The position numbers were made by a program, and so were the translations under genes. A stretch of DNA of 64,000 bases from an uncultured Bacteroidales bacterium (GTDB taxonomy: Bacteria > Bacteroidota > Bacteroidia > Bacteroidales > Bacteroidaceae): positions 18,377 to 82,376 of the forward strand of contig CASFRV010000009.1 of the NCBI GenBank assembly GCA_949297215.1. Direction: 5' to 3'. Numbering within the stretch: the stretch's first letter is position 1; the number at the start of each line of letters is the position of its first letter. Positions 1 through 64,000 of the stretch are shown here, piece after piece. The notes under the pieces are model-generated. The model was not told where the DNA came from. It was given only the letters and a program-made list of their open reading frames with translations, and did no database searches.

Positions 1-921
1 AAGCTCCGTGAGCGATTTCTTGCCGAAGTTGCGGAACTTCAAGAGGTCGTTCTTGTTGAACTGGACGAGGTCGCCCAACGTCTCGACGTCGGCTGCCTTC
101 AAGCAGTTGAGGGCGCGCACCGAGAGGTTCATGTCAACAAGTTTCGTCTTGAGCAGCTGACGCATGTGGAGCACTTCCTCATCGAATTCCTCATTTTCCA
201 CATTGGCGGTGTCGTCAATGGTGATCTTCTCGTCGGAGAAGAGCATGAAGTGGTAGATAAGGATCTTGGCAGCCTCCTTCAACGCGTCCTTCGGGTGGAT
301 GGAACCGTCCGTCGTGACTTCCAGCACGAGCTTATCGTAGTCGGTCTTCTGCTCGACACGGTAAGGTTCGACCGTATATTTCACGTTACGGATGGGCGTG
401 TAAATAGAATCGATTGGAATTACGTTCACTTCGGTGCAGAAGTCCAGGTTTTCTTCAGCTGGAACATATCCGCGGCCCTTGTTGATCGTAAGATCAATCT
501 GCATCGTGGCTTTGGGATCTAAATGACAAATCACTAATTCAGGGTTTAACACCTCAAATCCAGTGAGATTCTTGCCAATATCACCAGCTTTGAATTCCGA
601 GGAATTCGAAATGGTGATACTAACCTTCTCAGTCTCGAATTCTTCTACTAACTGCTTGAAGCGAACCTGCTTGAGGTTCAGAATAATGTTGGTCACGTCC
701 TCGCGCACTCCCGGCACCGAAGCAAACTCGTGCTCAACACCCGCAATCTTGATGGTGTTGATGGCGAATCCTTCGAGAGACGACAAGAGAATACGGCGCA
801 AGGCATTTCCGACGGTCGTGCCGAAACCCGGCTCCAAGGGACGGAACTCAAACTTTCCGTACTTGGAGTCGTTTTCCAACATTATGACTTTGTCAGGCTT
901 TTGAAATGCTAATATCGCCAT
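1..921 (-). CDS. rpoA: RNA polymerase alpha subunit, partial (C-terminus beyond window)
   Basis: The reverse strand is open from an ATG at 921 to the window edge, giving 307 residues of a protein usually about 330 long. It starts [12 protein letters not shown] and contains the N-terminal dimerisation domain ([20 protein letters not shown]) and most of the C-terminal domain that contacts DNA and activators ([31 protein letters not shown]). Alpha nucleates assembly of the core enzyme. The gene follows rpsD by 17 nt, as in the alpha operon, and rplQ would be expected just outside the window. Only the last 20 or so residues and the stop are missing, because of the window boundary. Confidence 0.97.
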
Positions 922-938
922 GAATTTAATGAGTTTAA

Positions 939-1547
939 TTAGTTTTTAGAGTACAACTCGACAATCAGCTGCTCGCGAATGTTTTCGGGAATGTCAGCAC
1001 GTTCGGGTTTGTGAAGCATCTTGCCCGACTTGGAATTTTCATCCCATTCGAGCCATGGATACTTGCTGTGGTTGAAGCCTGCCAGAGAGTCGGCAATGAC
1101 TTCAAGCGACTTCGACTTTTCGCGCACGCCGATGATCTGACCGGGCTTTACGCTATAAGACGGAATGTTGACCACAGCACCGTCTACGACGATATGCTTG
1201 TGACCTACGAGCTGACGAGCTGCTGCACGCGTGGGAGCAATGCCGAGGCGATATACCACGTTGTCCAAGCGGCATTCGAGGCCCTGCAAAAGGAGCTCAC
1301 CCGTGATACCGCTGGCAGAAGCAGCCTTCTCAAACAAGTTGCGGAATTGTCTTTCAAGAACGCCGTACGTGTACTTTGCCTTCTGCTTTTCAGCAAGCAT
1401 GACTCCATACTCAGAGGTCTTACGACGACGCGAATTGCCATGCTGACCGGGAGGGAAGTTACGCTTGGAAAGTACTTTATCGGGGCCGAAAATGGCCTCT
1501 CCGAACTTACGGGCGATACGAGATTTCGGACCAATATATCTTGCCAT
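939..1547 (-). CDS. rpsD: 30S ribosomal protein S4
   Basis: A 202-residue protein starting [17 protein letters not shown], a full-length uS4. It carries the S4 RNA-binding domain ([27 protein letters not shown]). S4 binds 16S rRNA early in small-subunit assembly and in many bacteria represses the alpha operon. The N-terminus lacks the four-cysteine zinc cluster seen in some S4 proteins, so this is the zinc-free form. It lies between rpsK and rpoA, the normal order. Confidence 0.98.
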
Positions 1548-1581
1548 CTTATTCTGTTTTTAGATAGGTTCTTACGTTTTG

Positions 1582-1968
1582 TTATACTCTTCTTCTCTTG
1601 GGAGGACGGCAACCGTTGTGAGGCAACGGCGTAACATCGACGATTTCAGTAACCTCGATGCCGGCACCATGGACGGCACGGATGGCAGCCTCACGGCCGT
1701 TGCCCGGACCCTTCACGTATGCCTTTACCTTGCGGAGACCCAAATCGAAAGCAACCTTCGAGCAGTCCTGCGCTGCCATCTGTGCAGCGTAGGGAGTATT
1801 CTTCTTCGAACCTCTGAAACCCATCTTACCGGCGGAAGACCAAGAGATGATCTGACCCTCGCTGTTGGCCAAAGATACGATGATATTATTGAAGGAGCTA
1901 TGGATGTGCAACTGGCCCATAGCATCGACCTTGACGTTTCTTTTCTTTGCGACTGTTTTCTTTGCCAT
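1582..1968 (-). CDS. rpsK: 30S ribosomal protein S11
   Basis: A 128-residue uS11. The recognisable core is [17 protein letters not shown] near residue 18 and the C-terminal [18 protein letters not shown], the conserved basic tail. S11 lines the platform of the small subunit close to the E site and the 3' end of 16S rRNA, where it contacts S21. It starts 9 nt after the rpsM stop and is cotranscribed with its neighbours. Confidence 0.98.
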
Positions 1969-1977
1969 ATCAATTCA

Positions 1978-2358
1978 TTATTTCGTTGCTTTCTTCTTGT
2001 TTGCAACAGTCTTCTTCTTACCTTTACGTGTACGCGCATTGTTCTTGGTGCTCTGTCCGCGCACGGGAAGACCAATACGGTGACGCACACCACGATAGCA
2101 ACCGATGTCCATCAAACGCTTGATGTTCATCTGGATCTCAGAACGAAGATCACCTTCAACCTTGTATTCAGCAGCGATAATCTCACGAATCTTACCTGCC
2201 TGGTCGTCGGTCCAATCTTTTACTTTGATGCCACGGTCGATGCCTGCCTTATCCAAAATCTTTTCAGCACTGCTACGGCCGATACCATAGATGTAGGTCA
2301 AGGCGATTTCACCTCTTTTGTTCTGAGGCAAGTCAACGCCAACAATTCTTATTGCCAT
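1978..2358 (-). CDS. rpsM: 30S ribosomal protein S13
   Basis: A 126-residue uS13 beginning [20 protein letters not shown]. The helix-two-turns-helix region ([16 protein letters not shown]) and the basic tail with [22 protein letters not shown] are intact. S13 sits in the head of the small subunit and forms intersubunit bridges with the large subunit near the P-site tRNA. It lies between rpmJ and rpsK, as in other Bacteroidota. Confidence 0.98.
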
Positions 2359-2388
2359 ATATTTGTCTTTATTTTTCGCGTAAACCTA

Positions 2389-2505
2389 TTAACCCTGACG
2401 AAGTTTGTACTTCGGGTTCTTCTTGTTGATCACGTACAAGCGGCCCTTTCTGCGTACAATCTTGCAATCGGCCGACCGCTTTTTCAAAGATGCTCTTGTC
2501 TTCAT
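2389..2505 (-). CDS. rpmJ: 50S ribosomal protein L36, zinc-free form
   Basis: A 38-codon reading frame from an ATG at 2505 to a TAA at 2389-2391, found by translating the gap between infA and rpsM. It reads [20 protein letters not shown] and ends NPKYKLRQG, which matches bL36. Only one cysteine is present where zinc-binding L36 has a CxxC, Cys and His set, so this is the C-minus (zinc-independent) type. Its place between infA and rpsM is the standard one. Confidence 0.93.
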
Positions 2506-2516
2506 ATATTTGTTTT

Positions 2517-2735
2517 TTATTTGTATCTGAACACTATTCTGCCCTTCGACAAATCATAGGGACTCATCTCCACTTTCACTTTATCGCCGGGAAGGATCTT
2601 TATGTAATGCATACGCATCTTGCCAGAAATATGAGCTGTAATTTCATGCCCATTCTCCAAGACTACGCGGAACATCGCATTGCTTAACGACTCCACTATC
2701 GTCCCGTCTTGCTCAATCGCAGCTTGTTTTGCCAT
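2517..2735 (-). CDS. infA: Translation initiation factor IF-1
   Basis: A 72-residue IF-1 ([20 protein letters not shown]) with the OB fold typical of the family ([31 protein letters not shown]). IF-1 binds the A site of the 30S subunit and helps IF-2 and IF-3 select the initiator tRNA. Its start overlaps the end of map by 23 nt, so translation of the two is probably coupled. Full length for the family. Confidence 0.97.
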
Positions 2736-3528
2736 ATTTTTTCTCTTCTATTTTTTCAATTTCCTCAAACGTTGATAAGAGCTCTGCCTTTCCATCGTGA
2801 ATCGCGATTGTGTGCTCAAAATGAGCAGCAGGCTTTCCGTCCTGCGTATCGGCTGTCCAACGATCGGGCCGCATCCGTATGGAAGGATCACCCATCGTTA
2901 TCATCGGTTCAATCGCTATACATAAGCCATTCGACAATGCCATTCCAGAACCTTGCTTCCCATAATTAGGAACTTGGGGGTCCTCGTGCATTTCATGTCC
3001 GATTCCGTGACCTACGAACTCACGAACTACTCCAAAACCTGCTCGCTCACAATGTGTCTGTATGGCGTGCCCGATGTCTCCCAAACGTTTCCCAACTATT
3101 GCTTTCTCTATACCATTATACAAAGAAGCCTTGGTTACGTCTAAAAGTCGCAGCACTTGCGGGGAAACTTCGCCTACGCGAAACGTATAACAAGAATCAC
3201 CACAAAAACCGTTCAACAACGTACCGCAATCAACCGATATAATGTCTCCTTCTTTAAGGACTACACTGTCGCTTGGAATGCCGTGTACGACTGTTTCATT
3301 GACCGAAGTGCAAATCGAGGCAGGGAAAGGAGGGCCATAAGGATTGGGAAATCCTTTGAACGTAGGCACAGCTCCATGATCGCGAATGACTTGCTCCGCA
3401 AGCGTGTCCAATTGTTTGGTGGTCACGCCGGGCTCAATGACCCGTGCTAACTCAGCCAACGTGATGCTGACCAAGAGGTTCGCACTGCGGAGCGCGTCAA
3501 TCTCATCCTCGGTTTTCAGATATACCAT
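2713..3528 (-). CDS. map: Methionine aminopeptidase, type I
   Basis: A 271-residue type I methionine aminopeptidase, which removes the initiator methionine from nascent proteins in the cytosol. The pita-bread fold metal ligands are visible: the two aspartates in [20 protein letters not shown], the histidine in [18 protein letters not shown], and the glutamates in IEPMITMG and [20 protein letters not shown] supplies the substrate histidine. The N-terminal SH3-like extension of some forms is absent. It lies between secY and infA, a common arrangement in Bacteroidota, and its C-terminus overlaps infA. Confidence 0.97.
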
Positions 3529-3541
3529 TGAAATTCAAAGA

Positions 3542-4888
3542 TCAATATGCAGCTACGTGAGATGCACGAGAGCGCGTATGACCGGAATTGAGCAAACCGT
3601 CATAATGGCGTACCAAAAGATGGCTCTCAATCTGCTGTATCGTATCAAGAACAACACCGACCAAAATCAACAATGAGGTTCCCCCGAAGAACTGTGCAAA
3701 GCTCTGATTTACGCCAAACACGCCGGCGAATGCAGGCATAATGGCAATCAAAGCAATAAACAAAGAACCGGGGAGCGTAATTCTCGTCATCACGTTGTCA
3801 AGATAGTCTGCCGTGCTCTTACCTGGTTTGATACCAGGGATAAAGCCATTGTTGCGCTTCATATCCTCAGCCATTTGCACAGGATTGAGTGTTATAGCTG
3901 TATAGAAATATGTGAACGCAATAATCAACAGCACGAATACGACATTATACAACACGCTCGTATGATCCATAAACTGTCCTAATGCCCAACTTCTTCCATC
4001 GCCGGCAACCTGTGCCAACGAGAGAGGAATAAACATGATGGCCTGAGCAAAGATGATAGGCATTACGTTGGCTGCGAAAAGTTTCAGAGGGATGTACTGA
4101 CGTGCACCTCCAAACTGTCTGTTTCCTTCAACACGCTTGGCATACTGCACGGGAACTTTACGGGTAGCTTTCACGAGCATGATAGCCAAGGCCATTACAA
4201 CCAACAATGCAATAATCTCGAAGAGGAACTTGATGAGACCGCCGCCTTCCAAAGAAGTTAAAGCCGTCGTAAATTCCTCAACCAAAGCTGCAGGCATTCG
4301 GGCAATGATACCCACCATGATTATCAAAGAAACACCGTTGCCGATGCCTTTGTCCGTAATACGCTCACCTAACCAAAGGATGAACATACTGCCGGCCGCA
4401 AGGATAATCGTAGACGTAAGCATGAACCAAAAGCCATCACCGACCAAGAAGGCACCAGAGGATGCCGTCTGGGCATGCAAGTTAATCAAGTAGGTCGGAG
4501 CCTGGAATAGCAGAATGGCTATTGTCAGCCAACGCGTATACTGATTAATCTTACGTCTGCCACTTTCACCCTCGCGCTGCATCTTTTGAAAATAGGGTAC
4601 AGCCACGGCCAAAAGTTGTATTACAATAGAAGCTGAAATGTAGGGCATAATTCCCAAGGCAAAGATAGAAGCCTGAGAAAATGCGCCTCCCGAAAACATA
4701 TTCAGCAACGACATCAGACCCTCGCTCGTCTGGCTCTGCAACTGCCCCAAAGCATTGGAGTCGATGCCGGGAAGAACGACGAAAGATCCGAAACGGTATA
4801 TTGCAATAAACAGGAGAGTGATGAGGATTCGAGTTCTCAAATCCTCAATTCTCCATACATTCTTCACTGTCTCGATTATTTTCTTCAT
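3542..4888 (-). CDS. secY: Preprotein translocase subunit SecY
   Basis: A 448-residue inner-membrane protein with about ten hydrophobic segments, the central pore of the Sec translocon. Family marks include RILITLLFIAIYRFGSFVVLPGID in the first membrane segment, the plug region with LLNMFSGGAFSQASIFALGI and PYISASIVIQLL, and the cytosolic loop KATRKVPVQYAKR that contacts the ribosome and SecA. It sits between rplO and map with short spacers; its partner secE is in the rpoBC cluster near 42.1 kb. Normal length, no lesion seen. Confidence 0.98.
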   Translation of the reverse strand: MKKIIETVKNVWRIEDLRTRILITLLFIAIYRFGSFVVLPGIDSNALGQLQSQTSEGLMSLLNMFSGGAFSQASIFALGIMPYISASIVIQLLAVAVPYFQKMQREGESGRRKINQYTRWLTIAILLFQAPTYLINLHAQTASSGAFLVGDGFWFMLTSTIILAAGSMFILWLGERITDKGIGNGVSLIIMVGIIARMPAALVEEFTTALTSLEGGGLIKFLFEIIALLVVMALAIMLVKATRKVPVQYAKRVEGNRQFGGARQYIPLKLFAANVMPIIFAQAIMFIPLSLAQVAGDGRSWALGQFMDHTSVLYNVVFVLLIIAFTYFYTAITLNPVQMAEDMKRNNGFIPGIKPGKSTADYLDNVMTRITLPGSLFIALIAIMPAFAGVFGVNQSFAQFFGGTSLLILVGVVLDTIQQIESHLLVRHYDGLLNSGHTRSRASHVAAY

Positions 4889-4899
4889 CGAAGTCAGAT

Positions 4900-5346
4900 T
4901 TAGAGTTTCGTAGCAGTGCCGCCCAAAGCCTCAATTGCAGCTACAGCTGCCTTTGAGAATGCATGAGCAACAACATCAAGTTTTGCAGTGAGTTCGCCGT
5001 TAGCAAGAATTTTCACCTTCTGTTTGGAAGACAAATAACCAGCGCCGATAAGTTCATCCAAACCGATCTTACTCCACTGATTCTTTTCAGAAAGCTCTTG
5101 GAGCGTAGACAGATTGATGGCCTTATATTCCACACGGTTGATGTTCTTGAAGCCAAACTTCGGAAGACGACGCTGCAAAGGCATCTGACCTCCTTCAAAG
5201 CCAATTTTCTTGCTGTAACCAGAACGCTGCTTTGCACCTTTGTGACCGCGAGTAGAGGTTCCTCCCTTCCCCGAACCGGGGCCACGGCCAATGCGCTTGC
5301 GGTTTCTCGTAGAGCCGGCAGCCGGCGCTAATGTATGTAATTTCAT
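4900..5346 (-). CDS. rplO: 50S ribosomal protein L15
   Basis: A 148-residue uL15. The glycine- and arginine-rich N-terminal extension (RNRKRIGRGPGSGKGGTSTR, then GHKGAKQRSG) threads into 23S rRNA; the globular C-terminal domain follows. The start MKLHTLAPAAGS is usual for the family. L15 is a late assembly protein of the large subunit. It is followed by secY after 11 nt. Confidence 0.97.
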   Translation of the reverse strand: MKLHTLAPAAGSTRNRKRIGRGPGSGKGGTSTRGHKGAKQRSGYSKKIGFEGGQMPLQRRLPKFGFKNINRVEYKAINLSTLQELSEKNQWSKIGLDELIGAGYLSSKQKVKILANGELTAKLDVVAHAFSKAAVAAIEALGGTATKL

Positions 5347-5367
5347 ATTTTCCTTTTTTGAAGTCGC

Positions 5368-5544
5368 TTATTCTACTACCGCCACCAAATGATGAACCTT
5401 ACGAATCATTCCACGGAGAGTAGGAGTATCCTCACGCTCAACTACGTGGTTCATTTTCCTCAAACCCAAAGCATCCAAAGTTCTCTTTTGGTCAATAGGA
5501 GCTCCGATGCGGCTCTTCGTTTGCTTAATCTTTATCGTAGCCAT
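5368..5544 (-). CDS. rpmD: 50S ribosomal protein L30
   Basis: A 58-residue uL30 (MATIKIKQTKSRIGAP, with LDALGLRKMNHVVE). The open frame extends upstream, but homology begins at the ATG at 5542-5544, just after the rpsE stop, so I use that start. L30 is a small ferredoxin-like-fold protein bound to 23S and 5S rRNA regions of the large subunit. Order rpsE-rpmD-rplO is standard. Confidence 0.95.
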   Translation of the reverse strand: MATIKIKQTKSRIGAPIDQKRTLDALGLRKMNHVVEREDTPTLRGMIRKVHHLVAVVE

Positions 5545-5548
5545 AAAT

Positions 5549-6055
5549 TTAACCTCTAAATACTTTTTCCAAGGAAACTCCACGCAGCTCAGCAATGGCA
5601 CGTGCATCACGCATTTCACTCAAAGCCTTTATCGTAGCCTTCACAAGATTGTGAGGATTGGAAGAGCCTTGCGACTTAGCCAAGACATTCTTCACACCTA
5701 CACTTTCAAGAACGGCACGCATTGCACCGCCAGCTACGACTCCGGTACCCTCAGAGGCAGGACGAAGCAAAACCTCGGCACCGCCGAACTTTGCAATCTG
5801 CTCATGAGGGACCGTACCCTTAATGACAGGAACCTTGATCAAATTTTTCTTGGCGGCCTCTACGCCCTTCGAAATTGCAGCAGCAACTTCTCCGGCCTTA
5901 CCAAGGCCATAACCAATGACGCCTTTTCCATCGCCTACTACTACAATAGCAGCAAACGTGAAAGTACGGCCACCCTTAGTGACCTTGACTACGCGATTGA
6001 TAGCAACCAGTCTATCTTTCAGCTCTTCACTACTTACGTTTACTCTGTTTGCCAT
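5549..6055 (-). CDS. rpsE: 30S ribosomal protein S5
   Basis: A 168-residue uS5. The N-terminal double-stranded RNA-binding fold ([36 protein letters not shown]) and the C-terminal domain ([19 protein letters not shown]) are complete. S5 lies at the mRNA entry tunnel and influences accuracy; the loop near residues 20-30 (VTKGGRTF) is where spectinomycin-resistance changes arise and looks wild type. Four nucleotides separate it from rpmD. Confidence 0.98.
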
Positions 6056-6061
6056 AATCTC

Positions 6062-6406
6062 TTAAAATTTAAGTCCGCCATTACGAGCTCCATCAGCGAC
6101 CTCTTTGACACGTCCATGGTACAAATAACCATTTCTGTCAAAAACGACAGCTGTGATTCCAGCCTCCAAGGCTTTTTTAGCAACAATTTCACCCACTTTG
6201 GCAGCTTGCTCTCTTTTGGGCATTTTCTCCATACCCAATGAAGAAGCAGATACCAAAGTCTTAGCAGCTATATCATCAATGATCTGAACGTAAATCTGCT
6301 TATTGCTTCTAAACACGCTCATGCGAGGACGAGCTGCGGTGCCAGAAATCTTATTGCGTACCCGATGCTTGATTCTTAAGCGTTTTTGTTCTTTTATCGT
6401 AATCAT
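6062..6406 (-). CDS. rplR: 50S ribosomal protein L18
   Basis: A 114-residue uL18 that binds 5S rRNA in the central protuberance ([38 protein letters not shown]). The frame could start two codons earlier at a TTG. I choose the ATG at 6404-6406 because an AGGAG lies six nucleotides before it, one of the few clear ribosome binding sites in this operon. It lies between rplF and rpsE. Confidence 0.96.
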
Positions 6407-6424
6407 AATCAACTCCTATTTTAA

Positions 6425-6994
6425 TTACTTAGCACCTGCCGACTTACCAGACTTTCTACGAATCTGTTCGCCAACGAAGAGAATACCCTTTCCTTTATAG
6501 GGCTCGGGCATACGGAAAGAACGAATTTTAGCACATACAAGTCCTAAAAGCTGCTTATCGCATGACTCAAGACAAATATACGGGTTCTTATTTCTCTCAG
6601 TTTTTGTTTCAACCTTGATTTCAGGCGGCAACTGAATGAAAATGCTATGGGTATAACCTAAGGAGAACTCAACGAGATTACCTTGATTGGAAACACGGTA
6701 ACCTACACCTACTAACTCCATCTCCTTCTTATAACCTTGAGACACACCAACGACGATATTGTTTACCAATGCACGGTAAAGGCCATGGTAAGCTTGTTTC
6801 TGCTTGCGATCTACCGTGTCGTTGGCTTCATCAATCGTGAAAAGTATCTCATTGTTTTCAACAGTTACTATGATAGAAGGATTGACAGCTTGGCTCATCT
6901 CACCCTTCGGTCCTTTTACAGACACTACATTATCCTTCAGGGTAACCGTGACTCCTGCAGGGATGTTAATCGGCAATTTACCTATTCTAGACAT
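6425..6994 (-). CDS. rplF: 50S ribosomal protein L6
   Basis: A 189-residue uL6 with its two tandem alpha/beta domains: MSRIGKLPINIPAGVTVTL at the N-terminus, then SLGYTHSIFIQLPPEIKVET and the conserved C-terminal PEPYKGKGILFVGEQIRRK. L6 sits at the base of the L7/L12 stalk near the sarcin-ricin loop, where it supports EF-G and EF-Tu action. Slightly longer than the E. coli protein, as usual for the phylum. Confidence 0.98.
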   Translation of the reverse strand: MSRIGKLPINIPAGVTVTLKDNVVSVKGPKGEMSQAVNPSIIVTVENNEILFTIDEANDTVDRKQKQAYHGLYRALVNNIVVGVSQGYKKEMELVGVGYRVSNQGNLVEFSLGYTHSIFIQLPPEIKVETKTERNKNPYICLESCDKQLLGLVCAKIRSFRMPEPYKGKGILFVGEQIRRKSGKSAGAK

Positions 6995-7006
6995 ATCTTC
7001 CTCCTA

Positions 7007-7402
7007 TTAATATATGTAGCAAAGGACTTCACCTCCGATCTTCAGTTCGGAAGCCTCCTTATCAGTCATCACACCTTTTGAAGTGGATACAATTGCAATA
7101 CCCAGTCCGTTAATTACTCTCGGCATATCGCGATAGCCCGTATACTTACGCATACCAGGCTTCGAGACACGAGTCAAGCTCTTAATGGCATTGACTTTGC
7201 TTTGAGGATGATACTTCAAAGCAATCTTAATCGTACCTTGGGGGCCATCTTCGATAAACTTGTAGTTCAAGATATAGCCCTTATCGAAGAGGATTTTCGT
7301 AATATCCTTCTTCAAATTGGAAGCAGGTACCTCCACCACGCGATGTTTGGCCATGATTGCGTTGCGCAATCTCGTCAAATAATCTGCTATTGGATCAGTC
7401 AT
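7007..7402 (-). CDS. rpsH: 30S ribosomal protein S8
   Basis: A 131-residue uS8 (MTDPIADYLTRLRNAIMAKH). The C-terminal motif GIAIVSTSKGVMTDKEA is the conserved RNA-contacting segment. S8 binds the central domain of 16S rRNA and in E. coli represses the spc operon through its mRNA; whether that applies here cannot be seen. The rpsN-rpsH gap of 54 nt includes a small TCGGG/CCCGA hairpin without a U tract. Confidence 0.97.
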   Translation of the reverse strand: MTDPIADYLTRLRNAIMAKHRVVEVPASNLKKDITKILFDKGYILNYKFIEDGPQGTIKIALKYHPQSKVNAIKSLTRVSKPGMRKYTGYRDMPRVINGLGIAIVSTSKGVMTDKEASELKIGGEVLCYIY

Positions 7403-7456
7403 AATTTATAGTGTTTAATTAATCGGGACTGCCCCGACAATATTAAATGCATTCTT

Positions 7457-7759
7457 TTACCAGCTCGCTTTCTTTACACCGGGAATAAGACCTTGTGAAG
7501 CCATTTCACGGAATTGGATACGCGAGAGGCCAAACAAACGGATATATCCCTTGGGACGACCTGTCAGTTTGCAGCGATTGTGCAAACGAATAGGGTTGGC
7601 GTTGCGAGGTATCTCCTGCAATTTGCGCGCTGCTTCGTAAGCTTCAACAGGATCATTCGATTTATTAACGATCTCCTTCAAAGCTGCACGCTTTGCGGCA
7701 TACTTGGCAACAAGTTTTGCGCGCTTCACCTCACGCGCTTTCATTGATTCTTTTGCCAT
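7457..7759 (-). CDS. rpsN: 30S ribosomal protein S14, zinc-free form
   Basis: A 100-residue uS14 with the C-terminal block [20 protein letters not shown] and [17 protein letters not shown]. It is the longer, zinc-independent form: the CxxC motifs of the 61-residue zinc-binding form are absent. S14 lies in the head of the small subunit next to S10 and S19. The start [13 protein letters not shown] matches the form seen in other Bacteroidota. Confidence 0.97.
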
Positions 7760-7768
7760 TGTTCTCTA

Positions 7769-8326
7769 TTAGTTGTTATTTGCGTTCTTAAAGGGCAAGC
7801 CAAACTCTTGAAGGAGAGCATAACCTTCCTCATCAGTTGCAGCAGACGTCACGAACGTAATATTCATACCCAGGATTCTTTCGATCGTATCGATATTAAT
7901 CTCGGGGAAAATGATCTGCTCCTGGATGCCGAGCGTATAATTGCCTTGACCATCAAACTTGCTGTCGATTCCCTTGAAGTCACGAATACGCGGAAGAGCC
8001 ACTTTTACCAACTTCTCCAAGAATTCATACATACGCTCACGACGCAGGGTAACCATGACGCCGATCGGCATTTTCTTTCTCAGCTTGAAGTTTGAGATAT
8101 CTTTTCGTGAAACCGTTGCCACCGCTTTCTGACCAGTTATAGCGGTCAACTCGTTAATAGCTACATCAATGATCTTCTTATCAGCAGTAGCCATTCCCAA
8201 GCCTTCGTTGATAACGATTTTCTTCAGAACGGGGATTTGCATCGGAGAAGAATAATTAAACTTCTTCATCAATGCAGGAGCTATGCGTTCAGCATATTCC
8301 TTTTTAAGACTTGCGGTATTACTCAT
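7769..8326 (-). CDS. rplE: 50S ribosomal protein L5
   Basis: A 185-residue uL5, one of the 5S rRNA-binding proteins of the central protuberance that also touches P-site tRNA. Recognised by [40 protein letters not shown] and the C-terminal [15 protein letters not shown]. The ATG overlaps the rplX stop by one base (TAATG at 8324-8328), an arrangement that favours translational coupling. Confidence 0.98.
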
Positions 8327-8646
8327 TACTTAATCTCCTCACCTGATTTTTTTGCATAACGAACCAACTTGCCTTCATCATTCAGCTTGCGTCCGATACG
8401 CGTCGGTTTTCCACTCTTAGGATCCAGCACATTCAAATTTGAGATATGAACAGGTGCTTCAACCTTTACGAAACCGCCTTGCGGATTCTTTGCACTGGGC
8501 TTCTGGCTCTTGGTTACAATGTTGATACCTTCAACAACTGCGCGTTGTTTGTCAACGAGGACCTTCAAAACCTTACCAGTTTTTCCTCTATCCTCGCCGG
8601 TATTCACATAAACCGTATCACCTTTCTTTATGTGTAACTTGCTCAT
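8326..8646 (-). CDS. rplX: 50S ribosomal protein L24
   Basis: A 106-residue uL24 with an N-terminal KOW motif ([20 protein letters not shown]) and the motif [21 protein letters not shown]24 is one of the two initiator proteins of large-subunit assembly and lies near the exit of the peptide tunnel. It ends in a one-base overlap with the rplE start and begins 12 nt after rplN. Confidence 0.97.
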
Positions 8647-8658
8647 AAATATTCGAAA

Positions 8659-9024
8659 TTAAAGCACCTCGGGTGCCAAGGAAACGACTTTCATATTGAC
8701 GGCACGAAGCTCACGAGCAACCGGGCCGAAAATACGACTGCCTCTCAACTCACCTGCGTTGTTAAGCAGAACGCAAGCATTGTCATCAAAACGAATATAA
8801 GAACCGTCGGGACGGCGAATTTCCTTCTTCGTACGTACAATCAGAGCCTTTGAAACTGCGCCCTTCTTCAAATCGCTGGACGGGATTACATTCTTTACAG
8901 CCACAACGATAACATCACCTACGGAAGCATAACGTCTTCTCGTTCCTCCCAGTACGCGAATGCAAAGAGCCTCACGTGCTCCACTGTTATCAGCGACGGT
9001 CAATCTTGATTCTGTCTGTATCAT
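8659..9024 (-). CDS. rplN: 50S ribosomal protein L14
   Basis: A 121-residue uL14 ([20 protein letters not shown]), with the conserved [25 protein letters not shown] end. L14 forms intersubunit bridges and is the landing site of the silencing factor RsfS. Only 2 nt separate it from the rpsQ stop. Length is standard. Confidence 0.98.
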
Positions 9025-9026
9025 AA

Positions 9027-9284
9027 TTACTTAGCTCTTTCTACGATTTCAACAACTCTCCAACGCTTTGTCTTGCTTAATGGACGAGTTTCCATAATCA
9101 GCACCGTATCGCCTACATGACAATCGTTCTTTTCGTCATGAACATGATACTTTTTCGTTTTAGAAACGAACTTACCGTAAATGGGGTGCTTCTCTTTGAA
9201 CTTAGCAGCCACAACGATGGTTTTCTCCATCTTGTTGCTTATAACAACCCCCTGTCTTGTCTTTCTTAAATTTCTCTCTTCCAT
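9027..9284 (-). CDS. rpsQ: 30S ribosomal protein S17
   Basis: An 85-residue uS17 with the OB-fold signature [20 protein letters not shown] and the [13 protein letters not shown] end. The frame is open further upstream into rpmC, but homology starts at the ATG at 9282-9284 ([12 protein letters not shown]), 7 nt after the rpmC stop, so that start is used. S17 is a primary binder of the 5' domain of 16S rRNA. Confidence 0.95.
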
Positions 9285-9291
9285 TTGGTCA

Positions 9292-9489
9292 TTATTGCTT
9301 GTTAAGTTCATTTTCACGCATCACTGTCATCATCTTAGCAATCGTACGACGAGCATCCTTAATCTGTGCAGGATTAGCAAGAGGAGAGATACTGTGATCC
9401 AACAGCATTTTCTGATACTTTGCCTTCTCTTCTTTGATGCGTTCTGGCAATTCGTTCACCGGAATCTGTCTAACTTCTGCAATTTTCAT
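9292..9489 (-). CDS. rpmC: 50S ribosomal protein L29
   Basis: A 65-residue uL29 made of two helices ([40 protein letters not shown]). L29 surrounds the peptide exit tunnel with L23 and takes part in docking of signal recognition particle and trigger factor. It starts 2 nt after rplP. The family signature is short but clear, and the gene order confirms it. Confidence 0.95.
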
Positions 9490-9491
9490 AA

Positions 9492-9917
9492 TTATGCGTT
9501 TTTGTCGTAATCATGTCTAACAATGAACTTTGTCGTAACGGGCAGCTTCTGGGCAGCCAAACGAAGTGCCTCCTTGGCAACTTCGAAAGGTACGCCTTCT
9601 ACCTCGAAAATGATACGACCCGGAGTAATAGGGAACACATAACCTACGGGGTCACCCTTACCTTTACCCATTCGGACGTCGGCAGGTTTTTTGGTAATGG
9701 GTTTATCGGGGAATATGCGAATCCAGCTCTGGCCTTCACGCTGCATATAGCGAGTCATAGCGACACGTGCAGCCTCGATCTGACGGCTGGTCAGCCAATG
9801 CGTTTCCAAGCTCTTGATGCCAAAGCTTCCAAACGCCAGCTGATTACCACGCTGGGCATTGCCTTTGCAACGGCCCTTCTGCGGTCTTCTGTATTTTGTT
9901 CTTTTCGGTTGTAACAT
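9492..9917 (-). CDS. rplP: 50S ribosomal protein L16
   Basis: A 141-residue uL16 ([19 protein letters not shown]). It contains the conserved segments [19 protein letters not shown] and [21 protein letters not shown]16 is needed for correct folding of the peptidyl transferase region and contacts A-site tRNA. It lies between rpsC and rpmC and is full length. Confidence 0.98.
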
Positions 9918-9936
9918 GATACTCTCAGTCTACTTA

Positions 9937-10668
9937 TTAGCGGTTATTATTTCTTCTGCCGCGGAATTTGCGACCACCGTTGCCATAACCGTTGCCACGG
10001 CCGTTATCTTTCTCTACCGTGAAATCGGGAGCCAGGTCCTTCTTACCATAAACCTCACCACGGCAAATCCACACTTTAATACCAATCAAACCAACCTTGG
10101 TCAAGGCCTGAGTCTGACAGTAATCAATATCGGCACGAAAAGTATGCAAAGGAGTACGTCCTTCCTTATACATTTCCTTTCTAGCCATTTCAGCACCATT
10201 CAAACGGCCAGATATCTGCACTTTAACACCTTCAGCACCAGCGCGCATCGTGTTGGCAATAGCCATCTTGATTGCGCGGCGATAGGCTATCTTACCCTCG
10301 ATTTGACGAGCTATGCCCTTAGCTACAATGGTAGCATCCAAGTCGGGCTTCTTTACTTCAAAGATGTTGATCTGTACATCTTTATCTGTAATCTTCTTCA
10401 GCTCCTCTTTCAACTTATCTACTTCCTGTCCGCCCTTACCGATGATAATGCCGGGACGCGAAGTGCAGATGGTGATAGTTATCAGTTTAGGGGTACGCTC
10501 GATGACGATACGGGAGACGCTTGCCTTTGCCAAACGAGCATCCAAGTACTTACGGATTTTGCTATCCTCAAGCAGATTATCTCCGAAATTGGAACCTCCG
10601 TACCAGTTAGAATCCCAACCACGAATGATTCCAAGACGGTTACTTATAGGATTTACTTTTTGACCCAT
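9937..10668 (-). CDS. rpsC: 30S ribosomal protein S3
   Basis: A 243-residue uS3 ([20 protein letters not shown]) with the type II KH domain ([20 protein letters not shown]) and the C-terminal domain ([19 protein letters not shown]). S3 lies at the mRNA entry channel and is part of the ribosomal helicase. The C-terminus ends in a Gly/Arg/Asn-rich tail ([21 protein letters not shown] without its last bases), longer and more basic than in E. coli and common in this phylum. Confidence 0.97.
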
Positions 10669-10679
10669 ACTTCCTTCAA

Positions 10680-11078
10680 TTAATCATTATTTTTTGTACC
10701 AACGAACAAGGTAACATGGTTCGAACGCTTACGAATTCTGTAACCTCTTCCCTGAGGAGCGGGTCTCATACGCTTCAGCGTAACGCCCTCATCAACATAG
10801 ACAGTTGTCACATACAATTCACCATCTTCTGCCTTTCTATCATTCTTCTGCTCCCAATTAGCAATGGCAGAACGCAACAACTTCTCCACATCAGCAGAGG
10901 CTGCCTTCTTAGAGAAGCGCAACGTACCAAGTGCACGATTCACCTCCATTCCACGGATCATATCAACGACATAGCGCATTTTACGCGGAGAAGAGGGAAC
11001 ATTGTTCAGTTTGGCAAAATACTGGGTCTTTCGGCTTTCCTTTCGTTTTTCAGCCGCTAATCTTTTTCTTGCTCCCAT
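10680..11078 (-). CDS. rplV: 50S ribosomal protein L22
   Basis: A 132-residue uL22 with [19 protein letters not shown] in the N-terminal fold and the long beta hairpin ([20 protein letters not shown]) that reaches into the peptide tunnel, where macrolide-resistance changes map. No insertion or deletion is apparent in the hairpin. It carries the basic N-terminal extension [17 protein letters not shown] of Bacteroidota. Confidence 0.97.
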
Positions 11079-11116
11079 TTATTTTTGTTTTTATTTTGCT
11101 GGATTGAAATACCTGT

Positions 11117-11386
11117 TTACTTCTTCTTGTTACCAGCATGACCGCCAAACTTACGCGTAGGAGCGAACTCTCCTAACTTATGGCCTACCATGTTCTCAGT
11201 AACATAAACAGGGATGAACTTATTTCCATTATGAACTGCAATGGTATGCCCCACGAAATCAGGGGATATCATCGAAGCTCTAGCCCATGTCTTCACAACA
11301 TTCTTCTTACCGCTCTCATTCATTGCGAGAATTTTCTTCTCCAACGATACAGCGATATAAGGGCCTTTTTTTAATGAACGACTCAT
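11117..11386 (-). CDS. rpsS: 30S ribosomal protein S19
   Basis: An 89-residue uS19 ([19 protein letters not shown]; then [37 protein letters not shown]). S19 forms a complex with S13 in the head of the small subunit and takes part in bridging to the large subunit. The 38-nt gap to rplV contains nothing notable. Confidence 0.98.
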
Positions 11387-11409
11387 ATAATTGAATTCTT
11401 TTGTGCTTG

Positions 11410-12234
11410 TTACTTATTACGTCTCTCGATTATGTACTTGTTCGACTGCTTCTTCGGAGAACGGGTCTTCAAGCCCTTAGCATACAAACCAGTACGTGAA
11501 CGCGGATGACCACCAGACTGACGGCCTTCGCCACCACCCATCGGGTGATCCACAGGGTTCATGACAACGCCACGGTTGTGCGGGCGGCGTCCCAACCAGC
11601 GCGAACGTCCAGCTTTACCTGAACTTTCAAGAGCATGGTCGGAATTTCCTACACTACCGATAGTTGCCTTACAAGCACTAAGAATTTGGCGGGTCTCACC
11701 GGAAGGAAGTTTCACAACGCAATACTTTCCTTCACGGGAAGTCAACTGCGCAAAATTTCCTGCCGAACGAACGAGCAAAGCGCCCTGACCGGGTCGCAAT
11801 TCGATATTATGAATCACCGTACCGACAGGAATGTTCTGCAAAGGAAGGGCATTACCCACCTCAGGAGCTGCATTCTCACCGGACATCAGGCGATCACCCA
11901 CCTTCAATCCATTAGGAGCAATAATATAACGTTTTTCACCGTCCGCATAGTAAAGCAAAGCAATACGAGCCGAGCGATTCGGATCGTATTCAATTGTCTT
12001 CACCACAGCGGGTACACCATCTTTCTCACGTTTAAAGTCGATAGCACGGAAAAGTCTCTTATGACCACCGCCCAAATAGCGCATCGTCATTTTTCCCGTG
12101 TTATTACGGCCACCGGAGGACCGCTTTCCGAAAACGAGAGATTTCTCTGGTACGGATGCAGTAATCTCTTCGAACGTACCAATAATCTTGTGTCTCTGCC
12201 CCGGTGTTGTGGGCTTAAATTTACGTACTGCCAT
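11410..12234 (-). CDS. rplB: 50S ribosomal protein L2
   Basis: A 274-residue uL2, needed for subunit association and peptidyl transferase activity. The C-terminal loop with the conserved histidine is present ([20 protein letters not shown]), as are the two RNA-binding beta-barrel domains ([40 protein letters not shown]). It starts 7 nt after rplW. Normal length. Confidence 0.98.
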
Positions 12235-12241
12235 CTGTTAT

Positions 12242-12532
12242 TTAAATATTGCTATAAAAGTCGATTGCTTCGCCATCTTTCAGCGTCACGATGGCTTTTT
12301 TGAAAGCATTTGTACGACCACGCAGCAAACCCGAACGAGTATAGCGGGTCTTATTCTTACCCGCATAAATCATCGTGTCGACAGCCACCACATGTACGCC
12401 ATAAATTGCTTCAACCTCTGCCTTAATTTGTTCCTTATTTGCTTCAGGACGAACAACAAAGCCAAACTTATTTTGCTTCTCCGTAATAGCGGTCATCTTC
12501 TCAGTGACCAGCGGTTTTATGATGTATGCCAT
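12242..12532 (-). CDS. rplW: 50S ribosomal protein L23
   Basis: A 96-residue uL23 (MAYIIKPLVTEKMTAITEKQ), the main docking platform for trigger factor and signal recognition particle at the tunnel exit. The core FVVRPEANKEQIKAEVEAIY and the following NTMIYAGKNKTRYTRSGLLRG-like loop (here VDTMIYAGKNKTRYTRSG) are present. It is slightly shorter than the E. coli protein. Confidence 0.96.
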   Translation of the reverse strand: MAYIIKPLVTEKMTAITEKQNKFGFVVRPEANKEQIKAEVEAIYGVHVVAVDTMIYAGKNKTRYTRSGLLRGRTNAFKKAIVTLKDGEAIDFYSNI

Positions 12533-12545
12533 AACTTTCGACTTG

Positions 12546-13175
12546 TTATTTGTTTAAGACAGACTCTATACCATTCAAAGCACGTTCAGTCACAACCAAA
12601 ACTCCGGCATCCAACACACCATACGTGTTGATGTCCGAAGCAATGGCAACCTTTGCGCGCTTCAGATTACGAGCAGACAAATATACATTTTTATTGGCTT
12701 CCGGCAAAACCATCAGCACCTTCTTGTCCGCAATGTTAAGGTTATTTATTATTTCAATAAAGCTTTTGGTCTTCGGAGTTTCCAAATTAAAATCCTCTAC
12801 GACCACGATCGCATTCTCACGGGCCTTATATGAAAGCGCACTCTTGCGTGCCAAAGCTTTGGTTTTCTTGTTAAGCTTGAACGAATAATCGCGGGGCTTA
12901 GGACCAAAGACACGAGCACCGCCAACGAGCAGCGGAGAATTGATATCACCACGGCGAGCACCGCCGCCACCTTTCTGACGACCGAGCTTGCGCGTAGAAC
13001 CACTGATTTCGCTTCTCTCCTTCGATTTTGCGGTTCCTTGACGCTGAGCAGCCATATACTGTTTTACATCCAGGTAGATAACATGATCGTTCGGCTCAAT
13101 ACCGAAAACAGCATCATTCAAAGCTACCTTTCTGCCAGTATCCTCACCCTTTATATTCAATACACTGACTTCCAT
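12546..13175 (-). CDS. rplD: 50S ribosomal protein L4
   Basis: A 209-residue uL4. The ATG at 13173-13175 overlaps the rplC stop by one base (TAATG), and [20 protein letters not shown] is the family start, so the longer upstream frame is rejected. The tunnel-lining loop ([20 protein letters not shown]) looks wild type. In E. coli L4 represses the S10 operon, but no leader resembling that target is visible here. Confidence 0.97.
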
Positions 13176-13792
13176 TATCTTTCGATTAAAACGATTGAAC
13201 CTTTGCATCCTGCAACAGAACCCTTGATCAGAAGGAGGTTGTGTTCAGGAATTACCTTTAAAACTTTCAAGTTCTGGGTCGTTACTCTGTCGCCACCCAT
13301 ACGGCCTGCCATTCGCATGCCCTTAAACACCTTGGCAGGGTACGAGCAAGCTCCAATCGAACCCGGCTTACGCAAGCGGTCGTCCTGGCCGTGGGTAGTC
13401 TGACCGACGCCGCCGAAACCGTGGCGCTTCACAACGCCCTGGAAGCCTTTTCCTTTGGAAGTGCCGACGATGTCAACATAAGCAGCATCGTTAAACAGCT
13501 CTACCGTCACGGTATCTCCCAAATTCAATTCGTGATCAAAACCTGTGAACTCGGCCAAGTGGCGCTTGGGGGTCACACCAGCTTTCTTAAAGTGGCCAAG
13601 AAGAGGGTTCGACGTATTCTTCTCCTTTGCGTCAGCAAATCCGAGTTGAACAGCCTCGTAACCATCCTTCTCCACACTTTTAATCTGAGTCACCACACAA
13701 GGACCTGCTTCGATAACAGTGCATGGAATATTTTTTCCATCAGCACTGAACACGGATGTCATTCCGATTTTTCTTCCTATTAATCCTGGCAT
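13175..13792 (-). CDS. rplC: 50S ribosomal protein L3
   Basis: A 205-residue uL3 ([20 protein letters not shown]), one of the two assembly initiators of the large subunit. The extended arm that approaches the peptidyl transferase centre is visible ([20 protein letters not shown] and [20 protein letters not shown]). The conserved glutamine that is methylated in E. coli lies in this region. Full length. Confidence 0.98.
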
Positions 13793-13837
13793 TTCAGTTT
13801 GATTTTGTGATTTAATTATTGATGTGGTCTGTGTTTA

Positions 13838-14143
13838 CTACACTTTGATTTCAACCTCAACGCCGCACGGCAGCTCCAGCTTCATCAGAGCATCAACTGT
13901 CTTTGCCGTGGAACTGTAAATGTCGATCAGACGTTTGTACGAAGAAAGCTCGAACTGCTCGCGCGACTTCTTGTTTACGAACGTACTGCGGTTTACAGTA
14001 ATGATGCGTTTGCGGGTGGGCAAGGGAATCGGTCCACTGACGATTGCACCCGTTGCCTTAACGTTCTTCACGATCTTCTCTGCCGACTTCTCCACGAGAG
14101 TGTGATCGTAAGACTTCAATTTAATTCTGATTTTCTGACTCAT
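13838..14143 (-). CDS. rpsJ: 30S ribosomal protein S10
   Basis: A 101-residue uS10 ([20 protein letters not shown]) with the loop [20 protein letters not shown] that reaches into the head of the 30S subunit. S10 doubles as NusE in antitermination complexes with NusB. It follows fusA by 86 nt, a spacer that holds a strong hairpin. In Bacteroidota this gene continues the fused str and S10 operons. Confidence 0.98.
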
Positions 14144-14170
14144 TTTGTTTTTATTATACTCATGGAGGAG

Positions 14171-14200
14171 GGCGGGCTAAGAGTCATTCGTTAGCCCGCC
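14171..14200 (-). promoter_or_regulatory. Perfect hairpin in the fusA-rpsJ spacer
   Basis: GGCGGGCTAA (14171-14180) and TTAGCCCGCC (14191-14200) form a ten-base-pair stem with a ten-base loop, flanked by GGAG/CTCC that could extend it. On the transcribed strand it is not followed by a U run, so it is not a typical terminator. An attenuator, an RNA processing site or an mRNA stabiliser between the str and S10 parts of the operon is inferred. Confidence 0.6.
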
Positions 14201-14229
14201 TCTCCACGAGCTATCATTTAATTTATGGA

Positions 14230-16350
14230 TTACTTAATCAAATCTACGCGACCTTTTACTTCTTCAAGTACAGCCTTAGCGATAGAGCTGGAAACAGGAG
14301 CGTGGTGGTCGTACTGCATAGAAGAGGTTGCGCGGCCGGAGGTGATCGTACGCAGGGCCGTTACATAGCCGAACATTTCAGCCAGAGGCACCATTGCCTT
14401 CACGATACGGGCACCGGAACGGCTGCTTTCCATTCCTTCTACCTGACCACGACGCTTGTTCAAGTCGCCAATCACGTCACCCATATTTTCCTCGGGAGTA
14501 ACCACTTCGAGGCGCATGATGGGCTCCATGAGAACGGGACCTGCTTGAGCGCAAGCATTCTTATATGCATTCAAAGCTGCGATTTCGAACGAAAGCTGGT
14601 CAGAGTCAACCGGGTGGAACGAACCGTCAAGCAACTCTACCTTCATGCTGTCCATCGGGTAGCCGCCAAGGACACCATTCTTCATGGCATTCTCGAAGCC
14701 TTTCTGTACGGAAGGAATAAACTCCTTAGGAATGTTACCGCCGGTCACCTTGTTGACAAATTGCAGACCACCTTCCTTGTAGTCCTCGTCAACGGGACCC
14801 ACATTTACAATGATATCTGCAAATTTACCTCTACCACCCGACTGCTTCTTATACACCTCGCGGAGATTTACAGTCTTGGTAATGGCTTCCTTGTAGTTCA
14901 CTTGGGGCTTACCCTGGTTACATTCCACCTTAAACTCGCGCTTCAGACGGTCGATGATGATGTCAAGGTGAAGCTCACCCATACCCGAGATCACCGTCTG
15001 ACCCGTCTGCTCGTCGGTGTGAACCGTAAAGGTCGGGTCCTCCTCAGCCAGCTTGGCCAAACCGTTGGAGAGCTTGTCCAAATCCTTCTGAGTCTTCGGC
15101 TCCACAGCGATACCAATCACGGGGTCGGGGAAGTCCATCGATTCGAGAACGATAGGTGCATCCTCGTCGCAAAGCGTATCTCCCGTGCGAATATCCTTGA
15201 AACCTACACCGGCACCGATATCACCTGCGCTGATCACGTCAACGGGGTTCTGATGGTTCGAGTGCATCTGGAAGAGACGCGACACGCGCTCCTTCTTACC
15301 CGAACGTACATTATAAATATAGGAGCCAGCCTCAATCTTACCGGAATAAACACGGAAGAAGGTCAGACGTCCCACATAGGGGTCGGTAGCGATCTTAAAT
15401 GCCAAAGCCGACGTTTTTTCATCTTCGCTCGGCTTACGGTCTTCATCCTCGCCCGTTTCGGGGTTCTTACCTACAATGTTAGGCGTATCCAGAGGAGAGG
15501 GCAAGAACATACATACGTAGTCGAGCAGCGTCTGCACGCCCTTGTTCTTGAAAGAAGAACCACACGTCATGGGCACGATGTCCATAGAAAGCGTACCCTT
15601 GCGGATGGCTGCAATGAGCTCTTCCTCAGTAATCGAAGAAGGATCTTCAAAGAATTTCTCCATCAGAGCCTCATCGCATTCGGCAGCAGCCTCAATCATC
15701 TTCTGACGCCATTCCTCACATTCAGCCTGAAGCTCTGCGGGAATCTCGTCTACTTCATATTCAGCTCCCATGGTCTCATCATGCCACAGGATAGCTTTCA
15801 TCTTGATGAGGTCAACGATACCCTTGAAGTTTTCTTCTGCACCGATAGGCACAGAGATCACGCACGGATGAGCGCCGAGCACATCCTTCATCTGACGCAC
15901 CACTTCAAAGAAGTCGGCACCCGAACGGTCCATCTTGTTCACATAACCGATACGGGGCACATTATACTTGTCAGCCTGACGCCAAACCGTTTCCGACTGC
16001 GGTTCAACACCACCTACGGCACAATACGTAGCCACGGCACCGTCGAGCACACGAAGCGAGCGCTCCACCTCGGCCGTAAAGTCCACGTGTCCCGGGGTAT
16101 CAATCAGGTTGATCTTATACTGATTGTTATTCCAGTTCCAATAAGTCGTAGTAGCAGCGGATGTAATCGTAATACCGCGCTCCTGTTCCTGGGCCATCCA
16201 GTCCATCGTGGCAGCACCTTCGTGCACCTCGCCAATTTTATGGGTCTTGCCCGTATAGAACAAGATACGCTCCGATGTTGTCGTCTTACCAGCATCGATG
16301 TGAGCCATGATGCCGATGTTACGAGTCAAATGCAAATCGTGTTTTGCCAT
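14230..16350 (-). CDS. fusA: Elongation factor G
   Basis: A 706-residue translational GTPase that drives tRNA and mRNA translocation. The G1 motif (AHIDAGKTT near residue 17), G2 ([10 protein letters not shown]), G3 (DTPGH) and G4 (NKMD) are all present. Domains II to V follow, with the domain IV tip region [12 protein letters not shown] and the C-terminal [17 protein letters not shown]. It lies between rpsG and rpsJ in the str cluster. The length is typical of canonical EF-G, so this is the housekeeping copy rather than a tetracycline-protection or EF-G2 paralogue. Confidence 0.98.
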
Positions 16351-16368
16351 CTTTCTGCTATTTATATT

Positions 16369-16845
16369 TTAGAATCTGAAATGAGCGAATGCGCGGTTTG
16401 CCTCAGCCATGCGGTGCATATCCTCCTTACGTTTGAATGCGCCACCCTGTTCATTATAAGCGTCCATGATTTCGGCAGCCAGTTTGTCGGCCATCGTCTT
16501 ACCGCCACGCTTACGGGCATAATTGATCAGATTCTTCATCGAAACCGACTCCTTACGCTCGGGACGAATCTCGGTAGGCACCTGGAAGGTGGCACCACCA
16601 ATACGACGCGACTTCACTTCCACCTGCGGGGTCACCTTGTCGAGAGCCGTCTTCCAGATTTCAAGAGCAGACTTCTCCTGATCCTTCATTCTCTCGCCAA
16701 CAATCTCCAAAGCCTTGTAGAAGATCTCATAAGAGACACTCTTCTTACCATCATACATCAGATGGTTCACAAACTTCGAAACCTTCTGGTCTCCAAACAC
16801 GGGGTCGGGCAGGACCACACGCTTCTTAGGTTTAGCTTTTCTCAT
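16369..16845 (-). CDS. rpsG: 30S ribosomal protein S7
   Basis: A 158-residue uS7 ([20 protein letters not shown]) with the conserved [36 protein letters not shown] and the C-terminal [21 protein letters not shown]7 organises the 3' domain of 16S rRNA at the E site. It lies 18 nt before fusA and 96 nt after rpsL. The gap upstream is A/T rich and holds no clear signal. Confidence 0.98.
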
Positions 16846-16941
16846 TGTGTTTTAAAACTTGGTTATGTATAGGCTGCATTCTTGTTCTTCAACTCTCCCG
16901 TCGGAAAATTTACTCAACCCGTGATGCAAACCAATTTTCTC

Positions 16942-17325
16942 TTATTTCTTACCAGCCTTAGGACGTTTTGCTCCATATTTGGAACGACGCTGCGTACGGT
17001 TGGCCACGCCGGCCGTATCAAGCGTTCCACGAACAATGTGATAACGCACACCGGGAAGGTCTTTCACACGACCGCCACGAACAAGCACGATGGAGTGCTC
17101 CTGCAGGTTGTGACCTTCACCGGGAATATAGGAGTTCACCTCCTTAGAGTTCGTCAGACGCACACGGGCCACCTTACGCATAGCCGAGTTAGGCTTCTTA
17201 GGCGTGGTCGTATACACACGCACACACACTCCACGACGCTGGGGGCATGAATCCAACGCAGGCGACTTGCTCTTATCCGCTGTCACCTTTCTACCCTTTC
17301 TTACTAATTGCTGAATAGTAGGCAT
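16942..17325 (-). CDS. rpsL: 30S ribosomal protein S12
   Basis: A 127-residue uS12 ([20 protein letters not shown]), a decoding-centre protein. The two regions where streptomycin resistance arises, [19 protein letters not shown] and [17 protein letters not shown], carry the usual lysines, so the allele looks sensitive. It is the first gene of the 17-kb ribosomal operon; a promoter match lies about 84 nt upstream. Confidence 0.98.
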
Positions 17326-17408
17326 TTGTTTGATTTTTAATTTGTTGTATATATTATTTTCCTATTTTTCCATGCTTGCGAAGGCGCACTATACACCTTT
17401 TCGGCCTG

Positions 17409-17440
17409 CAAATTTAGCGCTAAAAAACGGAATGAGCAAG
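17409..17440 (-). promoter_or_regulatory. Candidate promoter of the ribosomal superoperon
   Basis: On the minus strand TAAATTTG (17409-17416) matches the Bacteroidota -7 element TAnnTTTG, and CTTG (17437-17440) lies 20 nt upstream as the -33 element. Transcription would start near 17402 and give a leader of about 75 nt before rpsL. Sequence match only. Confidence 0.55.
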
Positions 17441-17663
17441 ATTTTCAAGCACTTAAAAAGAGCCAACTTTAAAAAATACGCATACTTCTTCCGTCGGGGG
17501 CGGTGGAGCGCGTTTTTCCTCTGCGGTTCGCACAGCAAAAAACCATACTCGCCTTCACTCCTTATATATAATATATGGAGCACGCCTTCTGTCACCGCCC
17601 TGCTCGCCCGGCGCTGGGCGGAGGGGGCGGCCGGCTCCATAAATGGCAGCAAAAACAACAAAA
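17441..17663. other. Intergenic, upstream of rpsL promoter
   Basis: About 220 nt between the ddh terminator and the rpsL promoter. It is A/T rich near 17440-17490 and G/C rich near 17600-17640 (CGCCCGGCGCTGGGCG forms a short hairpin). I see no coding frame with family resemblance and no RNA gene here. Confidence 0.5.
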
Positions 17664-17746
17664 ATAAAGGCGGGCCCCGAAGGAAGCCCCGTTTATGCAG
17701 CGCAAAAGCGACGTGCATAAATGAGGGGATGCCTTCGAGGCCCGCC
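17664..17746 (-). terminator. Rho-independent terminator after ddh
   Basis: A long, almost fully paired hairpin (17669-17746). GGCGGGCC pairs with GGCCCGCC, CGAAGG with CCTTCG, and a second inner stem pairs TTTATGC with GCATAAA. On the minus strand it is followed by CTTTATTTTTGTTGTTTTTG. It sits 37 nt after the ddh stop and is a strong intrinsic terminator. Confidence 0.85.
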
Positions 17747-17782
17747 AATAGGGAAGCTATCTCTCCCTGTTTGAGAAACGGT

Positions 17783-18682
17783 TCAGACGAGATGGCCTAT
17801 CCATTCGTCGCGCTCGCCGGGAAGCAGATCGACGACAGGGATTTCAATCATCGTGTAGCAGCCGGGCTGCTGGCGCATGGCGGCGCGAGCCACACACACG
17901 AGCACCTGTCCCGTCAGGGCCGGGTTGTTGATGTGCATGTTAAACTCGAAAAGCTGGTTTTGCGTGCGTCCCGAAACGCCTTTGCGCGTCAGGTTGACGC
18001 CGTGACCCATATCCAGCAAGTCGTCCACGCAGGGCACCTGCATCACGTGCGTTTCGTCGTTCACAAAATAAGGGTCAGCTTTGATGTCGGCCGCCACCTT
18101 GGCAAAGTCGGCACCATCTTCCAGCTCCACGTACACCATTCTGCGATGTATGCCCGTACCCACCGGTATCGTCATGGAGAGGGCAGCCTTGACGCCGGGC
18201 ACGGCCTTGACGGCCACCGTGTGGCCCATGCTCATGCCCGGACCGAAATTGGTGTAGGTGATACCTTTCGGAGCAATGGCTTGCAGCAGCGTGCGCACCA
18301 CCGAGTCGCTACCCGGGTCCCAACCTGCCGAAATGATCGACACGGTTCCGTGTTCCTTGGCCACCTTGCCCAGCTCGCTGCGAAGCGCGGGCACCTGCGT
18401 ATGGATGTCGAAGCTGTCGACCGTGTTGATGCCCAATGCCAGAAATTCCTTGGCATACGTTTCTACGCTGCGCGTCGGCGTTGCCAGGATGGCCACATCC
18501 ACCTTGCCCAGTTCGCGAATGTCCTTCGCTACTTTGTAGGGAGCCAGCTCTGCCGGCATATTTTCATCTCCTTTACGACGTACAACACCTGCCACTTCGA
18601 AATCGGGGGCAGCCTCCAAGGCTTGCAATGCATAGTGGCCGATGTTTCCATAACCGACCACAGCAGCTCTAATCTTATTCAT
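17783..18682 (-). CDS. ddh: meso-Diaminopimelate D-dehydrogenase
   Basis: A 299-residue NADPH-dependent enzyme that makes meso-diaminopimelate from tetrahydrodipicolinate in one step, the short branch of the lysine and peptidoglycan precursor pathway. The N-terminal Rossmann motif is [17 protein letters not shown]; the family residues [18 protein letters not shown] and [19 protein letters not shown] follow. The frame opens four codons earlier, but [13 protein letters not shown] (ATG at 18680-18682) is the usual start. It stands alone, with a TAATTTTG -7 match (18711-18718) upstream without a clear -33 element, and a strong terminator downstream. Confidence 0.93.
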
Positions 18683-18816
18683 ACCACTGTACATTTATTA
18701 AAACGCACGGCAAAATTAGTCAGAATCCGTCTAATTGTATAGGCCTTCCCACAAAAATACAGCAATGTGACGTTCTTTTAACACACAAACAAGATAAAGG
18801 GGCTTTCCATGCACCA

Positions 18817-18849
18817 AAGAGGCCGGACGATCTGTTCGCCCGGCCTCTT
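18817..18849 (-). terminator. Hairpin downstream of the OmpA-family gene
   Basis: AAGAGGCCGG (18817-18826) pairs with CCGGCCTCTT (18840-18849), a ten-pair stem 48 nt after the porin stop. The minus-strand tail is TTTGGTGC, a weak U run, so it may terminate inefficiently or mainly stabilise the 3' end. Confidence 0.55.
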
Positions 18850-18897
18850 CCTCAGATGAAATTATACTAACCTTAAAGGACCAATAGATATGGTCGC

Positions 18898-20049
18898 TTA
18901 TTGGATTTCAAGTGTACAGATGCTGACGCGGTTCCACTCGGGTTCCGAGAAGACGCTGCCCACGCCCTGGCCTTCAGCCGTGATGCGGTCGGCGTCGATG
19001 CCATACTTCTTCACGAGGATGCCCTTCACCACGTCGGCGCGCTTCTGGGCCAGCTTCTTGTTGATGGCTGCGCCACCTTCGGGCGAAGCATATCCCTTGA
19101 TGACAGCCTTGGCGTCGGGATTGTCCTTCATATAAGAAGCAAAGCGTTCGATGTTGGCCTGCTGCGTGGCGTCGACCACCGTCTTGCCCTGGCGGAAGCT
19201 CACTACGCTCTCCAAGCCATCAACGCCCTTGGCCGTTTGCGTAGCCTTGCTGTTGCGGCAGTCGTTGAGCTGGCGTTGCAGGTTGCGAATTTCGCCGTTG
19301 CTGCGTTCAACCTGCCCCTTGGCATCGCGCAACGAAGAGCGCAGGTCGTTGATCTTGGCGTTCAAGCCGTCCACTTCTGCCTGGTCGTAAGCGCGCACTT
19401 TCTTGAAATAGTGCGTGCCGTTGCTGTTCTTGAAGTGGTAAGTCACGCCGGCCATCAGTTCCACATAAGCCTTGTTGGCGTCATAGTCTACGCCACGGGG
19501 CGAGTCGTCCATGTCCCAAACGATGGCAGGTTTGAAGGCTACGGTCCAAGCCTTCTTCTCGCCGAGGTTGAAGTTGAAGTTCAGGCCATACTTCGTGCTG
19601 AAAGCGTTGTCGTCGCCCGGGCGATTGCCATGCCAATACTTATGAATCCAGCCTGCACCGGCCACGGCCTCCACCTCAAACAAGCGGGGCACGCCGTTGT
19701 AGCCGCAGAACAAGTTGCTCATGTTGATTTTGGCCAAGACGCTCACGTTCGTAATGTCGAAGGCCGTGCAGCTCGTTTCGGTATAAGGATACGTATTCAG
19801 CATGTTCACCCCGGCCGTACCTTGAAAGCCCAAGCCAAAGACGGGCGTAATCTGCTTGGTCAGCTCAATACCAAATTGAGGACGCATGTTACCCCAGAAA
19901 GCCGAATGGGTCAGCGGGGTGGCTGCTCCTACATTCAAGCCAATCGACCAATTGTCAAAGAACTTGCTTTCCTGTAAGGCGTTTGCCTGCTGTGCAGCTG
20001 CACCGGCGGCAATAGATCCCATGAGGACCACTGATAAAACCTTTTTCAT
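18898..20049 (-). CDS. OmpA-family outer-membrane protein with peptidoglycan-binding domain
   Basis: A 383-residue protein. The signal peptide is MKKVLSVVLMGSIAAGAAAQ, which selects the ATG at 20047-20049 over the longer open frame. Residues up to about 230 form a beta-barrel region (DNWSIGLNVGAATPLTHSAF). A coiled-coil linker follows (DQAEVDGLNAKINDLRSSLR). The OmpA C-terminal domain near residues 280-383 has the peptidoglycan-binding core IKGYASPEGGAAINKKLAQK with RADVVKGILVKKYGI. It is likely an abundant outer-membrane anchor. The gene is monocistronic between a canonical promoter and a hairpin. Confidence 0.9.
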   Translation of the reverse strand: MKKVLSVVLMGSIAAGAAAQQANALQESKFFDNWSIGLNVGAATPLTHSAFWGNMRPQFGIELTKQITPVFGLGFQGTAGVNMLNTYPYTETSCTAFDITNVSVLAKINMSNLFCGYNGVPRLFEVEAVAGAGWIHKYWHGNRPGDDNAFSTKYGLNFNFNLGEKKAWTVAFKPAIVWDMDDSPRGVDYDANKAYVELMAGVTYHFKNSNGTHYFKKVRAYDQAEVDGLNAKINDLRSSLRDAKGQVERSNGEIRNLQRQLNDCRNSKATQTAKGVDGLESVVSFRQGKTVVDATQQANIERFASYMKDNPDAKAVIKGYASPEGGAAINKKLAQKRADVVKGILVKKYGIDADRITAEGQGVGSVFSEPEWNRVSICTLEIQ

Positions 20050-20107
20050 AATCATATCATGTTTAGGATGACAATTATAAAGGCATAATGTCTTCACCCT
20101 TTGCCTG

Positions 20108-20140
20108 CAAAGATATGGAAACAACCAATACGTTGCCAAA
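20108..20140 (-). promoter_or_regulatory. Promoter of the OmpA-family gene
   Basis: On the minus strand TTTG (20137-20140), a 21-nt spacer and TATCTTTG (20108-20115) match the phylum promoter consensus in full. The predicted transcript starts near 20101, giving a leader of about 50 nt. Confidence 0.75.
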
Positions 20141-20197
20141 AAATTTACAAGTTTTAAGACCAATAACACAAGAAAATTTGATTTTGTCCGTAAAAGG

Positions 20198-20229
20198 CTT
20201 GCTTAATCCAGTTCTACACGCTACTTTTG
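20198..20229 (+). promoter_or_regulatory. Promoter of the DUF3467 gene
   Basis: CTTG (20198-20201), a 20-nt spacer and TACTTTTG (20222-20229) match the Bacteroidota promoter. The expected transcript starts near 20236, about 86 nt before the ATG. It diverges from the porin promoter, with about 60 nt between the two -33 elements. Confidence 0.7.
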
Positions 20230-20321
20230 CCCCGCAAAGCCGCCCGGCACGGGCATCTGCCACGGCCGCACGGCTCGACAAAACACATTACACACTCATT
20301 TTAAACAACATTTCGAAACTT

Positions 20322-20657
20322 ATGGACAACGCAAACCAGCCCAACAATTCCAACCAACTGCAAATCGAACTGTCGCCCGAAGTGGCCGAAGGCATCTACG
20401 CCAACCTGGCCATCATCACCCATTCCAGCGCCGAAGTGGTCATGGACTTCATCCGCGTGCTGCCGGGTGTGCCCAAAGCCAACGTGAAGTCGCGCATCGT
20501 GCTCGCTCCCGAGCACGCCAAGCGTCTGCTCTTGGCTTTGCAGGACAACATCGCAAAATATGAAAAGGCCTTCGGCACGATCAATCTGCCGGGTGCCCCC
20601 GCTCCTCAGGGCGGCCGCACGGCCACGCCGTTCGGTGTTCCCGAAGGCAAAGCCTGA
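20322..20657 (+). CDS. DUF3467 domain protein
   Basis: A 111-residue cytosolic protein of the DUF3467 family, common and conserved in Bacteroidota but without an established function. The core is LQIELSPEVAEGIYANLAII, then SAEVVMDFIRVLPGVPKANV and SRIVLAPEHAKRLLLALQDN; the tail is rich in Pro, Ala and Gly. The frame is open upstream, but the promoter lies inside that extension and the ATG at 20322 gives the family start, so the short form is preferred. It is a single gene with its own promoter and terminator. Confidence 0.88.
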   Translation: MDNANQPNNSNQLQIELSPEVAEGIYANLAIITHSSAEVVMDFIRVLPGVPKANVKSRIVLAPEHAKRLLLALQDNIAKYEKAFGTINLPGAPAPQGGRTATPFGVPEGKA

Positions 20658-20691
20658 CACACCGGGGCCTCAGCCCCTTCATTTTCACCAT

Positions 20692-20731
20692 CAGCCCCCT
20701 CTCCCACGGCGGAGAGGGGGCTGAGTTTTTT
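20692..20731 (+). terminator. Rho-independent terminator after the DUF3467 gene
   Basis: CAGCCCCCTCTCC (20692-20704) pairs with GGAGAGGGGGCTG (20711-20723) around a six-base loop and is followed by AGTTTTTTATT. A textbook intrinsic terminator on the plus strand, 34 nt after the stop codon. Confidence 0.92.
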
Positions 20732-20798
20732 ATTATCGGCGTCGCCCGCGGTTTTCACACCTTTATAATACACGCGCGCGCGAAGAGACACGGCAAAC

Positions 20799-21064
20799 TT
20801 ACAACCTTATGACATAACTATGGGCCAAACGGCAGCTTACTCCTAAAAGGAATGCAATTTCTTCATCGGAAAGACCATATTTTGCACAGAGTTGTTGGTC
20901 TGATGGATACGCTGGGTAAGCAAATAAGACTTGCCAGCCCTGCGGATTCCCACAAAAATATAGTTACCGAAATCTTCAAAAGAGAAATCACGGGGTACAC
21001 CCTCATGCCTTGGTATTTCAGCCTGGTTGTCGGCCATGACGGATTTGAGAAGTTCTTTGTTCAT
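20799..21064 (-). pseudogene. Truncated AAA_14/DUF4143 ATPase remnant
   Basis: The ATG at 21062-21064 opens MNKELLKSVMADNQAEIPRH, the characteristic start of a Bacteroidota ATPase family of about 400 residues, and reaches the Walker A (IFVGIRRAGKSYLLTQRI). After about 50 residues the resemblance stops. The frame ends at 20843; a shift of one base would continue as AKYGLSDEEIAFLLGVS to a TAA at 20799-20801. Walker B and the C-terminal nuclease-like domain are missing, so the product cannot be a working ATPase. An internal deletion or recombination scar is inferred. A complete relative lies at 29856. Confidence 0.7.
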
Positions 21065-21112
21065 ACCACTGTCTTGTTGACAGGACAAAAATAACAACAT
21101 TTCGTCTTGCAA

Positions 21113-21460
21113 ACAAGACAGAGGATATGAATTCTAATTTAGCTTTCGAACGCAGCAATAGAGTAGAAACAGAAATGCCACATATCCTAACATAAAGAAT
21201 GGACTACTCCCGGGTGTTGGCCTCGATGAAAGGCTGCTGGGATGATGGATGAGGGTTTCTTCCATAGGGAAAGGGGCGACTTCACCCTATTGAATGGCGC
21301 TGAAAAGGCCGCGTGACTATGCCGCGCGACGGCGACAACCGTTTCTTCCACATTGCAATACTTTCTTAACCCTTTTGAAAAAAGCCTTTTCGCGGGCTTA
21401 TCATCGCTGTAACAACTTTGGGAGACCTTTGCACCGAGAAAAAACAATACGAAAGAACAG
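21113..21460. other. Intergenic, upstream of the TonB receptor
   Basis: About 350 nt that should hold the promoter of the TonB-receptor operon. No exact TAnnTTTG with a -33 partner is visible; the nearest sequence is the run of TTTG at AACAACTTTG and ACCTTTG near 21410-21436. Control by an alternative (ECF-type) sigma factor, common for such receptors, would fit but is inference. Confidence 0.4.
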
Positions 21461-24166
21461 ATGAATTTCAGATGCATTACGTCCAAGACGTTTTTCTTGG
21501 TGTTATTCTTTTCGCTTCAATGCCTGACGTCCCTGGCGGGCATCGTCAAGGGTACCGTGCGCGACACCGCCTCGGGCAAGCCGCTGCCCGGCGCCATCGT
21601 CAAAGCCAACGACGGGGGCGACGGCGACGTAACAGACATCAACGGTGAATATTCGTTCGAAGTGGCCGACGGCACTTACGAAATCACGGTCAAATATATC
21701 GGCTACAAGACGGTTTCGAAGAAAGACGTCACGGTGGGCGCCGCGGGCGTCACGCTCGACTTTCGGATGGAAACCGACTCGCGCATGCTGGGCGAGGTTT
21801 CGGTGAAGGTGCGCCGCAACATGGAGAACGAGCGCGCCCTGCAAGCCGTGCGCCAGGAGGCCCACATCGCCATTGAGAACATCGGTGCGAAGGAAATGAG
21901 CACGAAGGGCCTGAGCAACGTGGAAGAGGGCGTGAAGCAGATCACGGGCATCTCCATAGCCGACGCCGGGCAGCTCATCGTGCGCGGTCTGGGCGACCGT
22001 TACAGCACGACGACGCTCAACGGCCTGCCCATCGCCTCGCCCAACCCCGACAACAAGCTCGTGCCGCTCGACCTGTTTCCGTCGAGCACGGTGCAGAACA
22101 TCACCGTGAGCAAGGTGTACGACGCAGCCGTCTTTGCCGACTACTCGGGCGCCCACATCGACATCAGCACCAAGGGCAACGTGCCCGACGACTTCTTCAA
22201 CGTAAGCCTCAACGTGGGCGGCGCCTTCAACTCGCTGGGCAAGGACTTCTACATGATGGACCGCGACGGCACGCTGCTGCGCACGCCCTCGCTCGACGAG
22301 TCGATCTACGACATGCAGCTGAGCGACTTCAACCAATATGTGCGCTCGCACAACATCTTCAAGACCACGTTTGACGTGGAGCGCCGCAAGGCCCTGCCGC
22401 AGTTTGGCGGCAACATCGGCTTCGGCAAGAACATCGCCGTCAAGGACCAGACGCTGAGCATCCTGGCCTCGCTGAGCGCCAGCAACGGCACGCAGAACGT
22501 TTACGACGCCTTCGTCAAAACGCTGGAAGCCTCGACGGGTAAGGCGCAGAGCGACTTCACGTACGACCAGTACACCAGTTCGCTCCAACTGGCCGGCCTG
22601 GGCTCGCTGGGCGTCACGCTGCGCGAAGAAGACCGCCTGGGCTATGCCTTCTTCTACGCCCGCAACGCCAGCGACTCGTACGAAAAGCGCGTGGGCTTCG
22701 ACACCGACGGCTACCAGCTGCTGGGGAGCAACAACGTGACGCACATCTACACGCTGCAAAACCACCAGCTGAACGGCCTGCACCACTTTGGCCCGCTGTG
22801 GGAGCTCACGTGGGGCGGCTCGTTCAGCAAGACGAGCAGCGAGGAGCCCGACCGCCGGCAGGTGATGTTCCTGCGCAACGACGACGGCACGTACAGTCTC
22901 TACAAGCGCAACCGCCAGGAGACGATGCGCTACTACGGCGACCTCACCGAAAAGGAATGGGTGGCGGGCGTGGCTGCCAAATACAAGTGGACCGACAAGG
23001 ACTTTGTACGCTTCGGCTTCAGCTATAAGGACAAAGACCGCGACTACATGGGCACGCGCTTCTTCTACAACCTTAAGCAGCTCGACCCCGTCATCACGGA
23101 CATCTACAACATGAGCCCCTACCTGAACCAAGAGAACGTGGAGGCGGGCATCATCGACATCAACCGCCGCATGCAGTCGCACGACGCCTACCGTGCGGGC
23201 AACGAGATCTATGCCGCCTACGTCACGACGGACTTTTACCCCCTCGCGTCGCTGCTGGTCAACGTGGGCCTGCGCTATGAGCTGAGCAAGCAGTGGGTGG
23301 AATATGCCATGGAGGGCTTCCAGAAATTTTCGAGCCGCCGCGACCTCGACAAGCACGACATCTTCCCCACCCTCAACCTGAAATATTCGGTCAACAAGAG
23401 CAACGACCTGCGCCTCTCGCTCTCGCGCACCGTGACGCGCCCCTCGTTTATCGAGATGGCTCCGTTCCTCTACCAGGAGTCGTACGGTTCGACGCAGATC
23501 CGCGGTAACGAAAACCTGAAGAACGGCTACAACTACAACTTCGACGTGCGCTACGAACACTTCAACCGCGAGGGCGACCTCTTCTCGGTGACGGCCTACT
23601 TCAAGCACCTGGACAGCCCCATCGAGCGCACGCAGCGCCTCAACGGCGGCGCCACGATGTACTCGTTCCAGAACGCCGACCAGGGCATGGCCACCGGCGT
23701 CGAGGTGGAGCTGCGCAAGAAGATTCTGAAAGACCTGCGCGTGGGGGCCAACGTGTCCTACATGTACACCAACGTGAAGCTCCCCGACGGCGGTGCCTAC
23801 ACCAACAAGGAGCGCTCGCTGCAAGGCGCCTCGCCCATCCTCTTCAACGCCGACGTGGCCTATACGCCCGACTTCGGCCGCGGACGCCGCCTGAGCCTGG
23901 CCCTGCTCTACAACCTGCAAGGCCGCCGCATCCACGCCGTGGGCGTGCAGCAGCTTGGCGACGTGCATCAGGAGGCCGTGCACACGATGAACTTCAACGC
24001 GTCGTACAGCTTCAACGAGCACGTCAGCCTCGGCCTCAAGGTGAACGACCTGCTCAACCGCGCCCTGGTCTTCAAGCAGGAAATTCCGCAGACGGGCGAC
24101 GAAGTGGAGGTGGAACGCTTCAAAGAGGGCTCGAGCTTCGAGATTGGCTTCACCTACCGCCTCTGA
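21461..24166 (+). CDS. TonB-dependent outer-membrane receptor
   Basis: A 901-residue receptor. The signal peptide covers about residues 1-26 (FFLVLFFSLQCLTSLAG). A carboxypeptidase-regulatory-like domain follows (VKGTVRDTASGKPLPGAIVK to about residue 105). The plug is at about 120-240 (QITGISIADAGQLIVRGLGD, RYSTTTLNGLPIASPNPDN). The 22-strand-type barrel ends in SSFEIGFTYRL. It would import a substrate, unknown here, across the outer membrane with energy from TonB-ExbBD. No SusD partner follows; a duplicated lipoprotein does, 71 nt downstream, and may be its surface partner. Codon third positions are very G/C rich, unlike the ribosomal genes. Confidence 0.93.
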   Translation: MNFRCITSKTFFLVLFFSLQCLTSLAGIVKGTVRDTASGKPLPGAIVKANDGGDGDVTDINGEYSFEVADGTYEITVKYIGYKTVSKKDVTVGAAGVTLDFRMETDSRMLGEVSVKVRRNMENERALQAVRQEAHIAIENIGAKEMSTKGLSNVEEGVKQITGISIADAGQLIVRGLGDRYSTTTLNGLPIASPNPDNKLVPLDLFPSSTVQNITVSKVYDAAVFADYSGAHIDISTKGNVPDDFFNVSLNVGGAFNSLGKDFYMMDRDGTLLRTPSLDESIYDMQLSDFNQYVRSHNIFKTTFDVERRKALPQFGGNIGFGKNIAVKDQTLSILASLSASNGTQNVYDAFVKTLEASTGKAQSDFTYDQYTSSLQLAGLGSLGVTLREEDRLGYAFFYARNASDSYEKRVGFDTDGYQLLGSNNVTHIYTLQNHQLNGLHHFGPLWELTWGGSFSKTSSEEPDRRQVMFLRNDDGTYSLYKRNRQETMRYYGDLTEKEWVAGVAAKYKWTDKDFVRFGFSYKDKDRDYMGTRFFYNLKQLDPVITDIYNMSPYLNQENVEAGIIDINRRMQSHDAYRAGNEIYAAYVTTDFYPLASLLVNVGLRYELSKQWVEYAMEGFQKFSSRRDLDKHDIFPTLNLKYSVNKSNDLRLSLSRTVTRPSFIEMAPFLYQESYGSTQIRGNENLKNGYNYNFDVRYEHFNREGDLFSVTAYFKHLDSPIERTQRLNGGATMYSFQNADQGMATGVEVELRKKILKDLRVGANVSYMYTNVKLPDGGAYTNKERSLQGASPILFNADVAYTPDFGRGRRLSLALLYNLQGRRIHAVGVQQLGDVHQEAVHTMNFNASYSFNEHVSLGLKVNDLLNRALVFKQEIPQTGDEVEVERFKEGSSFEIGFTYRL

Positions 24167-24237
24167 GACGGGCCGCAACCCAGCCGACAACGCAGACATC
24201 AACAATTCATATCATTCAAACCTAACTTTATCCAATT

Positions 24238-26484
24238 ATGATGAAACCTCTGAACAGAAAGTTCTGGCCGATGGCTCTGGCCTTCGGTATGTGTGCCGCC
24301 GGCACGGCCGGCTTCACCGCCTGCTCCGACGATGACGACGTCACGACGCCTCCCACGCCCCCGACCGAGACGCTCGGCGGCACGCTGACGGAGAACCTCA
24401 CCCTCACGCAGGGCTCGACCTACCGCCTGAGCGGTGCCCTGACCGTCGAGGAGGGCGTCACGCTCACCATCGAGCCGGGCGTGCGCATCGTGGCCGTGGA
24501 CGACGACCTCGTGGACTACATCCTCGTGAAGCAGGGCGCCAAGATCAACGCACAAGGCACGGCCGAGAACCCCATCGTCATGACCAGCGAACTGGAAGAG
24601 GCCGGTGCCTGGGGCGGCATTCACATCTGCGGCCGCGCCCACACCAACGCCGAAGGCGGCACGGGCAGCTCCGAAATTGGCAACGCCACCTATGGCGGCA
24701 ACGACGACGCCGACAACTCGGGCACGCTGCGCTACATCCGTCTGGAATATACGGGCTTTGCCTTCGACGAAGAGCACGAGGCCAACGGCATCTCCTTCTA
24801 CGGCGTGGGCAACGGCACCACCGTGGACCACTGCCAGGCCTATAAGGGCTCGGACGACGGCTTTGAGTTCTTCGGCGGCTCTGTCAACGTGAGCAACATG
24901 GTTGTAACCGATTGCAGCGACGACTCGTTCGACTGGACCGAGGGCTGGAACGGCCGCGGCACCAACCTGGTGGCCGTGCAGGAGAGCGAGGACGTGCTGG
25001 GCTACGCCTGCGACTGCCTTATCGAGGCCGACAACAACGAAAACAACAACCAGGCTTCGCCCGTGGCCAACCCCGAGCTGACGAACCTCATCCTTGTGGG
25101 CAGCGGCAGCGACACGGAGGGCGTGCGCCTGCGCCGCGGCACCTACGTGCGCATGGACAACGCCAAGATTTGCGGCAAGGGCCTGCCCCTCGTCGTCGAG
25201 AGCACCTACACCGAGCAGGCCTTGCTCGACGGCACCGACGGCGCCCACATCAGCAACACGCAGCTGAGCGGCAACATCACGAGCGAGAACGGCATCTACA
25301 CCTCCACCGAGTTCCAGGAGGACGGCAACAAGACGTATCAGAACATCAGCTATCCCACCTACGACGCCGTGCTGGCCGAGTGTCCCTGGATGGCCGGCTG
25401 GACGCGCTCGTGGGGAACGACGAGCACCGAGGCTCCCGAGGAGATTTCGGGCACCGTGACCGAGAACATGACGCTCGCCGCAGGCAAGACCTACCGCCTC
25501 AACGGCGCCGTGACGGTTGAGGCCGGCGCCACGCTCACCATCGAGCCGGGCGTGCGCGTGGTGGCCGTCAACGACGACCTCGTGGACTACATCCTCATCA
25601 AGCAGGGCGCCAAGATCGACGCACGCGGCACGGCCGACAGCCCCATCGTCATGACCAGCGAGCTGGAAGAGGCCGGCGCCTGGGGCGGCATCCACATCTG
25701 CGGCTACGCCCACACCAACGCCGAAGGCGGCACGGGCAGCTCCGAGATTGGCAACGCCACCTATGGCGGCAACAACGACGCCGACAACTCGGGCACGCTG
25801 CAATACGTACGCCTCGAATACACGGGCTATGCCTTCGACGAGGAGCACGAGGCCAACGGCATCTCGTTCTACGGCGTGGGCAGCGGCACCACCGTGGACC
25901 ACTGCGAGGCCTATAAGGGTTCGGACGACGGCTTCGAGTTTTTCGGCGGCTCCGTCAACGTGAGCAACATGGTTGTGGTGAGCTGCAGCGACGACTCGTT
26001 CGACTGGACCGAGGGCTGGAACGGCCGCGGCACCAACCTGGTGGCCTACCAGGAGGCTCCCGCCACGCTGGGCTACGCCTGCGACTGCCTCATCGAGGCC
26101 GACAACAACGAAAACAACAACCAGGCTTCGCCCGTGGCCAACCCCGAGCTGTCGAACCTCATCCTCGTGGGCAGCGGCAGCAACACGGAGGGCGTACGCC
26201 TGCGCCGCGGCACCTACGTGCGCATGGACAACGCGCAGATCTGTGGCAAGGGCAAGGCCCTCGTCGTTGAGAGCACCTACACCGAGCAGGCCCTGCTCGA
26301 CGGCACCGACGGCGCCCACATCAACAACACGGTCATCAGCAACGCCGTCGACAGCGAGAACGGCATCTACACCAACGACGCCTTCCTGGCCGACGAGGGC
26401 AACAGCGTGAACACGGAGCTCAACTTCACGCCCGAAAGCATCCAGGCTGCTTGCAGCTGGATGACGGGCTGGACGAAGTTCTGA
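24238..26484 (+). CDS. Secreted lipoprotein with two tandem, near-identical beta-helix-like halves
   Basis: A 748-residue protein; translation may start at either of two adjacent ATGs. The N-terminus has a lipoprotein signal (MALAFGMCAAGTAGF, then TAC with the lipid-acceptor cysteine) and an acidic SDDDD stretch, common on surface-exposed lipoproteins of the phylum. Two units of about 350 residues follow (roughly 46-392 and 403-748). Each has YRLSGALTVEEGVTLTIEPG or its counterpart, then GSSEIGNATYGGN, GSDDGFEFFGGSVNVSNMVV, CSDDSFDWTEGWNGRGTNL and a final CSWMTGWT. The repeats of short beta strands suggest a right-handed beta helix. It probably works with the preceding TonB receptor; the ligand is unknown. 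Confidence 0.8.
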   Translation: MMKPLNRKFWPMALAFGMCAAGTAGFTACSDDDDVTTPPTPPTETLGGTLTENLTLTQGSTYRLSGALTVEEGVTLTIEPGVRIVAVDDDLVDYILVKQGAKINAQGTAENPIVMTSELEEAGAWGGIHICGRAHTNAEGGTGSSEIGNATYGGNDDADNSGTLRYIRLEYTGFAFDEEHEANGISFYGVGNGTTVDHCQAYKGSDDGFEFFGGSVNVSNMVVTDCSDDSFDWTEGWNGRGTNLVAVQESEDVLGYACDCLIEADNNENNNQASPVANPELTNLILVGSGSDTEGVRLRRGTYVRMDNAKICGKGLPLVVESTYTEQALLDGTDGAHISNTQLSGNITSENGIYTSTEFQEDGNKTYQNISYPTYDAVLAECPWMAGWTRSWGTTSTEAPEEISGTVTENMTLAAGKTYRLNGAVTVEAGATLTIEPGVRVVAVNDDLVDYILIKQGAKIDARGTADSPIVMTSELEEAGAWGGIHICGYAHTNAEGGTGSSEIGNATYGGNNDADNSGTLQYVRLEYTGYAFDEEHEANGISFYGVGSGTTVDHCEAYKGSDDGFEFFGGSVNVSNMVVVSCSDDSFDWTEGWNGRGTNLVAYQEAPATLGYACDCLIEADNNENNNQASPVANPELSNLILVGSGSNTEGVRLRRGTYVRMDNAQICGKGKALVVESTYTEQALLDGTDGAHINNTVISNAVDSENGIYTNDAFLADEGNSVNTELNFTPESIQAACSWMTGWTKF
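24373..26484 (+). repeat. Tandem 1.04-kb intragenic duplication
   Basis: Copy 1 starts near 24373 (LGGTLTENLTLTQGSTYRLS) and copy 2 near 25444 (ISGTVTENMTLAAGKTYRLN), offset by 1071 nt. Long stretches are identical at the nucleotide level, for instance CTCGTGGACTACATCCTC and GACGACTCGTTCGACTGGAC. A recent duplication or ongoing gene conversion is inferred from this near identity. Confidence 0.85.
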
Positions 26485-26546
26485 GCCCGTACCCCGCAGC
26501 GGGCCGGCGGGCCCGTTTGCACGATAAATTCTTCTTTCTTTCCGAC

Positions 26547-26590
26547 GTCGGGAACGCAGCCCTCCGGGGCCGCGCTCCCGACTCTTTTTT
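26547..26590 (+). terminator. Terminator after the TonB receptor-lipoprotein pair
   Basis: GTCGGGA (26547-26553) pairs with TCCCGAC (26576-26582); inside, CGC/GCG and GCCC/GGGC continue the stem with small bulges. TCTTTTTTG follows. An intrinsic terminator on the plus strand, 62 nt after the lipoprotein stop. Confidence 0.85.
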
Positions 26591-26731
26591 GTGCCCCTTC
26601 GCCCGCCGCCCCACCCCGCCCTTCCGGCCGGCGAAGGCGTGTGCGCCATATGGCAAACCGTTAAAGCGGACACCCGTGCCCGCCCGCCTTTTAGCCACGA
26701 AACGAGCCGCACAAGGCCCCGACGCAGCGAT

Positions 26732-26832
26732 CCATGGGACCGATCGGCGACAACACCCCATGGAAATCGCGATCCAAGGGACGGAATTTTCGCTCCATGG
26801 GCACTTTCGAGAGGAAAAATCGCAGCGATTTT
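26732..26832. repeat. Degenerate CCATGG-centred repeats and a palindrome
   Basis: CCATGG occurs at 26732, 26758 and 26795, with a variant CCAAGG at 26774; three of the four copies sit in an ATCCATGGGA-like context. The last copy is followed by GCACTTT, close to the GCAGTTT that ends the exact 21-bp array at 56380. AAAATCGC and GCGATTTT (26816-26832) form a palindrome just after. Function unknown. Confidence 0.6.
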
Positions 26833-27207
26833 CGCCAAATAGTGGCAAAAACCGTCGTTTTCGGGAGCTATCGAAGGGGAGCCGACGCGTTAACGCCTCA
26901 ATATCAAGCGTTTCTGATTTTCGCGTATTTGCGCACGACGGAGCAATCGCGCGAAAATATCGCATTCTCCGTGTTAAAAAGCGCACCACCGGACAAGGCT
27001 CCCGCCGCAGGGGGCGTCCGCCACGTAGAGACGCGATTCATCGCGTCTCACCCGCTCGTGGCAAAGCCCCGCACCGACATTCTTCCCCCGCAGTGACCAT
27101 CCCGGCGGTGAGACGTCAACAAATGAAATGACCAAGCCAAAGAATGTAAGTGGTCGCCCAAAATGTAAAAAAACAAGCTCCTGCTTCATCCATCTCACAC
27201 CATACAC
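26833..27207. other. Intergenic with scattered inverted repeats
   Basis: No protein-coding frame with family resemblance. ATTTTCGCG (26917-26925) and CGCGAAAAT (26950-26958) form a nine-base inverted repeat. GAGACGCGAT (27028-27037) and ATCGCGTCTC (27040-27049) form a perfect ten-base palindrome with a two-base centre. These look like REP-type or protein-binding elements; nothing shows which. Confidence 0.55.
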
Positions 27208-27215
27208 TATCTTTG
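27208..27215 (+). promoter_or_regulatory. -7 promoter element for the leader and HTH gene
   Basis: TATCTTTG is an exact TAnnTTTG match. No TTTG or TTG lies 18-22 nt upstream, so only the -7 element is supported. It would start a transcript near 27222 with a leader of about 220 nt before the HTH gene. Confidence 0.45.
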
Positions 27216-27283
27216 CAATCGTAAAGAATAAGAAAAGCGTTTCCATTCTCTACCTTACGAATAGAGCTTTTGCTCTTGTTCCT

Positions 27284-27432
27284 TGAACTGAAAACCGCCA
27301 AATTGAAGTCAAAGAGGAGCAAGTACGAAGGTTCACGTCTCACGAGGGGCGTGAACCATTCGTGCCTATCCCTTTGACAGGTGCTTGGCGGTACCTCAGT
27401 TCAGGATAGGGTGCGAATGGTCACGCCCCTCG
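27284..27432 (+). promoter_or_regulatory. Bistable structured leader upstream of the HTH gene
   Basis: Fold A nests four helices: TGAACTGA (27284) with TCAGTTCA (27396), ACCGCCAA (27294) with TTGGCGGT (27385), GTCAAAG (27308) with CTTTGAC (27372), and GGTTCACG (27330) with CGTGAACC (27350). Fold B pairs 27343-27371 with 27404-27432 through CGAGGGGCGTGA/TCACGCCCCTCG, CCATTCG/CGAATGG and CTATCC/GGATAG. Fold B destroys the inner helix of fold A and ends nine nucleotides before the ATG. Two exclusive structures next to a start codon are the mark of a cis-regulatory RNA; the signal is unknown. A DNA-level palindrome is the alternative. Confidence 0.6.
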
Positions 27433-27441
27433 GCTGCTACT

Positions 27442-27672
27442 ATGGTACACATCGGACATCTGATCGAAGAAGAGCTGCGCCGGCAGGAACGCTCCGTGGC
27501 ATGGTTTGCACGGAAGCTCTACTGCGAACGCACCAATGTGTACAGCATTTTCAAACGCCAAAGCATCGACACGGAACTGCTCATGCGCATTTCAGAAGTG
27601 CTCCACCGCAACCTCTTCCAACCCTACGTGGAAGAACTGGAAAGGCGTGAAAATCTTTCGACACTTCCGTGA
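27442..27672 (+). CDS. Small helix-turn-helix DNA-binding protein
   Basis: A 76-residue protein with an XRE-like HTH: IGHLIEEELRRQERSVAWFA leads into the recognition region ARKLYCERTNVYSIFKRQ, then DTELLMRISEVLHRNLF. The open frame begins earlier, but the upstream part overlaps the structured leader and lacks resemblance, so the ATG at 27442 is chosen. It probably regulates itself or the downstream Big_2 protein gene, 156 nt away. Related small HTH proteins are common in Bacteroidales; no target is known for this one. Confidence 0.75.
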   Translation: MVHIGHLIEEELRRQERSVAWFARKLYCERTNVYSIFKRQSIDTELLMRISEVLHRNLFQPYVEELERRENLSTLP

Positions 27673-27828
27673 TTTATCTTTCAGCCTTATACATTCTTTC
27701 TTTTCTCCCAATTAGTGTACTTTGCAGACGGGATGTTCCCAATTCTTAAACTCTCGTGCCAAACAAACCATACAACGTTTCAATTGCCACAAACTGACAA
27801 TACAATTCAACAATAAATCTAAAAACAA

Positions 27829-29697
27829 ATGCATCGCAGAAGATTTTCACGTTGCTTGATTTTTATACTCATAGCGACACTATCACATTTCTCAAAAACT
27901 TATGCCGTCTCCCTCTGGGTGGGTGAAACAACTACACTGCGCACGAGCAAAATCACTATGGCCGGTTACGACGACGTGTTCACCACAGGATTCTATTGGA
28001 GCTTACCAAGCAGTTCCAAAGGCTATATCAGCATCACAAATCAAGCTGGCTCGGGAGCAAACACCAACCTGATCAGACTTGACAAATTCTTCACGGGCGA
28101 GAAATACGTCACTTGCAAAATTTCTTATTATGGCCTTCGCTATTTCTTAACAGGAGGATATAAGCAAAGTGAAACGAGAACCACCGTACAAACTTTCGTC
28201 GTGAAATGCAACACCGTGGGCGTCTCACTCTACCCCGAGCAGATGGAGCTGAACCTCGGCGAGAGCCGTGCCCTGCAATACAAGTTCTCCCCCGCCACCA
28301 GCCAGCCGGCCGCCACCGTTTCGTTCACGTCGAGCAACACGAATGTGGCCGAGGTGGACTTCGAGGGAAACGTGCATGCCGTCGGCATAGGCTCGGCCAC
28401 CATCACCGCAAAGACCAACTTTGAGACGACGGCCACGTGCCAAGTGACGGTAAACCCCATACGCGCCACCTCCATCGCGCTCAACCACGACGAACTGACG
28501 CTCTATACAGGCGACAAAGCCACGCTCACGGCCACCGTCAAGCCGGGCAACACCACGGACAAGTCGGTGAGCTGGGCTTCGAGCAACGAAAAGGTGGTGA
28601 AGGTGAGCCAGAAGGGCGAGGTAACGGCCGTTGGCACGGGACGCGCACAGGTGACGGCTACGACCCGCGACGGCTCGAAGCTGACAGCCGCCTGCAACGT
28701 CACGGTGAACGCTCGGGCCGAAAGTCTGACGTTCGACGCCAAAGAAAAGACCATCGGCATCGGAGAAACGTTCATGCTCGTGCCTACCATAAAGCCTGAA
28801 GGGGCCTCACCGAAACTCACGTGGAAATCGTCCGACCCGGCCGTGGCCTACGTCGACGGGAACGGCCGCGTCGAAGGCTTCAAGACGGGCACGGCCGACA
28901 TCACGGCCACCACGACCGACGGGAGCAACTTGACTGCCACCTGCCGGGTGACCGTCATCAGGTACGTCAGCTACATCGGCCTGAGCGAAAGCGAAATGAC
29001 CCTCTTCGCAGGCGAAACGAAAAAGCTCACAGCCACCGTCAACCCCACAGACGCCACCAACCGGAAGCTGGCGTGGACGTCGACCGACGAGGCCGTGGCC
29101 ACCGTCGAGGACGGCACCGTCACGGCACGGGGCAACGGCACGGCTTCGATCGTCGCAACGTCGACCGACGGGTCGGACATCCAGGCCATCTGCCACGTCA
29201 CGGTCACGACGCCCGTCGGCTCCATCGCGCTCAGCGAAACGCAGATAGAGATGCGCCCGGGCGACTTCAAGGTGCTCACCGCGACGGTGCTGCCCGAAAG
29301 CGCTTCGGACAAGGCGCTGACATGGACCTCGTCGGCGCCCGCCGTGGCCGACGTGCAGAACGGCATCGTGCTGGCATATAGCAAAGGTACGGCCCTCGTC
29401 ACAGCCGCCGCCACCGACGGCTCGGGCGTGACGGCGACGTGCAAAGTGACCGTATCCAACACGGTGGGCATCGACGACGTGCAGGCCACGCCCCAAGTGG
29501 CTGTAAACGGGCGCCACATCGTGATACAAGGCATCGCAGCCGGCACCGTCTGCAAGATATACCGCAGCAACGGCACGGAGATTTACAGCGGCACCGCCCG
29601 CGACGGACGCCTTACCTACACCGCCGACAGCGACGGCGTCTACATCGTCACCATAGGCACCCGCAGCTGCAAGCTGCTCGTCGGGCGCAACGACTGA
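27829..29697 (+). CDS. Secreted Big_2 (bacterial Ig-like) repeat protein with T9SS-like tail
   Basis: A 622-residue exported protein. The signal peptide (CLIFILIATLSHFSKTYA) is followed by a unique N-terminal domain to about residue 130. Five Ig-like Big_2 domains follow, with signatures such as ITAKTNFETTATCQVTV, VTATTRDGSKLTAACNVTV and ITATTTDGSNLTATCRVTV. The last 80 residues (from VGIDDVQATPQVAVNGRHIV to YIVTIGTRSCKLLVGR) resemble the C-terminal sorting tails of type IX secretion substrates in Prevotella-like species. Surface adhesion or a structural role is inferred. The five Big_2 repeats are diverged, so they are not a recent expansion. Confidence 0.85.
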   Translation: MHRRRFSRCLIFILIATLSHFSKTYAVSLWVGETTTLRTSKITMAGYDDVFTTGFYWSLPSSSKGYISITNQAGSGANTNLIRLDKFFTGEKYVTCKISYYGLRYFLTGGYKQSETRTTVQTFVVKCNTVGVSLYPEQMELNLGESRALQYKFSPATSQPAATVSFTSSNTNVAEVDFEGNVHAVGIGSATITAKTNFETTATCQVTVNPIRATSIALNHDELTLYTGDKATLTATVKPGNTTDKSVSWASSNEKVVKVSQKGEVTAVGTGRAQVTATTRDGSKLTAACNVTVNARAESLTFDAKEKTIGIGETFMLVPTIKPEGASPKLTWKSSDPAVAYVDGNGRVEGFKTGTADITATTTDGSNLTATCRVTVIRYVSYIGLSESEMTLFAGETKKLTATVNPTDATNRKLAWTSTDEAVATVEDGTVTARGNGTASIVATSTDGSDIQAICHVTVTTPVGSIALSETQIEMRPGDFKVLTATVLPESASDKALTWTSSAPAVADVQNGIVLAYSKGTALVTAAATDGSGVTATCKVTVSNTVGIDDVQATPQVAVNGRHIVIQGIAAGTVCKIYRSNGTEIYSGTARDGRLTYTADSDGVYIVTIGTRSCKLLVGRND

Positions 29698-29793
29698 CGC
29701 CCCGCCTCCACGAGGCCTCAGCAGCGGGAAAAATGTAAAACATACCCGTACAAAGCCGCAAGGCATGCAGAAAATATAAAGTATATCCTATCA

Positions 29794-29845
29794 TTTCTGC
29801 AAATCCTGCGGGTTTGTGCGGGTATAATTTGTATTTTTGCAGAAA
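29794..29845 (+). promoter_or_regulatory. Promoter with overlapping inverted repeat before the ATPase gene
   Basis: TATTTTTG (29832-29839) is a -7 match, with TTTG at 29813-29816 only 16 nt upstream, shorter than usual. A perfect ten-base inverted repeat, TTTCTGCAAA (29794-29803) and TTTGCAGAAA (29836-29845), brackets the promoter and overlaps the -7 element. It could be an operator for a repressor. The leader to the ATG is only about ten nucleotides. Confidence 0.5.
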
Positions 29846-29855
29846 ACACGCTGTT

Positions 29856-31067
29856 ATGGAAATCATCGAACGCCCTTTGTACCTAAACCACATCATTTCG
29901 CTACTGAACCGCGGAATGATGCTCATCCTCGTCGGGCAACGACGCGTAGGAAAAAGCTGTCTGCTCAAGCAACTGGAAGCGTATCTGAAAAACAACAGAC
30001 ACAAAGCCAATATCGCATACATCAACAAGGAACTGCATGCCTTTAAAAACATTACCCACGCCGACGAGCTTTACCAATATGCCGCCGCGCAGCTGCCGGA
30101 GGGGGAAGAAAACTATCTGCTCATTGACGAAGTGCAAGACATCGAGGGGTACGAAAACGCATTGCGGAGCCTGCATGCCGAGGGACGCTGCCAAATCGTC
30201 GCCACGGGGAGCAACGCCTACATCTTCTCGTCGGAACTGAGCACAAGGCTCGCCGGGCGCTATATGGAAATCCCCATTTACAGCCTTACTTACAGCGAAT
30301 TTCTGAAATTTCACGGACTGAGCGACGACGACCGCAGCTTGGAGACTTACCTGCGCATTGGCGGTCTGCCGGGCCTGCGACAATACGACATTGAAAACGA
30401 GAGCCAGACGAGGGAATACCTGCAAAGTGTGTACGACACCATCATGCTGCGCGACGTCATCGCACGGGGCAACATCCGCAACATAACGTTCATCGAAAAC
30501 CTGTCGGCCTTCGTAGCTGACAACGTTGGAAAACTCCTGTCTGTACGCAACATAACAAACGTCATGGCTGCGCAAGGCGAAAAGCTGTCGAGCCCGCTGG
30601 CGGGCAGCTATCTGCGCTTCCTTTGTGCAGCCCTCATCATCACAGCCGTACGGCGTTTCGACATTCACGGGAAACGCCTGCTCGAACAAATTCAGAAGTA
30701 TTATTTTTCCGACCACGGACTGCGCAACCTGCTGAGCGGCTTCAACCTGAGAGGGAGCATCGAAAAAATAATTGAAAACGTCATTTTCCACCACCTCCGC
30801 GCCTGGGGCTACCAAGTGAGCGTAGGAACGCTGCGAAACGGGGAAATAGACTTCGTGGCCACGCGAAACGACGAACGAATATACCTGCAAGCCTCGTATT
30901 TGCTCAGTTCGGAAGAAACCATCCGCCGGGAATTTGGCAACTTGAAGAACATCAATGACAACTTTCCCAAGTATGTCGTCACGATGGAGCCTGTAAGCGG
31001 CGACCTGCCCGACTATCCCGGCATACGGCACGTCCGCCTGCGCGACTTCCTCATGAGCCAGATGTAG
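29856..31067 (+). CDS. AAA_14 / DUF4143 ATPase
   Basis: A 403-residue P-loop ATPase. The ATG at 29856 (MEIIERPLYLNHI) is used because the promoter lies within the longer frame. Walker A is LVGQRRVGKSCLLKQL (residue ~24), Walker B YLLIDEVQD (~88), sensor region IVATGSNAY. The C-terminal half is a DUF4143 domain with a restriction-endonuclease-like core (GYQVSVGTLRNGEIDFVATR). Families of this kind are abundant in Bacteroidales, and their cellular role is unsettled. The gene is a lone unit between the Big_2 gene and rpoC; a broken relative lies at 20799-21064. Confidence 0.85.
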   Translation: MEIIERPLYLNHIISLLNRGMMLILVGQRRVGKSCLLKQLEAYLKNNRHKANIAYINKELHAFKNITHADELYQYAAAQLPEGEENYLLIDEVQDIEGYENALRSLHAEGRCQIVATGSNAYIFSSELSTRLAGRYMEIPIYSLTYSEFLKFHGLSDDDRSLETYLRIGGLPGLRQYDIENESQTREYLQSVYDTIMLRDVIARGNIRNITFIENLSAFVADNVGKLLSVRNITNVMAAQGEKLSSPLAGSYLRFLCAALIITAVRRFDIHGKRLLEQIQKYYFSDHGLRNLLSGFNLRGSIEKIIENVIFHHLRAWGYQVSVGTLRNGEIDFVATRNDERIYLQASYLLSSEETIRREFGNLKNINDNFPKYVVTMEPVSGDLPDYPGIRHVRLRDFLMSQM

Positions 31068-31077
31068 CTCGCAGCCA

Positions 31078-31117
31078 CAAAAAAAGGAGGCGCAGCCCGC
31101 AAACGGGATGCGCCTCC
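31078..31117 (-). terminator. Terminator of the rpoBC operon
   Basis: On the minus strand GGAGGCGC pairs with GCGCCTCC and CCCG with CGGG around a short loop (31086-31117), followed by seven or eight T. It lies 29 nt beyond the rpoC stop. The neighbouring ATPase gene ends head-on at 31067. Confidence 0.92.
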
Positions 31118-31145
31118 ATGCTGTTTATCGGTCGGAGCCGGGGCG

Positions 31146-35399
<4,254 letters not shown>

Positions 35400-35438
35400 A
35401 TTCTCCTATGTGTAATTTGTGAAAAGAGTTTCGATTAA

Positions 35439-38400
35439 TTAATCAAGCGTCACACTGAGACCTAATCCGCGCAACTCGTGCAAGAGCACGTTGAGCGACT
35501 CGGGAATGCCCGGCGTGGGCATGTTGTCGCCCTTGACGATGGCCTCGTATGCCTTGGAACGGCCCACCACGTCGTCGGACTTGATGGTAAGAATCTCCTG
35601 AAGCACGTGCGAAGCACCGAACGCCTCGATGGCCCAGACTTCCATCTCTCCGAAACGCTGACCACCAAACTGAGCCTTACCACCGAGCGGCTGCTGCGTG
35701 ATGAGAGAGTACGGTCCGATGGAGCGGGCGTGCATCTTGTCCTCGACCATGTGACCGAGCTTCAGCATGTAGGTGACGCCGACCGTGGCTTTCTGGTCGA
35801 ACGGCTCACCCGTGGCTCCGTCGAAGAGCTGCGTCGAGCAATAGCGGGGCAGGCCAGCCTTGTCGGTCCACTCGCAAAGGTCATCGAGCTTGGCACCGTC
35901 GAAAATGGGCGTAGCGAACTTGACCCCAAGCTTCTTGCCGGCTGCGCCAAGCACCGTTTCGAAAATCTGACCGATGTTCATACGCGAAGGCACACCAAGC
36001 GGGTTGAGCACGATGTCAACAGGCGTTCCGTCTGCCAGAAAGGGCATATCCTCCTGACGCACGATCTTGGAAACGATACCCTTGTTACCGTGACGACCGG
36101 CCATCTTGTCGCCGACGCTGATCTTACGCTTCTTGGCCACATAGACCTTGGCCATTTGAATGATGCCCGAGGGAAGCTCGTCGCCGATGGTGATGGCAAA
36201 CTTCTTACGCTTCAGGGCTGCATCCATCAAGTTGTATTTCTTCAGATAGTTGATGACGAGGCGACGGATAAGCCCGTTGGTATGCTCGTCGTCCGTCCAA
36301 TTGCTCAGCTGCACCGAGGTGAAATCGATACCGCTAAGCAGCGACTTGCTAAATTTGGCATCCTTAGCGATGACTTCGGCGCCGACGTTGTCCTTGATGC
36401 CCATGGAGAGCTTATCTTTGGTGAGCACAAGCAGCTTGTCGATCATCAGCGATTTCAGTTCCTCCGTTTCCTTGGCGAAGTTGTCGTCCAGCTTTTGAAG
36501 CGTCACCTTATCTGCTGCTTTCGAGGCGCGCGTCTTGATGGCCTTGGAGAAGAGTCGCTTGCCGATAATGACGCCCGAAAGCGAAGGATTGGCTTTGAGC
36601 GAAGCGTCCTTGACGTCTCCTGCCTTGTCGCCGAAGATGGCGCGAAGCAGTTTCTCTTCGGGCGTAGGATCGCTCTCGCCCTTCGGCGTAATCTTACCGA
36701 TAAGTATATCGCCGGGACGCACACGGGCTCCGATACGAATGATACCATTTTCGTCCAAATCCTTCGTGGCATCTTCGCTGACATTGGGAATATCATTGGT
36801 CAGCTCTTCCATACCACGCTTCGTCTCGCGTACTTCCAGCGAGAACTCATCGACATGCACCGAAGTGAGAATATCCTCGCGCACCATACGCTCGTTGAGC
36901 ACGATGGCGTCCTCATAGTTATATCCCTTCCACGGCATGTATGCCACCAAGAGGTTGCGGCCGAGAGCCAGCTCGCCTTTCTCCGTGGCGTACCCTTCTG
37001 TCAAGATGTCGCCGGCCTTGACACGCTGTCCCACCTCACAAATGGGACGGAGGTCGATGGTCATGTTCTGGTTCGTACGGCGGAACTTCGGTATCTGATA
37101 CTCTTTAACAGCAGGTTCAAAGCTGATGAAGTCCTCCTCCTCGGAGCGATCGTACGCGATGCGGATGGTCGTAGCGTCAACATATTCAATGACGCCCTCG
37201 CCTTCGGCTGTAATCATCGTACGCGAGTCTTCGCACACTTGTTTCTCTATGCCCGTACCGACAATAGGTGCTTCGGAACGAATCAAAGGTACAGCCTGGC
37301 GCATCATGTTCGAACCCATCAATGCGCGGTGGGCGTCGTCATGCTCCAAGAAAGGAATCAATGAAGCAGCAATGGAGGCAATCTGCTGCGGAGCCACGTC
37401 CATCAAATCGACCTGCGAAGGAGGAACAACAGGATAGTCAGCATCCTGGCGACACTTCACTCGGTCGCGAATGAAGCTACCGTCATCGTTCAACGGGGCA
37501 TTACCCTGACCGATGATTTTACCCTCTTCTTCCTCGGCGCTCAAATATATTACGTGATCGTTGTCGAGATCGACCCTCGAGTCGGCCACTTTCCGATAGG
37601 GTGTCTCGATGAAGCCCAGTTCGTTGATCTTCGCATACACACAAAGCGAAGAAATCAGACCGATGTTAGGACCTTCAGGCGACTCGATCGGGCAGAGACG
37701 TCCATAGTGCGTATAGTGTACGTCGCGCACCTCGAAACCTGCACGTTCACGCGAAAGACCTCCGGGACCCAAGGCCGACAGACGGCGTTTGTGCGTCACT
37801 TCCGCCAGCGGGTTCGTCTGGTCCATGAACTGCGACAAAGCATTCGTACCAAAGAACGAATTGATAACGGAAGAAATCGTCTTGGCATTAATAAGGTCTG
37901 TCGGCGTAAACACTTCGTTGTCGCGCACATTCATACGCTCACGGATGGTACGGCTCATACGGGCCAGACCTATGGCAAACTGATTGGAAAGCTGCTCTCC
38001 CACCGTACGTACGCGACGGTTGCTCAAGTGGTCGATGTCGTCGACAGTTGCCTTCGAATTAATAAGTTCAACCAGGTACTTGATAATCTCGATGATGTCT
38101 TCACGCGTCAACACGCGAACAGAGATGTCTGTATCAAGGCCAAGTTTCTTATTGATACGGTAGCGGCCGACTTCTCCCAAATCGTACCTTTTCTCCGAGA
38201 AGAACAGATTGTTAATGACCTCACGCGCGCTTGCATCATCGGCGGGGTCAGCATTACGCAGCTGACGGTATATAAACAGTACAGCCTCCTTCTCAGAGTT
38301 ACAGGGATCCTTTTGCAGCGTATTGAAGATAATGGAATAATCCGACGCAGCTTCTTCCTCATGATGTATAAGGACTGACTGCACTCCGCTCTCAATTATC

Positions 38401-39251
38401 TGATCAATGTGCTCTGCCTCCAAAACCGTCTCACGCTCGAGGATTACCTCATTACGTTCAATGGTAACAACCTCACCGGTATCCTCATCGGCAAAGTCCT
38501 CAACCCAGCTCTTGAGCACACGGGCAGCCAAACGGCGACCAAGCACTTTCTTCAGGTTGGTCTTATTGACTTTTACTTCTTCGGCCAGATTGAATATTTG
38601 AAGGATTTCCTTATCCGACTCGTAGCCAATGGCACGCAACAACGTGGTGACAGGAAGTTTCTTCTTTCTGTCAATATAAGCATACATCACATTGTTGATG
38701 TCCGTCGCAAACTCAATCCAAGAACCCTTGAAAGGAATGATACGCGCAGAATAAAGTTGCGTACCGTTGGCATGGACGCTCGAACCGAAGAATACACCGG
38801 GGGAACGATGCAACTGAGAAACAACTACTCGCTCAGCTCCATTAATTATGAACGTTCCGTTGTCCGTCATATAGGGTATAGGTCCCAAAAAGACGTCTTG
38901 AACCACCGTATCGAAATCCTCATGGTCGGGATCGGTACAATAGAGTTTCAATTTGGCCTTTAAAGGTACGCTGTACGACAAACCACGCTCCAAGCACTCC
39001 TGTATGGTATAACGGGGCGGGTCGATGTAATAATCCAAGAACTCCAACACAAAATTATTACGTGTGTCGGCGATGGGAAAGTTTTCTGCAAAGACCTTGT
39101 ACAAGCCGTCATTCTTACGCAACTCGGAAGGCGTATCGAGTTGCAGGAAATCTTTGAACGACTTCAACTGCACATCCAGAAAATCTGGGTAGGGCATCGG
39201 ATTCTTTACAGATGCGAAGTTTACTCTTTGGTTGATAACTTTGGACGACAT
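35439..39251 (-). CDS. rpoB: RNA polymerase beta subunit
   Basis: A 1270-residue beta subunit. The frame is open 12 codons further upstream, but [20 protein letters not shown] (ATG at 39249-39251) is the conserved start. The rifampicin region is wild type by eye: [20 protein letters not shown] then [18 protein letters not shown]. The C-terminal [20 protein letters not shown] and [18 protein letters not shown] complete the clamp contacts. An attenuator-like hairpin precedes the gene, so its expression relative to rplJL may be set by partial termination. Confidence 0.99.
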
Positions 39252-39287
39252 TCGGTAGTTGTTTATTGAACCCTGATTGAAAGACAC

Positions 39288-39325
39288 AAAAAGGTTAAGA
39301 ACCCTCTACCAGAGGATCCTTAACC
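39288..39325 (-). terminator. Attenuator between rplL and rpoB
   Basis: On the minus strand GGTTAAG (39319-39325 complement) pairs with CTTAACC, with an inner CCTCT/AGAGG stem and a short loop, and is followed by TTTTTGTGTC. The hairpin spans 39293-39325. E. coli has a partial terminator at the same place that lowers rpoBC relative to the stalk protein genes; the same role is inferred. Confidence 0.8.
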
Positions 39326-39350
39326 CATATTCGATATGGTAAAGCTCAAA

Positions 39351-39728
39351 TTAAGCGATCTCTACTTCGGCACCAGCCTCTTCGAGAGCTTTCTTCAAGG
39401 CTTCAGCCTCTTCCTTGGCAACGCCTTCCTTCAGTTTGCTGGGGGCACCGTCAACGAGGTCCTTAGCTTCCTTCAGGCCGAGGCCACAAGCTTCCTTAAC
39501 GGCCTTAACAACCTGCAGCTTAGCAGCACCTGCGCTCTTCAGAACGACGTCAAAAGCCGTCTTCTCCTCAGCAGCAGCTGCACCACCGGCAGCAGGACCA
39601 GCAGCTACAGCAACAGCGGCTGCTGCGGGTTCGATGCCATACTCATCCTTAAGGATCGTTGCCAACTCGTTTACTTCCTTTACAGTCAAATTAACCAATT
39701 CTTCTGCAATAGCTTTGATATCTGCCAT
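39351..39728 (-). CDS. rplL: 50S ribosomal protein L7/L12
   Basis: A 125-residue bL12. The N-terminal dimerisation helix pair ([20 protein letters not shown]) is joined by a long Ala/Gly hinge ([19 protein letters not shown]) to the C-terminal factor-binding domain ([20 protein letters not shown]). L7/L12 forms the stalk that recruits and activates translational GTPases. It lies between rplJ and rpoB. Confidence 0.98.
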
Positions 39729-39777
39729 TTTATTAACTGTTTATTGTTTTTATTCTTGTAAATTACGATTGAACGAA

Positions 39778-40296
39778 TTATTCGGGACGTTCACCCAACG
39801 TTTTCAATACGCCATGAATGGTCTGACCTGCAGACTGCAAAGCAGAAATCACATTCTTGGCAGGAGATTGCAGCAACGAAACCACTTCGCCAATGAGCTC
39901 GTTCTTGCTCTTGATGGCGCAGAGTGTTTCCAGCTGATCTGCACCCACGTAGAAGCCTTCTTCTGCATAAGCAGCCTTCAAGGTGGGCACACCATCTTTA
40001 CCTACTTCCTTAATCAGCTTAGCAGGTACATTGGCTGTATTACAGAAGAACACGGCCGTTGTTCCTTTCAATACGTCATAAAGGGGTGAGTAATCAATTT
40101 CTGCAGCCTCGAAAGCCTTGTGAAGCAAAGTATTCTTTACGACCATCATCTTGATGTCCGCACCGAAACACTTTCTTCTCAGTTGACTCGTAGCAGCTGC
40201 ATTCATTCCCGTCACATCTACCAAGTAGAAGTGCGCATATTCCTTCAAAGTCTCACCGATGTGCTCGATGACTAAAGCTTTATCTTCTTTTTTCAT
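39778..40296 (-). CDS. rplJ: 50S ribosomal protein L10
   Basis: A 172-residue uL10 that anchors the L7/L12 dimers to the stalk base (MKKEDKALVIEHIGETLKEY; then RKCFGADIKMMVVKNTLLHK). In many bacteria L10 with L7/L12 represses its own mRNA; the 12-nt rplA-rplJ gap is too short for a separate leader. Length is standard. Confidence 0.97.
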   Translation of the reverse strand: MKKEDKALVIEHIGETLKEYAHFYLVDVTGMNAAATSQLRRKCFGADIKMMVVKNTLLHKAFEAAEIDYSPLYDVLKGTTAVFFCNTANVPAKLIKEVGKDGVPTLKAAYAEEGFYVGADQLETLCAIKSKNELIGEVVSLLQSPAKNVISALQSAGQTIHGVLKTLGERPE

Positions 40297-40308
40297 GCTA
40301 CTTTCCGA

Positions 40309-41007
40309 TTAATTTTCCTCAAAAGACTTCGGGTCAATCTTAATACCCTTGCTCATCGTAGAGGAGAGATAAATGCTCTTGATATACGTACCTTTGGCAG
40401 CAGCGGGTTTCAGTTTGATGATCGTAGAGATGAATTCCTTTGCATTTCCAGCGATTTGCTCGGGAGTGAAAGAGATCTTTCCGATAGAGGCATGCACGAT
40501 ACCAGCCTTGTCTACCTTGAAGTCAATCTTACCCTGCTTCACCTCGCGGATAGCCTTGGCAACGTCCATCGTCACCGTACCACTCTTGGGGTTAGGCATC
40601 AAGCCACGGGGTCCCAGCACGCGGCCAAGGGCACCGATCTTACCCATGATGGCAGGCATGGTGATGATAACATCAACATCAGTCCATCCACCTTTGATCT
40701 TTTCGATATATTCGTCCAAACCCACATAGTCGGCACCAGCCTCTTTGGCTGCAGCCTCCATATCGGGAGTGCACAAGCAAAGCACGCGCACAGTCTTGCC
40801 AGTTCCATTCGGCAGAGAAACCACACCTCTCACCATCTGGTTCGCCTTACGCGGGTCAACACCCAAGCGAACGTCAATGTCGAGCGAAGCATCAAACTTG
40901 GTTGTGGTGATTTCCTTCACCAAGCTGGCAGCTTCTTTCAAGGTATAAGCCTTCCCTGCTTCAATCTTACCAGCTACTAACTTTTGATTTTTTGTCAGCT
41001 TAGTCAT
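40309..41007 (-). CDS. rplA: 50S ribosomal protein L1
   Basis: A 232-residue uL1 ([60 protein letters not shown]). L1 forms the mobile stalk that helps eject deacylated tRNA from the E site, and in E. coli it represses rplKA translation. It lies between rplK and rplJ. No abnormal feature. Confidence 0.98.
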
Positions 41008-41027
41008 TGTTCAATTGAAGTTTAAAA

Positions 41028-41468
41028 TTATTCTCCGGGGAAGTCTCCCTTGACTGTGATACCCATGCTACGAGCAGTGCCGGCAACGAGCTTCATCGCA
41101 GATTCCACCGTAAAGCAGTTGAGGTCGGGCATTTTGTCCTGTGCGATAGCACGTACCTGCTCCCACGTTACCTCAGCAATCTTTGTACGGTTCGGCTGCG
41201 CTGAACCACTTTTCTTCTTGGTGGCTTCGAGCAGTTGAATGGCAACAGGAGGCGTCTTTACTTCGAAAGTAAAGGACTTGTCATTATAGTAAGTAATGAC
41301 AACAGGAAGAACCTTACCGGCCTTTTCCTGCGTCCTGGCATTGAACTGCTTGCAGAAATCCATGATATTGATACCCTTGGAACCGAGGGCAGGACCCACG
41401 GGAGGGGAAGGATTTGCAGCGCCACCTTTAATCTGTAATTTGATTAATCCAGCAACTTCTTTAGCCAT
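41028..41468 (-). CDS. rplK: 50S ribosomal protein L11
   Basis: A 146-residue uL11. The N-terminal domain with the thiostrepton-contact prolines ([20 protein letters not shown]) and the C-terminal rRNA-binding domain ([27 protein letters not shown]) are present. L11 is part of the GTPase centre and is needed by RelA-type stringent factors. It follows nusG by 57 nt. Confidence 0.98.
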
Positions 41469-41525
41469 TGTTTTTTAATTTGTTTGATTTATGGAAAAAG
41501 AGAACAGGCACGTAACAATTTACCT

Positions 41526-42065
41526 CTACTCCTTCTCCACTTCCATAAACTTCAAGGTCAGCGGGGTGTTGCGCCCGAAAACCTTAACCGACACTTTCAA
41601 CGTTCTCTTCTCGGCATTGATTTCCTCAATCACGCCTGAGAAGCCACTGAAAGGTCCGTTGTTAACCTTCACAGCTTCGCCCAAGGTAAAGGGAACGATT
41701 TCGGGAGCATCTTCCTGAACCTCGTCCACTTTTCCAAGTATTCTATTCACTTCGCTTTGACGCAAAGGAGTCGGATTATCAAGACCGCCCAAAAAGCCCA
41801 ATACGTTAGGCGTATTACGCAATTCATGAGCAATCTCACCAACCAGCTTTGCCTCCACCAAAACGTAACCCGGCAGATAGTTGCGCTCCTTGAGCACGCG
41901 TTTTCCACCACGTACTTGGTACACTTTTTCTGTCGGTATGAGCACCTGCGATACGAGACCACCTAAGCGCCCATTCTTGATTTCGGCGTCGATGTATTCC
42001 TTTACTTTGCCCTCTTTCCCACTAATGGCACGCAAAACGTACCATGACATTTCAACTTCTGCCAT
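41526..42065 (-). CDS. nusG: Transcription antitermination/elongation factor NusG
   Basis: A 179-residue NusG. The NGN domain (MSWYVLRAISGKEGKVKEYI, RNYLPGYVLVEAKL) binds the RNA polymerase clamp; the C-terminal KOW domain (FTLGEAVKVNNGPFSGFSGV) couples to S10 or Rho. The start could be MAEVEMSW or the inner MSWYVL; the first is kept since it is closest to secE, 12 nt away. Standard position between secE and rplK. Confidence 0.97.
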   Translation of the reverse strand: MAEVEMSWYVLRAISGKEGKVKEYIDAEIKNGRLGGLVSQVLIPTEKVYQVRGGKRVLKERNYLPGYVLVEAKLVGEIAHELRNTPNVLGFLGGLDNPTPLRQSEVNRILGKVDEVQEDAPEIVPFTLGEAVKVNNGPFSGFSGVIEEINAEKRTLKVSVKVFGRNTPLTLKFMEVEKE

Positions 42066-42077
42066 CAGAGAAAATGT

Positions 42078-42272
42078 TTAGCTTGCGCTGTAAATGAAAT
42101 TCATCAAAAACTCGAATATAGAATCCTCCGCAAACACGACCAGTGCTATAATGATGGAAGCGACAAGCACAACAATCGCGCTGCGCGTCAGCTCAGCACG
42201 GGAAGGCCACGTAGTTTTATGTGCCAATTCCTCGTAAGAATCTTTACAATATGTGATGAATGTTTTCAACAT
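42078..42272 (-). CDS. secE: Preprotein translocase subunit SecE
   Basis: A 64-residue protein with the conserved amphipathic helix (DSYEELAHKTTWPSRAELTR) and a single membrane segment (SAIVVLVASIIIALVVFA). It clamps SecY in the translocon. The short one-helix form is typical of non-enterobacterial species. It lies between tRNA-Trp and nusG. Confidence 0.96.
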   Translation of the reverse strand: MLKTFITYCKDSYEELAHKTTWPSRAELTRSAIVVLVASIIIALVVFAEDSIFEFLMNFIYSAS

Positions 42273-42288
42273 CGCTTCTTCTTATTAG

Positions 42289-42361
42289 CACGGGAAGAGA
42301 GGCTCGAACTCCCGACACCTGGTTTTGGAGACCAGTGCTCTACCGACTGAGCTATTCCCGT
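42289..42361 (-). tRNA. tRNA-Trp (anticodon CCA)
   Basis: On the minus strand the 73-nt cloverleaf starts ACGGGAA and ends TTCCCGT plus discriminator G. The anticodon arm reads CTGGTCTCCAAAACCAG, anticodon CCA. The T arm GGGAGTTCGAGCCTCTC is normal. CCA is not encoded. It lies between tuf and secE, as in other Bacteroidota. Confidence 0.96.
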
Positions 42362-42363
42362 AG

Positions 42364-42394
42364 ATATGAGTCCCGCCTGCGCGGGAACTCATAT
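42364..42394 (-). promoter_or_regulatory. Hairpin between tuf and tRNA-Trp
   Basis: ATATGAGT pairs with ACTCATAT, with an inner CCGC/GCGG stem and a CTGC loop. On the minus strand there is no T run after it, and it abuts the 5' end of tRNA-Trp two bases away. It may serve processing of the tuf-tRNA transcript or partial attenuation; both are inferred. Confidence 0.55.
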
Positions 42395-42421
42395 TTTAAT
42401 GGTTTTGACTTATCGTTTCGA

Positions 42422-43606
42422 TTAGTCGAGGATTTCCGTGATCTGACCGGAACCAACCGTACGGCCACCTTCACGAATAGCGAAGCGCAGACCCGTGTTG
42501 AGAGCTACCGGGTAGATGAGCTCTACCGTAATCTCTACATTGTCACCGGGCATAACCATTTCTACGCCTTCAGGCAAGTGAATTTCACCCGTGCAGTCCA
42601 TCGTGCGGAGATAGAACTGAGGACGGTACTTATTACCGAACGGAGTGTGACGGCCACCTTCTTCCTTCTTCAGAACGTAGATAGAAGCCTTGAACTTCGA
42701 GTGAGGCTTGATCACACCCGGGTGAGTGATAACCATACCACGCTTGATTTCCTTCTTATCGATACCGCGGAGGAGAAGACCTACGTTGTCACCGGCTTCG
42801 CCCTCGTCGAGGATCTTGCGAAACATTTCCACACCCGTAACAACAGACTTCTTGTCTTCACCAAGACCAAGGATCTGAACTTCGTCACCAACCTTAACGA
42901 CACCCGTCTCAACACGACCGGTAGCAACCGTACCACGACCCGTGATCGAGAACACGTCTTCAACAGGCATCAAGAAAGGCTTATCCTTGTCGCGAACAGG
43001 CTCCTGAATCCAGTTGTCAACAGCATCCATCAACTCCATTACAGAATCAACCCACTTGTCAACACCGTTAAGAGCACCAAGAGCAGAACCACGGATGATA
43101 GGTGTATCTTCTTCGAAATCGTAAGACGTGAGCAGCTCGCGCATTTCCATCTCAACGAGCTCAAGCATTTCCTCATCGTCCACCATGTCACACTTATTCA
43201 AGAACACAACCAGACGAGGAACGTTTACCTGGCGAGCCAAAAGGATGTGCTCACGCGTCTGAGGCATAGGACCATCCGTAGCAGCAACTACGATGATGGC
43301 ACCGTCCATCTGAGCAGCACCCGTAACCATGTTCTTCACATAGTCGGCGTGACCCGGGCAGTCCACGTGTGCATAGTGACGCTTTGCGGTTTCATACTCT
43401 ACGTGAGAAGTATTAATCGTAATACCACGTTCCTTCTCCTCGGGGGCATTGTCAATCTGATCGAACGACTTAACCTCGTCAGAGAAACCCTTTTCTGCCA
43501 ACACCTTCGTAATGGCAGCAGTCAACGTAGTCTTACCGTGGTCTACGTGACCGATCGTACCGATATTTACGTGCGGTTTGGTACGCTCAAAATGTTCTTT
43601 AGCCAT
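42422..43606 (-). CDS. tuf: Elongation factor Tu
   Basis: A 394-residue EF-Tu that delivers aminoacyl-tRNA to the ribosome. G1 is [10 protein letters not shown]3 DCPGH, G4 NKCD, and the effector region has [14 protein letters not shown]. It is the only tuf in the window; the str operon at 14-17 kb lacks the copy found there in proteobacteria. Flanked by tRNA-Thr upstream and tRNA-Trp downstream. Confidence 0.99.
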
Positions 43607-43660
43607 AGCTTTCTAATTAGTTATTGAATGAATTTTTCTTTTCTCGCTTCAAACAAAAAG

Positions 43661-43732
<72 letters not shown>

Positions 43733-43741
43733 AATTTCATG

Positions 43742-43814
43742 AGCGGAAAACGGGACTCAAACCCGCGACCCCCAGCTTGGAAGGCTAGTGCTCTATCAAC
43801 TGAGCTATTTCCGC
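43742..43814 (-). tRNA. tRNA-Gly (anticodon TCC)
   Basis: A 73-nt cloverleaf on the minus strand, acceptor GCGGAAA with TTTCCGC and discriminator T. The anticodon loop CTTCCAA gives TCC, glycine. D and T arms are normal. It is the middle tRNA of the Tyr-Gly-Thr group that is cotranscribed into tuf. Confidence 0.96.
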
Positions 43815-43834
43815 GAACTCTTTAAAGAGAGAGG

Positions 43835-43917
43835 TGGGCAAAGATGGATTCGAACCACCGAAGGCGAACGCCAGCAGATTTACAGTCTGCCCCATTTGGC
43901 CACTCTGGAATTTGCCC
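43835..43917 (-). tRNA. tRNA-Tyr (anticodon GTA)
   Basis: An 83-nt class II tRNA on the minus strand with acceptor GGGCAAA/TTTGCCC and discriminator A. The anticodon arm GCAGACTGTAAATCTGC gives GTA. The long variable arm TGGCGTTCGCC expected for tyrosine is present. It is the first gene of the tRNA-tuf-rpoBC cluster. Confidence 0.96.
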
Positions 43918-43985
43918 TTATTTCGCAGTTTCTCCCGAGCTTGCTTTCAAAATGCAGCCGCCCGGAGCCCGCTCCGAAACGGCTG

Positions 43986-44015
43986 CAAAGTTAGGAAGAA
44001 AAATCTAATCGCAAA
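43986..44015 (-). promoter_or_regulatory. Promoter of the tRNA-tuf-secE-rpoBC cluster
   Basis: On the minus strand TTTG (44012-44015), an 18-nt spacer and TAACTTTG (43986-43993) match the phylum promoter. Transcription would begin near 43979, about 60 nt ahead of tRNA-Tyr. Confidence 0.7.
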
Positions 44016-44035
44016 ATAAAAACGGTGTTTTTTTT

Positions 44036-44335
44036 TTACTTCTCGCGCTGTTTTTCCTTGTACTTCTCCAATTGGCGCTGCAAAACGTCGATGCAGAGGT
44101 CAACGCCCTCCTCGAACGTATCGCATACCTTTTCGGCATGAAGCTCACCGCCCGGCACGTAAACATGAATTACGGTCTCTTTGTTTTTAGCCGTCTCAGG
44201 CTTCACGACACGCAGGTTTACTTCAATATTAATGATGTTCTCAAAGTTTTTTTCAAGCTTTCCCACTTTCTTTTCAATGAACGCATGCAGTTTTTCCGTG
44301 GCGTCGAAGTGGATGGATTGAACTTTCAGTGCCAT
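44036..44335 (-). CDS. hpf: Ribosome hibernation-promoting factor, short form
   Basis: A 99-residue HPF/RaiA (sigma-54 modulation) family protein: MALKVQSIHFDATEKLHAFI, then KLEKNFENIINIEVNLRVVK and DTFEEGVDLCIDVLQRQLEK. Such proteins bind the decoding region and silence ribosomes in stationary phase. It lacks the long C-terminal dimerisation domain, so it is the short type. It follows the recombinase gene by 13 nt and is probably cotranscribed with it. Confidence 0.9.
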   Translation of the reverse strand: MALKVQSIHFDATEKLHAFIEKKVGKLEKNFENIINIEVNLRVVKPETAKNKETVIHVYVPGGELHAEKVCDTFEEGVDLCIDVLQRQLEKYKEKQREK

Positions 44336-44348
44336 AATACCTCAGTGT

Positions 44349-45233
44349 TTATGCCCTTGGATGGGCGTGTTCATATTCTTTTTTCAACTCTGCGAACGTT
44401 GTATGCGTATATATTTCCGTAGTCGAGAGGCTCTCGTGTCCGAGCAGTTCCTTGACGGCTTCCAGCTCGGCCCCGTTGTTGAGCATCACCGTTGCGAAAG
44501 TATGACGCAACACGTGCGGAGTCTTTTTTCTTTGTCTGGTCACGAGCGACAGGTAGCGTTTCACGATGCCGCGCACCTTGGGATCTTTCATGCGCGTGCC
44601 GTCGGCGTTGACGAAGAGGGGTCCCGCCACGTTGTGGAGGAGGCTGCCCCGTTCCCTTTCGTAAGCTTCCAGCTCGCAGCGCAGTTCCTCCCCGAAAGGG
44701 ATGATGCGCTGTTTGTTGCGCTTACCCGTCACCTTCAGCTCCTGGGCGTCCAAATCGACGTCGGCCACATCCAGCCCGATGAGTTCCGATACGCGTACGC
44801 CCGTGCTGTAAAACATCAGCAATATCATACGGTCGCGCACGGCCCCGAAGCCTTCGCCGAAATGCACCCGGTCGAACAGGTAGTCCATCTCCGACTCCCG
44901 CAAGAACGACGGCAGCGGTTTCCCCACTTTCGGGTGGCTTACGCCATGCGCCGGGTCTTTCGCCACACGCTCCAAGAGCATTTCATAGCGGTAGAAAGAA
45001 CGCAGCGAGCTCAACGAGCGCCGCACCGAACGCGGCGAGAACGAACGGCGCATCATCGACACCACCCACCGGCGCACCATGTCGCTGTCCACCGTGGCCC
45101 AATCCAGCGTCTCGTCCTCACTCTTGAAGAAATGATGAAACGCCTGCAAGTCGTGGCTGTAAGCCTTGGCCGTCAATGGGGAAAATCCCCTCTCTCCCAC
45201 CAGATACTCCAAAAAACCTTGAACTTCTTCCAT
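44349..45233 (-). CDS. xerC: Tyrosine recombinase, XerC/XerD type
   Basis: A 294-residue integrase-family recombinase, likely for resolving chromosome dimers at dif. The N-terminal SAM-like domain (FLEYLVGERGFSPLTAKAYS) is followed by the catalytic domain with the Arg in YSTGVRVSELIG, the Lys in VTGKRNKQR, HVLRHTFA, LLGHESLSTTEIY and the tyrosine of that last motif. The open frame goes 73 codons further upstream without resemblance; the ATG at 45231-45233 is chosen. Not part of any mobile element seen here. XerC versus XerD is not certain. Confidence 0.88.
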   Translation of the reverse strand: MEEVQGFLEYLVGERGFSPLTAKAYSHDLQAFHHFFKSEDETLDWATVDSDMVRRWVVSMMRRSFSPRSVRRSLSSLRSFYRYEMLLERVAKDPAHGVSHPKVGKPLPSFLRESEMDYLFDRVHFGEGFGAVRDRMILLMFYSTGVRVSELIGLDVADVDLDAQELKVTGKRNKQRIIPFGEELRCELEAYERERGSLLHNVAGPLFVNADGTRMKDPKVRGIVKRYLSLVTRQRKKTPHVLRHTFATVMLNNGAELEAVKELLGHESLSTTEIYTHTTFAELKKEYEHAHPRA

Positions 45234-45528
45234 GACTGCGCGGGTCGCGATGCTTTTCTTTGGCGAATATAGGCACGAATATCGGAAAATGCAAATTATT
45301 TCTTCATTTTTTTCACCGTTTGACGATAATTGTGGGTCGTCCCAATTTTCCGCAGGCCACACCTTATTATATATAATACGAATACGAGAAACCATCCGTC
45401 GCCTCAACTTCCAGACATCCGTTGTGCCCATCCGCCCGCCCGGCTCAACCATCGCGCCGGGCTCAATTTACGGCATTCGCACCCTTGGAGTCGACCACGC
45501 TTCTCGTCTTTCACGCCAGACAAACAAT

Positions 45529-45559
45529 AAGCCCGCTCCTCTTTCGGGGAAGCGGGCTT
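45529..45559 (-). terminator. Terminator of rpsU
   Basis: On the minus strand AAGCCCGCT pairs with AGCGGGCTT (45529-45559), with a further TCCCC/GAGGA-type inner region, followed by ATTGTTTG. It lies 22 nt beyond the rpsU stop. Confidence 0.8.
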
Positions 45560-45581
45560 TAATAAGATAAAGAACTATGGC

Positions 45582-45773
45582 TTAGTCCTCGGCGCGGCGC
45601 AATTGCTGCACATACACGGCGTGCTCCTTGGCCAAACGCTTCAAAACCGAAGGTTTGTCATACTGCTGACGGGCACGGAGTTCTTTGATGACACCGGTTC
45701 TTTCAAATTTTCTCTTAAACTTTTTGAGGGCGCGCTCAATGTTTTCGCCTTCCTTTACGGGTACGATAATCAT
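45582..45773 (-). CDS. rpsU: 30S ribosomal protein S21
   Basis: A 63-residue bS21 (MIIVPVKEGENIERALKKFK, KFERTGVIKELRARQQYDKP). The open frame is longer, but the promoter lies inside the extension and family resemblance begins at the ATG at 45771-45773. In Bacteroidota bS21 helps hide the anti-Shine-Dalgarno tail of 16S rRNA, which fits the weak ribosome binding sites in this window. The leader has no Shine-Dalgarno sequence. Confidence 0.93.
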   Translation of the reverse strand: MIIVPVKEGENIERALKKFKRKFERTGVIKELRARQQYDKPSVLKRLAKEHAVYVQQLRRAED

Positions 45774-45831
45774 TTTTTGATGTAATGTTTTATTTTGTTG
45801 TTGCTTATTTTCATATACTTCTCGCGGGCTG

Positions 45832-45863
45832 CAAAAATAAGCATTTATTTTATTATCAACAAA
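45832..45863 (-). promoter_or_regulatory. Promoter of rpsU
   Basis: On the minus strand TTTG (45860-45863), a 20-nt spacer and TATTTTTG (45832-45839) match the phylum promoter. Expected start near 45825, about 52 nt before the rpsU ATG. Confidence 0.72.
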
Positions 45864-45995
45864 TCCCGAGTATCTTTTTTGGAAATTCAAATGATTTTGA
45901 CGAATTCTCTTTTAGATACATGTGGTAAAAATGCAGAATTTCATGGTCTGAGCATAATTTTTCAAATATGGATCTCCAGCTTCTATCAAAATCCG

Positions 45996-46003
45996 TATAT
46001 TTG
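45996..46003 (+). promoter_or_regulatory. -7 promoter element before the rod hairpin
   Basis: TATATTTG is an exact match to the Bacteroidota -7 consensus. No TTG or TTTG lies about 20 nt upstream. It would start transcription near 46010, just ahead of an AGCCCC/GGGGCT hairpin (46021-46035) and the long rod structure. Confidence 0.5.
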
Positions 46004-46041
46004 CGGTGTCTCCCCACGCCAGCCCCTTAGGGGCTCGGGCA

Positions 46042-46368
46042 GGAGGGACAGACATACATATCAGAAAAGCGTTACTGCACGCTTTGGTTCTGGCGGTCTA
46101 AGAATCTCGCAAGTTCATCTGTCTGTCAGGAATCAAGCAACGGGAACGCTCCAAGGGATGTTTATCAAACAGCCTATTCACATCTTGACGCTGCAGCTCT
46201 TGCAGCGTCAACACAATGGGCTTCAAAGTTATAAACATCGGCGTGGGGCTTTCGGCGTTGCTCGTTCCGACAGACAGGGCAATGCGAGAGCCTTTAGACC
46301 GTGGAACGGGCAAACAGTCTGGCTCCACGTTTTTTATGTATGGTGGTACACAGCTTCTTAATCCCTCC
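46042..46368 (+). ncRNA. Candidate 327-nt rod-shaped structured RNA or leader
   Basis: Successive arms pair from the outside in: GGAGGGA 46042/TCCCTCC 46362; CATACATA 46053/TATGTATG 46335; ACTG 46074/CAGT 46315; TTTG 46083/CAAA 46311; GTTC 46087/GAAC 46304; CGGTCTAA 46094/TTAGACCG 46294; TCTCGCA 46105/TGCGAGA 46283; CTGTCTGTC 46119/GACAGACAG 46269; GGAACG 46143/CGTTCC 46263; GATGTTTAT 46157/ATAAACATC 46231; AGCCTATT 46171/AATGGGCT 46215 with one G-U pair; TTGACGCTGCA 46185/TGCAGCGTCAA 46201 capped by GCTCT. An alternative pairing AGCAACG 46136/CGTTGCT 46256 competes with the central helix. No coding frame explains it. It ends 11 nt before the methyltransferase start, so it may be a 5' leader, a separate ncRNA or a palindromic mobile element. 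Confidence 0.7.
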
Positions 46369-46379
46369 CACAGGTAGCC

Positions 46380-47213
46380 ATGGGAACAAGATCTAGACGA
46401 ATGGAAAACATAACAACAGACGTCAGATTGCCCCTATGGCTCGATACGTTCATTTTTGATACGATCGGTGCCCGATATTGTTGTGCTCGGACGGACATGA
46501 CAGTGATCGATTGGAACCGCAACGACGTGCTTGGCTATCTGGGCACCTACTTCCCACGTAGCTACGCAGAGGCATATTGTCTTTATTCAGCCTACTTCAA
46601 GCGGCACTTTTCCGCGTGGCAGGGACGAAAGCAACTCTCAGTATTCGATTTCGGCTGCGGAACAGGTGGCGAAATTATTGGTCTGCTCTCGGCCATCGCT
46701 AAATGTCTAACAGACGTAGAAGTAGTAGAAATCAACGCATTCGATGGCAACCAACATGCTCTCCGCTTCTTCGAACAAGTCTGCGATGAATTTGCAGTCC
46801 ATAGCTCAATGCAAATTCGAAAGCACGTCATTCCCTTTACCATAGACGATTTCTACGACCTCAGCGTGCTAGACAACGTCATCAACTCCACCTTCGACCT
46901 CATCCTCGTGTCCAAAGCCGTGTGCGAATTTGTCACCAAGGACCAGTTCGAGCACAAAAACGCCTACGCACACCTCGTCCGCTTCCTTCTGCCACGCCTC
47001 GCGGCAGGAGGAATGTTGCTCCTAACCGACGTAACCTCCCGTAACCAAACTTCACAGGAATGGCTGCCTCGCATGATGGATGCAGGACTGGCCGCAGCGG
47101 GGTGTCGCGTCGCAGCTCGCAACGAAGGTTTCAACCAAGCTTTCACAGTAACCCATTCGCGCCGGGTACGTGACGTTAGCAAGATCGCATGGCGCATCAT
47201 CACCAAACACTGA
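46380..47213 (+). CDS. Class I SAM-dependent methyltransferase
   Basis: A 277-residue protein (270 if the inner ATG at 46401, MENITTDV, is used). The Rossmann-type motif I is VFDFGCGTGGEIIGLL (residue ~94), followed by the acidic VEVVEINAFDG and the motif IV region DLILVSKAVCEF. The segment before motif I (YAEAYCLYSAYFKRHFSAWQ) faintly recalls Rsm22-type RNA methyltransferases, but the substrate is not known. It is the first gene of a four-gene operon, directly behind the rod hairpin, with AGGTAGCC before the ATG as a possible ribosome site. Codon use is less G/C rich than the genes beyond 51 kb. Confidence 0.75.
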   Translation: MGTRSRRMENITTDVRLPLWLDTFIFDTIGARYCCARTDMTVIDWNRNDVLGYLGTYFPRSYAEAYCLYSAYFKRHFSAWQGRKQLSVFDFGCGTGGEIIGLLSAIAKCLTDVEVVEINAFDGNQHALRFFEQVCDEFAVHSSMQIRKHVIPFTIDDFYDLSVLDNVINSTFDLILVSKAVCEFVTKDQFEHKNAYAHLVRFLLPRLAAGGMLLLTDVTSRNQTSQEWLPRMMDAGLAAAGCRVAARNEGFNQAFTVTHSRRVRDVSKIAWRIITKH

Positions 47214-47218
47214 CTACT

Positions 47219-48259
47219 ATGAAAAAAGACTGGATGGTAAAAGAATCCGAGCTAGATGACGATCAAATTCGCGTGCTTAACTCTATTCTTGACAAGTCGA
47301 TGATCGTAACAGGCTGCGCAGGCAGCGGAAAATCCGTTCTCGCCCTGATGAAAGCCCAACGCATCCAAAACGAGCGCGGCGACAACTACGAAGTTATCGT
47401 CTACACCAAAGCGCTACGCGCATACATGGAAGAAGGTCGCAAAGCGCTAGGCTTGCACGGGCAATTCACCTACCATTGGTACTGGGAAAACCGTCTGGGA
47501 TGCCCAACGGCCGATTACGTCATCGTAGATGAGGCGCAAGACTTCACCGAAGAAGAAATTCTGATACTCATCAGAGCCGCACATAAGCATTTCTATTTCT
47601 TCGGCGACACGGCGCAGTCTGTCTACCACGCTTTCAAACCCACCGTGGAAATGGAAGACATCAAATATTTCTGCGACAGGGCAAACAGTCCTAAGGAGGC
47701 AAAACTCTATCGTAACTACCGCTTGCCCATCCCCATGGCACGGTTGGCAGCCCATGTGGGAGTTGGCCTTCTATCATTCGACGAAAAAATTTATAGGAGT
47801 AGAATGACAGACAAACCGTATGTGCTCCGTTTTAATAATTTGCGTGACCAGGTGGCATGTATATGCAAAGAGCTCAAAAAGCCCAACCGCGATGACGCAG
47901 CCATTCTCTGCGTCGACAACGACGCCGTTGACGCCGTGCATTTACTGCTGGATAGCTTTGGAGAAAAGCATGAACTCAAATCGAAACAAGGATACACACT
48001 CAACTTCGCCACAGATCTACCCAAAGTCATGACGGCACATAGTGCAAAAGGGCTGCAATTCCGAACAGTGTTCGTGGTAGGTGTGGAACGATACGAAATG
48101 AACGACGACCAGCGCAAAGTGCTTTATGTAGCCATGACGCGCACCTACCAATACCTCTATCTGCTGTACAGCGGGTCGCTCCCGCCTTACTTCCCGCCCG
48201 CATCGAACGGTCTCTACGAGACCTCTATTACCTCTACAGAAACCATCCAAGATATCTAA
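47219..48259 (+). CDS. Compact superfamily 1 (UvrD-like) helicase
   Basis: A 346-residue ATPase with the SF1 motifs in order: Q-type LDDDQIRVLN, Walker A GCAGSGKSV, Ia region VIVYTKALRAYM, Walker B YVIVDEAQD, motif III YFFGDTAQSVY, motif IV LYRNYRLP, motif V VMTAHSAKGLQF, motif VI VLYVAMTRTYQYLYLLYSG. It lacks the large 1B and 2B insertions of UvrD or Rep, so it resembles the small helicases found in defence and phage-linked loci. It starts 5 nt after the methyltransferase stop and 5 nt before the next gene. Full helicase activity is inferred from the motifs. Confidence 0.85.
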   Translation: MKKDWMVKESELDDDQIRVLNSILDKSMIVTGCAGSGKSVLALMKAQRIQNERGDNYEVIVYTKALRAYMEEGRKALGLHGQFTYHWYWENRLGCPTADYVIVDEAQDFTEEEILILIRAAHKHFYFFGDTAQSVYHAFKPTVEMEDIKYFCDRANSPKEAKLYRNYRLPIPMARLAAHVGVGLLSFDEKIYRSRMTDKPYVLRFNNLRDQVACICKELKKPNRDDAAILCVDNDAVDAVHLLLDSFGEKHELKSKQGYTLNFATDLPKVMTAHSAKGLQFRTVFVVGVERYEMNDDQRKVLYVAMTRTYQYLYLLYSGSLPPYFPPASNGLYETSITSTETIQDI

Positions 48260-48264
48260 GCCTT

Positions 48265-50052
48265 ATGAAACTATACATCCCGACTTCGACCCTCAACTTC
48301 AACAATATTCTCTCGACCGAGAGCCTCTCGCCGCAAGCCTTCTACGCTCATCGCGACTTTGGCTATAAGCGATGGACGTCCATCCCTGAAAACGGGTTGG
48401 CAAACGCCATTTTGCTCTACGATCGACCTTTCCATTTCAGTCGTCCTGCAAGCGACCAAGAAGATCACCCTATGTGGGTTGAGATAGAGACGAACGAAAA
48501 GTTCACATCTGTGGCTGACGGCATCCGCCTCTCAGACCACACAATCTACCTATCACCATGGCGCACTCACTTCTTTTTTCTTACAGAAGCAGACCTCCGC
48601 ACCACCCAATCACTCACACAGCAAAGTGCAGAAACGAAGCTCACTCCGCTTTACAGCAGACACATGAAGCTCCGCAACGACTACCCCACCACCCCATCCC
48701 TTGACATCCCGAAAAACAAAGTCAACTTAAACATGGAGGCCATCAACTATGACTGCAGAATCAACAAATTGAAAGGGCTACTCTACGGCTACTACCTTGG
48801 TGCATTATTTTCCGAGGCGCCCGCCATTGCGAACTTACGCTTGCAGCTCCTCACCCTGCGCAACAACTTCTATGCCCGTTGGTCAGCCTCATTCTTGAAT
48901 CAGAAAGGCGCAAAGACATTACACCCCGAGACACAGAAAATGTTCGACTACTTATGGAAGAAAAAGCTCTCCTTATCCGACCTATTCAATGCTTGGTTAG
49001 AAGACGAATGGGAACGCTTGGATCTTCGCGCTGCCACGGAGCGCAACCTCTTGTCGACGAAAAACGAAGAAATCATCGTCGCAGACAATCGGCTGGCCAA
49101 GATAAGCCCAAATGTTCTATCCGATGAATGGGAAAACAAACTTTTCATGGCATGGGCAAACGATGTATTCATACACCCTGAATATACTGGCGACCCTGCC
49201 ACATTCCGCGAAGCCCTCTCTGACACATTGACCCAAACCGCATGCAACCTACTCAGCACACAGTGGGAGAACAGTGTGCTTCGCACACAGCTGAACGCCA
49301 TGCGCCACCTTGTAAGAGGTAACGACAATCATTTTCTCTGGGCCAACACTCTCACCTCAGCAGCTGCCGCCGTCCTGCTCTGGGGCGACGATTGGGAAAA
49401 CCTCCGCAGCAAGCTGCGCGAAAAAGGTACAATAGACTTCCGCCTTGCTTTCGCCCTCTATGGTGAACTCACAGGCTTTGCCAATCTTACACGCGACTTC
49501 ACGGACCATCTCTTCAAACTCGATAGACAATACGTTGCCGATGTATACAAAGAATTGTATGGAGAGCTACATGGAACTGCGGCAGACATACCCTCCTCCC
49601 CCCAAAAAGACACTAACACTACAACAAGAAATACAGAAGAGACAATTACACCTAAAAACATTGGAGATTTTTCAGCTTCTGACTTATTAAAGAACTTGAA
49701 AGAACGCATTCTTCGCATTTATGAATATTTAAAAAAAAGCAAAGCCCAAAACAAGGATATATTGATTGAGGAGCTTAAAGAAGTAGAACTTGAAATGTGC
49801 GATACAGAGACACCCCCAAGCTTCTTAAACAAACTCTCAAAGAAAGACAATTGGAAAAAAAAGAGACCAGTACTGAAAAAAGCCGAAGAGATACTTGGTA
49901 TTCCAAAAGAACAAAAAGTCAAAACTCCCCAAGTTAGGAATTGCTCAAATGAACAAAAAGAACTTTTTCAAGAAACAGGTGAATTAGCCCAAAAAGTATG
50001 CGCAGAACTAAAAGAACTCAGAAATGCCCAACAAACTGACAATCATCACTGA
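48265..50052 (+). CDS. Unrecognised 595-residue protein of the methyltransferase-helicase operon
   Basis: I do not recognise this family. It starts MKLYIPTSTLNFNNILSTES and has no signal peptide or membrane segment. Residues 1 to about 440 look globular with many aromatic residues (SPQAFYAHRDFGYKRWTSIP, DHTIYLSPWRTHFFF). From about 440 a polar linker (SSPQKDTNTTTRNTEETITP) leads to a Lys/Glu-rich, probably coiled-coil end (LKERILRIYEYLKKSKAQNK). The DNA is more A/T rich than its surroundings, most of all in its last 500 nt. Only 5 nt separate it from the helicase, and its end overlaps the DUF1848 start by 29 nt, so it is translated as part of the operon. It may be an effector or an adaptor. 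Confidence 0.7.
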   Translation: MKLYIPTSTLNFNNILSTESLSPQAFYAHRDFGYKRWTSIPENGLANAILLYDRPFHFSRPASDQEDHPMWVEIETNEKFTSVADGIRLSDHTIYLSPWRTHFFFLTEADLRTTQSLTQQSAETKLTPLYSRHMKLRNDYPTTPSLDIPKNKVNLNMEAINYDCRINKLKGLLYGYYLGALFSEAPAIANLRLQLLTLRNNFYARWSASFLNQKGAKTLHPETQKMFDYLWKKKLSLSDLFNAWLEDEWERLDLRAATERNLLSTKNEEIIVADNRLAKISPNVLSDEWENKLFMAWANDVFIHPEYTGDPATFREALSDTLTQTACNLLSTQWENSVLRTQLNAMRHLVRGNDNHFLWANTLTSAAAAVLLWGDDWENLRSKLREKGTIDFRLAFALYGELTGFANLTRDFTDHLFKLDRQYVADVYKELYGELHGTAADIPSSPQKDTNTTTRNTEETITPKNIGDFSASDLLKNLKERILRIYEYLKKSKAQNKDILIEELKEVELEMCDTETPPSFLNKLSKKDNWKKKRPVLKKAEEILGIPKEQKVKTPQVRNCSNEQKELFQETGELAQKVCAELKELRNAQQTDNHH

Positions 50053-51073
50053 CAGCGGCGAACGGGTGGAAGCTATGGCGCCCGTGGTCATCTCGGCCAG
50101 CCGTTCCACGGACATCCCGGCGTTCTACGCCCGCTGGTTCTTCAACCGATTACGAAGAGGCTATTGTGCGTGGATTAACCCATTCAACCGGCGACGATCG
50201 TACGTTTCGTTCGCCCGTTGCCACGTCGTGGTGTTTTGGACGAAAAACCCACGCCCCATCCTGCCCTACCTGCATGAACTCGATGAAAGGGGCATTCATT
50301 ATTATTTCCAGGTGACGCTGAACGACTACGAGCGCGAACGCTTCGAACCGGGCGTACCACCGCTGGCCGAACGCATCGCCACTTTCCGCGAATTGGCCGA
50401 AAAAATTGGGCCGGCCCGCGTCATCTGGCGTTTCGATCCTCTCATCTTCACGCCCACGACAACGCCCCGAGAGCTACTTAAACGTATCTGGCGCATCGGC
50501 AACCGGTTGGAACATTGTACCGAAAAACTCGTGTTCAGCTTCGTTGATGTGAAAGCCTACCGGAAAGTGCAGCAAAACCTTATCAAAGAAACATCCTGCT
50601 TCACCAAAGACGATGTCATGCAGGCCGAATTGGACGCCGAACAGCGCCATGAAATGGTCGAGGGGATGGCCAAATTGCGCGACGCTTGGGCTACCCGCGG
50701 ATGGCCCGTCGCACTGGCCACTTGCGCCGAGAACGACGATTTCAGCGCCTACGGCATCGAACACAACTGCTGCATCGATGCCCTGCTGATGGAGAGCCTA
50801 TTCAGCGAAGACCGCGAACTAACCTACTACCTACGCACAGGGCGTTGGCCCGAACCTGATCTATTCGGGGCGCTCCCGCCACTGCCCGAAAAACGCAAAA
50901 ATCTGAAAGACAAAGGTCAACGGCGGGCTTGCGGCTGCATGGTGAGCAAAGACATCGGCATGTATGACACCTGTCGCCACTTCTGCGTCTACTGTTACGC
51001 CAACAGCAGCCGCAACCGGGTCGAGGCCAATGCTGTGCAAATCACCGGCGAGGGTGAAAGTCTCATCGGCTAA
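50024..51073 (+). CDS. DUF1848 protein with C-terminal cysteine cluster
   Basis: A 349-residue DUF1848 protein. Recognised by VVISASRSTDIPAFYARWF, HVVVFWTKNPRPILPYLHEL and the C-terminal cysteines (RACGCMVSKDIG, CRHFCVYCYAN). The cysteine pattern suggests an iron-sulfur cluster, and the family is distantly related to spore photoproduct lyase-like radical enzymes; its reaction is not established. The ATG at 50024 overlaps the preceding gene. GC content is higher than in that gene, so it may be an older neighbour taken into the operon. Confidence 0.8.
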   Translation: MPNKLTIITDSGERVEAMAPVVISASRSTDIPAFYARWFFNRLRRGYCAWINPFNRRRSYVSFARCHVVVFWTKNPRPILPYLHELDERGIHYYFQVTLNDYERERFEPGVPPLAERIATFRELAEKIGPARVIWRFDPLIFTPTTTPRELLKRIWRIGNRLEHCTEKLVFSFVDVKAYRKVQQNLIKETSCFTKDDVMQAELDAEQRHEMVEGMAKLRDAWATRGWPVALATCAENDDFSAYGIEHNCCIDALLMESLFSEDRELTYYLRTGRWPEPDLFGALPPLPEKRKNLKDKGQRRACGCMVSKDIGMYDTCRHFCVYCYANSSRNRVEANAVQITGEGESLIG

Positions 51074-51541
51074 GCGCCCGGCGTCCCCCCCTCCCATTGG
51101 TGGCCACACCAGTCCTTGACGCCTACACTTCAGCAAACAACGGGCAGGTAATATAATAAGTACTGTCGTATACATAAAGCGGGGCGTTTGATTTAGAAAC
51201 GTCCCACACATTTTGGCCCAAAGAAATGCGAACCCACAAAAAGTAATTATTCGATTCGAATAATTGAAACAACATAAAGGGAAATCTGTTGTACGCCGAC
51301 AGGCTTCCCGACGTGGGGTCGCAATGGAAGGCGGCGATTGCCTTTGGCAAAAGGGCTGCCAACCGGGGTCTTGGAGAGGAAAGGCCACGGCTTTTGGAAA
51401 GCTGGGAGGAAAATCGATTTTCCTCCCAGCTTTTCGCGTTTTGCTCCCAGCGAAATTCCGTTTGCAGGCCTGTTTGGAACGTTTCCCGGGAGCTTCGCCA
51501 TGCGGTGCAGGCGGGAAAAAGGGGCGCAGACGCCGGGAAGC
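51074..51541. other. Intergenic with two large palindromes
   Basis: No coding frame with family resemblance. AATTATTCGA and TCGAATAATT (51245-51265) form a ten-base palindrome. A perfect 36-bp palindrome lies at 51398-51433. No U-rich terminator follows the DUF1848 gene. Local structures around 51340-51360 (GCCTTT/AAAGGGC) are weaker. Confidence 0.5.
51398..51433. repeat. Perfect 36-bp palindrome
   Basis: AAAGCTGGGAGGAAAAT, CG, then ATTTTCCTCCCAGCTTT: 18 bases each side without any mismatch, centred between 51415 and 51416. A second CTCCCAGC (near 51444-51451), followed by GAAATTCC, could pair with the same left arm, giving two exclusive hairpins. No terminator-type T run follows on either strand. 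Confidence 0.85.
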
Positions 51542-51572
51542 TTGACTGGCCGGGCACAAAGCCTTATATTTG
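51542..51572 (+). promoter_or_regulatory. Promoter of the acetyltransferase gene
   Basis: TTG (51542-51544), a 20-nt spacer and TATATTTG (51565-51572) match the phylum promoter in full. Transcription would begin near 51579, about 115 nt before the ATG. Confidence 0.72.
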
Positions 51573-51693
51573 CAGGTGCGGACGGCCGGAGCAGGCGGGC
51601 AAGAGCGCGCCGGCGGGACTGGGGCCGCCCTGCACCCGGCCGGGCCATGGGCACACACCACCCGCACCGGCGAAGACGAAATTACGGAAAAGA

Positions 51694-52194
51694 ATGACTG
51701 AGCAGACATACACGATACGGCCCGCCCGGCCCGACGACGCCCGCGCCCTCCTCGATATCTACAACCCTTATGTGGCGCAGACGTGCATCTCGTTTGAGAC
51801 GGATCCCGTGGACGAGGCAGAGATGCGCCGCCGCATTGCCACCCTGGCCGGGCGCTACCCATTCCTCGTGGCGGAAGCGGGCGGACACGTGGCGGGATTT
51901 TGCTACGCCCACCCCTGGAAAGAGCGGCCGGCCTACGCACGCACACTGGAAACCACCATCTACCTGGCTCCCCGCAGCCAGCGCGGCGGCCTCGGCACGC
52001 GCCTGATGGAGGCGCTCATCGCAGAATGCCGGGAACTGGGCGCCCATGCCTTGGTGGCCTGCATCACGGCCGACAACGAGGCGAGCCTGGCCTTCCACCG
52101 CCGACTGGGCTTCCGGCAAGTTTCCCTCTTCAGCGAGGTGGGGCGGAAGTTTGGCCGGTGGCTCGACGTGGCCGACCTCGAACTGCGCCTCTGA
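51694..52194 (+). CDS. GNAT N-acetyltransferase, phosphinothricin acetyltransferase-like
   Basis: A 166-residue GNAT enzyme that transfers acetyl from acetyl-CoA to an amine. The acetyl-CoA-binding motif A is YLAPRSQRGGLGTRLMEALI (Q/RxxGxG/A near residue 94), and CITADNEASLAFHRRLGFRQ completes the fold. The pattern, including ISFETDPVD near residue 30, places it close to phosphinothricin or methionine sulfoximine acetyltransferases. The actual substrate is unknown. Start MTEQTYTIRPARPDDA at 51694; the long upstream frame overlaps the promoter and is rejected. Monocistronic. Confidence 0.85.
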   Translation: MTEQTYTIRPARPDDARALLDIYNPYVAQTCISFETDPVDEAEMRRRIATLAGRYPFLVAEAGGHVAGFCYAHPWKERPAYARTLETTIYLAPRSQRGGLGTRLMEALIAECRELGAHALVACITADNEASLAFHRRLGFRQVSLFSEVGRKFGRWLDVADLELRL

Positions 52195-52219
52195 GCTCCC
52201 TGCGGCCCACGCATAAAGA

Positions 52220-52261
52220 CATGCGGCAGGCACATCCCACGGAGAGCGTGCCTGCCGCATG
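52220..52261. terminator. Bidirectional hairpin between convergent genes
   Basis: CATGCGGCAGGCAC (52220-52233) pairs perfectly with GTGCCTGCCGCATG (52248-52261), a 14-bp stem between the GNAT gene (plus) and the mechanosensitive channel gene (minus). There is no long T run on either side, so strength as a terminator is uncertain. Confidence 0.6.
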
Positions 52262-52285
52262 CACATGGCCGGAGGCCGCAGCGCG

Positions 52286-53140
52286 TCAGTCCTTCACTAC
52301 GTGCACTGTCTGTTGCGGGAAAGGGAAATCGATGCCCAAACGGTTGAACTCGGCATAGATTTTCTGATACGTCTCATGATATACGGGCCAATAGTCATCC
52401 TGCTTGGTCCAAACACGCACCACTATATTTACGCTACTATCGGCCAGCGCGCCCACAGCCACAAAGGGTGCCGGGTCGGCCAAGATGCGTGCGTCGGCAT
52501 CAAGGACGCCACGGATGGTCTCGCGCACGCGCTCCACGTCCTCGCCATAGTCCACGCCGACCGTCCATTCCACGCGCCGCGTCTCGTTGCGCGTATAGTT
52601 TATCACGACGGCCGTGCTCATGGAGCCGTTGGGGATGTAGACCACCTTGTTGTCTACCATTGTGAGGATGGTGTGGAAAATCTGTATCTCGGTGACGCGT
52701 CCCTGCACGCCCTGGGCCTCGATCCAGTCGCCCACCTTGTAGGGTTTGAACAGCAGGATGATGAGTCCGCCGGCAAAGTTCTGCAAGTTGCCCGAGAGGG
52801 CCATGCCGATGGCCACGCCGGCCGAGGCCAGCAGGGCGGCAAACGACGTGGTGCTGATGCCCAGCGCCCCGATGACCGACACGACGAGCAGCACCGTGAG
52901 CAGGATGTTGACGGCGCTGCGCAGGAAGCTCTGCACGCCCACGTCGATTTTGCGGCGGCTGAGCATTTTGGCAAACAGGTTGTTGAGGAAGCGCACCACG
53001 ATGCGCCCGAGAAAGAAGACGACGGCGGCGGCCAGGATGTGCTTGCCCGCCGTGATGCTCAGGTCGAGGAGCTTTTCGAGCAGTTGGTCAAAGTGGGCTG
53101 CCGTCAGCTGCGACGTCTGAGCCGTGAGCAGGGTGAACAT
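52286..53140 (-). CDS. mscS: Small-conductance mechanosensitive channel, MscS family
   Basis: A 284-residue inner-membrane channel that opens under membrane tension and releases solutes on hypo-osmotic shock. Three membrane segments lie in the first 130 residues. The pore helix TM3 is the Ala/Gly-rich FAALLASAGVAIGMALSGNL, followed by QNFAGGLIILLFKPYKVGDW, the family signature. The C-terminal vestibule (VVYIPNGSMSTAVVINYTRN) is complete. The length matches E. coli MscS (286). Promoter not identified. Confidence 0.93.
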   Translation of the reverse strand: MFTLLTAQTSQLTAAHFDQLLEKLLDLSITAGKHILAAAVVFFLGRIVVRFLNNLFAKMLSRRKIDVGVQSFLRSAVNILLTVLLVVSVIGALGISTTSFAALLASAGVAIGMALSGNLQNFAGGLIILLFKPYKVGDWIEAQGVQGRVTEIQIFHTILTMVDNKVVYIPNGSMSTAVVINYTRNETRRVEWTVGVDYGEDVERVRETIRGVLDADARILADPAPFVAVGALADSSVNIVVRVWTKQDDYWPVYHETYQKIYAEFNRLGIDFPFPQQTVHVVKD

Positions 53141-53164
53141 AACGTTTTAGGGTTGTGGGGTGAA

Positions 53165-53201
53165 ACAAAAAGCCCCGCCGGCCCGTTGGGAGCCGTGGGG
53201 C
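53165..53201 (-). terminator. Terminator of the NlpC/P60 gene
   Basis: On the minus strand GCCCC and CGGC pair with GCCG and GGGGC (53172-53201), followed by TTTTTGTTT. It lies about 30 nt beyond the stop of the hydrolase gene and ahead of mscS on the same strand. Confidence 0.75.
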
Positions 53202-53229
53202 GGATGGTTGCTCTATGCGATGGGCCGCG

Positions 53230-53799
53230 TCACTCGCTGTCGACGATGCGGCGGGCGCCCAGATAGCGGCGCTGATAGTAGGGCGAGGTCGACTTGTCGA
53301 TGACCACGCCGCGCCGGCTGGCGTGGATGAACTTGAAGCGGCCGGCGTCGGCGTCCACGTCGGTCACGATGCCCACGTGGCCCACGCTGCGCGTCGAGCG
53401 CGAGCCGCCGAAGAACACGAGGTCACCCTTTTGCAGGTCGGCAATGCTCTCCACCCGTTCGCCTTCGCGATACTGCGAGCGCGACGAGCGCGTGATGGGT
53501 ATGTTTTCCTGCCGGTAGACGTAGCTCGTAAAGCCCGAGCAGTCGAACGCCCGCGGGCCGCTGTGTCCGCTGCGGTAGCGTGCGCCGAGATATTTCAGGG
53601 CCGTCTGCACGATGCTGTCGCCCTTCGACGCCGTTTCCTCCGCCATCGTGTCGGCCACGGCCGCCGTATCGGCCACGGCGGCACGCACCTCGGCCGCAAC
53701 GGGCGCGGCGGGCAGCTGCTGCATGGACGTCAGCCCTGCTAGCGGGAGCAATGCCAGCGCCCCCAGCGTAAGTTTTGTTGCTATCTTTTTTATTTTCAT
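53230..53799 (-). CDS. NlpC/P60 family cell-wall endopeptidase
   Basis: A 189-residue exported hydrolase that cleaves peptide stems of peptidoglycan. The N-terminal signal is MKIKKIATKLTLGALALLPL. After an Ala-rich linker the NlpC/P60 domain carries the catalytic cysteine in FDCSGFTSYVY, the histidine in SVGHVGIVTDV and the third residue near KFIHASRRGVVI. No SH3 or LysM domain is attached. It has its own terminator and no visible promoter consensus. Confidence 0.9.
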   Translation of the reverse strand: MKIKKIATKLTLGALALLPLAGLTSMQQLPAAPVAAEVRAAVADTAAVADTMAEETASKGDSIVQTALKYLGARYRSGHSGPRAFDCSGFTSYVYRQENIPITRSSRSQYREGERVESIADLQKGDLVFFGGSRSTRSVGHVGIVTDVDADAGRFKFIHASRRGVVIDKSTSPYYQRRYLGARRIVDSE

Positions 53800-54208
53800 G
53801 TATCCAAAAGAGTAAGTCGGCTTTGCGTTTGCGGTAGCTAAATTACAAAAAGTGCTAAATTCAGAAGTACGGCTTCACATCTTTTTAAGATTTGGGCAAA
53901 ACGCCACCTTCCGCCCTTTCCGGCGTAACTCTGTCGTTTACAATGACAATGATTACGCCTGCTTCGTTTTTTACTTCAAGTCCCGGTTTTCCTTTCTTTA
54001 AGATTTAAGCGTTAAGTCCCCTTTATTGTTCACAGGGAATTGTTTGTTTCTCAACAGAAAAGGCGCCATTCAGGCCACCCCGCGGCCCCTGCAACGGCCC
54101 GTGCGCACCGCCGCGCCTGCCCCGCGCAGCGACGGCAGCACCGCCCGCGCGATGCACAAAATAACGCGGCCGGCGGGCGAGGGGCATCCGTATCCGCGCC
54201 AAAAGCGC
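53800..54208. other. Divergent intergenic region
   Basis: About 400 nt between the NlpC/P60 gene (minus) and the DUF2461 gene (plus). A/T rich to about 54050, G/C rich after. I see no RNA gene or repeat and no exact TAnnTTTG for the hydrolase gene. Confidence 0.4.
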
Positions 54209-54216
54209 TACATTTG
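54209..54216 (+). promoter_or_regulatory. -7 promoter element of the DUF2461 gene
   Basis: TACATTTG matches TAnnTTTG, 26 nt before the ATG at 54242. No -33 TTG is present at the expected distance. Confidence 0.45.
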
Positions 54217-54241
54217 CACTATCACCGAAAAGGCTTACGAC

Positions 54242-54934
54242 ATGAAAGAAGTGATGGATTTTCTGGCGCGCCTGCAAGCGAACAACAACCGCGAGTGGTT
54301 CAAGGCGCACAAAGACGAATACCAGGCGGCGCAAGCGCGCTTCGACGCCCTGACGGCGCGGCTCATCGAGGGCCTCGGCCGCCTCGACCCGACGGTGGGC
54401 GGCCTCGACGTAAAGAGCTGCACCTACCGCATCTACCGCGACACGCGCTTCACCAACGACAAGAGCCCCTACAAAACCCACATGGGCGCCTTCATCTGCC
54501 CGGGCGGCAAGAAGTCGGGCTTCGGGGGCTACTATTTCCAGGTGGGCCCCGACGAGGCGGGCTACCCCTCGGGCAACATGCTGGCCGTGGGCCACTACTG
54601 CTTTACGCCCCGCGTGATGCGCCTGCTGCGCGAGGACATCTGCGCCGACAACGGCGAACTGGCCCGCATCGTCGAGCGGGCCGCGCCCTTTGTGCTCGAC
54701 GACGAGAACAGGCTCAAGCGCGTGCCCAACGGCTTCCCGCGCGACGTGCCGTTTGCGCCCCTGCTCACCTATCGCACCTTCTGCCTCGCATACAGCCAGG
54801 GGCGGGCCTTCATGCTGGCCCCCGACGTGGTGGAGCGCACGCTCGACCTGCTGGCACGCACGCAGCCCTTCCTGGCCTACGTCAACCGCGCCGTGGCCTA
54901 CGACCGCGAGGCCGGTGCCGCCCCGGCCGACTGA
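54242..54934 (+). CDS. DUF2461 family protein
   Basis: A 230-residue cytosolic protein of the DUF2461 (TIGR02453) family, widespread in bacteria without a settled function. Typical blocks are MKEVMDFLARLQANNNREWF, YRIYRDTRFTNDKSPYKTHM and PGGKKSGFGGYYFQVGPDE. The long upstream open frame overlaps the promoter element, so MKEVMDF at 54242 is used. It converges with the transporter gene downstream, with about 116 nt between the two stops. Confidence 0.88.
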   Translation: MKEVMDFLARLQANNNREWFKAHKDEYQAAQARFDALTARLIEGLGRLDPTVGGLDVKSCTYRIYRDTRFTNDKSPYKTHMGAFICPGGKKSGFGGYYFQVGPDEAGYPSGNMLAVGHYCFTPRVMRLLREDICADNGELARIVERAAPFVLDDENRLKRVPNGFPRDVPFAPLLTYRTFCLAYSQGRAFMLAPDVVERTLDLLARTQPFLAYVNRAVAYDREAGAAPAD

Positions 54935-55050
54935 CGCCCGGCTCCGCCCCATCTCCATGCACGGCCGCCGGCCCTCTCCCTGCGCTTCACGGCGCGGCGG
55001 ACGGGGGCCGGCGGCTGCGTTGTGCCCGGGCCGGGCGCGGCAGGGCGCGC

Positions 55051-56019
55051 CTACCACTTTACGGCGCCATACTTCTCCTTGCACCAGAGCTGCCAGGCGT
55101 TCACCGTGTTTTGCCACACCACGTAGGCGCAGGGGGCTATGGCGGCCGTGGGGTTCAGATAGGTCACGGTGAGCCAGATGCCCACAATGGTGTTTTTCTG
55201 CCCCAGGGCCTGGCCGCCGCTCACGCTGTCGCCGTAGCGGCGCCCGATGGCTTTGCCCAGGGCAAAGAGCACAAACGTCACCACCAGCGGAACGGCCACG
55301 AGCAGCGCGAGCGTGGCGCCCGCAAGGCGGGCCGTGAGGATGTTGTGGAGCGTGATGCCCATCACCACCGAGAGGTTGAAGGCCCACATGTAGAAGGCCA
55401 AATTTCGTACCCCCTGGATGCGGGCGGCCAGGGCCGGCAGCCAGCGCCGCGTGGCCATGGCGCAGCAAAAGGGGAGCACGAGCACGAGCGCCACCCGTTC
55501 GAGGATGGCAAGAAACGAAGCGGCAAAGCCCACGTCGGCCCCGCACTCCACGAGGGGAAAGAGCAGGGGGATGAGCAAGGCCGTGAGCAGGTTGTCGACG
55601 AGCGTGTAGACCGTCATCGAGGCAATGCTGCCCCCCAGTTTGTCGGTGACGACGGCCGCCGCGGCCGCCGTGGGGCACATCACGCAGACAAAGGCCCCTT
55701 CGAGCAGCAGCTTGGGCGCGCCGTCGAGCCCGCGCATGGCGGCTACGAGCAGCAGGGCCAGCACCACGCGCACGGCCTGCACCCACACGTGCCACGCCGT
55801 GAAGTGGAGGTCGTGCAGGCGTATCTTGCAGAACGTGACGTAGAGGATGGCAAAGATGAGCAGCGGCATGGCCTGCACGAACAGGGGGCCCACGTTGCAG
55901 CCCACGGGCTGCAACGGCCCCACCTCGGCAAAGAGCAGATAGACGCCTGCGCCCGCGGCCATGGCGCAGAGCAGCGTCCACTTCTTGAAAAACGCGATGA
56001 ATTGCATATCGGTAAACAT
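55051..56019 (-). CDS. Bile acid:sodium symporter (BASS) family transporter
   Basis: A 322-residue membrane protein with about nine or ten hydrophobic segments, consistent with the SBF/BASS fold. Marks include CPTAAAAAVVTDKLGGSIAS in the crossing region and FNLSVVMGITLHNILTARLA. The substrate is unknown; the family moves organic anions with sodium, and the name does not prove bile acid transport. Start MFTDMQFIAFFKKW at 56019. A TACTTTTG -7 match (56034-56041, minus strand) lies 15 nt upstream without a clear -33 element. Confidence 0.8.
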   Translation of the reverse strand: MFTDMQFIAFFKKWTLLCAMAAGAGVYLLFAEVGPLQPVGCNVGPLFVQAMPLLIFAILYVTFCKIRLHDLHFTAWHVWVQAVRVVLALLLVAAMRGLDGAPKLLLEGAFVCVMCPTAAAAAVVTDKLGGSIASMTVYTLVDNLLTALLIPLLFPLVECGADVGFAASFLAILERVALVLVLPFCCAMATRRWLPALAARIQGVRNLAFYMWAFNLSVVMGITLHNILTARLAGATLALLVAVPLVVTFVLFALGKAIGRRYGDSVSGGQALGQKNTIVGIWLTVTYLNPTAAIAPCAYVVWQNTVNAWQLWCKEKYGAVKW

Positions 56020-56041
56020 GTTTCAGCCGGCGCAAAAGTAG

Positions 56042-56379
56042 CAATATAAACGGCCACGGCCGCCGCTTCGGGGCGAAAAAACGCCGCCGCCCGGCTCCGC
56101 TGCCCTCGGTGCGCCGCCACGCGCCCCCGGCCGCCGGCACCCCCGGCGCCAGCCCGTGGCACGATGGCCGCGGTTCGCTCCGCAGCGCCGGCGCGCGGCC
56201 AAAACGCACCGCCGGGCCGGGGAAAAAACCACGAAAGCGGACAACGAAGGCCTCCACAGGACGTGCCGCGGGCGCGCAGCACAGCCCCGGCCACCCGCAG
56301 GGACCCGTCGGCGCATGGCCGCGCAACAATCGTTAACACATGGCACCTGAAACCTCATGCTTAGGAGCTCTCGCACGCT
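56042..56379. other. G/C-rich intergenic region
   Basis: Very G/C-rich sequence between the BASS transporter and the 21-bp repeat array. It carries several overlapping open frames in both directions with no family resemblance, as expected by chance at this composition. No RNA gene or terminator seen. Confidence 0.5.
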
Positions 56380-56490
56380 CCATGGGATGGAATGGTCGAT
56401 CCATGGGATGGAATCGTCGATCCATGGGATGGAATCGTCGATCCATGGGATGGAATCGTCGATCCATGGGATGTTGCGACCGATCCATGG
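56380..56490. repeat. Six phased 21-bp CCATGG repeats
   Basis: The palindrome CCATGG recurs at 56380, 56401, 56422, 56443, 56464 and 56485, each exactly 21 bp apart. Between them GGATGGAATC is followed by GTCGAT with few changes. The last copy continues GCAGTTTTTAG. The period equals two helical turns of DNA, so the palindromes lie on one face. It could be read as a peptide repeat (IHGMESS), but no gene frame supports that. Confidence 0.85.
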
Positions 56491-56859
56491 GCAGTTTTTA
56501 GCGGTCGTTTGGGTACATTTTTATCAACATTTCTTCTTTCTTTCACACTTCAGGGCCCTTCGCCGCAGCCACGGCAGGCTCCATCCGCGCGCGGCGGTGC
56601 AGCAAAAGCGGACAGCCGTGGCACGACGCAGCGCCCCAAACGCCGCGGCACGGGGCGAAACGCTAAAAAAACAGAAAGACGCGCTGCACATTTTGCGCCG
56701 ACATGGGCAAAAGCGAGGCCCCGGCGAGCTCTTTCAGCGTGGCGGGGTTGTCATTATTTTTTGGAAAATCGGGGGTGGAAACGCCGCTCCCGTCCACCGT
56801 GGATTGGGAGCGGAACGGCCGGGCGGTGCGAGGGGCGGAGGGATAAAAGGTGTTAAAAA
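56491..56859. other. Intergenic upstream of the TetR gene
   Basis: About 370 nt with runs of C/T and G/C-rich sequence and no recognisable gene. No promoter consensus is seen before the TetR promoter at 56860. Confidence 0.4.
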
Positions 56860-56891
56860 TTGCAGGCCGCGGAGGAATTTTCATATATTTG
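56860..56891 (+). promoter_or_regulatory. Promoter of the TetR-export operon
   Basis: TTG (56860-56862), a 21-nt spacer and TATATTTG (56884-56891) match the phylum promoter. The predicted start near 56898 falls inside the first TetR operator, which would explain repression. Confidence 0.75.
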
Positions 56892-56893
56892 CA

Positions 56894-56911
56894 TCGACAA
56901 AATTGTCGAAC
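56894..56911 (+). promoter_or_regulatory. TetR operator, copy 1
   Basis: TCGACAA and TTGTCGA (56894-56909) form an inverted repeat with AA between. The stretch CGACAAAATTGTCGAAC recurs without change at 57570-57586. It sits at the predicted transcription start, and TetR proteins usually bind such 14-16 bp palindromes next to their own gene. Confidence 0.75.
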
Positions 56912-56930
56912 CAAACTGTCAAACACACGT

Positions 56931-57551
56931 ATGGGCACAAACGAACCCACGACCGAAGAGGTCATCCTGAAAGCCGCCGAAGACGAATTTATGGAACGGG
57001 GCTACGACGGGGCCAAAATGCTCTCGATAGCCCGCCGTGCGGGCGTGGCCCACTCGATGCTCCACTATTACTACCGATCGAAGCAGAATCTGTTTCAAAC
57101 CATCTTCGCCCGCAAAATCGAAGGCATGCTGCCGGCCTACGACGCCCTCTTCGGGCGCGACCTCACGTTCGAGCAGACGCTGCGCGGCCTGCGCGAGGCG
57201 CGCGACCGCTACTTTCTGCTGCAAAATCCGCACTTCCCGCTCTTCATCCTCACGGAGATGCTGGCCAAGCCCAAAAACCGCTCGCTGCTGCTCAAAACGC
57301 TGCACACGGCGGGCAACGTGCTGCTCGAACGCGTGCGGCAGAAGTTTGAGGCCGAGGTGGAGGCCGGCCGCGTGCGCCGCATGTCGTTTGCCGACTTCAT
57401 GCTGCTCGTGGTGAGCCTCGACGCCTCGGTGCTGGGCGCCGTTGCGATATGCCGCGGCACGGGGCGCTTCGACGCCGCAGCCATCGGCCGTCTGCAAGAG
57501 GGCTATCGCGAACACAACATGCAGCTCATCATGGACGCCCTGCGGCCCTGA
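56931..57551 (+). CDS. TetR family repressor of the export operon
   Basis: A 206-residue TetR regulator. The N-terminal HTH is EVILKAAEDEFMERGYDGAK with SIARRAGVAHSMLHYYYRSK, the recognition helix including AHSMLHYYYRSKQNLF. The C-terminal ligand domain is unremarkable. Start MGTNEPTTEE at 56931. It is the first gene of the export operon and, by position and the pair of operators, its likely autorepressor, comparable with CecR (YbiH) of E. coli, which controls ybhGFSR. Ligand unknown. Confidence 0.88.
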   Translation: MGTNEPTTEEVILKAAEDEFMERGYDGAKMLSIARRAGVAHSMLHYYYRSKQNLFQTIFARKIEGMLPAYDALFGRDLTFEQTLRGLREARDRYFLLQNPHFPLFILTEMLAKPKNRSLLLKTLHTAGNVLLERVRQKFEAEVEAGRVRRMSFADFMLLVVSLDASVLGAVAICRGTGRFDAAAIGRLQEGYREHNMQLIMDALRP

Positions 57552-57569
57552 CTTTTTTTACCCCGCGAC

Positions 57570-57586
57570 CGACAAAATTGTCGAAC
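57570..57586 (+). promoter_or_regulatory. TetR operator, copy 2
   Basis: CGACAAAATTGTCGAAC, identical to copy 1, lies between the TetR stop and the TolC start. No TAnnTTTG is seen next to it, so it may act as a roadblock or a second repression site rather than on a separate promoter. Confidence 0.75.
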
Positions 57587-57619
57587 AAAAACAACGATGC
57601 CTACACAACCCCACCGACG

Positions 57620-58897
57620 ATGAACAAGACGATACGCAAAACCCTCATGGCCCTGCTGCTGCCGGCGGCCGCGCTGACGGCCCGGGCGCAGCTCACCATC
57701 GACAGCTGCTACGCGATGGCGCGGGCCAACTATCCGCTCGTGGCGCGCTACGGGCTCATCGAAAAGACGCGCCACTTCAACCTGGCCAACGCCGCCAAGG
57801 GCTACCTGCCGCAAGTGGCGCTGACGGCGCAGGCCTCGTGGCAGAGCGACGTGACCGACATCCCCATCGACACACGGCGCCTGGGCCTGGCAGGCGTGGC
57901 CCTGCCCGAGATGAAGCGCGACCAGTACAGGCTGGCCGTCGACGTGAACCAGACGCTCTGGGACGGGGGCAACATACGCTCGGAGCAGGCCGTGGAGCGC
58001 ACGCGCGCCGAGGCCGAAAGCCGCAACCTCGACGTGGAGCTCTATGCCCTGAACGGACGGGTGAACCAGCTGTTTTTCGGCCTGCTGCTCACCGACGGAC
58101 GGCTCAGCCAGAACCGCCTGTTGCAGCAGGAGCTGACGCGCCACTGCCGCGAGGTGGAGAACCTCATGGCGGGGGGCGTGGCCAACCGCTCGGATCTGGA
58201 CGCCCTGCGCGTCGACCTGCTGAAAGCCCGGCAGGACGAGGCCGCCCTCAGGCAGACGCGGCGGGCCTATGCCACGATGCTGGGCCGCCTGACGGGGCAG
58301 GCCGTGACCGACACCACCACGCTGGTGCGCCCCGCAGCCGTGCGCCCCGCGGCGGGCAACAGTCGGCCCGAACTGGCACTGATGGACGCCCGCGCACGCC
58401 ACATCGAGGCGCAAAACGAGCGCATACGCGCCGGCCTCATGCCGCGGCTGGGCCTGTTTGTGACGGGCGGCGTGGGGCGCCCGGGGCTCGATATGTTTGA
58501 GGACGACTTCCGCGCCTACTTCACGGCGGGCGTGCGCCTGCAATGGAACCTGAGCCGCCTCTACACCCGCCGGGCCGACCGCGCCAAGCTGCGCCTCGAC
58601 CTGGACGACATCGAAGCACGCCGCCGCACGTTCCTCTTCGACACCGACGTGGACGCCGCCCTGCGCGGCGCCACCATCGACCGCTACGTGGAGCAGCTGC
58701 GCTACGACGACGAGATTGTGGCCCTGCGCACGGCCGTCAAGGAGGCCTCGGCCGCCAAGCTCGCCGGCGGCACGCTGAGGGGCACCGACCTGGCACGCGA
58801 CATCAACGCCGAGCAGGCGGCCCGGCAGGACAGGCTCGTTCACGAAATAGAGCTGCTGGCGGCCATCTACGACCTGAAGTACCTCACCAACCGCTGA
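57620..58897 (+). CDS. TolC-type outer-membrane efflux channel
   Basis: A 425-residue outer-membrane factor. A signal peptide (KTLMALLLPAAALTARA) precedes the TolC fold, LTIDSCYAMARANYPLVARY at the start and repeated helical hairpins such as GGVANRSDLDALRVDLLKAR and SAAKLAGGTLRGTDLARDIN. It should form the exit duct for the HlyD and ABC components encoded just downstream. The ATG at 57620 is preferred; the open frame upstream overlaps the TetR gene and the operator. Confidence 0.9.
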   Translation: MNKTIRKTLMALLLPAAALTARAQLTIDSCYAMARANYPLVARYGLIEKTRHFNLANAAKGYLPQVALTAQASWQSDVTDIPIDTRRLGLAGVALPEMKRDQYRLAVDVNQTLWDGGNIRSEQAVERTRAEAESRNLDVELYALNGRVNQLFFGLLLTDGRLSQNRLLQQELTRHCREVENLMAGGVANRSDLDALRVDLLKARQDEAALRQTRRAYATMLGRLTGQAVTDTTTLVRPAAVRPAAGNSRPELALMDARARHIEAQNERIRAGLMPRLGLFVTGGVGRPGLDMFEDDFRAYFTAGVRLQWNLSRLYTRRADRAKLRLDLDDIEARRRTFLFDTDVDAALRGATIDRYVEQLRYDDEIVALRTAVKEASAAKLAGGTLRGTDLARDINAEQAARQDRLVHEIELLAAIYDLKYLTNR

Positions 58898-58945
58898 GCG
58901 GCCCGCACGCATCACACCATGTCAAACCACCATCACACACGAACC

Positions 58946-59851
58946 ATGCAAAAGATACTTTCGGCGGCGCTCTGCGCCTCACTGCTGCTCACGGCCTGCG
59001 CCCGCAACGACGACGGGCCCGACGCCACCGGCGTCTTCGAAACCACGGAAACCACCGTCGCGGCCCGCGTGGCGGGCGAGCTCGTCCGCCTCGACGTCGA
59101 GGAGGGCCAGCGCCTGGCGGCCGGGCAGGCCGTGGGCCTGGTCGACACCGTGCAGCTCCACCTGAAAAAGCGCGAACTCATGGCCCGCCTGCGGGCGACC
59201 GACAGCCGGCGCTACGACGTGCAGCGGCAGCTGGCCTCGCTGCGCCAGCAGATAGCCACCGAGCAGAGCGAACGGCGGCGCTACGAGGGGCTCGTGGCCC
59301 GCGGAGCGGCCAACACCAAGCAGCTGGACGACATCGACGCACGCATAGCCGTGCTCGAAAAGCAACTGGCGGCCCAGAACGAGACGCTCGAAAAGGGCAA
59401 CCGCAGCGTGAGCGGCGAAATCGAGGCCATCGAGGCACAGCTGGCCCAGACCGACGACCTGCTGGCGCGCTGCGTCGTGACGGCGCCGACGGCGGGCACG
59501 GTGCTGGCCCGCTATGCCGAGCAGGGCGAGATGGCGCAGCAGGGCCGCCCGCTGTTCAAGATGGGGGCCCTCGACCGCCTGTACCTGCGCGCCTACATGA
59601 CGGCGCCGCAGGTGACGGGCCTGAAGGTGGGCCGGCGCGTCACCGTGCTGGCCGACCGCGGCGAAGAGGGCAGCCGCCGCTACGAGGGCACCGTGACGTG
59701 GATTTCGGACAAGGCCGAGTTTACGCCCAAGACCATACAGACGCGCGACGAACGGGCCAACCTGGTGTATGCCGTCAAGGTGGCCGTCAGGAACGACGGC
59801 TTCATCAAGATCGGCATGTATGGCGACGTCGTGCTGCAAACCACCGATTAA
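58946..59851 (+). CDS. HlyD/YbhG-type periplasmic adaptor lipoprotein
   Basis: A 301-residue adaptor. MQKILSAALCASLLLTAC is a lipoprotein signal ending in the acceptor cysteine, which selects the ATG at 58946. Biotinyl-lipoyl-like barrel halves (VAARVAGELVRLDVEEGQRL; VVTAPTAGTVLARYAEQGEM) flank a coiled-coil hairpin (QRQLASLRQQIATEQSERRR, IAVLEKQLAAQNETLEKGNR). It links the inner-membrane ABC exporter to TolC. E. coli YbhG has the same place in ybhGFSR. Confidence 0.88.
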   Translation: MQKILSAALCASLLLTACARNDDGPDATGVFETTETTVAARVAGELVRLDVEEGQRLAAGQAVGLVDTVQLHLKKRELMARLRATDSRRYDVQRQLASLRQQIATEQSERRRYEGLVARGAANTKQLDDIDARIAVLEKQLAAQNETLEKGNRSVSGEIEAIEAQLAQTDDLLARCVVTAPTAGTVLARYAEQGEMAQQGRPLFKMGALDRLYLRAYMTAPQVTGLKVGRRVTVLADRGEEGSRRYEGTVTWISDKAEFTPKTIQTRDERANLVYAVKVAVRNDGFIKIGMYGDVVLQTTD

Positions 59852-59863
59852 AAACGCTGAACC

Positions 59864-60784
59864 ATGGGCATCATCCGGGCTGAACATCTCACGAAACGCT
59901 ACAAGCGCACCGTGGCGCTCGACGACCTGAGCTTCGCCGTGGAGGGGGGCGAGGTGTATGGCATCATAGGCCCCGACGGGGCGGGCAAGACAACGCTGCT
60001 GCGCATCCTAGCCACCCTGCTCAAGCCCGACGCGGGCACGGCGCGCATGGCGGAGCTCGACGTCGTAGCCGACTACAAAGCCGTACGCCGCATCATCGGC
60101 TACATGCCGGGGCGCTTTGCCCTCTACCAGGATCTGACGGTCGAGGAGAACCTGCGCTTCTTTGCCTCGGTGTTTGGCACGACGGTCGGCGAAAACTATC
60201 ACCTCGTGGCCGACATCTACCGGCACATCGAGCCTTTCAGGAAACGGCGGGCGGGGCGCCTCTCGGGCGGCATGAAGCAGAAGCTGGCCCTGTGCTGCGC
60301 CCTCATACACAAGCCGCGCGTGCTGCTGCTGGACGAGCCGACGACGGGCATCGACCCCGTGTCGCGCCACGAGCTGTGGGACATGCTGGCGCGCCTGAGG
60401 CAAGAGGGCATCACCGTGGTCGTATCGACGCCCTACATGGACGAGGCCGCCCGCTGCGACCGCATCGCGCTGATGCTGGGCGGCCGCTTCATGGACGTTG
60501 ACACGCCGCGCGCCATTGCCGCCCGCTATCCCGGCCGCCTCTGGGCCGTCAGGACCGATGGCATGCGGCGCCTGGCAGCCCACCTGCGCTCCTTTGCGGG
60601 GACGGCGTCGGCCTTTTCGTTCGGCGACGCCTATCACGTCACGCCGACGGAGGGCACCGCGCCCGACGAGCTGCGCCGCCACCTGGAAGCGTGCGGCCAC
60701 ACGCACATCAGTATCGAGGAAACACAGCCCGGCGTGGAGGACTGCTTCATGTGGCTGGCTAAAAAGACGGAAGATGGAAAATAA
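59864..60784 (+). CDS. ABC exporter ATPase 1 (YbhF N-half-like)
   Basis: A 306-residue nucleotide-binding protein. Walker A is GPDGAGKTTLLRIL with the unusual aspartate, the same variant as in the N-terminal half of E. coli YbhF. The signature is LSGGMKQKLALCC, Walker B VLLLDEPTTGIDP, and the H-loop is replaced by PYMDEAARCDR (VSTPYMDE), so this site may be catalytically weak. The C-terminal 70 residues form a small regulatory extension. It overlaps the next gene by 11 nt. Confidence 0.9.
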   Translation: MGIIRAEHLTKRYKRTVALDDLSFAVEGGEVYGIIGPDGAGKTTLLRILATLLKPDAGTARMAELDVVADYKAVRRIIGYMPGRFALYQDLTVEENLRFFASVFGTTVGENYHLVADIYRHIEPFRKRRAGRLSGGMKQKLALCCALIHKPRVLLLDEPTTGIDPVSRHELWDMLARLRQEGITVVVSTPYMDEAARCDRIALMLGGRFMDVDTPRAIAARYPGRLWAVRTDGMRRLAAHLRSFAGTASAFSFGDAYHVTPTEGTAPDELRRHLEACGHTHISIEETQPGVEDCFMWLAKKTEDGK

Positions 60785-61514
60785 AGCAATCGTTGCCGAG
60801 GGGCTGACGAAACGGTTCGGCGCGTTTACGGCCGTGGATCACATCTCGTTCGACGTGAGCGGGGGCGAAATCTTCGGGTTCCTGGGGGCCAACGGGGCGG
60901 GCAAGACCACAGCCATGCGCATGCTCTGCGGCCTGAGCCGCCCCTCGGAGGGGCGGGCCGTCGTGGCGGGACACGACGTGGGGCGCGAGCCCGAAAGGGT
61001 GAAACGCAGCATCGGCTACATGAGCCAGCGCTTCTCGCTCTATGAGGACCTGACCGTGGGGGAAAACCTGCGCCTCTTCGGCGGCATTTACGGCATGAAG
61101 GAAAGCGAGATAGCCCGTAAAAGCGACGAACTGCTGGCCCGCCTGGGCTTTGCCGCCGAACGGCGCACGCGCGTGGGCGAACTGCCGCTGGGATGGAAGC
61201 AGAAGCTGGCCTTCTCGGTGGCCATCTTCCACGAGCCGAAGGTGGTGTTTCTCGACGAGCCGACGGGCGGCGTCGACCCGGCCACACGCCGCCGCTTCTG
61301 GGAGCTCATCTACGACGCGGCCGAGGGCGGCATCACCGTGTTCGTCACGACGCACTACATGGACGAGGCGGAATATTGCGACCGCGTGTCGGTGATGGTG
61401 GACGGGCGCATCGAGGCCCTCGACACGCCACGAGCCCTGCGCGCGCAACTGGGCGCCGAAACGATGGACGACGTGTTCCGCCTGCTGGCGCGCAAGGCCT
61501 CGCGCTCGTCCTGA
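60774..61514 (+). CDS. ABC exporter ATPase 2 (YbhF C-half-like)
   Basis: A 246-residue nucleotide-binding protein starting MENKAIVAEGLTKRFGAFTA. Walker A GANGAGKTTAMRML, signature LPLGWKQKLAFSVA (LPLGW in place of LSGGQ, as in the C half of YbhF), Walker B VVFLDEPTGGVDP, H-loop TTHYMDEAEYCDR. Together with ATPase 1 it should make the heterodimer that E. coli encodes as one chain. The start overlaps ATPase 1 by 11 nt, which favours equal synthesis. Confidence 0.9.
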   Translation: MENKAIVAEGLTKRFGAFTAVDHISFDVSGGEIFGFLGANGAGKTTAMRMLCGLSRPSEGRAVVAGHDVGREPERVKRSIGYMSQRFSLYEDLTVGENLRLFGGIYGMKESEIARKSDELLARLGFAAERRTRVGELPLGWKQKLAFSVAIFHEPKVVFLDEPTGGVDPATRRRFWELIYDAAEGGITVFVTTHYMDEAEYCDRVSVMVDGRIEALDTPRALRAQLGAETMDDVFRLLARKASRSS

Positions 61515-61544
61515 CTGAAACCATAAAAGAAGGAAGGCAAGAAA

Positions 61545-62651
61545 ATGAAACCATTCGCTTCATTCGTCGCAAAAGAGTTCACCCAGCTGCTGCGCGACGG
61601 GCGCACGCTCTTCATCCTGCTGGCCATACCGGTGATACAGGTGCTGGTGCTGGGATATGCCATCACGACAGAGGTGAACAACGCCGAGATGGCCGTGCTC
61701 GACCCGTCCAGGGACGACGAAACGCAGGCCATCAAGGAACGCTTCGCCGCCAGCCGCTACTTCGACATAGCCCGCGAACTGACGCAGAGCGCCGACATCG
61801 ACGCGGCGTTCAGGAGCGGCGACGTCAGCCTGGTGGTGGTCTTCGCCGACGGCTTTGCCGAGGGTCTGAAAGACGGCAGCGGCGCGTCGGTGCAGCTCGT
61901 GGCCGACGGCACCGACCCCAACCGGGCTGCCATACTGACGGGATATGCGCGCGGCGTGCTGGCCAGCTGGCAGGCGGAACGCATGCAGACGGCGGGCGTG
62001 CCCCTGCGCATCGGCGTGGACACGCACATGCTCTATAACCCGCAGGGCAAGAGCGCCTACAACTTCGTGCCGGGCGTGCTGGGCCTCGTGCTCATGCTCA
62101 TCTGCACCATGATGACGTCGATTGCCATCGTGCGCGAAAAGGAGACGGGGAGCATGGAGCTGCTGCTGGCCTCGCCCATGAAACCGCTCTGCATCATCCT
62201 GGCGAAAATAACGCCCTACTTCCTCCTCTCGGTCGTGAACCTGCTGACGGTGCTGGCCATCGCGGTCTTCGTCATGGACGTGCCCGTGCGCGGCAGCCTG
62301 GGGTGGCTCTTCGCGGCCTCGGCGCTCTTCATCGTGGTGGCGCTGGCGCTCGGACTGCTCATCTCGTCGGTCGTCGATTCGCAGATGAACGCCATGCTCG
62401 TCTCGGGCCTGGGCATGATGATGCCCATCCTGTTCTTCTCGGGCCTGCTCTTCCCCGTTGAAAGCATGCCCGACGCGCTGCAATGGATATCCTACATCAT
62501 CCCCGCACGGTGGTTCATCGACATCGCGCGGAAAATCATGATCGAGGGCACGGGCGTGGAACATTTTGCCAAAGAACTGGGCATCATCGCTCTCATGGCC
62601 GCCGTGCTGCTGGCCGTGGCCATCAAAAAGTTTAAGGTCAGGCTGGAATGA
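61545..62651 (+). CDS. ABC-2 type permease 1 (YbhS/YbhR-like)
   Basis: A 368-residue permease. One N-terminal membrane segment (FILLAIPVIQVLVLGYAI) is followed by a periplasmic domain of about 150 residues and five membrane segments (VLGLVLMLICTMMTSIAIVR; FLLSVVNLLTVLAIAVFVMD; GLGMMMPILFFSGLLFPVES). The cytosolic loop REKETGSMELLLASPMKP is the contact to the ATPase. It is the second half of a heterodimeric exporter with the next gene. Substrate unknown; E. coli YbhFSR is linked to cation and drug tolerance. Confidence 0.88.
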   Translation: MKPFASFVAKEFTQLLRDGRTLFILLAIPVIQVLVLGYAITTEVNNAEMAVLDPSRDDETQAIKERFAASRYFDIARELTQSADIDAAFRSGDVSLVVVFADGFAEGLKDGSGASVQLVADGTDPNRAAILTGYARGVLASWQAERMQTAGVPLRIGVDTHMLYNPQGKSAYNFVPGVLGLVLMLICTMMTSIAIVREKETGSMELLLASPMKPLCIILAKITPYFLLSVVNLLTVLAIAVFVMDVPVRGSLGWLFAASALFIVVALALGLLISSVVDSQMNAMLVSGLGMMMPILFFSGLLFPVESMPDALQWISYIIPARWFIDIARKIMIEGTGVEHFAKELGIIALMAAVLLAVAIKKFKVRLE

Positions 62652-62684
62652 CCACGCTGCACGAAAATGTAAAAAGGAACGGTT

Positions 62685-63800
62685 ATGCTGAAATATCTGC
62701 TGGAAAAAGAGTTCAAACAAATACTGCGCAACAAACTGCTCTCGCGGCTGCTTGTTGCCATGCCGGTGCTGACGATTATTGTATTCCCGTTCATCACCAG
62801 TCAGGAGGTGCGCGACGTGAAGCTCTGCGTTGTCGACCTTGACCGCAGCCCGGCGTCGGAACGCCTCGTACAAAAGGTGGCGGCAACGGAGAGCTTCGTG
62901 CTCACCGACGCCTGCAACAGCCACCGCGAGGCCATGGAAAGCGTTGAAGACGGGCGGACCGACGTGATCCTGGAAATACCGCGCGGGTTCGAACGCAGTC
63001 TGGGGCGTGGCGAAGCGGCACAGGTGATGATTGCGGCCAACTCGGTGAACGGCACGCGCGGCAGCCTGGGCGCGCAATACCTGTCGTCCGTCATCAGCGA
63101 GTTCTCCGACGAGCTGCGCCGCGAGGCGGGGCTCACGTCACAAGGCTCTACCGGCTTATCGGCCGTCAACGTGACAACCAACTACCGCTTTAACCCGTCG
63201 CTCGACTTCCGCACATTCATGGTGCCGGCCCTCATCGTCGTGCTGCTCACGCAGCTGGGCTGCGCGCTCACCGCGCTCAACATCGTGGGCGAAAAGGAAA
63301 AGGGAACCATCGAACAAATCAACGTGACACCCGTGTCGAAAAGTCTGTTCATCCTGGCCAAACTCATACCCAACTGGTGCATCGGCTTCATTATGGCTAC
63401 CATCGGCATATTGCTGGCCTACATCATACACGGCCTCACGCCCGCCGGCAGCCTGCTCACGTTCATACCCTTCGTAGCCGCCTATGTGCTGGCCATCACA
63501 GGCCTGGGGCTCGTCATTTCCAACTACTCCGAAACGATCCAGCAGGCCATGTTCCTCGTCTTCCTCTTCCTCATGCTCTTCCTCATGACCGGCGGCATGT
63601 TCACTCCCGTTGAAAGCATGCCCGAATGGGCCCAAAAACTGACAGCCATCAACCCCTTGCAGTATTTCGCCGAAGTGATGCGCCTCATATACCTGAAAGG
63701 CAGCCACCTCTCCGACATGCTCCCACAATTTTACAGCCTCTGCGCCTTCGCCCTCGCCTTCAACGTCTGGGCCGTCGCCAGCTACAAAAAGAAACAGTAA
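62685..63800 (+). CDS. ABC-2 type permease 2 (YbhR/YbhS-like)
   Basis: A 371-residue permease with the same plan as permease 1: N-terminal membrane segment (LLSRLLVAMPVLTIIVFPFI), periplasmic domain, and five membrane segments including FMVPALIVVLLTQLGCALTA and the NIVGEKEKGTIEQINVTPVS loop. The two permeases are diverged, consistent with a heterodimer. It is the last gene of the operon; the following 120 nt contain a C-rich stretch with repeated CCTTCCGCCACA and no clear terminator on the plus strand. Confidence 0.88.
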   Translation: MLKYLLEKEFKQILRNKLLSRLLVAMPVLTIIVFPFITSQEVRDVKLCVVDLDRSPASERLVQKVAATESFVLTDACNSHREAMESVEDGRTDVILEIPRGFERSLGRGEAAQVMIAANSVNGTRGSLGAQYLSSVISEFSDELRREAGLTSQGSTGLSAVNVTTNYRFNPSLDFRTFMVPALIVVLLTQLGCALTALNIVGEKEKGTIEQINVTPVSKSLFILAKLIPNWCIGFIMATIGILLAYIIHGLTPAGSLLTFIPFVAAYVLAITGLGLVISNYSETIQQAMFLVFLFLMLFLMTGGMFTPVESMPEWAQKLTAINPLQYFAEVMRLIYLKGSHLSDMLPQFYSLCAFALAFNVWAVASYKKKQ

Positions 63801-63913
63801 ATAAAGCGCAGCAAAGCCCTCACCTTCCGCCACATCCCCCGCACCTTCCGCCACACCCTCCACATCTCCCGCCAACTCATCCGCACCTACGGTCTCTCCC
63901 TCGCCGCCAAGCA

Positions 63914-63956
63914 CAAAAAAAGAGTCCTCCAACGGCGTTAACCGTTGAAGGACTCT
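63914..63956 (-). terminator. Terminator of the ribosomal RNA operon
   Basis: On the minus strand AGAGTCCT pairs with AGGACTCT and CAACGG with CCGTTG (63921-63956), followed by seven T. It lies 12 nt past the 3' end of 5S rRNA and faces the export operon's end. Confidence 0.9.
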
Positions 63957-63968
63957 CTCATCTAAAAA

Positions 63969-64000
63969 GGCAGCTACCTACTCTCCCGCATTTCTGTGCA
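63969..64000 (-). rRNA. rrf: 5S ribosomal RNA, 3' end only
   Basis: The minus strand reads AAATGCGGGAGAGTAGGTAG then CTGCC, the conserved 3' end of Bacteroidota 5S rRNA. The rest of the gene, and presumably a 16S-23S-5S operon on the minus strand, lies beyond the window edge. Confidence 0.85.

Follow-up and report, generated by a model that had tools for sequence, protein, structure and literature searches.

A Bacteroidales family of structured 5′ leader RNAs with mutually exclusive pairings, a candidate attenuator of diverse operons

In the 64,000-nucleotide stretch of Bacteroidales DNA analysed here (the window), an earlier note had singled out positions 46010-46379 as a rod-shaped structured RNA in front of an operon, which raises the questions of whether this segment belongs to an RNA family, how far the RNA extends, and how it might act on the genes that follow. 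The minimum-energy fold of the plus strand of this segment reached -160.3 kcal/mol, versus a mean of -112.5 kcal/mol (SD 6.3) for 100 dinucleotide shuffles, none of which was as good (z = -7.6); for an extended leader, 46009-46400, z was -9.3. This fold was a rod, as the note described, and the nested arms were found at the places assigned to them, for example 46094-46101 with 46294-46301 and 46119-46127 with 46269-46277, together with 46157-46165/46231-46239 and 46053-46060/46335-46342. The minus strand of the segment was likewise stable (z = -8.9).

Relatives of the segment were described with a profile; of 165 loci searched, almost all of them chosen for a match to part of the RNA, it detected the RNA in 163. 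The aligned set comprised 146 distinct members out of the 163 profile matches, those with enough flank. From covariation counts and a phylogenetic null, we derived a core in which X1, H1, X2, and H2 surround a junction and the H1 and H2 loops contact each other. In the window, where all features of the leader are on the plus strand, helix X1 joins 46094-46101 to TTAGACCG (46294-46301), and X2 joins CTGTCTGTC (46119-46127) to GACAGACAG (46269-46277). H1 is a small hairpin, GAA-TCTCGCAAG-TTC (46102-46116), whose loop bases 46105-46111 pair with 46283-46289 in its loop partner H2, GGGC-AATGCGAGA-GCCT (46276-46294).

By simple count, pairing reached 97% in X1 (columns 92-100/269-277) and 99% in the H1-H2 loop contact (columns 103-109/259-265), and double-change cells numbered 446 and 131, respectively. 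When substitutions were reassigned along the tree (30 simulations; 145 of the 146 members, one near-identical member being dropped), 16 column pairs scored above every null simulation. Eleven of these were paired in 80% of members or more; X1 accounted for seven of the eleven, the loop contact for two, and X2 and H1 for one each. The remaining five corresponded to offset or unpaired neighbours. Alignments of 61 out of 99 diverse 3′ segments (A3) and of 52 out of 111 full segments (A4) were also made. In the 52-sequence count, 81.3% of cells were paired, whereas sliding gave no more than 49.9%; double-change cells numbered 230, versus 88.8 after shuffling (none of the 500 shuffles was as high); two of the five measures, namely pairs with double change (146/500) and pair types (311/500), failed to exceed shuffles. 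X2 was just 65.5% paired on the 52-sequence alignment, on which five of the seven base pairs of the loop contact were invariant. The stem of H2 is nearly invariant, so that covariation neither supports nor denies it.

Base pairs are kept through compensatory change, as expected of a cis-regulatory leader, and covariation among relatives, which the earlier note had set as a test, is present. In the columns of X1 and of the loop contact, wobble cells among the 146 relatives were more often G-U than A-C (43 and 12, respectively, with 2083 Watson-Crick cells). The plus strand is thus indicated by the promoter, the direction of the genes, and this wobble bias, and the covariation and the plus-strand wobble excess uphold the view that the segment is a structured RNA and not a DNA palindrome.

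To describe the spread of the family, whole genomes were searched at one per species. In a DNA search (E ≤ 0.001) of 151 genomes of the same taxonomic family, a set that includes the window's own genome, 64 matched, and the window's genome contained further partial copies of the RNA; six strong copies and one weak copy were counted in it. At least 118 stretches were found by a pattern scan of named genome contigs, with a Segatella copri strain and Bacteroides caecigallinarum ET12 among the carriers. Among the matches listed (80 titles), 76 were named as Bacteroidota, mostly Bacteroidales, the carriers including Bacteroides, Phocaeicola, Prevotella, Segatella, Parabacteroides, Muribaculaceae, and others; the other four were metagenome-assembled genomes labelled outside Bacteroidota, which we took to be misbinned. 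An order-wide covariance model, which covers only the 98-nt 3′ part of the RNA, detected it in 58 of the 393 genomes of the order (E ≤ 1e-5), with two or more copies in 43 of these 58 genomes and up to at least 10 copies per genome. Of 395 genomes drawn at the level of the phylum, this model matched 2 at E ≤ 0.001, both from the same order, and no match was obtained in genomes of other orders at this threshold. Judged from these searches, the family is patchy yet spread over the order Bacteroidales. With one member as query, no DNA match was found in phage and plasmid collections. On an IMG/VR contig classed as viral (locus L198), a copy of the leader precedes a GTPase-like gene, with an Hsp70-like gene further on; Hsp70-like and kinase-like genes were also read from the sequence downstream of the leader in loci L041 and L057.

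The -7 element announced upstream of the segment is there: TATATTTG, at 45996-46003, is of the Bacteroidota type. Among the 146 distinct members, 103 carry TAnnTTTG at a single fixed distance from the point where the profile begins. Transcription would start at about 46009-46011. At the other end, the next downstream gene was on the same strand in 145 of the 151 members with enough flank for neighbour analysis, with an opposite-strand frame in the other 6, while the strand of upstream neighbours was mixed (81 plus, 53 minus). Gene starts lay at a median of 64 nt beyond the approximate end of a U-run, a minimal distance since the first possible start codon of each frame was used, and a second promoter element was found in the gap before the gene in 1 case out of 105, versus 3.0 expected. 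A promoter at the 5′ end of the RNA and a same-strand gene near its 3′ end are what a cis-regulatory leader should have, and the placement of the RNA ahead of an operon stands.

These results also bear on the idea of a mobile DNA palindrome or miniature transposon, the copies of which would fold by chance. Many copies at unrelated sites, which the earlier note would have taken as the mark of such an element, were indeed found; the copies themselves, however, are unlike a mobile palindrome, as nearly all face genes, most keep a fixed promoter offset, and the family exhibits compensatory changes and a plus-strand wobble excess. Moreover, no near-identical copies were seen among four copies of the window's genome compared pairwise, which were only 58-62% identical, and this suggests an old paralogous family rather than recent transposition there. 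We regard this explanation as hardly credible. Among the 14 largest upstream-neighbour clusters, a transposase-like frame, read from the sequence, recurred in 2 loci, at a distance of 1.2-2.5 kb.

The genes that follow the RNA were very diverse. The 145 first genes formed 105 BLASTP clusters, the largest of which (12 genes) reads as BspA-type leucine-rich surface proteins; overall, 689 downstream frames fell into 565 clusters and 433 upstream frames into 414. First genes included those of a type III methyltransferase, SspB, AbiEi, an HKD-Snf2 protein, a DUF4007 protein, BrxA, BrxP, and a UvrD-type helicase; a CsgG-type protein and a protein kinase were also encoded by first genes. Judged by sequence, the 18 frames of one downstream cluster, from 11 loci, appear to encode serine/threonine kinases. 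In loci L096, L101, L189, and L209, the first gene encodes a protein of about 70-100 amino acids that reads like a helix-turn-helix regulator. PADLOC, run on 100 downstream first genes (100 of 103 cluster representatives, two short ones and one doubtful frame being left out), returned several defence genes, and some defence matches were also obtained among 50 upstream control genes. A cargo restricted to defence was rejected, given the matches of the control genes; for the same reason, and because PADLOC output lacks per-protein counts, we claim diversity of the cargo and not enrichment. On our best reading of these sequences, the leader appears to sit before defence, surface, and signalling operons. 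Upstream of the window leader, a small bS21-like gene (45582-45773, minus strand) is divergently oriented and lies just next to it; this is probably a coincidence, since the upstream neighbours of other copies belong to other clusters.

In the window, the leader is followed by four genes, all on the plus strand: gene 1 (46401-47213), which is SAM methyltransferase-like by a weak match; gene 2 (47189-48259), a superfamily 1 helicase (Viral_helicase1, 6.5e-16; UvrD_C_2, 1.3e-10); gene 3 (48265-50052), encoding a protein of 595 amino acids without convincing family match; and gene 4 (50024-51073), a DUF1848 gene (1.1e-90; PADLOC RTasDUF1848, 2.6e-40). A sequence search of the 595-amino-acid protein against solved structures gave a single match (E 0.61), and its relatives were found in 4 of the 393 genomes of the order, the window's own included. 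This operon of methyltransferase, helicase, 595-amino-acid protein, and DUF1848 (46401-51073) recurs in distant Bacteroidales. Six operon relatives were examined: the RNA precedes the operon in the window, L064, and L220, and was not detectable at the other three, L229, L230, and L231, of which L229 and L230 come from one genome and L230 and L231 exhibit a changed gene content. L230 and L231 adjoin genes that, by sequence, resemble those for DNA methyltransferases and type I restriction, on account of which the window operon may be a putative, undescribed defence operon. As no RNA was detectable at three of the six relatives, the leader is an optional and not a fixed part of this operon; conversely, with more than 100 first-gene clusters, and with operon relatives that also occur without the RNA, the downstream operon is incidental to the RNA.

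That the RNA, in the manner of retron RNAs, is built into a ribonucleoprotein whose proteins come from the downstream operon is for these reasons very improbable. Such a reading could draw on the DUF1848 protein and the helicase, which score with PADLOC models of reverse transcriptase-associated proteins, and on a weak match of gene 1 (E 0.0017) to the model RT_UG35; against it, no Pfam or NCBIfam reverse transcriptase match was found in the window operon, three of the six operon relatives lack a detectable RNA, and the 105 clusters among 145 first genes largely refute it for the family as a whole. Retron and DRT RNAs are tied to one cognate protein family, and the same cluster count sets the leader apart from them.

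If the RNA acts on whichever genes follow it, the question becomes how. Outside the core, several strands of the window leader have more than one partner. Strand E (CCCCACGCC, 46012-46020) is complementary, at nine out of nine positions, to 46240-46248 in strand C. It is followed by the hairpin P0 (AGCCCCT/AGGGGCT, 46021-46035) and by E′ (46039-46058), which pairs locally with the 5′ end, here through 46045-46050 with 46007-46012; the E′-E and E-C pairings of the window member have one base in common. Strand A (46064-46094) contains a local hairpin (46066-46072/46079-46085), and its TTCTGGC pairs with strand B (46125-46152), an alternative partner of both A and C. Hairpin M, of variable length, extends over 46157-46239 (46157-46165/46231-46239, with an inner part 46185-46195/46201-46211). 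Strand C (CGGCGTGGGGCTTTCGGCGTTGCTCGTTCC, 46239-46268) is highly conserved, and its partners are E, B, or D. Finally, strand D occupies 46301-46329, and 46321-46331 pairs with 46240-46250 of C in a run of 11 bp, forming a terminator-like stem immediately 5′ of a U-run (TTTTTT, 46330-46335). The strands GTTGCTCGTT (46258-46267) and, in the family, AACGAGCAAC (46305-46315) presumably resemble a conserved stretch of 16S rRNA, with a two-base gap.

To escape alignment error, these pairings were evaluated by a swap test, in which the best complementarity of two segments within a member is compared with that obtained when one segment is swapped between members; the control, drawn from the ten relatives nearest to each member (mean identity 68%), lessens shared ancestry and does not remove it. 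Under this control, the core was strongly member-specific (X1, z = 29.5; X2, 30.2; loop contact, 10.0; H1, 4.6), as were the local elements E′ (10.3), P0 (8.4), and M (6.3), with D local at 2.5. Among the mutually exclusive pairings, z was 5.6 for E-C, 5.5 for D-T (T being the hairpin described below), and 4.3 for C-D outer; A-B inner and B-C outer reached 5.1 and 3.7, respectively. Nearest-relative swaps did not support C-D inner (0.0), A-D (1.7), A-B outer (1.9), A-B mid (1.2), B-C inner (1.1), C-T (1.1), A local (-0.2), the H2 stem (-3.2), or C-H2 (-5.3). Member by member, the own pairing for C-D outer was above the nearest-relative mean in only 84 out of 146 members and below it in 62; the corresponding numbers were 103 and 43 for D-T, and 106 and 29 for E-C.

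The best helices of these pairings compete for the same bases: in 109 of the 146 members, E-C and C-D have three or more bases of C in common, and in 115 the same holds for C-D and D-T with bases of D. Since C can take only one of E and D as its partner, and D only one of C and T, the C:D pairing excludes E:C as well as D:T. Runs of at least 6 bp, chance runs included and controlled by the swaps, were found in 142 (C-D), 113 (D-T), and 101 (E-C) of the 146 members, and one member, locus L068, exhibits runs of 12 bp (E-C), 11 bp (C-D), and 10 bp (D-T) together. Within E, the E-C signal resides in columns 14-22 (z = 6.4, versus just 1.4 in columns 6-14), and E′ pairs chiefly with columns 6-14 (z = 8.5; 7.4 with columns 6-22). 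With overlaps of at least 3 nt of E in 71 of the 146 members and signals in different halves of E, E′ was not established as a firm competitor of E-C. We likewise rejected the idea that columns 0-62, the entire 5′ segment, pair with the gap upstream of the gene, the own value of -24.8 kcal/mol equalling the swapped one of -24.9 kcal/mol in 105 members.

The C-D stem is usually followed by a U-run: TTTTT occurred within 11 nt after the stem in 123 of the 146 members, versus 74 of 2920 random 11-mers of leaders. A simple terminator scan, the loop limit of which is 8 nt, did not flag the U-run. The leader thus has the competing stems expected of an attenuator, C-D versus E-C and D-T, with a U-run after C-D. 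In the rod, the U-run would pair with strand A, a pairing which lacks support (A-D, z = 1.7). The exclusive alternative helix that the earlier note placed at 46136/46256 does exist; its z of 1.1, however, gives no sign of member specificity beyond relatedness. A pure rod reading was rejected, as its A-D and inner B-C helices gave no member-specific signal, and the swaps indicate that at least one other pairing scheme is conserved beside the rod. In energy terms, the rod was on average 14 kcal/mol better than separately folded halves (calculated values, in which loop contacts are not counted), and the separate halves were lower in only 4 of the 146 members; the terminator state would therefore be kinetic, formed during transcription, or factor-driven. 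Each half of the leader alone folded better than shuffles (z = -4.4 and -3.6; 40 members).

Beyond the U-run, many members carry a further hairpin, T, about 24 nt downstream, with a loop such as GGAGYC. The motif G[GT]AG[CT]C was found in 47 of the 146 members, versus 8.2 expected, and 43 of these 47 motifs were enclosed by a stem of 4 bp or longer, versus 25.3 expected. Strand D has a complement in the gap before the gene (own 16.3 versus swapped 13.1, z = 14.3), and no such complement was found in this gap for seven other leader segments (z from -1.6 to 0.9); the 99 members that lack the motif retain the signal (15.5 versus 12.3). In the window, hairpin T is TCCCA-CAGGTAGCCA-TGGGA (46366-46385), 15 nt 5′ of the likely start codon. 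The D-T match of the window member is weak (AGCCA/TGGCT), and another short match, at 46393-46398, scores slightly higher.

This hairpin moves the 3′ border of the RNA. The earlier note had the structure stop 11 nt before a start codon. The leader does not end near 46336; since a hairpin of a type common in the family lies further on, the leader, as read from the sequence, extends to about 46385, and the ATG at 46380 sits within the hairpin. For this reason, and because the homologue in locus L220 begins MITDVYLPQWLD, gene 1 likely starts at 46401 (MENITTDV) and not at 46380. Overall, the earlier interpretation is partly supported, having missed the competing pairings, the extension to about 46385, and the incidental nature of the downstream operon.

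The promoter at a fixed offset, the covarying fold, the placement close to genes on many operons, and the exclusive, member-specific pairings are observed. From these we lean, by a small amount, towards reading the segment as the 5′ leader of the operon mRNA, a member of a large Bacteroidales family of structured leaders, that would work as a cis-acting attenuator. The leader appears to be built to change shape, probably so as to decide gene switching. When C pairs with D, the resulting hairpin would be directly followed by the U-run, and transcription would end before the genes; when E, near the 5′ end, takes C, the C:D hairpin would be blocked and the polymerase would read through. After read-through, hairpin T would hold D just before the start codon, and translation may be affected; as T lies past the U-run, it cannot itself prevent termination there. 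E′ is a local partner of E, using mostly the neighbouring half of E, and the core (X1, X2, and H1/H2 with their touching loops) would be the likely sensing or timing module.

Two other readings make use of the same elements. A folded leader ending at hairpin T could control translation, by recruiting or blocking the ribosome, and not termination; the position of T and its docking on D, as well as the compact long-range fold, would suit this, and the ribosomes of this group of bacteria have been reported not to use Shine-Dalgarno pairing (PMC9976891). It leaves the U-run unexplained, however, as does the rod (A-D, z = 1.7), and we find it unlikely. The RNA could also be a separate small RNA of about 325 nt, ending at the U-run and acting in trans, with the genes being read by leakage. 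It has its own promoter, a U-run, and a strong, stable fold, but the D-T pairing ties it to sequence past the U-run, and a close same-strand gene was present in 145 of 151 members, with a second promoter in only 1 of 105 gaps; this reading appears rather improbable to us.

Compared with described systems, the proposed attenuator has several partial counterparts. In trp-type attenuators, a strand pairs with an earlier or a later strand, and the later pairing gives a stem followed by a U-run. The leader shares this strand exchange and its outcome, but it is about 380 nt long, has a long-range loop-loop core and a strand T past the U-run, and serves very different operons with one architecture. 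Like riboswitches and orphan riboswitch candidates, it is a promoter-proximal folded leader with a conserved core, two hairpins with touching loops, and competing stems near the gene; unlike known riboswitches, it has no Rfam match, and the downstream genes share no evident pathway. RNA antitermination leaders (HK022 put, EAR) are structures at the 5′ end of the RNA before operons of varied content, as is the present leader, which differs in having no Rfam match. The OLE, ROOL, and GOLLD families are present in Rfam. The leader is not matched by Rfam and is tied to the start of a downstream gene, which separates it from these families, and it resembles them in being large, highly folded, and bacterial, as these ornate RNAs are described (PMC12286853).

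Rfam 15 returned only tRNAs in the window at the gathering score, and at E ≤ 10 one match (4.9 bits, KCNQ1OT1_1), on the other strand; in the loci of twelve relatives, three weak matches were obtained at E ≤ 1, all under the gathering score. The absence of the RNA from Rfam was thus upheld at the gathering score and at relaxed E-values. No description of the leader RNA was found in searches of open-licence PMC papers, and the family is apparently undescribed, judged by Rfam 15 and this open-licence literature.

Nearly 400 nt long and often present in several copies per genome across gut Bacteroidales, such a leader would be a common regulatory handle on accessory genes of the order, defence operons among them, and the alternative pairings of E, C, D, and T yield clear, testable predictions. 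More tentatively, and with more doubt than confidence, we propose that the family may consist of sensing leaders that provide shared control of a Bacteroidales accessory regulon under one common signal. If this is true, restriction, BREX, Ssp, and Abi defence operons, as well as surface-protein and kinase operons, would acquire the leader and thereby come under this signal, which might be a cue of infection or envelope stress, or else an antitermination event that modifies the polymerase.
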